Below are positions 1 to 37,964 of a DNA stretch of 37,964 bases, piece after piece. Position 1 is the first letter of the stretch, and each line of letters begins with the position of its first letter. Origin of the DNA: Candidatus Dadabacteria bacterium (lineage in GTDB: Bacteria; Desulfobacterota_D; UBA1144; Nemesobacterales; Nemesobacteraceae). A model generated the notes under the pieces. The model saw only the letters and a program-made list of their open reading frames with translations. It was not told the DNA's origin and ran no database searches. The translations under genes and the position numbers were made by a program. The stretch lies in assembly GCA_028823955.1 (NCBI GenBank), contig JAPPFE010000048.1, positions 1 through 37,964 of the forward strand, in the 5' to 3' direction.

Positions 1-2
1 AA

Positions 3-1820
3 GACGTGCTTAAAAAGTTTTACTGTGAAACGGACGGTCCCAACTGGACAAACAAAACCAACTGGGGTTCTTCAGGTGCTCTCAGCACTTGGTATGGGGT
101 TATTGCTAATAACCAAGGAAAAGTTTTTGCCTTGCTTCTCAGGGAAAACATGTTAAGCGGGAGCATACCGCCGGAACTGGGCAGCCTGACTGATCTCGGA
201 CAATTGTACCTTAACAACAACATGTTAAGCGGGAGCATACCGCCGGAACTGGGCAGCCTGACTGCTCTCAGAGAATTGTACCTCAACAACAACGAGTTAA
301 GCGGTGAGATACCGCCGGAGCTAGGCAGCCTGACTGCTCTCAGAGAATTGTACCTCAGCCACAACATGTTAAGCGGGAGCATACCGCCGGAACTGGGCCG
401 CTTTATTTCTCTTGATGAATTGGATCTCAGCCACAACATGTTAAGCGGGAGCATACCGCCGGAACTGGTGGGCCGTGAGGAAGGTTTTCTTTATCTGTTT
501 TATCTCACTGAATTGGATCTCAGCAACAACGAGTTAAGCGGGAAGATACCCGAGGAACTGGGCGACCTGACCAACCTTGAGCAATTGCATCTCCACGAAA
601 ACGAGTTGAGCGGGGAAATACCCGAGGAGCTGGACGAGCTGCCCAGCCTTGTTGAAATTTCCATCTGGTCAAATCCGGAAATTGAGATCCGATTCAAGGA
701 CTTAAACCTCTTGGGCAATGACAGGACGAAGCTGCGCTATATCTATAACGCCAACAACGGGGCACAGTGGAAAAACAATAACAACTGGCTGTCTGACGAA
801 CCGCTGGGAGACTGGTACGGGGTAACAGTCAATGACAACGGCAAGGTTACGGGACTTGATCTTCAGAGCAACAACCTGAGAGGACCTGTTGATGGTGCGT
901 TCTCAGGCCTGCTGTATCTCGGGACCTTGAATCTTTCCGGGAACTGCGGTCTCACAGGAGAGCTGCCTTTAGGGCTGATGCGTGCGCCCTCTCTTAAGAC
1001 ACTGAACCTTGGGTCCACCGGGGTGGGAGTGCCGGACAATGAGGATTTCAGGGATTGGCTTGCCGGCATCAGTTTTACCAGTTCCTCTTGTGTATCGCCG
1101 CCGCGCCCCTCGTCACCCTCGTCACCCTCGTCACCACCACCATCATCATCACCATCATCGCCACTGCCGGAGTCTGACTTTGAGGGTCTGCAGGAAGACA
1201 GGGGAGAGGATGGACTGGCCATAAGTCCCGGGGGAGTGGGTACAAGCCTGATCGTGATCAGTCGCGAGGAAGCAAGGTACATTACAATTGAGTTAAGCGT
1301 CATGGGGAATGAATATCCTGAAGACCTGCCGTCAATCATTCTTTCCCCCTCCCTTCTTGAGCGGGTTGAAGCTGTTTCCTTCAGTCTGAGCGCTCCTTCG
1401 GAAGAAGAACTGCCTGAAGGACTTCGCCTGGAGGGGTTTGTGGTGGAAGCAGGTATTGGAAATGCCATGCTTGGGGCAGGGGAGACCGTAACGGTTTGTC
1501 TGCCTGCGGGTGTTGAGGAGTCGACGCCGAGGCTTTACCGTTACGAAGAGCAGTGGAACCCTCTTTCGGGGTCTGTGGTGGAAACCGTTAACGGCAATAG
1601 GTCTGTTTGCGCCGATGTGTCGTTTCTTCCGTCGCTTTTTGGAGTTTTCGTTGAGATTCCTGGGGTTATGGAGGAAAGCGCTGGCGGATGTTCGGTTGCT
1701 TCCGGAGAAACTGGGAGAGGCGGGTCGTTTAACGTGGCGTTTAATCTGTTTTTGATCATGTTCGGTCTTGTGGGTGTTTTTCGGAGAAGGCGGCGGATAT
1801 GTGTTCACAGAGCCAGGTAG
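3..1820 (+). CDS. Leucine-rich-repeat surface protein with C-terminal Cys-TM-Arg tail (5' partial)
   Basis: The frame is open to the window edge, so the true start and signal peptide probably lie upstream; the first available start is GTG at 6 (604 codons). Numbering from that GTG, the protein begins with a DGPNWTNKTNW cap, then about seven 24-residue plant-type LRRs of the form LxxNxLSGxIPPELGxLT. A second cap (around residue 240, NNGAQWKNNNNW) and more LRRs follow, then a Ser/Pro-rich linker near residues 360-395 and a beta-rich domain. The end has Cys562 in a GGCSVASG motif, a hydrophobic stretch near 575-592 and five arginines at 593-597. That tail resembles sorting signals processed by exosortase- or rhombosortase-like proteases, so cell-surface anchoring is likely. 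The ligand is unknown; adhesion or protein binding is inference. Confidence 0.85.
   Translation, partial: DVLKKFYCETDGPNWTNKTNWGSSGALSTWYGVIANNQGKVFALLLRENMLSGSIPPELGSLTDLGQLYLNNNMLSGSIPPELGSLTALRELYLNNNELSGEIPPELGSLTALRELYLSHNMLSGSIPPELGRFISLDELDLSHNMLSGSIPPELVGREEGFLYLFYLTELDLSNNELSGKIPEELGDLTNLEQLHLHENELSGEIPEELDELPSLVEISIWSNPEIEIRFKDLNLLGNDRTKLRYIYNANNGAQWKNNNNWLSDEPLGDWYGVTVNDNGKVTGLDLQSNNLRGPVDGAFSGLLYLGTLNLSGNCGLTGELPLGLMRAPSLKTLNLGSTGVGVPDNEDFRDWLAGISFTSSSCVSPPRPSSPSSPSSPPPSSSPSSPLPESDFEGLQEDRGEDGLAISPGGVGTSLIVISREEARYITIELSVMGNEYPEDLPSIILSPSLLERVEAVSFSLSAPSEEELPEGLRLEGFVVEAGIGNAMLGAGETVTVCLPAGVEESTPRLYRYEEQWNPLSGSVVETVNGNRSVCADVSFLPSLFGVFVEIPGVMEESAGGCSVASGETGRGGSFNVAFNLFLIMFGLVGVFRRRRRICVHRAR
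147..671 (+). repeat. Tandem 72-bp repeats encoding LRR units
   Basis: Seven in-frame units start at 147, 219, 291, 363, 435, 528 and 600. The period is 72 bp except for the fifth unit, which is 93 bp because of a 21-bp in-frame insertion. A 34-bp block beginning AACATGTTAAGC is identical in units 1, 2, 4 and 5, while units 3, 6 and 7 start AACGAG. Identity at silent positions suggests recent duplication or gene conversion rather than selection on the protein alone. Confidence 0.9.
1097..1170 (+). repeat. Low-complexity Ser/Pro linker repeats
   Basis: Short iterations of TCACCCTCG and then ACC/ATC triplets encode a Pro/Ser-rich spacer between the LRR domain and the beta-rich domain of the surface protein. 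Such tracts are prone to slippage, so length may vary between strains; this is inference. Confidence 0.7.
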
Positions 1821-1868
1821 CGGGGTTTCTGTTCAGCGGAGATATTCCATGCCGCGGAACCAGGATTC

Positions 1869-1884
1869 GCCGTGACGGCTTTTT
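1869..1884 (+). terminator. Possible weak terminator after the LRR gene
   Basis: A GCCG-TGA-CGGC hairpin is followed by five Ts, about 50 nt after the LRR stop codon. The stem is only 4 bp, so this is tentative. The rest of 1821-2015 shows no convincing gene; the short open frames there have no recognisable product. Confidence 0.3.
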
Positions 1885-2015
1885 GTCCTTTTCTGAAACC
1901 GGGAGGATACAGCCGGTCGTTCCGTGTGTTTTTTCCGGATGCTCACGAGCGGACAAAAGTGTTGCCCTCCCACTTTCTGTGAACCACTTCCCTGCTAACA
2001 CAGGCGGGTATTTTC

Positions 2016-2043
2016 TTGCTGATTTTTTTGTTTTATGTAGAAT
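2016..2043 (+). promoter_or_regulatory. Sigma70-like promoter of the rimP-nusA-infB operon
   Basis: TTGCTG (2016-2021) and TAGAAT (2038-2043) are separated by 16 bp. Predicted transcription start is near 2050, about 10 nt before the hairpin at 2059-2086. The arrangement of promoter, hairpin and rimP fits promoter-proximal attenuation. Confidence 0.55.
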
Positions 2044-2058
2044 TTAAATCGCTTTGCA

Positions 2059-2086
2059 AAGAGTGGGTCTTTACCCGCTCTTTTTT
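2059..2086 (+). terminator. Rho-independent terminator / attenuator in the rimP leader
   Basis: A 10-bp stem (AAGAGTGGGT paired with ACCCGCTCTT, one G-T pair) closes a CTTT loop and runs directly into six Ts. It lies between the predicted promoter and the rimP start at 2119, so it would stop transcripts before the operon unless read through. Attenuators ahead of rimP are known in enterobacteria (rimP leader), and the operon encodes NusA, which affects termination; autogenous control is therefore plausible but inferred. Confidence 0.8.
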
Positions 2087-2118
2087 GTTGATGGGCTTGA
2101 AAGATACGGAGAATTTTT

Positions 2119-2607
2119 GTGGAAAAGGCTAACGGTAAGCTTGAAAAAGCAGTTTTGGAGATACTCCACCCGATTGTCGAGGAGAATTCCTGCGAGCTTG
2201 TGGATATAAAGTACCTGAGGGAAAGAGGTGGCAGGGTCTTGAGAATATACCTTGACAAGGAGGGCGGGGTTACCGTTGATGACTGCGCTGACGTGAGCAG
2301 GGAACTCAGCGTGGCTCTTGACGCTTACGATATAATGCCGCGACATTCCTACACGCTTGAAGTGTCTTCTCCTGGGCTCAGGAGACCCCTTAACAGGCAA
2401 AGCGACTACGAGAGGTTCAAGGGGAGAAGAGTGAAGATAAGGACCGCGGATCCTGTCGGGGACAGAAAGGTTTTTTCCGGGACTCTTCTCGGAATGGATG
2501 GGGAGATGATTCTGGTGGAAGTTGACGGCCGTTCCTACAGCGTGCCTTTCGGTTCCGTCAGCAGGGCGAACTTGGAAATTGATTTTGGGAAAGGAGCGAG
2601 AAAATGA
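2119..2607 (+). CDS. rimP: Ribosome maturation factor RimP
   Basis: RimP binds the free 30S subunit and helps its late maturation. The 162-residue length is normal for the family. The N-terminal domain covers about residues 1-90 and ends with the family signature YTLEVSSPGLRRPL at 78-91; the SH3-like C-terminal domain follows. The GTG start is preceded by ACGGAGAA, a reasonable Shine-Dalgarno sequence. The stop overlaps the nusA start (ATGA), indicating translational coupling. This is the first gene of the rimP-nusA-infB operon, behind an attenuator-like hairpin. Confidence 0.95.
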   Translation: MEKANGKLEKAVLEILHPIVEENSCELVDIKYLRERGGRVLRIYLDKEGGVTVDDCADVSRELSVALDAYDIMPRHSYTLEVSSPGLRRPLNRQSDYERFKGRRVKIRTADPVGDRKVFSGTLLGMDGEMILVEVDGRSYSVPFGSVSRANLEIDFGKGARK

Positions 2608-3959
2608 TTACGGAACTGACGAGAGTTATAGATTCCGTAGGGAAAGACAAGGGCATTGACAGGGAACGCATAATAAGCGCGGTTGAGGAAGCGGTTCTGT
2701 CCGCTGCCGAGAAGCTTCTCAAGTCAAAGAATCAGGACAAGGAACTCGACGTCTACTATAATCCCGATGAGGGAGAGGTGGAGCTTTTCGAGTACAAGGA
2801 GGTTGTGGAAACCGTAACCGACCCCGAAATTGAAATTTCCCTCGCGGAAGCGTCCGAACTCGATCCCGAAACTGAACTTGGAGACATGATAGGCGTTAAG
2901 ATAAGCCCCGAATACACCAGAATTGCCATTCACAACGCCAAGCAGAAGGTCCTTCAGAAACTCAAGGAGGCCGAAGGCAAGGTTATATACGAGGAATTTA
3001 TCGGCAGGAAAGGAACCGTAATCGGCGGCATAGTGAGAAGGGTTGACAGAAGGCACATAATAGTTGACCTCGGAAGGGTTGAGGCTGTCCTGCCCCCGGA
3101 ACAGCAGGTACCGAGAGAGTACTACAAGATGAAGGAAAGAATACGAGCGGTGCTTCTGGATATAAAGGAGTCGCCTAGGGGGGAACCTAGGCTTATTCTT
3201 TCCAGAGCTCATGTGAGTTTCGTAATGAGGCTTTTTGAGTCGGAAGTCCCTGAAATCGCCGAGAATATAGTGGAGATAAAAGCTATCTCGAGAGACCCCG
3301 GGGGAAGAACGAAAATAGCCGTGGCGTCAAAAGATTCGGATGTGGACGCGGTTGGCGCCTGCGTGGGAATGAGGGGCTCTAGGGTTCAGAGCATAATCCA
3401 GGAACTCAGGGGCGAGAAGGTAGATATAGTTCCCTGGTCAGAAGATCCTGCCCGCTACGTCTGCAACGCCCTCTCCCCGGCAGTTGTCAACAAGGTTGTA
3501 ATTGACGAGAACAGCCGCTCTATGGAGGTCATAGTTGATGATGACCAGCTTTCTCTCGCTATCGGGAGGAAGGGACAGAACGTAAGGCTGGCATCGCAGC
3601 TTACCGAGTGGAAGATAGATATAAAAACTGAGTCCAGAGTCAAGCAGGAACAGCAGGAAGTGCTCTCCCTTCTTACAAGCTTGCCGTCTGTGAGCGAGGT
3701 TACAGCAAGTCTGCTTTACAATGACGGATTTTACTCTCTTGAACACATAGCTTTTTGCGAACCGGATGTGCTCATGAAGGTTGGAAGTCTCAACGAAGAC
3801 GAGGTTTCCACGCTCCAGAAAGCGGCCCGCGTGGCACTTATGGAAAAACTTGAGGAGATGCCTGTTGAGAGCGGAACTGAAGAGGTTTCGGATGCAGAAG
3901 GGGTTAAGATGTCATCGCCTGCCGACGCAGAGGCAGAGGATTTGCAAAAAGACGAGTAG
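2604..3959 (+). CDS. nusA: Transcription termination/antitermination protein NusA
   Basis: NusA binds RNA polymerase and nascent RNA and modulates pausing, termination and antitermination. In order: N-terminal polymerase-binding domain (1-125), S1 domain (about 135-190), first KH domain (about 225-295, with GACVGMRGSR at 251-260) and second KH domain (GRKG at 321-324). A helix-hairpin-helix-like region covers about 355-410, followed by a short acidic tail. At 451 residues it lies between short NusA forms and the E. coli form, with only one C-terminal repeat visible. It overlaps rimP by 4 nt. The ylxR gene that often follows nusA is absent. Confidence 0.97.
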   Translation: MITELTRVIDSVGKDKGIDRERIISAVEEAVLSAAEKLLKSKNQDKELDVYYNPDEGEVELFEYKEVVETVTDPEIEISLAEASELDPETELGDMIGVKISPEYTRIAIHNAKQKVLQKLKEAEGKVIYEEFIGRKGTVIGGIVRRVDRRHIIVDLGRVEAVLPPEQQVPREYYKMKERIRAVLLDIKESPRGEPRLILSRAHVSFVMRLFESEVPEIAENIVEIKAISRDPGGRTKIAVASKDSDVDAVGACVGMRGSRVQSIIQELRGEKVDIVPWSEDPARYVCNALSPAVVNKVVIDENSRSMEVIVDDDQLSLAIGRKGQNVRLASQLTEWKIDIKTESRVKQEQQEVLSLLTSLPSVSEVTASLLYNDGFYSLEHIAFCEPDVLMKVGSLNEDEVSTLQKAARVALMEKLEEMPVESGTEEVSDAEGVKMSSPADAEAEDLQKDE

Positions 3960-3972
3960 CAAAAACCACCGG

Positions 3973-4000
3973 CCCACCTCTCTAGGGGAGCGGGTTTTTT
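3973..4000 (+). terminator. Imperfect hairpin plus T-run between nusA and infB
   Basis: CCC-A-CCTC / GGGG-AGC-GGG can fold with a TCTA loop and an internal bulge, followed by six Ts that run into the infB start region. The pairing is imperfect, so it could be a partial attenuator or chance. It matters because the AGGGGAG inside the stem is also the best ribosome-binding candidate for a TTG start at 3999. Confidence 0.35.
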
Positions 4001-4007
4001 GGGGAAT

Positions 4008-6554
4008 ATGCCTAAAGTCAGAATACATCAGATAGCCAAAGAGCTGGGAATAACCAGCAAAGAGGTAGTGGAGCAGAGCGTAAAGCTTGGAATGAAAGTT
4101 ACAAGTCACCAGAACGTGGTCTCGGAAACAGATGCCGAGAGAATAAAAAAGGCGCTTATTAGCGTCCCGGAGGAGAATTCTTCAGAACCGGCGGAAAAGC
4201 AGAAGGAAACCGTGAAGGTTTTCAAGTCTGAGACGGGCGACTTCGTCGAAAGAAGAAGCGGCTCGAGAGTTATCAGGAGAAAAAAGAAGGTTGTAAAACC
4301 GGAGCCGGAGCCTGTGGAAGCAGAAGCCGTTCCGGCTGCCGGGGAACCTGCGGAAGCAAAGCCGGAGCCTGAAATTCCTGTCCCGTCCGAGCCCGCAGAA
4401 GCGGAAGCAGCCCAGGTTCCAAGCGCCGAGAGCGAAGCGATGCCCGAGGAAGCGCCCGAAGCCGAGGTCGAGGTTCCACAGGAAGATGACCTTGAACTTA
4501 AGCCGGAGCCATCTCCCGAACCTGGAAAGGTCATTGAGGAAGTGGAAGATGAGAAAAAACCAAAGCAGAAGAAAAAAGCTAAAAAGAGCAAGCCACTAAA
4601 AGAGGAAATACATGATGAAGAGACCCTGGAGCAGCTCAAAAGAGCGTTTCGGACCAAGGTTCCCAGCAGAAAGGAATATGTAATACAGAACAAAAAGCCC
4701 AAACTGAGGCAGAATTTTGACGGACCCGGGAAAAACAGAGGAGCCTACCCAGCAGATGGACAGGACGGGAGAGTTGTTCCGATTTCTCCCGCCCACACGT
4801 CGAAAAGAAACATCAAGGTCGGCGAAACGATAGTGGTTTCCGAACTTGCGAAGATGATGAGCGTAAAAGCGACGGAAGTCGTTAAGAAACTTATGACCAT
4901 GGGTACGGGCGCTACGATCAATCAGTCAATTGACAGCGATACCGCCGAGCTTCTTGCCGATGAGTTCGGTTTTAACGTGACCGTTGAGAGGTTTGTCGAA
5001 GAGGACCTGCTTTTTGATCAGGATGAGTCGCAAGATGTGGAGAAAATGCCGCGCCCGCCGGTCGTTACCGTCATGGGACATGTTGATCACGGCAAGACCA
5101 CACTCCTTGACTCTATAAGGGAAACCAATGTTGTCGCGGGAGAGGCCGGTGGAATAACGCAGCACATAGGCGCCTATGCGGTGAACATAAAGGATTCAAC
5201 CATAGTTTTCGTGGATACGCCTGGACACGAGGCGTTTACTTCGATGAGGGCCCGCGGCGCGAGTATAACGGACATAGTGATCCTGGTAGTGGCGGCGGAT
5301 GACGGAGTAATGCCCCAGACGGTCGAAGCGGTTAACCATGCGAAAGCGGCCGGAGTTCCGATTATAGTAGCCATAAACAAAGTTGACAAGGAAGGTGCCG
5401 ATGTCGAAAAAATCAGGAGAGAGCTCTCCGAGATAGATCTCCTATCGGAACAGTGGGGAGGAGACACTCTTTTTGCCGAGGTTTCAGCGAAAAAGAAAAA
5501 GGGTCTAAGCGAACTCCTCGAGCTTGTGCTGCTCCAGGCCGATATACTTGAACTCAAGGCGTCGCCCGATAAAAAAGCAAACGGCGTGGTGGTAGAAGCG
5601 GAGCTTGACAAGGGAAGGGGAGCGGTCTCCACTGTCATAGTCAAGGAGGGGACTCTTCGGGTCGGAGATTGCGTTGTATCAGGCGTTCACAGTGGAAAAA
5701 TAAGGGCCCTTACCGATGACAAGGGCAAAGCGGTAAAAAGCGTCGGTCCTTCAATGCCCGTTAAGATCATGGGTCTCTCGGGAGTTGCCGAAGCCGGGGA
5801 AAAATTCCATGCAGTGAAGGATGAGAAGACAGCCAAGGAGATAACTTCTCACCGTCTGGATAAGATCAGGTCCCGCAAGGTGATCACCACTCCGAAACTT
5901 TCGCTCGAAGACCTTTTCAGCTCTATTGAAAACGAGGAAGCGAAGGAACTTTCGCTCATCATAAAGGCAGATACCCAGGGATCGGTTGAGGCTCTCAGGG
6001 AGTCTTTGGAAAAACTCTCTACCGAGAAATGCAGGGTAAAGATCGTTCACTCCGGAGCCGGAGGCATAAACGAAACGGATGTGGTTCTTGCAAGCGCCTC
6101 AAACGCGGTGGTGATAGGGTTTAACGTCCGCCCGGATGCGAACGCGCTTAGGATTTCTGAGAAGGAAGGTGTCTCTCTTGAACTTCATTCAATAATTTAC
6201 GATGTGGTAAGCCGCGTAAAAAGTGCGATGGAGGGACTTCTGGAGCCCATTCGCAAGGAAGTCGTGGTGGCCCACATGGACGTAAAGGAGCTTTTCCACG
6301 TGTCAAGGGTAGGGACTATCGCGGGATGCATGGTTTCTGACGGCAGGGTAAGCAGGGACAACAGCATCAGAGTGGTTCGGGACGGCACGGTTGTCTTTGA
6401 CGGCAAAGTAAGTTCTCTTAGACGCTTTAAAGAGGACGTGAAAGAGGTCCAATCGGGCTACGAATGCGGTATAACGATAGAGAATTTCAACGACGTGAAA
6501 CAGGGAGATGTCTTCGAACTCTACAAGCTTGAGGAGATAAAGCAGGAGCTTTGA
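4008..6554 (+). CDS. infB: Translation initiation factor IF-2
   Basis: IF-2 is the GTPase that delivers initiator tRNA to the 30S subunit and promotes subunit joining. The 848-residue protein has an N-terminal IF2_N domain (KVRIHQIAKELG), a long Pro/Glu/Ala-rich acidic linker (about 95-185), a basic stretch and a second IF2_N-like domain (about 265-325). The G domain follows, with GHVDHGKT at 357-364, DTPGH at 403-407 and NKVD at 457-460, then domains II-IV. The ATG at 4008 is chosen because family members begin M-x-KVR, but a TTG at 3999 has better Shine-Dalgarno spacing (AGGGGAG at 3984-3990) and would add three residues. Confidence 0.97.
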   Translation: MPKVRIHQIAKELGITSKEVVEQSVKLGMKVTSHQNVVSETDAERIKKALISVPEENSSEPAEKQKETVKVFKSETGDFVERRSGSRVIRRKKKVVKPEPEPVEAEAVPAAGEPAEAKPEPEIPVPSEPAEAEAAQVPSAESEAMPEEAPEAEVEVPQEDDLELKPEPSPEPGKVIEEVEDEKKPKQKKKAKKSKPLKEEIHDEETLEQLKRAFRTKVPSRKEYVIQNKKPKLRQNFDGPGKNRGAYPADGQDGRVVPISPAHTSKRNIKVGETIVVSELAKMMSVKATEVVKKLMTMGTGATINQSIDSDTAELLADEFGFNVTVERFVEEDLLFDQDESQDVEKMPRPPVVTVMGHVDHGKTTLLDSIRETNVVAGEAGGITQHIGAYAVNIKDSTIVFVDTPGHEAFTSMRARGASITDIVILVVAADDGVMPQTVEAVNHAKAAGVPIIVAINKVDKEGADVEKIRRELSEIDLLSEQWGGDTLFAEVSAKKKKGLSELLELVLLQADILELKASPDKKANGVVVEAELDKGRGAVSTVIVKEGTLRVGDCVVSGVHSGKIRALTDDKGKAVKSVGPSMPVKIMGLSGVAEAGEKFHAVKDEKTAKEITSHRLDKIRSRKVITTPKLSLEDLFSSIENEEAKELSLIIKADTQGSVEALRESLEKLSTEKCRVKIVHSGAGGINETDVVLASASNAVVIGFNVRPDANALRISEKEGVSLELHSIIYDVVSRVKSAMEGLLEPIRKEVVVAHMDVKELFHVSRVGTIAGCMVSDGRVSRDNSIRVVRDGTVVFDGKVSSLRRFKEDVKEVQSGYECGITIENFNDVKQGDVFELYKLEEIKQEL

Positions 6555-6568
6555 TATCTGGATTTTAA

Positions 6569-6859
6569 ATGGTAGTGGGTATAGCCAGGTTTGAACTCTA
6601 CATGTCGGGCAACAGGTCTTTGAAAGATAAAAGACGCCTGGTAAAAAGCCTTGTGGAAAGGACGAGGTCGAAATTCCCGAGCCTCTCACTGACTGAAGTT
6701 GATTCCCTGGACTTAAAGGACAAGGCCACCATAGGGCTTGGTTATGTTTCCAACGATGCTTCCTTGGTAAATTCCGTTCTGGACAAGGTGACTTCCTATA
6801 TAGAGAGCACGGGGAATTTCCGCATGGGTGAAAAAGAAATGGAGATCATCCATTTCTAA
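6569..6859 (+). CDS. ylxP: DUF503 family protein, YlxP-like
   Basis: A 96-residue protein of the DUF503/YlxP family, recognised from the SLKDKRRLVKSLVERTRSKF core and from its place between infB and rbfA, where the family is commonly found. A role in ribosome assembly or translation is inferred from that context; the biochemical function is not established to my knowledge. It starts with ATG 14 nt after the infB stop, with 10 nt to rbfA, so it is cotranscribed. Confidence 0.85.
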   Translation: MVVGIARFELYMSGNRSLKDKRRLVKSLVERTRSKFPSLSLTEVDSLDLKDKATIGLGYVSNDASLVNSVLDKVTSYIESTGNFRMGEKEMEIIHF

Positions 6860-6869
6860 GTGAACGAAG

Positions 6870-7223
6870 ATGTCTCACAGCTACAAAAGATCCGCAAGGA
6901 TATCCGATCTTCTCATAAAGGAAATATCCGAGATGCTGGTACGCGGCAAGATCAAGGACCCCAGGGTATCGTCGGCAAGCATAACGGCTGTTAGGGTCAC
7001 AGACGACATGGGCTACGCGAAGGTCTTCTTTACCTCTTTTGATGAACGCTCCGACACCCAGGAGATGCTTGAGGGATTAAGGAACGCTACAGGCTACATA
7101 AGAAGCACCCTTTCCAAGAGATTGAGGATAAAGAAGATTCCCAACATAGAATTCGAGTACGACGCTTTGGTGGAAAAGCGGGCGAGAATTGACGAACTCA
7201 TAAAGGACCTCTCGGATGGATAA
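6870..7223 (+). CDS. rbfA: 30S ribosome-binding factor RbfA
   Basis: RbfA is a small KH-type protein that binds the immature 30S subunit near helix 1 of 16S rRNA and aids maturation and cold adaptation. The 117-residue protein shows the family motifs: an N-terminal basic helix (RISDLLIKEISEML), DPRV near residue 30, VRVTDD, and the C-terminal KH core LRIKKIPNIEFEYD. The stop overlaps the next gene by 8 nt. Confidence 0.95.
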   Translation: MSHSYKRSARISDLLIKEISEMLVRGKIKDPRVSSASITAVRVTDDMGYAKVFFTSFDERSDTQEMLEGLRNATGYIRSTLSKRLRIKKIPNIEFEYDALVEKRARIDELIKDLSDG

Positions 7224-8178
7224 GCTCGATAACATTCTTAACCTAATAAGGGAAAACCAAAGCTTTCTTGTCGTTTCCCACGAGAATCCGGATTGCGACG
7301 CTTTGGGTTCAACCATAGCCATGGTGCTGGTTCTTCACGAGCTTGAAAAGGATGTGATCATGTACAACGCAGACGGGGTTCCTGAATACCTGCGATTTCT
7401 TCCCGAATGCTCCGGCATTATCGATTCTCTTGAAGGCGTCACCAACCCAGTGGATGTAGTTATGCTCCTTGACTGTGCTGATGTTTCGCGACCCGGAAAA
7501 GAATTTGAAAATTTTATCCTGGAAAACGGTTTCACGTTTGCGTTTGTGGACCACCACGCAACCAACAGCACGGGTTCCGAGTACTGCTTTGTGGATGAAA
7601 CCGCATCTTCTACGGGGGTTATTCTCTACAGGATGATAAAGCGGCTCGGGATTCCCATCAGCCCGAACGTTGCGGAATGCCTTTTTTCCACCATAGTCGG
7701 GGACACCGGTTCGTTCCGGTATTCAAACACCTGTTCTGAGACGTTCACGATCGCCGCTGATCTGGTCAACTGCGGAGCCGATCCCGAAAAGATCTCAAGA
7801 TTCATTTATGATAACGAACCTCTTAGAAAGGTCATGCTTAGAACCTTGGCAATGAACACCCTTGAGGTAACCGGGAAAATCGCTTTTCTTCACGTATCGA
7901 GCGAGATGTTCCAGCAGACCGGCACCGAAAAGGAGCATACCGAAGGCCTTGTAAGCATGGCTAGGTCAATTGAAGGGATTGAGGTCGCGGTTTTTCTGAG
8001 GCAGGAATCCGCCATCGGCTGGAAAGTGAGCCTCAGGTCCAAGGAGTACGTGGACGTGGCGCAGATCGCCAGACGTTACGGTGGGGGAGGGCACCGCAAG
8101 GCGGCCGGATGTGTGGTTTCCGCACCGCTCGCTACCGTCAAACGCAGACTTCTCAGTTCGATTCAGGAAGCGATGTGA
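7216..8178 (+). CDS. DHH/DHHA1 family phosphoesterase, NrnA-like
   Basis: A 320-residue phosphoesterase of the bacterial NrnA/RecJ-like DHH superfamily. The N-terminal metal-binding motifs are visible: SHENPDCDALGS (21-32) and DHH at 112-114. The C-terminal DHHA1 domain carries GGGGHRKAAG at 289-298. Family members degrade nanoRNA and, in some species, pAp or cyclic-di-AMP-derived pApA; which substrate applies here cannot be read from the sequence. The position between rbfA and truB is common in bacteria lacking oligoribonuclease. It overlaps rbfA by 8 nt and truB by 1 nt. Confidence 0.9.
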   Translation: MDKLDNILNLIRENQSFLVVSHENPDCDALGSTIAMVLVLHELEKDVIMYNADGVPEYLRFLPECSGIIDSLEGVTNPVDVVMLLDCADVSRPGKEFENFILENGFTFAFVDHHATNSTGSEYCFVDETASSTGVILYRMIKRLGIPISPNVAECLFSTIVGDTGSFRYSNTCSETFTIAADLVNCGADPEKISRFIYDNEPLRKVMLRTLAMNTLEVTGKIAFLHVSSEMFQQTGTEKEHTEGLVSMARSIEGIEVAVFLRQESAIGWKVSLRSKEYVDVAQIARRYGGGGHRKAAGCVVSAPLATVKRRLLSSIQEAM

Positions 8179-9089
8179 TGAATGGAGTTATGATTCTCGA
8201 TAAACCCAAGGGTTATACCTCCGCTCAGGTTCTTAACAGGGTGAAAAAAGTCTTGGGAGCAAAAAAGGCGGGTCATACGGGTACCCTGGATCCGTTCGCG
8301 ACGGGGGTATTGCCCGTGTGTTTTAATCAGGCGACAAAAGCCATTCCTTACCTCGGAGATGATATAAAGGAATACGAGGCCGAGATGATCCTGGGCGTAT
8401 CAACCGATACCATGGACGAGACCGGTGCTGTTACCGGCCGGGTGAATGCGGAACATCTGGGCAAGGATGAGATTGAAGAGGTCATTGAAGGATTTGCGGG
8501 GGAGATAATGCAGGTCCCCCCAATGTATTCCGCCGCTAAGGTTTCAGGTACGAAGCTCTACGCCCTTGCAAGAGCCGGGAAGGAAGTTGAAAGGAAACCG
8601 AAAAGAGTCACTATAGAGGAAATAAGACTTCTTCATTTTTCTTACCCTAAAGCGACTTTTTACGTGAAGTGTTCTCGAGGAACCTACGTAAGGGTTATTG
8701 CCTCGGATGCCGGGAGGAAACTGGGCTGCGGAGCTCATCTTTCCGAACTGAGAAGACTCAGAAGCGGTCCCTTCACGCTCGGCGAGGCCAGCAGTATTGA
8801 AGATGTGGAATCCGGGAATTACAATGTTCTTCCCCTAGAGGATGTTCTCGGGAGCTATCCTAGGGTTCATTTGGAAGAGGATCTGTGCGAGAGCGTGCGC
8901 AACGGAATTCCTCTTTGCCGTGGGGTTCTTTCGGGCGTGGAATTGCCCGAATTCAAAAATAGGGATATAATCACCGTATTTTGCCGGAAAAAGATTCTTT
9001 CTATCTGTGAGGCGAAGACTGACTCGGATGAATTTGAGTATATGGGAGATAAGGATATAGTGTTCCGGCATTTAAGAGTGTTTAACTGA
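8178..9089 (+). CDS. truB: tRNA pseudouridine(55) synthase TruB
   Basis: TruB converts U55 of the tRNA T-loop to pseudouridine. The start is ATG at 8178, sharing one base with the preceding stop (TGATG); an open frame continues upstream to 8109 but those residues are not family-like. From this start the protein has 303 residues, begins MNGVMILDKPKG, and carries the catalytic motif GHTGTLDPFATG with Asp38. The C-terminal part holds a PUA-like region. Confidence 0.95.
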   Translation: MNGVMILDKPKGYTSAQVLNRVKKVLGAKKAGHTGTLDPFATGVLPVCFNQATKAIPYLGDDIKEYEAEMILGVSTDTMDETGAVTGRVNAEHLGKDEIEEVIEGFAGEIMQVPPMYSAAKVSGTKLYALARAGKEVERKPKRVTIEEIRLLHFSYPKATFYVKCSRGTYVRVIASDAGRKLGCGAHLSELRRLRSGPFTLGEASSIEDVESGNYNVLPLEDVLGSYPRVHLEEDLCESVRNGIPLCRGVLSGVELPEFKNRDIITVFCRKKILSICEAKTDSDEFEYMGDKDIVFRHLRVFN

Positions 9090-9118
9090 TCAGGCAAGGG
9101 TCTAGGAGGAAGTAATTT

Positions 9119-9388
9119 ATGTCTTTGCAGAAAGAAGAAAAGGCGCGAATCATAAAGGAGTTTCAAAAACATGAGAATGACGTTGGTTCGGCCGAGGTTC
9201 AGATAGGGATTCTGAACGGAAAGATACAGGAACTGTCCGAACACGTGAAAAGGGCGCCCAAGGATAACCATTCAAGAAAGGGACTGGTTTCCATGGTTGC
9301 CAAGAGAAGAAAACTGCTCAATTACGTAAAGAGGGTGAGACCGGAGGAGTACGGTAAGCTGATTGAGACCCTTGGACTAAGAAGATAA
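9119..9388 (+). CDS. rpsO: 30S ribosomal protein S15
   Basis: S15 binds 16S rRNA early in 30S assembly and forms bridge B4 with the 50S subunit. The 89-residue length is exactly typical. The conserved DVGSAEVQIGILNGKIQELSEH block and the LVSMVAKRRKLLNY block are both present. A strong AGGAGGA (9104-9110) sits 8 nt before the ATG. The rpsO-pnp pair is conserved widely in bacteria. Confidence 0.98.
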   Translation: MSLQKEEKARIIKEFQKHENDVGSAEVQIGILNGKIQELSEHVKRAPKDNHSRKGLVSMVAKRRKLLNYVKRVRPEEYGKLIETLGLRR

Positions 9389-9413
9389 GGAAGTAATATT
9401 TGGAGGAAATGAA

Positions 9414-11522
9414 TTGACTGAACAATTAAGAGAGATGGAAGCGGAGCTGTTTGGAGCTAAGCTGCGCCTTGAAACAGGAAGGCTTGCCAAGCAGGCAAGC
9501 GGGGCGGCGCTCGCTTCCTGCGGAGGAACTACGGTGCTTGCCACGGTTGTTGCTTCGGAAGAAAAAATAGAAGATGATTTTTTGCCGCTTACGGTTAACT
9601 ATCAGGAGAAATCATTCGCAGCCGGGAAAATTCCCGGAGGTTATTTTAAGAGGGAAGGGCGTCCCAGTGAAAAGGAAATCCTTACGTCAAGGCTTATTGA
9701 CAGGCCGGTAAGGCCGCTTATACCCAAGGGCTTTTCTTATTCCACCCAAGTTATAGTTACGGTTATTTCCGCTGACGGTAAAAACGCTACGGACGTTCTG
9801 TCAGTAATAGCGTCTTCAGCGGCGCTCATGGTCTCAGATATACCGTTTGCCGGACCCATAGCGGCTCTTACCGTCGGAAAAGTAGACGGCGAGCTTGTTA
9901 TAAATCCCTCTCCCGAGCAGCTTGAGACCAGCACTATGGAGATAACTGTCGCGGGCACAGAAGATGCTATTGTGATGGTAGAGGGTGGCGCGAAGGAAGT
10001 AAGCGAGGCCGAGGTGGTCGAAGCTCTTATGGTTGCCCATGACGGAATTAAGGAAATCGTTTCTTTCCAGAACCGTTTTGTTGAAGGAATCGGGAAGGAA
10101 AAAAGAGAGGTTCCCGCTGTCGAAACGGATGATGCGCTTGAAAGCGAGGTTCGTTCATCTGCGCTCCCTTCTCTTGAGCAGGGGATAGTGGCTGATTCAA
10201 AGGACGGTAGAAAGAAACTTATAAACCAAGCTTATGAAGAAACGGTAAAAAAACTGATTGAGGAACGCCCGGAAGACAAATCCAAGATTGACAAGTCGTT
10301 TGAGGAGTTGATCAAAGATTCCGTGAGAAGCAAGATAGTGGAGGGTAAAAGACCCGACGGAAGGGACTACACGACGGTAAGGCCCATATGGGGTGAAGTG
10401 GGTCTTCTTGAAAGAACCCATGGTTCTGCGCTCTTTACCCGCGGGGAAACCCAGGCCATAGTCGTCACGACCTTGGGAAGTTCATACGACGAGCAGAGAA
10501 TAGACGCGCTTGAAGGCGACCAGACAAGAAGTTTCATGCTGCATTACAATTTTCCTCCCTACTCCGTCGGAGAGACGAGCTTCCGGCTGGGTCCCGGCAG
10601 AAGAGAAATAGGGCACGGTGCACTTGCCGCAAGGGCGATAAAACCCGTTTTGCCGGATAAAGAGGATTTTCCCTACACTATCAGGATCGTCTCCGAAATA
10701 CTTGAATCAAACGGTTCTTCGTCGATGGCGACCGTGTGCGGTTCCTCGATGTCTCTTATGGACGCGGGTGTGCCTATAAGTGCCCCCGTGGCCGGCATAG
10801 CCATGGGACTTATAAAGGAAGGGGACAATTTCGTCGTTCTCTCTGATATTCTTGGTGATGAGGACCACCTTGGGGACATGGATTTTAAGGTGGCTGGCAC
10901 CCAAGGCGGTATTACCGCCTTGCAGATGGATATTAAGATAACTGGCATAAACGAAGATGTTCTCACAACTGCACTTGCTCAGGCAAAAGATGGCAGAATG
11001 CATATTCTCGGGAAGATGGAAGAGGTAATTAGCGGACCCAAAGAAGAGCTTTCCGAATACGCTCCGAGAATCCTTACGATCCAGGTAAAGCCGGATAAGG
11101 TCAAGGTTGTTATAGGCTCTGGCGGCAAGACTATAAAGCAGATAGTCGAGGACACGGGAGCGCAGATAGATATACAGGATGATGGTCTGGTCAAGATTTT
11201 CTCCCCGGACTACGAAGCCTGCAAGAAGGCCGAGGGCATCATAAAAAGAATCGTTGAGGATATAGTCGCCGGCAAGTTATACGTCGGAGTGGTTAAGCGT
11301 ATTCTGGATTTCGGAGCGATAGTCGAGCTTGGTCCGGGAAAAGACGGGCTTTTGCATATCTCCGAACTTGAAAACCGCAGGGTCGAAAAAGTAACCGATA
11401 TCCTGAACGAAAAGGACGAGGTTCTTGTAAAATGCCTCGCGGTTGAGCGTGACGGCAGGGTGAGGCTCAGCAGAAAGGCCGTGCTTGACCAGAACATAGA
11501 GGACTACAGAGTTTCCGACTAA
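9414..11522 (+). CDS. pnp: Polyribonucleotide nucleotidyltransferase (PNPase)
   Basis: PNPase degrades RNA 3' to 5' by phosphorolysis and is a core of the degradosome in many bacteria. The 702-residue protein has two RNase PH domains separated by an alpha-helical domain, a KH domain (VVIGSGGKTIKQI, about 564 onward) and a C-terminal S1 domain (about 622-690). Catalytic acidic residues appear in the GDEDHLGDMDFK segment near 480-491. The start is TTG, chosen because GGAGGA (9402-9407) lies 6 nt upstream and the first ATG would remove conserved N-terminal sequence spacing. It follows rpsO by 25 nt. Confidence 0.97.
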   Translation: MTEQLREMEAELFGAKLRLETGRLAKQASGAALASCGGTTVLATVVASEEKIEDDFLPLTVNYQEKSFAAGKIPGGYFKREGRPSEKEILTSRLIDRPVRPLIPKGFSYSTQVIVTVISADGKNATDVLSVIASSAALMVSDIPFAGPIAALTVGKVDGELVINPSPEQLETSTMEITVAGTEDAIVMVEGGAKEVSEAEVVEALMVAHDGIKEIVSFQNRFVEGIGKEKREVPAVETDDALESEVRSSALPSLEQGIVADSKDGRKKLINQAYEETVKKLIEERPEDKSKIDKSFEELIKDSVRSKIVEGKRPDGRDYTTVRPIWGEVGLLERTHGSALFTRGETQAIVVTTLGSSYDEQRIDALEGDQTRSFMLHYNFPPYSVGETSFRLGPGRREIGHGALAARAIKPVLPDKEDFPYTIRIVSEILESNGSSSMATVCGSSMSLMDAGVPISAPVAGIAMGLIKEGDNFVVLSDILGDEDHLGDMDFKVAGTQGGITALQMDIKITGINEDVLTTALAQAKDGRMHILGKMEEVISGPKEELSEYAPRILTIQVKPDKVKVVIGSGGKTIKQIVEDTGAQIDIQDDGLVKIFSPDYEACKKAEGIIKRIVEDIVAGKLYVGVVKRILDFGAIVELGPGKDGLLHISELENRRVEKVTDILNEKDEVLVKCLAVERDGRVRLSRKAVLDQNIEDYRVSD

Positions 11523-11531
11523 TCCGCACAG

Positions 11532-12464
11532 TTGAATCTTTCCCGGGAAAAACCGAAGCTGGTTGTTGTTTTGGGGCCGACGGCTTCGGGCAAGACTGAA
11601 ATGGCGCTTGAAATAGCTGCCAGAACAGGCGCTTGCATACTAAGCGCCGATTCCGTTCAGGTCTACAGGTATTTCGATATAGGAAGCGCCAAACCCACCG
11701 AGGAGCAGAGACGGGGGATTCCCCATTTCCTCATAGATGTTGCGGACCCCGATGAGGATTTTAACGCCGGTACGTACATGAGACTTGCCCTTGGCCACGT
11801 CGGGAGACTCGTTGAAAGCGGCAGGAAAATAGTTGTCGTCGGGGGAACTTTTCTTTACGTAAAGGCTCTTCTTCACGGGCTTCTTGAAGGTGTTGAGGTT
11901 GATCGGGGATTCAGAAGGCACCTCGCACAAGAGAGGGATGAAAAAGGAGTAACGCCGCTTTACGAAAGACTTCGGTCTGTAGACCCGGTGTCCGCAGAAC
12001 GGATAAATCCGAACGATTACGTGAGAATTGAGCGGGCACTTGAGGTATATCATACTACGGGAGAGCGCATGTCGGATCATCATCAGCGCCACGGTTTTGC
12101 AGAACAGAGGTTTAACGCGCTTAAGATAGGTCTCCTAGGGGAGCGGGAGCGGCTGCGCCGCGCTATAGACGAAAGGGTTGACGCAATGATCGACTGCGGC
12201 TGGGTTGAAGAAGTAGAAGCTATAAGGGCCAAGGGATACGGATCCGACTTAAAGCCTATGAAGTCTATAGGTTACAAGCGGATAAACGAATTTCTGGACG
12301 GTCGGCTTGATTTAAAGACGGCGGTTGAAAAAATAAAGACGGATACGAAAAGGTTTTCCAAAAGGCAGTCCACTTGGCTTCGCGCGGATGAAGACATAAA
12401 GTGGTTTGACTCCGAAAGAGGGAATACCCCGATACTTGAGGCATGTAGAGAGTTTTTCGACTGA
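11532..12464 (+). CDS. miaA: tRNA dimethylallyltransferase MiaA
   Basis: MiaA adds a dimethylallyl group to N6 of A37 in tRNAs reading codons that start with U. The 310-residue protein has the P-loop GPTASGKT at 15-22, the SADSVQVYR motif and GGTFLYVKALLHGL, all typical of the family. The best available start is TTG at 11532, 9 nt after the pnp stop; no clear Shine-Dalgarno sequence is visible, so translation may depend on coupling to pnp. It is the last gene of the operon and converges on ccmH. Confidence 0.95.
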   Translation: MNLSREKPKLVVVLGPTASGKTEMALEIAARTGACILSADSVQVYRYFDIGSAKPTEEQRRGIPHFLIDVADPDEDFNAGTYMRLALGHVGRLVESGRKIVVVGGTFLYVKALLHGLLEGVEVDRGFRRHLAQERDEKGVTPLYERLRSVDPVSAERINPNDYVRIERALEVYHTTGERMSDHHQRHGFAEQRFNALKIGLLGERERLRRAIDERVDAMIDCGWVEEVEAIRAKGYGSDLKPMKSIGYKRINEFLDGRLDLKTAVEKIKTDTKRFSKRQSTWLRADEDIKWFDSERGNTPILEACREFFD

Positions 12465-12476
12465 TTCTCTCTTTGG

Positions 12477-12875
12477 CTATTTTTTTTCCTCGACTTTGTA
12501 TGAGTAAATCGTCCTCAGGATTATTGCCGCGCCGATAAGTACGGAAAGTACGGGCAGAAGCCATAATATGACGCTGAATCCTTTGGGTGGAGGGGACGCG
12601 AGAATAGTTTCTCCGTAGCTTGAGACGAAATAGTCTATTATCTCTTCCTTTGACTTGCCTTCAAGCAGTTTTGTTTTTATGACAGCCCTCATGTCTCTGG
12701 CAAGCTGGGCGTTTGATTCCGCAACGCTCTGCCCCTCGCACACCGGGCACATGAGTTCTCCCGATATTTCCGCTATTTGGTCTTCAAGTGTGTCCGCATC
12801 CACCTGTAAGGCGATAAAAAAGGCTAGGGACAAAAAAAGCCCCGCGCTCAGGATCTTGCGAAATAAACAGTTCAC
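12477..12875 (-). CDS. ccmH: Cytochrome c-type biogenesis protein CcmH (short form)
   Basis: CcmH takes part in reducing apocytochrome c and presenting it for haem attachment in the periplasm (System I). The 132-residue protein has an N-terminal signal or membrane segment (about 5-27), the redox motif LMCPVC with Cys43 and Cys46 followed by EGQSVAESNA, and a C-terminal membrane segment (about 100-122). It lacks the TPR extension of E. coli CcmH. The GTG start overlaps the ccmG stop (GTGA), indicating coupling. Confidence 0.93.
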   Translation of the reverse strand: MNCLFRKILSAGLFLSLAFFIALQVDADTLEDQIAEISGELMCPVCEGQSVAESNAQLARDMRAVIKTKLLEGKSKEEIIDYFVSSYGETILASPPPKGFSVILWLLPVLSVLIGAAIILRTIYSYKVEEKK

Positions 12876-13435
12876 GGGTTTTCAGTTCTCCGGCTCTGCT
12901 CGTTGTAGGTAGTCGCGTTCTCTATATAGCTCATGATCATTTTTTCAGTAAGTGGTCCTCTGTGCTTGCCGGTTATGATCCCCTCGGGGTTTACGAAGAA
13001 AGTTTCCGGAACCCCTCCCACTCCGTAATCCAGGTGTATCCTGTTTTCCGGGTCATAAATGTTGACGAAGCTTCCCCCGAACGATTTTATGTATTCCTCG
13101 GCGCTTTTTCTGTCGTCCATTATGTTTATTCCTATGAACTCAACCTGATTGCCTGAAAGGGACATGTAAATTCTCTCAAGCACAGGAGCCTCCTCTCTGC
13201 ATGGATGACACCAGGATGCCCAGAAATTCACAAGCAGGGTTTTTCCCCGAAAATCAGAAAGCCTTACCTTTTCACCGCTAAACGATTTCAGCGCGAACTC
13301 GGGTGCGGGTCTTCCCACAAGCTGTGAAGGGGTTTGAACATCTCCCTTACCCGAAAGCCCGCTCCATAGGGTGTACGCAAGCAGGGCTATAATAAGGACG
13401 GTAAGAATCTTCGGTACCGCGTTTGATATTTTCAT
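12872..13435 (-). CDS. ccmG: TlpA/DsbE-family thiol:disulfide oxidoreductase (CcmG-like)
   Basis: A membrane-anchored periplasmic thioredoxin of the DsbE/CcmG/ResA group that reduces disulfides in apocytochrome c or CcmH. The 187-residue protein has an N-terminal anchor (about 9-26), the active site WASWCHPC with Cys76 and Cys79, and a cis-proline motif GVPET near 141-145. The ccmG-ccmH pair shows it works in cytochrome c maturation. The ATG is followed by a typical basic N-terminus. The other ccm genes are not in this window; a CcdA-type electron donor lies at 20431-21186. Confidence 0.9.
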   Translation of the reverse strand: MKISNAVPKILTVLIIALLAYTLWSGLSGKGDVQTPSQLVGRPAPEFALKSFSGEKVRLSDFRGKTLLVNFWASWCHPCREEAPVLERIYMSLSGNQVEFIGINIMDDRKSAEEYIKSFGGSFVNIYDPENRIHLDYGVGGVPETFFVNPEGIITGKHRGPLTEKMIMSYIENATTYNEQSRRTENP

Positions 13436-13503
13436 ACAGAGAACCTGTTCTTTCTAGCCTTAAGTTTTCTTTTGGTTATTATTCCTGCGACTGACCCATT
13501 TAT

Positions 13504-13509
13504 TATAAT
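13504..13509 (+). promoter_or_regulatory. TATAAT -10 element of otsA, probable leaderless start
   Basis: A perfect TATAAT ends 8 nt before the ATG of otsA and no Shine-Dalgarno sequence lies between. Transcription would begin at or next to the ATG. No convincing -35 element is visible at 16-18 bp spacing. Confidence 0.5.
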
Positions 13510-13517
13510 AAGTTTTC

Positions 13518-15752
13518 ATGAAAAAACTTGTAATTGTATCCAACAGGTTGCCGACGACTGTTCGGGAGGAGAACGGAAAGCTTTTTTTTGATCCGAGCAT
13601 GGGGGGTGTGGCTACGGGCCTCAGTTCCCTTGATACCGATTACGAAAAATGCTGGATAGGATGGCCGGGAATAGATTACGGGAGTTTATCGGGGGAGCAG
13701 ATTGCGGAAGTGGAGCGGCGCCTTGGAGAGGAAAACTTTTATCCCGTGAGCCTAAGCGCTGAAGAGGTAAAAGACTATTACCAAGGGTTTTGCAACGAGG
13801 TGATATGGCCTATCTTCCATTATTTCGTCCAGTACGGAACTTATAAAAAAGAGTTCTGGGAATCATACATAAGGGTGAACAACAAGTTCGCCGCTGCCAT
13901 TCTCGACGTGGCTCGCGAAGGGGACTACATCTGGGTTCACGATTATCAACTGATGCTTGTCCCAGACCTTGTAAAAAAACAATTACCCAAATCAAGCATC
14001 GGTTTTTTTCTGCACATACCTTTTCCGTCTTCAGAGATTTTCAGACTTATTCCGTGGTGCAGGGAAATAATACAGGGGCTTACAGGGGCTGATCTCATAG
14101 GTTTTCACACCTTTGACTACGTAAGGCATTTTGCCGAAAGCGTAAGAAGGATACTTGGACACGAGCATTCTCTCGGAAGGTTTATAGTCGGGGAGAGGGA
14201 GATAAGAACCGATACTTTTCCTATGGGGATCGATTACGAGAAATTCTCCTCCGCGCCAAAGAAACGAAGCATTCAGAAAAGAAAAGACGAATTCATAGAT
14301 CTTCTTGGGACCGATCAGAAGACTATTCTCTCAATAGACCGTCTTGATTACTCAAAGGGAATTCCGGAGAGACTCAGGGCATTTGATCTTTTCCTTGAGA
14401 GGAACCCGAAGATAAGGGGCAAGGTGGTGCTTTTGCTTGTCGCGGTGCCTTCGAGAACAGAAGTGGTTCACTACAAGATACTGAAAAATGAAGTTGACAA
14501 CATGGTCGGCGCGATAAACGGCCGCTACGGAACGATTGGCTGGAACCCGATTCACTACATGTACAGATCTTTCGGCTTCGAGGATCTGATTTCCCTTTAC
14601 CTGGCGGCGGACATCCTTTTCATTACTCCCCTTCGCGACGGTATGAACCTGATTGCTAAGGAGTATGTTGCGGCGAGGCAGAATAAAGCTGGTGTGCTCA
14701 TACTCGGCGAGATGGCGGGAACCGCACAGGAACTGAGTGAAGCCATAATCATAAACCCCAATGATCTCGAAGCTACTTCACGGGCGCTTGAAACCGCCCT
14801 CGGCATGACCAAAACGGAGCAGAAAAGACGGATGAAGGCGATGCAGAGTCGCCTCAGCAGATACGATATCAGGACATGGACGGCGGACTTCATGGAGAGG
14901 CTTGATGAAACGAAGGAAAGGCAACTTAAGATGTTTGCCCGAAGATTCAGTCTGGAAATGACAGCCGAACTGATTGAAAAATACAGGGCGAGCAAAAAGT
15001 GTCTTTTTCTGCTTGATTACGATGGGTCCCTTGTATCCTTCAAGAATAATCCGCAGGATGCGAAACCTGACCCGGAAATTTATTCCGCTCTTAGGGAACT
15101 TTCCTTGAGGGAAAAAAATGAGCTTGTCATCATAAGTGGCAGAGACAAACAGACTCTTGCCGGCTGGCTTGGGGATGTGACAAACGGTCTTGCGGCCGAA
15201 CACGGTCTTTGGATAAGACGTGAAGAGTGGAAGATGTCCGATATTGCTCCGGAGGGATGGAAAGAAGAAATAAGACCCATACTGGAAGTGTTTGTTGACA
15301 GGACTCCGGGATCGCTTATCGAGGAGAAAAATTTTTCCTTGGCTTGGCACTACAGGAAGGTTGACCCGGCACTCTCAATAGTGAGGGTAGGAGAGCTTAA
15401 GGACATGCTGTCGCATATAACTGCGAATCTGGAGGTCGGCGTGCTTGAGGGAAACAAGGTCGTGGAGATCAAAGGTTCTTTCATAAATAAAGGCAAAGCG
15501 GCTACTCAGTGGCTAAAAGCGAAAAAATGGGACCTTATCATATCTATAGGAGACGACTGGACGGATGAGGATATTTTTGAGCAGCTTCCTGAAGATGCCT
15601 ATTCCATAAAGGTCGGTTTCGGACCGTCAAAGGCCAAATACAGGGTTCGGTCGACCGCGGAGGCAAGAGAACTTCTGTTTTCGCTGGTAGAGGCAACCCG
15701 AGAGACGGAGGATTTACCTTCTGAAACCATAAAGAGCAGGAGGCGGAAATAA
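13518..15752 (+). CDS. otsA: Bifunctional trehalose-6-phosphate synthase/phosphatase (OtsA-OtsB fusion)
   Basis: The 744-residue protein joins both steps of trehalose synthesis from UDP-glucose and glucose-6-phosphate. The N-terminal GT20 domain (about 1-470) shows GWPGID, FLHIPFPSSEIFR, SIDRLDYSKGIPERL and TPLRDGMNLIAKEYVA. The C-terminal HAD phosphatase domain (about 490-730) shows DYDGS with Asp500 and Asp502, and GDDWTDEDIF near 678-687. Fusions of this order are known in plants, fungi and some bacteria. The product is a compatible solute, suggesting osmotic or desiccation stress. The stop overlaps the next ATG, so the reductase is cotranscribed. Confidence 0.95.
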   Translation: MKKLVIVSNRLPTTVREENGKLFFDPSMGGVATGLSSLDTDYEKCWIGWPGIDYGSLSGEQIAEVERRLGEENFYPVSLSAEEVKDYYQGFCNEVIWPIFHYFVQYGTYKKEFWESYIRVNNKFAAAILDVAREGDYIWVHDYQLMLVPDLVKKQLPKSSIGFFLHIPFPSSEIFRLIPWCREIIQGLTGADLIGFHTFDYVRHFAESVRRILGHEHSLGRFIVGEREIRTDTFPMGIDYEKFSSAPKKRSIQKRKDEFIDLLGTDQKTILSIDRLDYSKGIPERLRAFDLFLERNPKIRGKVVLLLVAVPSRTEVVHYKILKNEVDNMVGAINGRYGTIGWNPIHYMYRSFGFEDLISLYLAADILFITPLRDGMNLIAKEYVAARQNKAGVLILGEMAGTAQELSEAIIINPNDLEATSRALETALGMTKTEQKRRMKAMQSRLSRYDIRTWTADFMERLDETKERQLKMFARRFSLEMTAELIEKYRASKKCLFLLDYDGSLVSFKNNPQDAKPDPEIYSALRELSLREKNELVIISGRDKQTLAGWLGDVTNGLAAEHGLWIRREEWKMSDIAPEGWKEEIRPILEVFVDRTPGSLIEEKNFSLAWHYRKVDPALSIVRVGELKDMLSHITANLEVGVLEGNKVVEIKGSFINKGKAATQWLKAKKWDLIISIGDDWTDEDIFEQLPEDAYSIKVGFGPSKAKYRVRSTAEARELLFSLVEATRETEDLPSETIKSRRRK

Positions 15753-16744
15753 TGGAGTTTGTAGAGGTTGCCGGTACGGAAATCAATTCGTCGAGGATAG
15801 GTCTTGGGACTTGGGCAATGGGAGGATGGCTCTGGGGAGGAAGCGACAGGAAAGAATGCGTGAGGACTATATACGAGGCGTTTGATAACGGGGTAAATCT
15901 CATTGATACCGCTCCTATTTACGGTTTCGGCCTTTCCGAAGAAATCGTGGGAGAAGCGGTTTCTCAGAGCGGGATGAGAGATGAACTGATAATCGCGACG
16001 AAAGTAGGGCTTGAGTGGGAGAGGGGAGGAATATTCAGAAATTCCCTCCCGGAGAGGATATACAAGGAGATTGACGATTCCCTTAGAAGACTGCGCACCG
16101 ACCGGATAGATCTTTACCAGATTCACTGGCCCGATTCCCTTGTCCCTATTGAGGAAACCGCGCAAGCCATGGCGGAACTCATTGAAAGCGGGAAGGTAAG
16201 AGCTGTCGGAGTAAGCAACTATTCGGTTGAGCAGATGGAGATTTTCCGTTCCGTCTGCCCGCTTAACTCGAGTCAGCCTCCTTACAATCTTTTCGAGAGA
16301 GGGATCGAGGAAGACGTACTTCCCTGGTGTGAGGAGCACGGGGTTACCATGCTTCTCTACGGGGCTTTGTGCAGAGGACTTCTGGGTGGGAAGCTAAAAA
16401 TCGACTCCGAGTTTCCAGGAGACGACATAAGAAATTTTGATCCCAAGTTTCGAAGGCCCGTCTACGATAATTACCTCAGTGCGGTTGAAAGTCTGGGGGA
16501 GCTTGCCTCTGAGCGTTTCGCAAAGAACGTGCTTGAACTTTCCGTAAGGTGGGTTCTCGATAAATGCAAAAACGATATCACTCTCTGGGGAGCTCGACGC
16601 CCGGGGCAGCTCGATGATCTCGCGGGCACCGTAGGGTGGACTATAGACGATGATTCTATGAATGAAATAGACGCAATACTTGATACTTTTGTCCCGAACC
16701 CCATAGGTCCAGAATTCATGGCTCCCGGTCCAAGACCTTTTTAA
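15752..16744 (+). CDS. Aldo/keto reductase
   Basis: A 330-residue NADPH-dependent reductase of the aldo/keto reductase superfamily. The catalytic tetrad is visible: Asp52 and Tyr57 in IDTAPIYGFG, Lys84 in IATKVGLEW and His125 in YQIHWPD. The substrate is unknown. It begins one base inside the trehalose fusion gene stop (TAATG), so a link to sugar or stress metabolism is inferred from cotranscription only. Its stop codon overlaps the stop of the convergent HAD gene in a TTAA palindrome, leaving no space for a terminator. Confidence 0.92.
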   Translation: MEFVEVAGTEINSSRIGLGTWAMGGWLWGGSDRKECVRTIYEAFDNGVNLIDTAPIYGFGLSEEIVGEAVSQSGMRDELIIATKVGLEWERGGIFRNSLPERIYKEIDDSLRRLRTDRIDLYQIHWPDSLVPIEETAQAMAELIESGKVRAVGVSNYSVEQMEIFRSVCPLNSSQPPYNLFERGIEEDVLPWCEEHGVTMLLYGALCRGLLGGKLKIDSEFPGDDIRNFDPKFRRPVYDNYLSAVESLGELASERFAKNVLELSVRWVLDKCKNDITLWGARRPGQLDDLAGTVGWTIDDDSMNEIDAILDTFVPNPIGPEFMAPGPRPF

Positions 16745-17406
16745 GCAAAGCTCTTTATGTCTTCAAGGCGGATTTCCGAAACACTTTTTCTGAAGATGTC
16801 AGCCTGAGGGTAATCTTCTGGGGCTATTCTCGGGTCGGGTACTGCGATACAGCGCATGCCGGCCTCTTTTGCTGATACTATGCCGTTTGTGGAATCTTCA
16901 ATCGCAACGCATTCTTCGGGGCTGACCCCGAGACGCCTTGCGGTTTCAAGGTATATGTCGGGGTGAGGTTTTCCTCTTTCCACGCAGTCTCCCGAAACTT
17001 TTATTCTGAAAGTGTCCGAAAGAGAGAATTTTTTAAGAACAAACTCTATTACTTTCATCGGGGAGCCCGAAGCGAGGGCCGTTTTTACGTGTCTCTCCGC
17101 GCGTAGAGTTTCAAGGATTTCGGGAATTCCCTCGACGAGTTTGAGTTCCTTTTCGTAAAGTTCGAGAAGGATATTAAGACGGGTGTGGAGAATTTTCTCC
17201 GGGGATTCATCAAGGCCAAAAGTTTCTTTTAGAAGTTTTACGGAGTCTTTCTGGTTAAGACCCATTATCTTCTTTCTGTATTCTTTTCTGTAACTTTCGT
17301 TGCCCGCAAACCCCTTTTGCTTGAGCATAATAGACTCGCTTTTCTCCCAGAGGGGTTCGCTGTCTATTATGACTCCATCCATATCAAATATGACCGCTTT
17401 TATCAA
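16741..17406 (-). CDS. HAD-superfamily hydrolase, beta-phosphoglucomutase-like subgroup
   Basis: A 221-residue HAD phosphatase or phosphomutase with the nucleophile motif FDMDGVIIDSEP (Asp8, Asp10), a helical cap (about 15-90), motif II near TALASGSP and the acidic motif IEDSTNGI. This subgroup includes sugar-phosphate and hexitol-phosphate phosphatases and beta-phosphoglucomutase; the substrate cannot be told from sequence. A paralogue with nearly the same N-terminus is at 23410-24081. It lies downstream of the malic enzyme gene on the same strand, separated by a 13-bp hairpin. Confidence 0.88.
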   Translation of the reverse strand: MIKAVIFDMDGVIIDSEPLWEKSESIMLKQKGFAGNESYRKEYRKKIMGLNQKDSVKLLKETFGLDESPEKILHTRLNILLELYEKELKLVEGIPEILETLRAERHVKTALASGSPMKVIEFVLKKFSLSDTFRIKVSGDCVERGKPHPDIYLETARRLGVSPEECVAIEDSTNGIVSAKEAGMRCIAVPDPRIAPEDYPQADIFRKSVSEIRLEDIKSFA

Positions 17407-17427
17407 TGGACCGGATAGGTGTTAGAG

Positions 17428-17456
17428 AACTGCCTTCCGCATTGCGGAAGGCGGTT
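17428..17456. repeat. Strong inverted repeat between HAD and malic enzyme genes
   Basis: AACTGCCTTCCGC and GCGGAAGGCGGTT pair over 13 bp with one G-T pair around an ATT loop. No T-run follows on either strand, so it does not look like an intrinsic terminator. It could stabilise the upstream malic enzyme mRNA or bind a protein. Confidence 0.75.
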
Positions 17457-17498
17457 AACCGGAGGATTGAGGCAATCTCGCAAAACGCTGGTTTTTTC

Positions 17499-18788
17499 CT
17501 AGAGCAGGTCTTTTATCTTGTCTTCCAGAGACTTCTTGTAAGCATCGAGATCGATCTGGATTCTGGAAACGCCGGTTTCCATTGCAGCCTGTGCGACCGC
17601 GGCTGACTCCCATACCAGAACCCTGGGATCAAATGGCTTCGGGACTATGTAGTCCGGACCGAACTCAAATTTCTGGTCTCCGTAGGCCCTGGCTACTTTA
17701 TCCGGTACGGGTTCCTTTGCGAGCGCTGCGAGGGAGTATGCCGCTGCAACTTTCATTTCGTCGTTTATTTTTGTCGCTCTTACGTCAAGCGCTCCTCTGA
17801 AAATAAAGGGAAATCCCAAAACGTTATTCACCTGATTTGCGAAATCGGATCGGCCCGTGGCGGTTATTACGTCGCTTCTGGCTGCCTTTGCGTCTACAGG
17901 GAGTATTTCGGGGTCGGGATTCGCCATGGCGAATATTATAGGATTTTTCGCCATGTTCTTGACGTCTTGCTGATTGATGGCTCCGCCATTTGAGAGTCCG
18001 ACAAACACATCGGCCCCGACCAGTGCGTCCCCTATGGTTCTTTTGTCCGTCTCGACAAGAAATCTTTCTTTCTGGGGATTAAGCCCAGCGTTTCTTCCCT
18101 CGTAAATTACGCCCCTGCTGTCGCACATTATTATGTTTTCCCTTTTTGCTCCGAGGGCTATGAAGAACTCTGCGCATGCGATTGCGGACGCTCCAGCTCC
18201 GTTAAACGCCATTTTGAGCTCGCTCATCTTTTTCCCGGTAATCTCACAGGCGTTAAGAAGTCCGGCGCCCGATATTATCGCGGTTCCGTGCTGATCGTCG
18301 TGAAAGACTGGTATGTCCATCTCTTCTTTCAGTTTATCTTCTATGTAGAAGCACTCAGGGGCTTTTATATCTTCGAGGTTAATGCCGCCGAAAGTGGGCT
18401 CGAGGTATTTTACGGTCTTTATGAATTCGTCAGGGTCATCGGTATCTATTTCAATGTCGTAAGCGTCCACGTCCGCGAACTTCTTGAAAAGCACCCCTTT
18501 CCCTTCCATCACGGGTTTTCCCGCGAGGGCTCCCAAGTTTCCGAGTCCCAGTATTGCGGTGCCGTTTGAAGCTACCGCAACCAGATTTCCTCTGTTGGTA
18601 TATTCATAAGACAGATCTTCGTCCTTATCTATTTCCCTGCAGGGCTCAGCGACTCCGGGGGAGTACGCAAGAGAGAGCTCCCAAGCCGTGTCACAGGGCT
18701 TTGTTGGTAGGACTTCAAGTTTTCCTTTTCTACCGCTTCTATGATATTCAAGAGCGGCTTCCTTCATTTTTTTATCGCCTTCGCACAT
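17499..18788 (-). CDS. Malic enzyme (malate dehydrogenase, decarboxylating)
   Basis: Converts malate to pyruvate and CO2 with reduction of NAD(P). The 429-residue length matches single-domain malic enzymes without the phosphotransacetylase-like tail of MaeB. Visible motifs are [10 protein letters not shown], the [17 protein letters not shown] block, [32 protein letters not shown] and the Rossmann motif GAGASAIA. Cofactor preference is not certain from sequence. The start ATG at 18788 has GGAGGA about 11 nt upstream; an in-frame ATG seven codons later is possible. Confidence 0.94.
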
Positions 18789-18831
18789 TTCTTGACCGAT
18801 CCTCCATCGGGTGTTTTAAAATGAAACGTTA

Positions 18832-18859
18832 ATTATATACAGAGATAAATTTTGTGCAA
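18832..18859 (-). promoter_or_regulatory. Promoter of the malic enzyme gene
   Basis: On the minus strand TATAAT (18837-18832) lies 16 bp downstream of TTGCAC (18859-18854). The predicted leader is about 37 nt and contains GGAGGA, in contrast to the leaderless-looking promoters elsewhere in the window. Confidence 0.5.
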
Positions 18860-18872
18860 TTGCACCGGGAAA

Positions 18873-19088
18873 TCAGCAGCAACCGCAGGACGATTGCGAG
18901 CAGCTTCCTGAATCCTCGCTCTCGGAAATTTCAAGGCTCCCGTTGCTACTGCCAAGTCCGAAAGTCGAGAACTGTTTTCCGATGTTCTCCGAATCGCAGA
19001 TCACACACTTTATGGCTTCGTCTGAGTCAAGCACCAGAATTTCGAATACTTCTCCACAATCAGAGCATTCATATTCGTATAAAGGCAT
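18873..19088 (-). CDS. FmdB-family zinc ribbon protein
   Basis: A 71-residue FmdB/putative regulatory protein family member. It begins MPLYEYECSDCG, the family hallmark, with a second cysteine pair CVICDS near 33-38 completing a four-cysteine zinc ribbon. The C-terminus is Ser/Glu-rich and ends in a cysteine cluster SSCGCC. The precise function of the family is unsettled. A GGAGG lies 4 nt before the ATG. It is a separate unit upstream of the malic enzyme gene on the same strand. Confidence 0.9.
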   Translation of the reverse strand: MPLYEYECSDCGEVFEILVLDSDEAIKCVICDSENIGKQFSTFGLGSSNGSLEISESEDSGSCSQSSCGCC

Positions 19089-19475
19089 TTTTACCTCCAG
19101 CTTAGCAGTAACAAATATAAGAAAATACTGGACTTCCTGACTTTCATCAAAACATAAATCTATATGACAATTTTATTTTTCAAAAGCTTTTTCTGAGTTT
19201 CTTAATACTGTTTTTTCTATCATGAGGTGGCAACAGCTTGTGGGTTTCTCCAAGCAACATGCCCAGTAAAAAAATGTCCACCCTAAGAATTGACTGCAGG
19301 AATTCTGTATCGCTTGGTCTCGCTTCATGGTTGCTTTGGGTGTTTTGTCGCAAAGTTCAGAAAAAATCTTTTCTTGCCAACTCCGTAATAGGACATATTT
19401 TAATAACAGGAAAGTCGCATCCCGCATGCCGTTTCTGCTGAATGCGCATCCCGCGTAATTTTATATGGATCTGCC
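19089..19475. other. Intergenic stretch without a supported gene
   Basis: This 387-bp AT-rich stretch separates fmdB and the methyltransferase. Short open frames on both strands (about 84 and 67 codons) give no recognisable domains. A 10-bp direct repeat CGCATCCCGC occurs at 19416-19425 and 19445-19454. TATATG at 19462-19467 may be the -10 element of the methyltransferase gene. It may hold gene debris, but nothing can be named. Confidence 0.5.
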
Positions 19476-20306
19476 ATGCCGGACATAAATGAAGTTGGAA
19501 CAACCGCGTTTGCCGTAGCCTGTTACAGGGAAATGGAAAAAAACCGTGAACACCGCGTTTTCAACGATCCTTACGCCCACTGGTTTGTTACGGACGAAAT
19601 AAGGGAAAAGATCGACAGGGTAACAAAAATTCTTCCGGAATCGGTTGAAATTCTCCGTTACCGCTTCTGCATACTGGATGAAATCACAAGACGCGAGATT
19701 CAATCTGGAATAAAACAGATTGTCATACTCGGCTGTGGGTTTGACATGCGTTCCCTGGTCTTTCAGACCGAAGGAGTGCGTTTCTGTGACGTTGATCAGC
19801 CGGCCCTTCTGGAATTCAAGCACAAGGTTCTTGAAAGTCACGGCGTTACGCCATGCCCGAGCATACCATGCAACTATCTTGACGTTGACCTGCCGGAAGA
19901 ACTCATCAAGGCGGGTTTTGACATCAACTCACCGATACTTTTTCTTTGGGAAGGAAACAGCATGTATCTTCCCCTTGAACTGATCCACAGTTTCTTTGAC
20001 AGTTTGTGTGCCAGAATTGCTTCGTTCAAAATCGCTTTTGACTACTATCCGTTGAGCGTCATTAACAGGACCTATGAAAACCCCGAGGTTATTAGGGCAA
20101 CTGATATGTTTCAAGAAACTTTCAACGTGACTTGGGTAACCGGGTTTGATGACCTAAGCGTTTTTGAGAAGCGCCACGGCATGAAGGTAGAGGAATCGGG
20201 GGAACTGCTTGAAGTCGGGAAACGAGTCGCCCCGGAAGCCGTGGATTCCGTTGCCGCTTTTGCCGGCGTGTACAGCTACGGAATCCTGAGCTACGGAGAT
20301 GCGTAA
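19476..20306 (+). CDS. LCM-family class I SAM-dependent methyltransferase
   Basis: A 276-residue methyltransferase of the leucine carboxyl methyltransferase-like family, often annotated in bacteria as polyketide-type O-methyltransferase. The SAM-binding motif I is IVILGCGFDMRS (82-93), followed by the acidic FCDVDQP and the family motif WEGNSMYLP. The N-terminal NDPYAHWFV segment is also typical. The methyl acceptor is unknown. It stands alone on the plus strand beside the arsenosugar cluster, but it is not an ArsM-type arsenite methyltransferase, as the conserved ArsM cysteines are absent. Confidence 0.85.
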   Translation: MPDINEVGTTAFAVACYREMEKNREHRVFNDPYAHWFVTDEIREKIDRVTKILPESVEILRYRFCILDEITRREIQSGIKQIVILGCGFDMRSLVFQTEGVRFCDVDQPALLEFKHKVLESHGVTPCPSIPCNYLDVDLPEELIKAGFDINSPILFLWEGNSMYLPLELIHSFFDSLCARIASFKIAFDYYPLSVINRTYENPEVIRATDMFQETFNVTWVTGFDDLSVFEKRHGMKVEESGELLEVGKRVAPEAVDSVAAFAGVYSYGILSYGDA

Positions 20307-20430
20307 TCCGAGATGTATCCGATCTAGATTTTGGTTGTTTCTGTTCTCTCCGCAACACGGGGCAGAGACATGCTGCTCCTAAGACAATGCGCGTACAGAA
20401 GCTCTATTTCTATATGTTGCCGCAAGGCCC

Positions 20431-21186
20431 CTAAAACCTTTTCCAGAAATCTATTCCAATTGCGTCAAATATTTTCTGACCGTAGATATTTAAGTAGTGA
20501 ATCTCGTTTGAAAACATCATTATTCCTATGATTACAAGTCCCGAGCCTATCGCGTACTTATAATACGGATAATACCTTCTGACGCTGCTAAAAGATCCCA
20601 TGGCGCTGTTAAACGCAAGACCGACCAGCATGAACGGTATGCCGATCCCGAGTGAGTAAACCACGAGCAGCCCAACCGCGTTTAGCGTTCCTTCCACTGT
20701 GCTTGCGTAAAGGAGTATGGATCCGAGAATAGGTCCTACGCAAGGCGTCCAGCCAAAGCCGAACGCCAAGCCGAGAATATAAGTTCCGAGAAGATTTCCC
20801 CTTTCCCGCGGAAGGGAGATTTTATGTTCTCTCTCAAGAAATGGGACCTTTACGATCTCCATTACGAATATTCCGAAAAGGATTATGAATATTCCAGCTA
20901 TTCTGAGCAAAAAAGTCTTGTTGCCAGAGATCATCCCCCCAAGCTGGGAGGAGAATGCGCCCAAGGAGATAAAGACAGTTGAAAATCCCAGGATGAAGAT
21001 AAGGCTTGGTACGATCACCCTTGAGAATTTGGGCAGGTTTCGAGCGTCTGAAAGATCTTCGTATGAAAGATGCGTTACTACCGACAGATAACCCGGCATA
21101 AGCGGAAGAATACAAGGAGAAAGAAACGCGATCACCCCGGCGAAAAAAGAAGCAACTATTCCCACATCCAGAATTTCGGAACTCAT
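20431..21186 (-). CDS. ccdA: CcdA-type cytochrome c biogenesis membrane protein
   Basis: A 251-residue polytopic membrane protein of the CcdA/DsbD transmembrane family, which carries electrons from cytoplasmic thioredoxin to periplasmic thiol proteins. About six membrane segments are visible. The two redox cysteines are Cys25 in FLSPCILPLMPG and Cys149 in GWTPCVGPILGS. It may reduce the CcmG-like protein encoded at 12872-13435. It overlaps the glycosyltransferase gene upstream by 4 nt and is the last gene of the arsenosugar cluster, so a link to that pathway is also possible. Confidence 0.92.
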   Translation of the reverse strand: MSSEILDVGIVASFFAGVIAFLSPCILPLMPGYLSVVTHLSYEDLSDARNLPKFSRVIVPSLIFILGFSTVFISLGAFSSQLGGMISGNKTFLLRIAGIFIILFGIFVMEIVKVPFLEREHKISLPRERGNLLGTYILGLAFGFGWTPCVGPILGSILLYASTVEGTLNAVGLLVVYSLGIGIPFMLVGLAFNSAMGSFSSVRRYYPYYKYAIGSGLVIIGIMMFSNEIHYLNIYGQKIFDAIGIDFWKRF

Positions 21187-21896
21187 GCCGGTTTCCTTTC
21201 CTCGTTTTTCTCAGTACGGATTTTTTGGCCTTTCAAAAGAATTCGCTCTAGTCTGTGGGCGAGTTTCATGTCTCTTGTCATTATATCCTTTATGCTTATA
21301 TCTTTTTCCTCGTCAATATCCGAAAGTTCTCTCATGACGGCGTGGTGCAGACCGCTTCCCTTAATCCGTCTTTCGGTCTCCTTAAATACGCGGGAAGTGC
21401 TCCATTGCATATCCTGAAAAACCGCGTCCGTTTTCCTGCATAGCCCGAGGAGATAGTATCCCCCGTCGGTTGCAGGACCCAGGACCGCTTCAAATTGCTC
21501 TCCCGAGAGCAGCGAGAACGCGGTTTCCACATCTTCTTCGGTTATCATCACGCAGTCTGTGCCTATGATGACGACATTTCTGAATCCTAGGGAAAAACAT
21601 TTTTCAAACGCCCGGGACATTCTCTGTCCGAGAGAACCTGTCCCCTGCGCGAAAAAAAGGGTTTCTTTGTCTCCCAGCCACTCAAAAACCTCTTTTTCCC
21701 TTTCCTTGGGACTATAGAAGAGAAAAGTAGTCCAGTTCTTTGAACCCGAGAAGGAGTCGGCGACGAAACTTGCCGTTTCACGATACAGTTCCATGGCCTT
21801 CTGTTCCCCTATGTCTTTTCCCAGACGAGTTTTTACTTTTTTTGTCTCCGGATATTTAAGAAAAACGATCAGGGCGTTATCGTTTTTTTGCGACAT
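21183..21896 (-). CDS. TIGR04282-type arsenosugar biosynthesis glycosyltransferase (DUF2064)
   Basis: A 237-residue nucleotide-sugar-transferase-fold protein of the family commonly found beside ArsS. It carries FLKYPETKKVKTRLG near the N-terminus, VIIGTDCVMI (a DxD-like position) and GPATDGGYYLLGL. The ATG at 21896 is chosen because it lies 17 nt after the arsS stop and gives a family-like N-terminus MSQKNDNALIVF; an open frame runs further upstream to 21962 but overlaps arsS and is basic and unlike the family. The role, transfer of a sugar or sugar phosphate in arsenosugar assembly, is inferred from neighbours. Confidence 0.85.
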   Translation of the reverse strand: MSQKNDNALIVFLKYPETKKVKTRLGKDIGEQKAMELYRETASFVADSFSGSKNWTTFLFYSPKEREKEVFEWLGDKETLFFAQGTGSLGQRMSRAFEKCFSLGFRNVVIIGTDCVMITEEDVETAFSLLSGEQFEAVLGPATDGGYYLLGLCRKTDAVFQDMQWSTSRVFKETERRIKGSGLHHAVMRELSDIDEEKDISIKDIMTRDMKLAHRLERILLKGQKIRTEKNEERKPA

Positions 21897-21913
21897 TCCG
21901 CAAAGCCTCGGAA

Positions 21914-22915
21914 TCAGGATACCGTCTGGCCGCCGCAACTGCTTCCGGCCCCTGCGGTGCATCCGAAACAGTGAACACCGAATCTTATCTTTCTGTTGAT
22001 CACTTGACGAAGGTCGAAGTTAAATATGGTCAGACCCCCGTTCCCGTTTCGGCACTCCATCTCAAGCATCTGGTTAAAGTCGCAGTCGTAGATTTTTCCG
22101 TCGTGGCTTACGCTGATCAGGTTCCGGCACATTATGCCGTTTACGGTTTCGGGATTGAAAGCGTTTATGAGCTTTTCGATGTATTCCTCGTAGGCGTTCT
22201 GTTTTCTCAGTTCCTTCTCAAACCTGTTAATCGGCATATTGGTCAGTGTGTATAGGTTATCGAACCGTATCCCGTAGTTCTTTTTAAGTTTTGCTTTAAA
22301 GTCCGCTTCAAGGCTCATCTGGTCCGGGGGAAGAAAAGTCCCAACGGGGTTATATACCAGATTAAGCTTTAGTTCTCCGCCCCCGTAACCTTCGCCGTTA
22401 AGCATTCTTAGAGATTCTATGCTTTTTTCGAAAACCCCTTTTCCCCTCTGCTTGTCCGTGAAGTAGCTGCTGTAATATGGAAGCGAGGATATGACTTCGA
22501 CGCGGTTTTCGGCAAAAAACCTTGGTATGTACGTTTTTTCTTCTCCCGTCCGGGGGTTCCCGTCGAGAGTAACGGTCAGGTTGTGTCTTACCATTACGTG
22601 TTTGCCAAGACTTCTGGCTTCCCTTACGAAGTAGTCAAAATGGGGGTTTAGCTCCGGAGCTCCTCCGGTCAGGTCAAGGTTTTTGATGCAGTCGTTTTCA
22701 CTAAGTATTTCAAGACATCTTTCTACGCCCTCAATGCTCATCTGCTCACTTCTCCAGGGCGAGGCATCCACGTGACAGTGAGTGCAGGCCTGGTTGCAAA
22801 GTTTTGTTATGTTCACCTGCAGGGTTTCAACCGTAATAGGGTTGATATCGAGACCTTGGTCGATCAGTTTGCGGGAAAAATTATGATTCTCTGTCTTCGT
22901 TTTTTCTTGGATCAT
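21914..22915 (-). CDS. arsS: Arsenosugar biosynthesis radical SAM protein ArsS
   Basis: ArsS is a radical SAM enzyme proposed to attach the 5'-deoxyadenosyl moiety to methylated arsenic, a step toward arsenosugars. The 333-residue protein has the cluster motif CNQACTHC (Cys40, Cys44, Cys47), a spacing of C-x3-C-x2-C, then the LTGGAPELNPHF motif. The C-terminal DUF3641-like region ends with HCFGCTAGAGSSCGG, giving further cysteines at 316, 319 and 327. AAGGA precedes the ATG by about 7 nt. Its neighbours are a TIGR04282-type glycosyltransferase and an AhpD-like protein, the usual arsS company. No arsM is visible in the window. Confidence 0.93.
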   Translation of the reverse strand: MIQEKTKTENHNFSRKLIDQGLDINPITVETLQVNITKLCNQACTHCHVDASPWRSEQMSIEGVERCLEILSENDCIKNLDLTGGAPELNPHFDYFVREARSLGKHVMVRHNLTVTLDGNPRTGEEKTYIPRFFAENRVEVISSLPYYSSYFTDKQRGKGVFEKSIESLRMLNGEGYGGGELKLNLVYNPVGTFLPPDQMSLEADFKAKLKKNYGIRFDNLYTLTNMPINRFEKELRKQNAYEEYIEKLINAFNPETVNGIMCRNLISVSHDGKIYDCDFNQMLEMECRNGNGGLTIFNFDLRQVINRKIRFGVHCFGCTAGAGSSCGGQTVS

Positions 22916-22978
22916 GACGTATCCTTCGAGAGCTTCCGTTAACTTGTTCCGTGGCAGGTTTTCTTCCTGTTTTTGTTT

Positions 22979-23314
22979 CTAGAGGGCACGGTTTTTTTTC
23001 AGCGTGTTATGCATCTGGATTGCGTGGATGAGCTTTATGCCGGCCGACATTGATGCGGCAACATGTACGGCTTCAGTCATCTGCTCCGGGTCCGCTCCAG
23101 TCTCAAGGCACTGCGTAGTGTATGCGTCTATGCAGTAGGGACATTTTTCGGTATGAGCCACGGCCAGGGCTATGAGCGCTTTTTCCCTTTTCGTAAGCGC
23201 CCCTTCCTCGGCGGTTGCGGAGTTGTAGTACTCGAAAAACTTGTCCATAAGGTCTTCACTGAACTCCCCGACCTCGGGAAATCTCTTGAGATCCTCGGGG
23301 TTATAGTAATCCAT
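22979..23314 (-). CDS. AhpD/carboxymuconolactone decarboxylase-like protein of arsenosugar clusters
   Basis: A 111-residue all-helical protein of the AhpD-like group, matching the arsenosugar biosynthesis-associated peroxidase-like family. It begins MDYYNPEDLKRFPEVGE, typical of that family, and has a CxxC redox motif (Cys58, Cys61) in HTEKCPYCIDAY. The function is unproven; it may protect the oxygen-sensitive ArsS step or reduce an arsenic intermediate. It is the first gene of the minus-strand cluster, divergent from the HAD gene at 23410 with 95 bp between starts. Confidence 0.88.
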   Translation of the reverse strand: MDYYNPEDLKRFPEVGEFSEDLMDKFFEYYNSATAEEGALTKREKALIALAVAHTEKCPYCIDAYTTQCLETGADPEQMTEAVHVAASMSAGIKLIHAIQMHNTLKKNRAL

Positions 23315-23409
23315 TTTTCTTTTTCTCCCGTCTGTGTGTTATTCGCAGACTCTTTGTATAGGCTTCTCCCGGCAGTAAAATACCATATCTCACAAATCGG
23401 GGAAACGGA

Positions 23410-24081
23410 ATGATAAAAGCGGTCATATTCGATTTTGACGGCGTGATAGTCGACAGCGAGCCTCTGCACCTCAGAGCTTTTCAGAGAATTGTAGAAACTC
23501 TGGGACTAAAGCTCTCGCCCACCGACTATTACTTACGGTACCTTGCCTGCGACGACAAGAGCTTTTTCAAGAGGTTCCTTGAGGATAACGGACAACAGTA
23601 CACGGAACGGGAGATTGCACGGCTTGTCAAAGAAAAAGGCATCTGTTTTGAAGAAATGATAGGGGAGGACATAAGAATTTTTCCGGGGATCGTTGAGTTT
23701 CTTGAGACCATTCGGGGCAGATTTCATGTGGCGATAGGTTCCGGCGCGTTAACCGGAGAGATCAATCTCATACTGAGGCACAAGGGGCTTTCCGAGTTCT
23801 TCGGCTTTGTAATAGGGGCTGATGATACGGAAAATCCGAAACCGTCCCCCGAGGTCTACCTTAAATGCCTTGAGAGGTTCAGAAGAGATTACGACGGCAC
23901 CATAACGGCCGCCCAGTGTGTTGTGTTTGAAGATTCCCCCCACGGTGTTTTGGCGGCCAAAAGGGCAGGGATGAGATGCGTCGGTATTTCTAACTCGTGT
24001 TCCGGTGACGAGCTTGGGCTTGCCGACCGGGTTACGGAAAGCTTTTCCGAGATCATTGACGATTTCCCCGAGATGTTCTAA
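23410..24081 (+). CDS. HAD-superfamily hydrolase, beta-phosphoglucomutase-like subgroup
   Basis: A 223-residue HAD protein with FDFDGVIVDSEP (Asp8, Asp10), a helical cap, AIGSGAL as motif II and FEDSPHGV as the acidic motif. Its first 18 residues almost match the paralogue at 16741-17406. It is divergent from the arsenosugar cluster and shares the 95-bp intergenic region, so it may dephosphorylate a sugar intermediate of that pathway; this is inference. CGGGGAAACGGA just before the ATG provides a ribosome-binding site. Confidence 0.88.
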   Translation: MIKAVIFDFDGVIVDSEPLHLRAFQRIVETLGLKLSPTDYYLRYLACDDKSFFKRFLEDNGQQYTEREIARLVKEKGICFEEMIGEDIRIFPGIVEFLETIRGRFHVAIGSGALTGEINLILRHKGLSEFFGFVIGADDTENPKPSPEVYLKCLERFRRDYDGTITAAQCVVFEDSPHGVLAAKRAGMRCVGISNSCSGDELGLADRVTESFSEIIDDFPEMF

Positions 24082-24096
24082 ACAGGAATCTGTTTT
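24080..24096 (+). terminator. Possible weak terminator after the HAD gene
   Basis: AAACAG and CTGTTT pair over 6 bp around GAAT, followed by one more T and an AT-rich stretch. The stem is AT-rich and overlaps the stop codon, so support is weak. The remaining bases to katG (24237) show no gene. Confidence 0.25.
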
Positions 24097-24221
24097 AATA
24101 TCGATACACCAACTTGAGCCTGTATGACGGTAGTGGTATATTTTCTGCCCGAGTGCGTGGGGCACACCCGGTATTGAGTTCACTGCGTCTCCATGCGTTC
24201 ATATACATCCCGACGTGTTAA

Positions 24222-26441
<2,220 letters not shown>

Positions 26442-26510
26442 TTCTGGATCAGCGAAGAATCACAAATTGCGGGGCAACAGGTGCCGTTTTAATATCGGAG
26501 TTTTTCCATT

Positions 26511-26516
26511 TATAAT
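26511..26516 (+). promoter_or_regulatory. TATAAT -10 element of gmk, probable leaderless start
   Basis: A perfect TATAAT ends 8 nt before the gmk ATG, the same spacing as at otsA, with no Shine-Dalgarno sequence between. The TTTAAT at 26488-26493 is a poor -35 match at 17-bp spacing. Confidence 0.5.
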
Positions 26517-26524
26517 CTGATATC

Positions 26525-27184
26525 ATGAGTGGGAAGTTGTTTGTGATATCCGGTCCGTCGGGAAGCGGAAAAACAACGATTGTCACCCGTGTTCTGTCAA
26601 ACTTGGAGAACCTCCGTTTCTCTATTTCCTACACAACAAGATCAATGCGCGCGGGAGAAGTCCGCGGAGAGCACTACGAGTTTGTTTCCGGAGAAGAATT
26701 CCAGAGCATGATCAAGCAGGGTTTCTTTGCCGAGTGGGCCGAGGTGCACGGAAATTTCTACGGCACGCCGAAGGCTGAAATAGAAAAATGGATAAAAACG
26801 GGTGTTGACGTCATTCTGGATATAGATGTTCAGGGGGCAAAAAGGCTGAGGGGCGTGTTTGACGATACAGTCTTCATATTTGTTGTCCCGCCGTCTCTAG
26901 AGGTTCTCGAGCAAAGACTAAGAGACAGAAAATCAGAGGAAGAGGGGGACATCTCCACTCGTCTCGGAATTGTCAAGGAGGAGGTGGCCTGCTCGAAGTG
27001 CTATGATTATATTATAATTAATGATGAGGCGGATATTGCGGCTAGGAGAATTGAGGCCGTCATCCTTTCGCAAAGACGAGGGGATAGTGAAGATTCCCGC
27101 CGGCGGATGCTCGCCGCTACTCGGGACTCGAAGACGGAAAATGTGTACGGCCCCGTTTTTCTCAGGAGATTCGGCCTTAAGTGA
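26525..27184 (+). CDS. gmk: Guanylate kinase
   Basis: Phosphorylates GMP to GDP with ATP. The 219-residue protein has the P-loop GPSGSGKT at 10-17, the GMP-binding SYTTRSMRAGEVRGEHYEF segment, and VILDIDVQGAKRL. The C-terminus is about ten residues longer than usual. It is followed after 15 bp by the relA/spoT gene, linking guanine nucleotide supply to the alarmone system. The rpoZ gene that often sits between these two is absent here. Confidence 0.96.
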   Translation: MSGKLFVISGPSGSGKTTIVTRVLSNLENLRFSISYTTRSMRAGEVRGEHYEFVSGEEFQSMIKQGFFAEWAEVHGNFYGTPKAEIEKWIKTGVDVILDIDVQGAKRLRGVFDDTVFIFVVPPSLEVLEQRLRDRKSEEEGDISTRLGIVKEEVACSKCYDYIIINDEADIAARRIEAVILSQRRGDSEDSRRRMLAATRDSKTENVYGPVFLRRFGLK

Positions 27185-27199
27185 GGTGTTCGCACTGCT

Positions 27200-29380
27200 G
27201 TGATCAGGCTAAACGACATCATTGACAAGGTTGCTTCCTACTCGGATATCGAGAACGAAGATCTTGACTTCATAAAAAAAGCCTACGTGTATTCGGCCAA
27301 GGTTCACTCCGGTCAGAAAAGGGTTTCCGGAGAACCGTACCTGAGTCATCCTCTTGAGGTTTCTTCCATACTCGCGAACTTAAAACTTGACGTCCCCTCC
27401 ATAGTTACCGGGCTTCTTCACGACACGATAGAGGACACTCTTGCGACTCGCGAGGAAATCGAACGGAATTTCGGAAGCGAGATAGCTTTTCTCGTTGACG
27501 CTACCACGAAAATAAGCCGTCTTCCCCATGTTTCCGATGTGGAAAAACAGGCCGAAAGCTTCCGCAAGCTGATACTCGCCACGGCTGAGGACATAAGGGT
27601 TGTGCTGATAAAACTCGCCGACAGGCTGCACAACATGAGAACGCTCCAGTATCTGCCTGAGGACAGACGGAAAAAGATTGCTGTTGAAACCATGGAAATT
27701 TACGCGCCGCTTGCTCACCGCCTCGGAATGAACTGGATATCGGTTGAGCTGGAGGACCTGGCGTTTAAGTTCTCCGAGCCGGGTGAATACGAGCGTATCA
27801 GCCAAACCGTGTCCGCGAAGAAAAAAGATTGGGAAAAGTACACCACTGAGATCGTCTCGCTTATTAACGGCAAGATGAAGGAATTCGGAATTCAAGGGGA
27901 TGTCTCATGGAGATTCAAGCATTTATACGGCATCTACAGCAAGATGAAAAAGGGCAATATAAGCCTGCGCAATATTTATGACATACTGGGTTTCCGGATC
28001 GTTACCGCGGGTGAAAATGAATGCTATCAGGTTCTGGGAGCGGTGCATTCCTTGTGGAAGCCGATTCCGGGGAGAATAAAAGACTACATAGCCCTTCCGA
28101 AGGCCAACAACTACCAATCCATTCATACTGCCGTGATAGGGCCCTTCGGAGAACAGATGGAGATCCAGATACGAACTGAGCGGATGCACCGAATTGCGGA
28201 ATACGGTGTTGCCGCTCACTGGAGGTACAAGGAGGGAGATTCTATTGAGAACGGGAACGACAAGATCTACTCAAACCTCCGTCATCTCGTCGAGTTAAAA
28301 GACATAAAGGACTCGACGGAGTACATAGAAGCCATAAAAGGAGAGCTCATACTGGATGTCGTGTACGTTTACACTCCCAACGCGGACCTCCTTGAGTTTC
28401 CCGTGGGCGCAACCCCGGTTGACTTTGCATATTCAATTCACACCGACATAGGCAATCACTGCTCCCAGGCTTTTGTTAACCATAAACTCGTTCCTCTTAA
28501 CTACAAGCTTCAAACTGGAGACATGGTGGAAGTGGTGACTTCCAAGAACAGGGCTCCTAACGGGCAGTGGCTTGATTTTGTTGTTACCTCAAAGGCTAAA
28601 AACAGAATAAGGAGCTGGCTAAGGCAGGAGGAAAACCGCAATGCCGAGCAGATTGGAGAGGCAATAACTCGCAGGAAACTTGCGGCTAAAGGATTTAACC
28701 TGCGCCACTTGCGAGAGAAGAAAAAGTTTGAGGAATCTCTGGCGAAGCTTCAATTCTCGGGAATAAAGGATTTTTACAGGGCGGTCGGATTCGGCAATGC
28801 TGCGGTAAACGATCTTCTCAAGGAGATGCACCCTAGGAAATTCGCCGAAGGTGCCGAGAAAAGCGAAAGAATAAAAAGCATAGTGAACAGGATATCCAAG
28901 AACGAGTACAAAGACGCCGTGCTCGTCAGGAGATATGACAACATACTCATAAAGTTCGGCAAGTGCTGCAACCCGGTTCCCGGGGAGCAGATAATAGGCT
29001 TCATAACCAGAGGCAAAGGGATAACCGTGCATGTCTACAATTGCCCCAAGTTGCTTGAGGTGGACCCTGAAAGGAGAATAGAGGTTGCCTGGAACGATGA
29101 GTATTCGGGGCGGATACCAATTGGTCTTTCGGTTAGGTGCGAGAACAGAAAAGGTATTCTCTCTGAACTGACAAGCACGGTTTCGGGACTCAATGTCGAT
29201 ATTGTCAGTGCCGATGCAAGCGAAGATGGGGTTGGACAAGGAGATGTGAGGTTCGAGGTAGCGGTGGAGAACATCAAGCAACTTGAAAAACTTATTGAAT
29301 CGCTTAAGAATCTTGGGGGAGTGATCTCGGTTGAGAGATTAACGGAAACCTCACACCACCAGCCGAATGACCTGAACTAA
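27200..29380 (+). CDS. RelA/SpoT-family (p)ppGpp synthetase/hydrolase
   Basis: A long Rel protein controlling the stringent response. The 726-residue protein has an N-terminal HD hydrolase domain with intact metal-binding residues (His50 in YLSHPLEV; His74-Asp75 in LLHDTIEDT), so hydrolysis is expected. The synthetase domain (about 235-350) contains IYDILGFRIV and IKDYIALPKANNYQSIHT. A TGS domain (about 385-445), a helical region with a conserved-cysteine segment near KCCNPVPGEQI, and an ACT domain (about 640-715) follow. The start is GTG. It is probably bifunctional. Confidence 0.95.
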   Translation: MIRLNDIIDKVASYSDIENEDLDFIKKAYVYSAKVHSGQKRVSGEPYLSHPLEVSSILANLKLDVPSIVTGLLHDTIEDTLATREEIERNFGSEIAFLVDATTKISRLPHVSDVEKQAESFRKLILATAEDIRVVLIKLADRLHNMRTLQYLPEDRRKKIAVETMEIYAPLAHRLGMNWISVELEDLAFKFSEPGEYERISQTVSAKKKDWEKYTTEIVSLINGKMKEFGIQGDVSWRFKHLYGIYSKMKKGNISLRNIYDILGFRIVTAGENECYQVLGAVHSLWKPIPGRIKDYIALPKANNYQSIHTAVIGPFGEQMEIQIRTERMHRIAEYGVAAHWRYKEGDSIENGNDKIYSNLRHLVELKDIKDSTEYIEAIKGELILDVVYVYTPNADLLEFPVGATPVDFAYSIHTDIGNHCSQAFVNHKLVPLNYKLQTGDMVEVVTSKNRAPNGQWLDFVVTSKAKNRIRSWLRQEENRNAEQIGEAITRRKLAAKGFNLRHLREKKKFEESLAKLQFSGIKDFYRAVGFGNAAVNDLLKEMHPRKFAEGAEKSERIKSIVNRISKNEYKDAVLVRRYDNILIKFGKCCNPVPGEQIIGFITRGKGITVHVYNCPKLLEVDPERRIEVAWNDEYSGRIPIGLSVRCENRKGILSELTSTVSGLNVDIVSADASEDGVGQGDVRFEVAVENIKQLEKLIESLKNLGGVISVERLTETSHHQPNDLN

Positions 29381-29392
29381 AACGGCATTCGC

Positions 29393-30364
29393 GTGCGTTC
29401 GGACATTTTTGCCATGATCATAACCTGGATCAGAAAAACGCTTGCCATAAGAAGTTCAAGGAAGCTTGTGCGCACCGTAAGAAGCATCATCCGGAAAAAG
29501 GGGAGATTCATGGCCCCCAGGGAAGCCGATCATGCCGAAGCGAGAATACTTGCCTGTGAAGAGGCGATAGAAAGGGGTTCCCTTCACGAGATAAGGGCGT
29601 CAAGGAAAGCCCTTCGGATTTTTTTTGAAGACAACCTCAGGTCCTACGGCAAATCCGCTCTGCGACAGAACGTAGAAGCTGTAGTGATAGCGGTGGCTCT
29701 CGCTCTGGCGATAAGAGCCTTCGTGATTCAGCCCTTCAAGATTCCTTCAGGTTCAATGCTTCCAACGCTTCTTGTGGGTGACCATATACTGATAAACAAG
29801 TTTACCTACGGAACAAGAATTCCTTTTACCAACAAGATGTTTTTTCCTTTCTCCGAAATTGACCGCGGCGACATCATAGTCTTCAAACTCAGCGAAGATA
29901 ATACGACAGATTTCCCCATGCCCGGTAAAGGGGCTTTCTACGTAAAAAGAGCCGTGGGTATTGCCGGGGATGAAATAGACATAAGCGGAAGGGACGTTCT
30001 TATAAACGGTAGAGCTGTGGAGCAGGCCTACACCGGCAACTACGAGTATCCGGACCAGAAATTCTTTTCCGTTGCCGACAAGTACAAGCAGTCACTCTCC
30101 GGGAAAAATTTCAGCGTTATATATAAAAAAGGGAGCAGTTCCACGACGAGCGGGAAAATGAGCTTTCCCCTTATTGTTCCCAAGGGCAGGATTTTCGTGA
30201 TGGGCGACAACAGGGACAACAGTTACGACAGCAGGTTCTGGGGATTCGTGCCGGTGGAAAATGTTTACGGCAAGGCATTTATGATTCACTGGTCGTGGAA
30301 TCTGTCTAACCCGGGTTTTGCAAACAAGGTAAGGTGGCAAAGAATTTTTTCGGGAATCGAGTGA
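29393..30364 (+). CDS. lepB: Signal peptidase I
   Basis: Membrane serine protease that removes signal peptides from secreted proteins. The 323-residue protein has a basic N-terminal cytoplasmic region of about 95 residues, one membrane segment (about 95-113), the catalytic Ser121 in PSGSMLPTL, the general base Lys185 in YVKRAVGIAGDE, and the GDNRDNSYDSRFWGFVP box from 271. The start is GTG at 29393, 12 nt after the relA stop; an ATG at 29414 is an alternative. A Ser/Thr/Gly-rich insertion (KKGSSSTTSGK) lies between boxes D and E. Confidence 0.94.
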   Translation: MRSDIFAMIITWIRKTLAIRSSRKLVRTVRSIIRKKGRFMAPREADHAEARILACEEAIERGSLHEIRASRKALRIFFEDNLRSYGKSALRQNVEAVVIAVALALAIRAFVIQPFKIPSGSMLPTLLVGDHILINKFTYGTRIPFTNKMFFPFSEIDRGDIIVFKLSEDNTTDFPMPGKGAFYVKRAVGIAGDEIDISGRDVLINGRAVEQAYTGNYEYPDQKFFSVADKYKQSLSGKNFSVIYKKGSSSTTSGKMSFPLIVPKGRIFVMGDNRDNSYDSRFWGFVPVENVYGKAFMIHWSWNLSNPGFANKVRWQRIFSGIE

Positions 30365-30408
30365 GTTTCTCAATGGTTCGATAGTTTTCTAATTGCACGG
30401 CTTTTTGC

Positions 30409-31632
30409 TTGGAGACTGCACGAATTATCTCATTTCAGGACACCATACGCACAATTGCTAAGGGGATAAAGTCAGGGATTCGGGGCGGCTTCTGCCTTTG
30501 CGTTGTCCTGTGCGTCTGGGCGGCGGGCGCCGCAATTGCACGAACGGAGACCCCTCCCCGACACTTGCGTGAAGCCTGTGTCGAGGACGGTCGACGCTTG
30601 GAGTACGGGTTTTTCGCCGACTTCAGACCCGTGAGCTACAGCGAGAACCTAGATCCGGACAGCCCCGGGTTTAACAGTCACCTCGGCTACGAAGCCGATC
30701 TATTGACCGCACTGGAGACGATGGAGGACGCAGGGCTTATATTCAACCGTAGCGCTATCAAGGAATGGCCGGGCATTTGGTTGCTGCCCGCTACCCCTCG
30801 TTATGACTTGGTGGGAGGTGGGATCACCATACTTAAGTCGCGCACCCGCGACGCAACGGGGGCGACGAGGGTCATTTTCACTTCCGGCCACATTACCTTC
30901 CGCCAGTCACTCTTAGTGCGCGCGGAGGATGCCCAGCGTTATGGTTCGCATGATGATCTGGATGATGCGCGGGTCGCCGTGTTGGGCGGCTCGACAGGCG
31001 AACATCGGCTACTGCAGTTAACCGGGGTGGTGGATTCCGAAGGCAACCTAGCTGCCGGCACGGTGATCCACTTGGGCGACGGCACGAGGCTCACTGCCGA
31101 CGGCAGTACTGACTACAGGATCACCGCTGCTGCCTCAACCGGGAACCTTTCGGACCGTACGCGCATCGAGGGGATTCGGGGAACCGTCAGGGAAGTGCTC
31201 ATCATGTCAACGGATCAGGAGCAACTGGACGCCTTGCGCGATGGGCGGGTGGATGCCGTGGCCCGTGGTGGGTTGGGCAACCACGAAGCCTCCCGAAACT
31301 CCGATTCCCGTTTCGTCGTGACGGCTCTCGACCCGGAGGTAGAGTACGGCGCTTTTGTCTTTGACAAAAATGACCGAGCCCTCGCCGACTGTGTTGATAC
31401 CCGAATCAACTACCTGACCGACAACCAGCGCATCGGCTTTGCGGAGTGGGTGGAGGACCCTGAAGTTTTCCTTAAACGCGCCCGTTACTGGAACGCCTCG
31501 GCGGAAGACGATGATGACGGGTGCTTCATCGCCGCAACCGGCAGTGCGCATCAAAACACCTTGCTTAACCTGCTACTTACGGCGTTCATTTTGTTCTCGG
31601 TGGTTTCCTTGAGAAAACGCGTCTGGCACTAG
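30409..31632 (+). CDS. Solute-binding-protein-like (SBP_bac_3 type) protein with C-terminal Cys-TM-Arg tail
   Basis: A 407-residue secreted protein resembling amino-acid-type periplasmic binding proteins. The signal peptide is near residues 27-45 (GGFCLCVVLCVWAAGAAIA). The binding-protein fold is suggested by YGFFADFRPVSY, LGYEADLLTALE, DLVGGGITILKSRTRDATG and VAVLGGSTGEHRL. About 50 residues (near 205-260) form an unusual insertion. The tail has Cys372 in GCFIAATG, a hydrophobic stretch (about 385-401) and RKR, like the LRR protein at the left end. No permease or ATPase lies nearby, so a sensor or scavenger role is possible. The TTG start is uncertain. Arginine codons are nearly all CGN, suggesting transfer. 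Confidence 0.75.
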   Translation: METARIISFQDTIRTIAKGIKSGIRGGFCLCVVLCVWAAGAAIARTETPPRHLREACVEDGRRLEYGFFADFRPVSYSENLDPDSPGFNSHLGYEADLLTALETMEDAGLIFNRSAIKEWPGIWLLPATPRYDLVGGGITILKSRTRDATGATRVIFTSGHITFRQSLLVRAEDAQRYGSHDDLDDARVAVLGGSTGEHRLLQLTGVVDSEGNLAAGTVIHLGDGTRLTADGSTDYRITAAASTGNLSDRTRIEGIRGTVREVLIMSTDQEQLDALRDGRVDAVARGGLGNHEASRNSDSRFVVTALDPEVEYGAFVFDKNDRALADCVDTRINYLTDNQRIGFAEWVEDPEVFLKRARYWNASAEDDDDGCFIAATGSAHQNTLLNLLLTAFILFSVVSLRKRVWH

Positions 31633-31889
31633 TTTGCTACGGAGAGTTCAATCAAAAAAGGAAACAATCGTTCCGGACCCCTCGCCGCCCGATATAGTGT
31701 CCGCCTCCCAGTGCGACCCTGTTTTTCTCCTTAATTTCCTTCGGACGCTTGCTTATATCCACCTTGCGCTTACCGAGGCCACTTTTTCCTGCGACGAGAT
31801 CTTCCCGCTGTCTGATCGAGGCTCGGAAGCAGGAGCAAGATTATCTTTGTGTCTCATGACGCATATCTATAATTTTATAAACTTTCCTG

Positions 31890-31895
31890 TATAAT
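31890..31895 (+). promoter_or_regulatory. TATAAT -10 element of pyrR, near-leaderless start
   Basis: A perfect TATAAT ends 11 nt before the pyrR ATG and there is no Shine-Dalgarno sequence. The predicted 5' leader is only about 5 nt, too short for a PyrR-controlled attenuator. The bases 31633-31889 show no recognisable gene or terminator. Confidence 0.5.
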
Positions 31896-31906
31896 TCCCC
31901 TGAATT

Positions 31907-32449
31907 ATGGCAACCAAGAAAAAAATACAGCCGCTTGAGGACAAAACCGAAAGTTTTTTCTCCGGAATCATAGACGACATACCGCCCGAGAGACTAAGCA
32001 GCCTTATTGTCATAGGGATAAAGACAAGAGGGGAATATCTGGGCAAGAGGCTCGTTGAGCGTATAAGCGAGCGTACTGGAAAGGATGTTACCTTTGGAAC
32101 GATCGATATTACTCTCTACAGAGATGATTTCGAGAATAGAAAAAACTGGCCGCAACTGCGCAGAACCAGTATCCCCAACGACGTACAGGGGAAAAACATA
32201 ATACTTGTTGACGATGTTCTCTACACTGGCCGTACTGTGCGGGCCGCAATAAATTCAATCATGGATTATGGAAGGCCGTCCTCGGTCAAGCTAGCGGTGT
32301 TAGTGGACAGGGGAGGAAGGGAACTCCCCGTGCAGCCCGACTATGCGGGAATCAGCATCGAAACGTTAGACGACGAGATGGTCAACGTTTACCTAGAAGA
32401 AGTGGACGGCAGGGAGGAAATCGAGATAATCAGAAAAAATGGCGTTTAA
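31907..32449 (+). CDS. pyrR: PyrR-like bifunctional pyrimidine regulator / uracil phosphoribosyltransferase
   Basis: PyrR regulates pyrimidine genes by binding mRNA and often has weak uracil phosphoribosyltransferase activity. The 180-residue protein shows IGIKTRGEYLGKRL, FGTIDITLYRDDF, the PRPP-binding VDDVLYTGRTV (101-111), GRPSSVKLAVLVDRGGRELP and a normal C-terminus. The N-terminal 30 residues are unlike the usual RALTRIAHE helix of the family. It overlaps pyrB by 11 nt and opens the pyrR-pyrB-pyrC operon, yet no leader attenuator is visible upstream. Confidence 0.92.
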   Translation: MATKKKIQPLEDKTESFFSGIIDDIPPERLSSLIVIGIKTRGEYLGKRLVERISERTGKDVTFGTIDITLYRDDFENRKNWPQLRRTSIPNDVQGKNIILVDDVLYTGRTVRAAINSIMDYGRPSSVKLAVLVDRGGRELPVQPDYAGISIETLDDEMVNVYLEEVDGREEIEIIRKNGV

Positions 32450-33365
32450 CAAAAAGCACATACTGGGTCTTGGAGAACTCTCGGCCGAGGAAATTAAGAT
32501 CATTCTCGACACCGCGGAGTCCATGAAGGAGATTTCCACCAGGGACGTAAAAAAGGTTCCAACTCTTAAGGGAAGGACCGTAGTGAATCTCTTTTTCGAA
32601 CCCAGTACCAGGACCCGATCGTCATTTGAAATCGCTGAGAAAAGACTCAGTGCCGATGTTCTGAATTTTTCCGCTTCGCAAAGCAGCGTTGTAAAAGGGG
32701 AGAGCCTTTTGGACACTGCCAGAAATTTCGAAGCCATGGGAGCGAGCATCATGGTTATAAGGCATGGAATGTCCGGTGCGCCCTTTGTCCTGGCCCGCGA
32801 GATAAACGCCTCGGTAATAAACGCCGGAGACGGTTCACACGAGCATCCAAGCCAGGCTCTTATCGATATTTTCACCATAAGAGAGAAAAAAGGAAGAATC
32901 AAAGATCTTGATGTGCTTATTGTGGGGGATATTCTCAACAGCAGGGTTGCCAGATCCAACATATTCGGCCTCCGCAAACTCGGAGCGAGAGTGAGGATAG
33001 TCGGGCCGGCAACTATAGTTCCCGAATATTTCAGGGATATGGGGGCGGAGATCTTTTATTCGCTTGAACATGCTCTTGAAAATGTGGATGTGGTGATAAT
33101 GCTGAGGGTTCAAAGTGAGCGGAAGACTCTGGAATACTTCCCTTCGTTGAGGGAATACTCGGGGCTTTACGGACTTACCAGAGAGAAACTCAGGCTTGCG
33201 AAACAAGACGTGATAGTGATGCATCCGGGTCCAATTAACCGAGGGGTTGAGCTTACTTCGGAGATAGCTGATGACCCGGGGGCCGTTATACTTGAGCAGG
33301 TGGCAAACGGAATTGCCGTGAGAATGGCCATGATATATCTTGTTGCCTTGGGAGAGAGCTTATAG
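32439..33365 (+). CDS. pyrB: Aspartate carbamoyltransferase catalytic subunit
   Basis: Condenses carbamoyl phosphate and aspartate, the committed step of pyrimidine synthesis. The 308-residue protein has the carbamoyl-phosphate motif STRTR at 56-60 (FFEPSTRTRSSFE), DGSHEHPSQALID near 127-139 and MHPGPINRGVE in the C-terminal half. It overlaps pyrR and abuts pyrC, whose ATG begins at the next base after its stop. No pyrI regulatory subunit is present, in keeping with ATCases associated with PyrR and PyrC. Confidence 0.96.
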   Translation: MAFNKKHILGLGELSAEEIKIILDTAESMKEISTRDVKKVPTLKGRTVVNLFFEPSTRTRSSFEIAEKRLSADVLNFSASQSSVVKGESLLDTARNFEAMGASIMVIRHGMSGAPFVLAREINASVINAGDGSHEHPSQALIDIFTIREKKGRIKDLDVLIVGDILNSRVARSNIFGLRKLGARVRIVGPATIVPEYFRDMGAEIFYSLEHALENVDVVIMLRVQSERKTLEYFPSLREYSGLYGLTREKLRLAKQDVIVMHPGPINRGVELTSEIADDPGAVILEQVANGIAVRMAMIYLVALGESL

Positions 33366-34649
33366 ATGGGAGTGCTCATTAAAAACGGGCGCGTTGTTGA
33401 TCCTTCACAGTCCCTCGACATGGTTTCGGACATATATGTTCAGGGAGACAGGGTAAAGGAAATATCAGAGCGTATAGACACCCCGCGCAAGTCAGACACG
33501 GTAATAGACGCAAGCGGGCAGATCGTGGCCCCCGGACTCGTGGACATTCACGTACACCTGAGAGAACCGGGCTATGAACACAAGGAGACGATAAGGACGG
33601 GTTGTCTTGCCGCCGCGGCGGGTGGCTTTACTTCCATAGTTTGTATGCCCAATACGAACCCCATAAACGACAATGCCTCGGTGACAGAGTACATACTCTT
33701 AAAAGCGAGAACCGAAGGCATAGTCAATGTGTTTCCCATAGGAGCGATAACCAAGGGGGAGAAGGGAGCCGAACTTGCCGACATAGGCGAGATGTGTGAA
33801 GCCGGGTGCGTGGCGATCTCCGACGACGGGATGCCGGTTACGGACTCGGGACTTATGCGGAAGGCCATGGAGTATGTAAGACCTTTCGGGATTCCTGTTA
33901 TCACGCACGCAGAAGACATAGGGCTTTCCGCGGGCGGCGTTATGAACGAGGGTTTCGTTTCAACAGAACTTGGCCTTCGGGGAATTCCCGCAGCTTCCGA
34001 GGAGGTTGGGGTGGTCAGGGACATAATTCTCTGCGAACTCACCGGCACTCCTCTTCACATCTGCCATGTTTCCACCAAGGGTTCGGTAAGACTTGTGCGG
34101 GAAGCGAAAAAAAGAGGCGCGAAGGTTACGGCGGAGGCGACTCCTCACCATTTCACTCTTACGGACAAGCTTGTATATGGTTACAACACCGATGCCAAGA
34201 TGAATCCGCCGCTTAGGACCCAGGAAGACGTGGATGCAATACTGGAAGGCATTGCCGATGGAACAATTGACGTGATAGCCACGGATCATGCCCCTCACAG
34301 TCAGGATGAGAAAAATGTTGAATTTGACCTGGCACCTTTCGGCATAGTTGGTCTTGAGACTGCCCTCTCGCTCTCGCTTGAACTGGTGGAAAAAGGAATC
34401 ATTACTCTTGAGGAGATGATAAAAAAGCTTACTGTTGCTCCTTCAGAGATAGTAGGCATAGAAAGAGGGACGCTTGTTCCCGGCTCAATCGCCGATCTTG
34501 TGGTGTTCGATCCCGGTATGAGCCGTACGGTAAACCCTGAGGAGTTTTTCTCAAAAAGCAGGAACACTCCGTTTTCCGGATGGGAACTCAAAGGAGTGGT
34601 AAGCAGTACGATAGTTTCGGGGAAGGTTGTTTTCAGCAGAAAAAACTAG
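33366..34649 (+). CDS. pyrC: Dihydroorotase (type I, PyrC)
   Basis: Cyclises carbamoyl aspartate to dihydroorotate. The 427-residue length is that of the longer class I dihydroorotases. Metal ligands are visible in DIHVHLREPGYEHKET (Asp60, His62, His64), HAED, the ICHVST and TPHHF histidines and DHAPH (Asp307, His308). It is the third gene of pyrR-pyrB-pyrC. A 156-bp gap without a clear terminator separates it from the GTPase cassette downstream. Confidence 0.96.
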   Translation: MGVLIKNGRVVDPSQSLDMVSDIYVQGDRVKEISERIDTPRKSDTVIDASGQIVAPGLVDIHVHLREPGYEHKETIRTGCLAAAAGGFTSIVCMPNTNPINDNASVTEYILLKARTEGIVNVFPIGAITKGEKGAELADIGEMCEAGCVAISDDGMPVTDSGLMRKAMEYVRPFGIPVITHAEDIGLSAGGVMNEGFVSTELGLRGIPAASEEVGVVRDIILCELTGTPLHICHVSTKGSVRLVREAKKRGAKVTAEATPHHFTLTDKLVYGYNTDAKMNPPLRTQEDVDAILEGIADGTIDVIATDHAPHSQDEKNVEFDLAPFGIVGLETALSLSLELVEKGIITLEEMIKKLTVAPSEIVGIERGTLVPGSIADLVVFDPGMSRTVNPEEFFSKSRNTPFSGWELKGVVSSTIVSGKVVFSRKN

Positions 34650-34805
34650 TGTTCACGACACACACCTGATTATGTTGTCGCCCCCAGTGTCTTCTTCAAA
34701 AACACCGTTTTGCAATCTTGGAATGTCTCGGTATTGTTTCTCTCGTTGCGAAGTTCAAAGTCCAATCTAATTGTCGCATAACAGGCAGGTGTGAGGAGTG
34801 GTGCT

Positions 34806-36149
34806 ATGTCAGAGTTAAACCGTTTATTAGATCGATTCCTTGAAAAAGGTCTGTTGGATTTGAAAGGAAATGATGAATGGTATGGACACATCACGTCGAC
34901 GGCAATGTCGTTATCCAATTATCTGCGGGCTAATCCCGAAAAAATTGTCCCATTCACATATGCAGCGCTGTTACCCGATGTAGGTGACAAAAATCCGGCC
35001 ATCGAAAAAACCCTAGATCTTCTTAAAGCGGAATGGAGAACCTATGCCTCGGTATCAATGTCGTCACCAAAAAACATGTTGCGAGTGATCATCTTGGATG
35101 CTTTGCTGGCAAATGCCGAGTCGGACGATGCGACAAAGTCAGCCTTGGCGCTGTTGCTAGCAAGTGCACTGCCGCATCTCTCTTTCGGGAAAGAAGAAGA
35201 AATTTGGAAGACGGCACTTGATGAGTTGCTCAGCGCTGTCGAACGTAGTGCTGAAGTTGCGTGGACGGTTCCAAGCCAGATAAGCGTACCGGATTTCCCA
35301 AAGATCAATGTTCCGACAATACGCATTCCGGTGAAAAGTGGAGAAGTTGACAAGGAGGCGCTTGAAAAGGGTATGTGCGCCGCCGCAGGTCCTACAGATG
35401 CTGAGGGTCAGCCAACCGATGGCAACCAGCACTGGCCGAACTATGAACAAAGTTGGAGTTCCGAATTCGCATCCTATGCCGCTTCAGCGATCAGTGAGGC
35501 CATTTCCAAAGCTATGGGCCCCAAAACAGTCTCGGTGAAACCCGAAGCTCTCGCCAAGGTGCTGACCAACGCTATCGTCAATCACTTGGAATCCTTCACC
35601 GATCAATTAGCATCGACAACACACGGTGTTGAAATGCGTTCGCGCCTGTTGTGGTGGAAAGAGGCGCTTGTATCCCCCTCGGCGCATATCAGCTACCGCG
35701 AGATTGACCACAAAGCCGTGCCTGGCCTCATGGCTTACGACTATCAAGCCGTGTTGCCATCCCTCGCGCCATCAAGTGTTTCGGCATTCCTAGTAGAAAC
35801 TGTGCGAACGCTACTGCCCGATGATGAAGCGGCACCGTTGGTCGAATGGCTGCAAGCTTTGGCCACATTGCCGCATGCCGAAGCGCTTAGGTCAACGGTC
35901 CGCGAAGTCGTGTTTGCAGATGGGTATTGTCCCTTGGTGTCGCTCGTAGCCTTGGATAAACCGGGAGCAAAGTCAATCAAAAAAAGGACCGTGTTTACCC
36001 CGGATCTGTCGCTGACCGCTTCTCAATTCGGATTACTCATTTTTCTCGAGCTTCAAGCAATGAAAGCCACAAAAGAAGTTGTTTCCTTTAAGGCAGAAGA
36101 GACTTCTGAAATCGCAGACGGCGGTGCAGATAAAGAGGATAACGCATGA
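34806..36149 (+). CDS. GASH-like all-helical protein of a GTPase-associated system
   Basis: A 447-residue predominantly helical protein. It starts MSELNRLLDRFLEKGLLDL and includes a region rich in short helices (LRVIILDALLANAES, KSALALLLASALPHL), an acidic Gly/Pro linker (about 185-215) and a C-terminal block with RSRLLWWKEALVSPSAHISYR. This resembles what I recall of the GTPase-associated system helical protein GASH, and its two downstream neighbours are the expected GTPase partners. Function is not proven; a scaffold or regulator in a predicted conflict system is inferred. The start is ATG at 34806, with GAGGAG 7 nt upstream, preferred over the GTG at 34791. The stop overlaps the next ATG (ATGA). 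CGN arginine codons dominate, unlike core genes. Confidence 0.75.
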   Translation: MSELNRLLDRFLEKGLLDLKGNDEWYGHITSTAMSLSNYLRANPEKIVPFTYAALLPDVGDKNPAIEKTLDLLKAEWRTYASVSMSSPKNMLRVIILDALLANAESDDATKSALALLLASALPHLSFGKEEEIWKTALDELLSAVERSAEVAWTVPSQISVPDFPKINVPTIRIPVKSGEVDKEALEKGMCAAAGPTDAEGQPTDGNQHWPNYEQSWSSEFASYAASAISEAISKAMGPKTVSVKPEALAKVLTNAIVNHLESFTDQLASTTHGVEMRSRLLWWKEALVSPSAHISYREIDHKAVPGLMAYDYQAVLPSLAPSSVSAFLVETVRTLLPDDEAAPLVEWLQALATLPHAEALRSTVREVVFADGYCPLVSLVALDKPGAKSIKKRTVFTPDLSLTASQFGLLIFLELQAMKATKEVVSFKAEETSEIADGGADKEDNA

Positions 36150-37120
36150 GCAGTGCGGAGCTAAACAAATGCCGGATGAAAGATTGTTTTTTCCCGAGTA
36201 CCAGTTGCGGGGCAGGACTCATGGATGCCGCTCAGTGTCCACATTATCACGGCGACATCGAAAAGGATCAACCCGGCCTTGCCGCAGACGATGAGCGGTT
36301 CCCTTGGACTGGCCGAGCATTTGGCCTGAAGGATCTTCGATTCGTATCGACTGTAAAGAAACCACATGTAATCGGTATGGCAGGCTTGGCTGATGCGGGC
36401 AAGACTACTCTTTTGGGCATGCTCTTTCTGATGATCTATCGCGGGCACCGAATCATTGACAACGCTACGTTCGCGGGTTCTTTCACCCTTCAAGGTTGGG
36501 AAAACATCACTCGCTATCTTCAACTCAATTCTGACGGCCCTATCCAGTTTCCTCCGCATACGACTCAGTCGGGACGATTCCCGGGGTTGTTGCATTTGAA
36601 GTTTACAATGGATGGCGGAAGTGAGAGGGATTTCCTCCTCAGCGACGCGCCAGGCGAATGGTTCTCTCATTGGGCTGACAACGCCGAAGCAGAGAATGCT
36701 GCGGGCGCGCGCTGGATCGCCGACAACGCCGACAATCTGATGATTGTCGCAGATACAGAGGCCCTGATCGGCCCACAGAAGGGACCTGCGCGGTCAAATC
36801 TGGAATTCTTGATCCGGCGTGTGCAGAGGAACTTCAGCAAGGATTCTGTTGCGCTTCTTTGGTCAAAGACGGACCTCCCGCGTCCGGATGAGTTGATTAC
36901 AACCGTTAACCGCCATTTCGAAAACTGTTTTCCAGGGGCGCCGGTATTTTCGGTTAAAGTCCCTGACAAAAACGAAAGAGTGGGTGAGACGTCTTTATCT
37001 TTGCAAGCTTTGAAAGAACTGTTTCAATGGGCGTTCTCTACGGTGCCCAAAAAAGTAGTTGTGGATTGGCCGGTATCGAAGAATGTGGATTCGTTCTTGT
37101 CGTATCGAGGCCATCAATGA
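36146..37120 (+). CDS. Double-GTPase 2-like (DO-GTPase2) protein with N-terminal Cys-rich region
   Basis: A 324-residue GTPase. The N-terminal 36 residues hold Cys9, Cys14, Cys21, Cys31, His33 and His35, a possible zinc-binding site. The G domain has the P-loop GLADAGKT (80-87), a DAPGE motif as G3, and WSKTDL as a G4-like motif. It lacks similarity to translation or Era/Obg GTPases. The arrangement beside a GASH-like protein and a second GTPase matches the DO-GTPase systems predicted from comparative genomics. It overlaps both neighbours by 4 nt, so the three proteins are likely made in fixed ratio. Confidence 0.78.
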   Translation: MSSAELNKCRMKDCFFPSTSCGAGLMDAAQCPHYHGDIEKDQPGLAADDERFPWTGRAFGLKDLRFVSTVKKPHVIGMAGLADAGKTTLLGMLFLMIYRGHRIIDNATFAGSFTLQGWENITRYLQLNSDGPIQFPPHTTQSGRFPGLLHLKFTMDGGSERDFLLSDAPGEWFSHWADNAEAENAAGARWIADNADNLMIVADTEALIGPQKGPARSNLEFLIRRVQRNFSKDSVALLWSKTDLPRPDELITTVNRHFENCFPGAPVFSVKVPDKNERVGETSLSLQALKELFQWAFSTVPKKVVVDWPVSKNVDSFLSYRGHQ

Positions 37121-37956
37121 AACACGAACCAATTTCGATTCTCCTCCTTGGTGAGTCTGATGTCGGCAAGACACATTATGGCGCGCAGGTTTTACGGCGG
37201 TTGAATTCGGGGAGCAGCGCGTTTGAACTTGTCAACGGGGGAAACTTAAATCCATTCAAGGTCGCCCTCGATAAAATCAGTCAGGGGTTGTCAGCGCCAC
37301 ATACGCCGCGTGCCGAATCCAGCGAAAGCCTCTGGACGCTCCGACAGCGATCCAACGGTTCCAATATAGAGCTTGTTTGGCCCGATTATGGCGGTGAACA
37401 GGTAAGTGGAATGATCAATAGCAAATCCCTGCCTTCTACTTGGCGCGACAAGCTTATCAAAGCGGCGGGGTGGATTTTCATGGTGCGCCCTAGCCAAGTT
37501 CCCTTGCCCGAGGATATCCTTACGCGGGCCGTGTCGCTTCCTGCGGTTGATGATCCTGTAAACTCGACCTTGTCGCCACAGTCAAAGTTGATCGAAATTT
37601 TGCAAATGCTAAAGTACAAAAAGCAGTCTTACCTGGAGCACAAAGGAATGCCCCCGCCCATAGTCGTTCTCTTATCATGTTACGACGAATTAGCCACCGA
37701 CGAGTCGCCTAGTATTTATTGTCGTGCCCATTTGCCAATGTTTGATCAATACTTGTCGTCAAACTGGCCAGAGGAGCGTCGGCGGATTTTTGGGGTTTCA
37801 CCCTTGGGGCAGCCGTTGAGCCAGACACAACCGAACGACGACTACGTCGCATCCGGACCAGTGAAAAAAGGATTTGTTATCGACGAACAAGGGAACAAGA
37901 CAGGTGATTTGCTTGCTCCCATTGAATGGCTTCTTTCAGTTTCGGACATGTGTTGA
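37117..37956 (+). CDS. Double-GTPase 1-like (DO-GTPase1) protein
   Basis: A 279-residue GTPase-fold protein. The P-loop is GESDVGKT (12-19), directly after a hydrophobic strand (ISILLLG), G3 is PDYGGEQV and the G4-like position is SCYDEL, which lacks the usual N/T-K-x-D lysine. Base specificity may therefore be altered. The start is the ATG at 37117, which overlaps the previous stop (ATGA); an open frame runs back to 37027 but inside the preceding gene. It is the last complete gene of the window, so effector or further partners may follow downstream. Confidence 0.78.
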   Translation: MKHEPISILLLGESDVGKTHYGAQVLRRLNSGSSAFELVNGGNLNPFKVALDKISQGLSAPHTPRAESSESLWTLRQRSNGSNIELVWPDYGGEQVSGMINSKSLPSTWRDKLIKAAGWIFMVRPSQVPLPEDILTRAVSLPAVDDPVNSTLSPQSKLIEILQMLKYKKQSYLEHKGMPPPIVVLLSCYDELATDESPSIYCRAHLPMFDQYLSSNWPEERRRIFGVSPLGQPLSQTQPNDDYVASGPVKKGFVIDEQGNKTGDLLAPIEWLLSVSDMC

Positions 37957-37964
37957 GGTGCCTA

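Follow-up and report, generated by a model that had tools for sequence, protein, structure and literature searches.

Two unrelated proteins of the window end in a similar Cys-containing tail

The window, a stretch of 37,964 nucleotides, is the whole of contig C23 of a Candidatus Dadabacteria genome (G000; 1,683,548 bases in 55 contigs, 95% completeness). At its left end lies a leucine-rich-repeat (LRR) protein (positions 3..1820, + strand, 605 aa; Pfam LRR_1, 95 bits). Since nothing of the contig precedes the window, the frame is open at the 5′ end, and the 5′ part of the gene is missing. The translation of positions 1668-1820 reads MEESAGGCSVASGETGRGGSFNVAFNLFLIMFGLVGVFRRRRRICVHRAR, followed by the stop. 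It contains, on the + strand, the signature GGCSVASG (1683..1706, Cys codon 1689-1691), the hydrophobic segment FNVAFNLFLIMFGLVGVF (1728..1781), and an RRRRR cluster (1782..1796). A relative of this protein in another genome (L240, G017:C1) is an intact 568-aa frame with a signal-peptide-like N-terminal segment. The length of 568 aa with a start in that genome, against 605 aa without one in the window, suggests that the number of repeats is variable.

The second tail belongs to a protein encoded at 30409..31632 (+ strand, 407 aa counted from a TTG codon, the real start being uncertain). Its N terminus is signal peptide-like as judged by eye, and it weakly matches the family 3 solute-binding proteins (Pfam SBP_bac_3, 17 bits, below the cut-off of 26.4). 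The open reading frame ends in DDDDGCFIAATGSAHQNTLLNLLLTAFILFSVVSLRKRVWH, in which the signature GCFIAATG (31519..31542, + strand, Cys codon 31522-31524) is followed by the hydrophobic segment LLNLLLTAFILFSVVSL (31561..31611, + strand) and an RKR cluster (31612..31620, + strand). Both tails follow the layout GC[SF][VI]A, about 10 residues, a hydrophobic segment, and then RRRRR or RKR. The original prediction, that a Cys-transmembrane-Arg tail ends two unrelated proteins of the window, is confirmed by translation. Both tails are where it had placed them; the only discrepancy, an inconsequential one, is a shift of one base out of frame in the start assigned to the second (31512). Neither tail is named by NCBIfam (release 20), in which tail 1 comes closest to MYXO-CTERM (11.2 of 20 bits) and tail 2 to the CFI-box motif (13.9 of 15.9 bits), both below the cut-off.

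The window also encodes a radical SAM protein with DUF3641 (21914-22915, − strand) and, near the contig end, a Double-GTPase 2 domain protein (PF19993, 161 bits; 36146-37120), beside which lies an uncharacterized frame (37027-37956).

The tail marks a genome-wide set of proteins

When tail 2 was used as a lone query, 10 other places in the genome were found (E <= 0.1); tail 1 found one other place (E = 0.009), and a near-copy of one further tail found 16 including itself (E <= 0.1). The 17 G000 tails gathered by these queries make up profile A1, so that counts of A1 matches include its seeds. Both window tails are among these seeds and are matched at 1671-1811 (E 2.5e-15) and 31504-31629 (E 3.9e-21), respectively. 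The one non-seed match of A1 in G000 (E = 0.0016) sits on a metalloprotease-like protein and, together with the further places found by the lone-tail queries, indicates a likeness beyond chance. The total is 18 copies of the tail in 16 open frames within 1.68 Mb, two frames holding two copies each. The original prediction had staked its case on a profile scan bringing up further carriers in the genome, and the scan did so. Two more weak places (L047 and L049) may be genuine as well.

A signal-peptide-like segment, identified by eye, opens all 12 carrier frames with a readable start. Outside this count are the frame on C9 and the LRR protein of the window, which are cut by contig ends, and the frames on C13 and at C52:7985, the upstream part of which is apparently in another frame. 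The latter frames (G000:C13:75801-75923, L032 and L023; G000:C52:7985-8110, L039) are either broken genes or assembly errors. Ten carriers, nine from G000 plus the G017 relative of the LRR protein, were given to Pfam: five matched dCache_2 (four over the cut-off), the G017 relative matched LRR, and four had no match at E <= 0.01. Folds bearing the tail in G000 are LRR, SBP_bac_3-like, dCache_2, and metalloprotease-like; among relatives, thrombospondin-like repeats and a subtilisin-like protease also bear it. Exported proteins from across the genome are marked in this way, which supports the earlier interpretation of a tail shared by different folds as a sorting system.

Distribution of the tail in the phylum

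At E <= 0.001, A1 found tails in 22 of 57 genomes of the phylum, including all 13 of the genus, and had no match in the 14 genomes of family f8. A broader profile, A2, was built from 19 tails, nine from G000 and ten from other genomes (G004, G008, G009, G014, G016, G029, G036, G038, G039, and G040); its match counts likewise include the seeds. The Cys is invariant across these 19 diverse tails, while the other columns vary (mean column identity, 33%). A2 found tails at E <= 0.05 in 37/57 phylum genomes and in 0/14 genomes of f8, a family of small genomes. The best A2 locus of a genome lay 0 to 12 residues before the stop of its frame in 30 of 30 cases. Type II secretion was surveyed through GspD (TIGR02517), which matched all 13 genus genomes (11 of them above the cut-off and two with a split match) and 43 of the 57 phylum genomes but none of the 14 of f8, a family also without tails. 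The presence of GspD would allow surface export by type II secretion.

G000 encodes a single CPBP protease

The original prediction also placed a protease for the tail elsewhere in the genome, to be sought among exosortases or rhomboid-like enzymes. A fitting enzyme is indeed encoded elsewhere, at G000:C45:54282-54884, though it is of neither kind: it is the sole match to PF02517 (CPBP/Rce1-like) in the genome, at 73 bits against a cut-off of 22.4. The best NCBIfam matches of the enzyme are to myxosortase models, in the order MrtP (77 bits), Mrt_core (69), MrtS (64), MrtC (58), MrtX (46), and MrtJ (40). All of these scores lie below the curated cut-offs, including those for Mrt_core (NF040914, 68.9 of 100 bits) and MrtS (NF040589, 64 of 130). 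The Mrt_core cut-off was reached in none of the 57 phylum genomes; a Myxococcales enzyme scored 110.5 bits, above the 100-bit cut-off.

The catalytic residues E115, E116, R120, H145, H188, and N192 are invariant in an alignment of 21 orthologs, and the EExxxR, H, and HxxxN motifs are invariant also in 46 relatives of the enzyme. A structure model of an 87%-identical ortholog (pLDDT 91.6, pTM 0.87) had as its top PDB matches SpdC, with a Z of 17.4, and Rce1, with a Z of 16.1 and an rmsd of 2.7 over 188; the next structure had a Z of 5.2. Foldseek probabilities with the same model were 1.00 for SpdC and 0.99 for Rce1, and no more than 0.16 for the others among the matches listed. As modeled, the fold of the CPBP enzyme is of the Rce1 type. 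By sequence, the enzyme profile matched nothing in the PDB up to E = 1.

Orthologs (E < 1e-20) were found in 32 of the 57 phylum genomes and in 12 of the 13 of the genus. Tails were present in 30/32 genomes with an ortholog versus 7/25 without one. In two genomes, G028 and G034, the enzyme occurs without a tail match. The seven with tails and no detected ortholog are G024, G031, G032, G036, G037, G038, and G039; some of these assemblies are incomplete, whereas G037, with 12 tail matches, has a completeness of 96%. In a tree of 77 relatives, from which three short rows had been removed beforehand, the Dadabacteria enzymes were separate from the Myxococcota-type ones (99/97), and these two groups together were separate from most Nitrospirota enzymes (98/100); some rows are long-branched, and the separations carry a long-branch warning.

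Protease and tail genes adjoin in Nitrospirota

Relatives of the CPBP enzyme led to 30 loci of the Nitrospirota type (L173 and L175-L203; the title of one reads just "uncultured bacterium"). Although A2 contains no Nitrospirota seed, it found tails in 19 of these loci (i-E of about 0.1 or better). A search pattern for the GGGC[SA][IV]-type tail, drawn up after the A2 matches in these loci were known, placed a tail gene within 500 bp of the CPBP-relative gene in 20 of 30 loci, at 5.4 kb in one, and nowhere in the remaining nine. These distances run from the tblastn segment rather than the gene end, and some of the loci counted are near copies (L186 and L189). Among 23 Dadabacteria-type loci, none had a tail gene within 500 bp of the protease and one had it at 3.7 kb; no protease/tail gene pair was found in Dadabacteria. 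A comparison set of 27 loci (L204-L230) yielded one MYXO-CTERM-like tail and one spurious match; two Nitrospirota-titled loci within it, L221 and L222, had no tail gene.

Four neighbors of the Nitrospirota protease were scanned with NCBIfam, and all resembled subtilisin-like proteases at scores below the cut-offs. In L173-L202, the myxosortase-like CPBP gene is adjoined by genes of subtilisin-like proteases that carry a GGGGGCS[IV]G-type tail. MrtS was the top model for 3/3 Nitrospirota enzymes scanned, at 66 to 76 bits against a cut-off of 130, and NCBIfam release 20 named none of the scanned tails and enzymes of Dadabacteria and Nitrospirota above a cut-off. No other evidence ties this group of enzymes to Cys-containing tails as strongly as the gene pairing in Nitrospirota, in which the presumed substrate and enzyme genes adjoin.

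Comparison with known sorting systems

The closest parallels are systems in which an intramembrane protease acts on a C-terminal signal. With MYXO-CTERM/MrtX (TIGR03901/NF040593) of M. xanthus (PMC11980579), the Dadabacteria system shares the invariant Cys, the helix, the Arg cluster, substrates with signal peptides, and a CPBP protease that is about 200-240 aa long and contains EExxxR and HxxxN. It differs in its signature, GC[AS][IV][AS] in Dadabacteria versus the GCGC type given for M. xanthus, and in its scores (TIGR03901, best 12.6 of 20 bits; G000 enzyme against MrtX, 46 of 180 bits). The MrtS protease of the Synerg-CTERM system (NF040589) aligned with almost all of the G000 enzyme over profile positions 7-161 of 170 at 64 bits, but the cut-off is 130 bits, and no Synerg-CTERM match was listed for the tail proteins scanned. 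JDVT-CTERM/MrtJ (NF033191/NF033192) likewise has a short Cys tail, and its protease lies beside a single substrate gene, as in the Nitrospirota loci (PMC11980579 for the JDVT-CTERM pair); the best tail score was 15.4 of 27 bits, however, and that of the G000 enzyme 40 of 75 bits.

Two further systems resemble the Dadabacteria tail in layout. GlyGly-CTERM and rhombosortase (TIGR03902) share with it a C-terminal motif, a helix, a basic end, and a cut by an intramembrane protease, whereas the rhomboid of G000 reaches just 17.8 of the 84 bits for rhombosortase; to our knowledge, the GlyGly-CTERM signal has no Cys. PEP-CTERM, the exosortase (PF09721) substrate signal, has a similar tripartite layout, and we know of no Cys in the PEP motif. 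PF09721 matched 15 of the 57 phylum genomes, in families f6 and f7 only, and none of the 13 of the genus. An exosortase was therefore rejected for G000. We read the system as a variant of the MYXO-CTERM/myxosortase kind that lies outside any named NCBIfam pair.

A model for the tail and its alternatives

What computation has established is a family of tails on unrelated folds, a protease placed by family, by fold, and by its catalytic residues, and, in Nitrospirota, a close linkage of related proteases to Cys-tail genes. On this basis, we consider it quite likely that the tail is a C-terminal sorting signal whose Cys is probably acylated and which is then cut by an Mrt-like CPBP protease. A protein with the tail would be exported by Sec via its N-terminal signal peptide, and the tail helix would hold it in the inner membrane with the arginines in the cytoplasm. 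The invariant Cys would probably be acylated, perhaps by an Lgt-like enzyme. The single CPBP-type glutamic intramembrane protease of G000 would then cut just past the Cys, and the mature protein would become anchored at the cell surface. Lipidation and cleavage are suggested by analogy with M. xanthus, in which the myxosortase cuts Cys-containing tails and a lipid on the Cys is proposed, not proved (PMC11980579). Delivery to the surface, the position of the cut, and the action of the CPBP enzyme rather than a rhomboid in Dadabacteria are likewise what we infer.

The protease could instead be the single rhomboid serine protease of G000 (C48:3232-3669), acting as rhombosortase does on GlyGly-CTERM, with the CPBP enzyme doing something else. 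By its score against the curated cut-off, this rhomboid is not a rhombosortase. As a plain rhomboid it is retained as a rival, because its presence fits that of the tails. Rhomboid matches occur in 39 of the 57 phylum genomes, including 36 of the 37 with tails (compared with 30 of 37 for the CPBP enzyme) and all seven of the tail-bearing genomes with no detected CPBP ortholog. Within the order, the fit to tail presence was p = 0.03 for the CPBP enzyme and p = 0.006 for the rhomboid (Fisher test on kin genomes, which are not independent). Since the CPBP fit is weak and weaker than that of the rhomboid, and the genomes are related, the phylogenetic profile was set aside as a deciding test. Rhomboid matches were found in 14/14 control genomes, however, which makes rhomboid presence of little informative value. 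The experimentally known enzyme for Cys tails of such a layout is a CPBP protease, that of M. xanthus (PMC11980579). The neighbors of tail genes in Nitrospirota are CPBP relatives as well, although these loci were fetched by the CPBP enzyme and rhomboid neighbors fell outside the search. Given the matches in all controls and the score below the rhombosortase cut-off, the rhomboid was placed second, and we regard it as unlikely to be the enzyme.

A helix followed by Arg or Lys is also the usual layout of a stop-transfer anchor. The tail matches this layout and might be a mere type I membrane anchor, nothing being cut and the Cys motif having another role. The invariance of the Cys in 19 tails that are otherwise so diverse speaks against this, as does the recurrence of the motif on unrelated folds and, in another phylum, close to a myxosortase-like protease, and we judge an anchor alone to be improbable, slightly more so than cleavage by the rhomboid. 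That the two window tails are alike by chance, or that all carriers descend from one duplicated gene, is very improbable indeed. The dCache_2 matches in five of the nine G000 frames given to Pfam imply that duplication accounts for part of the spread of the tail. The tail is also found on LRR, SBP-like, and metalloprotease-like frames, and A2 tails occur in 37 phylum genomes against none of f8; these further carriers on other folds refute both chance and a single duplicated gene.

With cleavage by the CPBP enzyme as the preferred reading, Cys-type tails with a CPBP protease now extend to Dadabacteria and Nitrospirota. The named relatives within the genus are uncultured Dadabacteria, a group reported in association with sponges. 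Sorting signals of this kind reveal surface proteins of an uncultured bacterium, here putatively LRR, Cache domain, and solute-binding proteins and proteases. Among the papers listed in literature searches, none dealt with the Dadabacteria tail or with internal tails, though an in silico study of Cys-type tails from 2024 could already cover part of the present system.

Internal tails in double-length frames

Nine frames of 835-909 aa (L231-L239) from six genomes contain the unit of signal peptide, Cache domain, and tail twice, with no stop between. G000 has two (L231 at C5:15500-19200 and L232 at C33:1-3200), in both of which Pfam sees the Cache domain; G023 has three, and G017, G020, G021, and G024 have one each. 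In 9/9 frames the internal tail keeps GC, and a basic linker separates it from the second signal peptide, which ends in A-x-A-H. In L232, L233, L234, and L239, there is no ATG, GTG, or TTG between the internal tail and the second hydrophobic core, and an independent second gene starting before the second signal peptide is therefore excluded in these four. Such a start is possible in L235 and L236 (ATG), and a GTG is present in L231, L237, and L238. Across the stretch between the internal Cys motif and the end of the second signal peptide (70-77 aligned codons), dN/dS was 0.14 to 0.57 in all 31 of the 36 frame pairs with a finite dS, the other five being saturated. The junction is under purifying selection. 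The nine frames are related and do not represent nine separate events.

Most simply, the double frames are read as polyproteins in which the internal tail serves for sorting and cleavage, a possibility that we put forward tentatively and would not yet call probable. The Mrt-like protease would cut at the internal Cys and signal peptidase at the second signal peptide, so that a single chain would give rise to two surface proteins, each with its own anchor. Alternatively, the product of a double frame may stay uncut at the internal tail, as a membrane protein whose two domains both lie outside. If the polyprotein reading is true, a C-terminal sorting signal doubles as a bacterial polyprotein cleavage site, and the internal tails raise the question of whether a C-terminal sorting signal need be C-terminal. 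In G000, L232 meets the end of contig C33 two bases past the last codon read; its near-copy in G017, L233, is complete.
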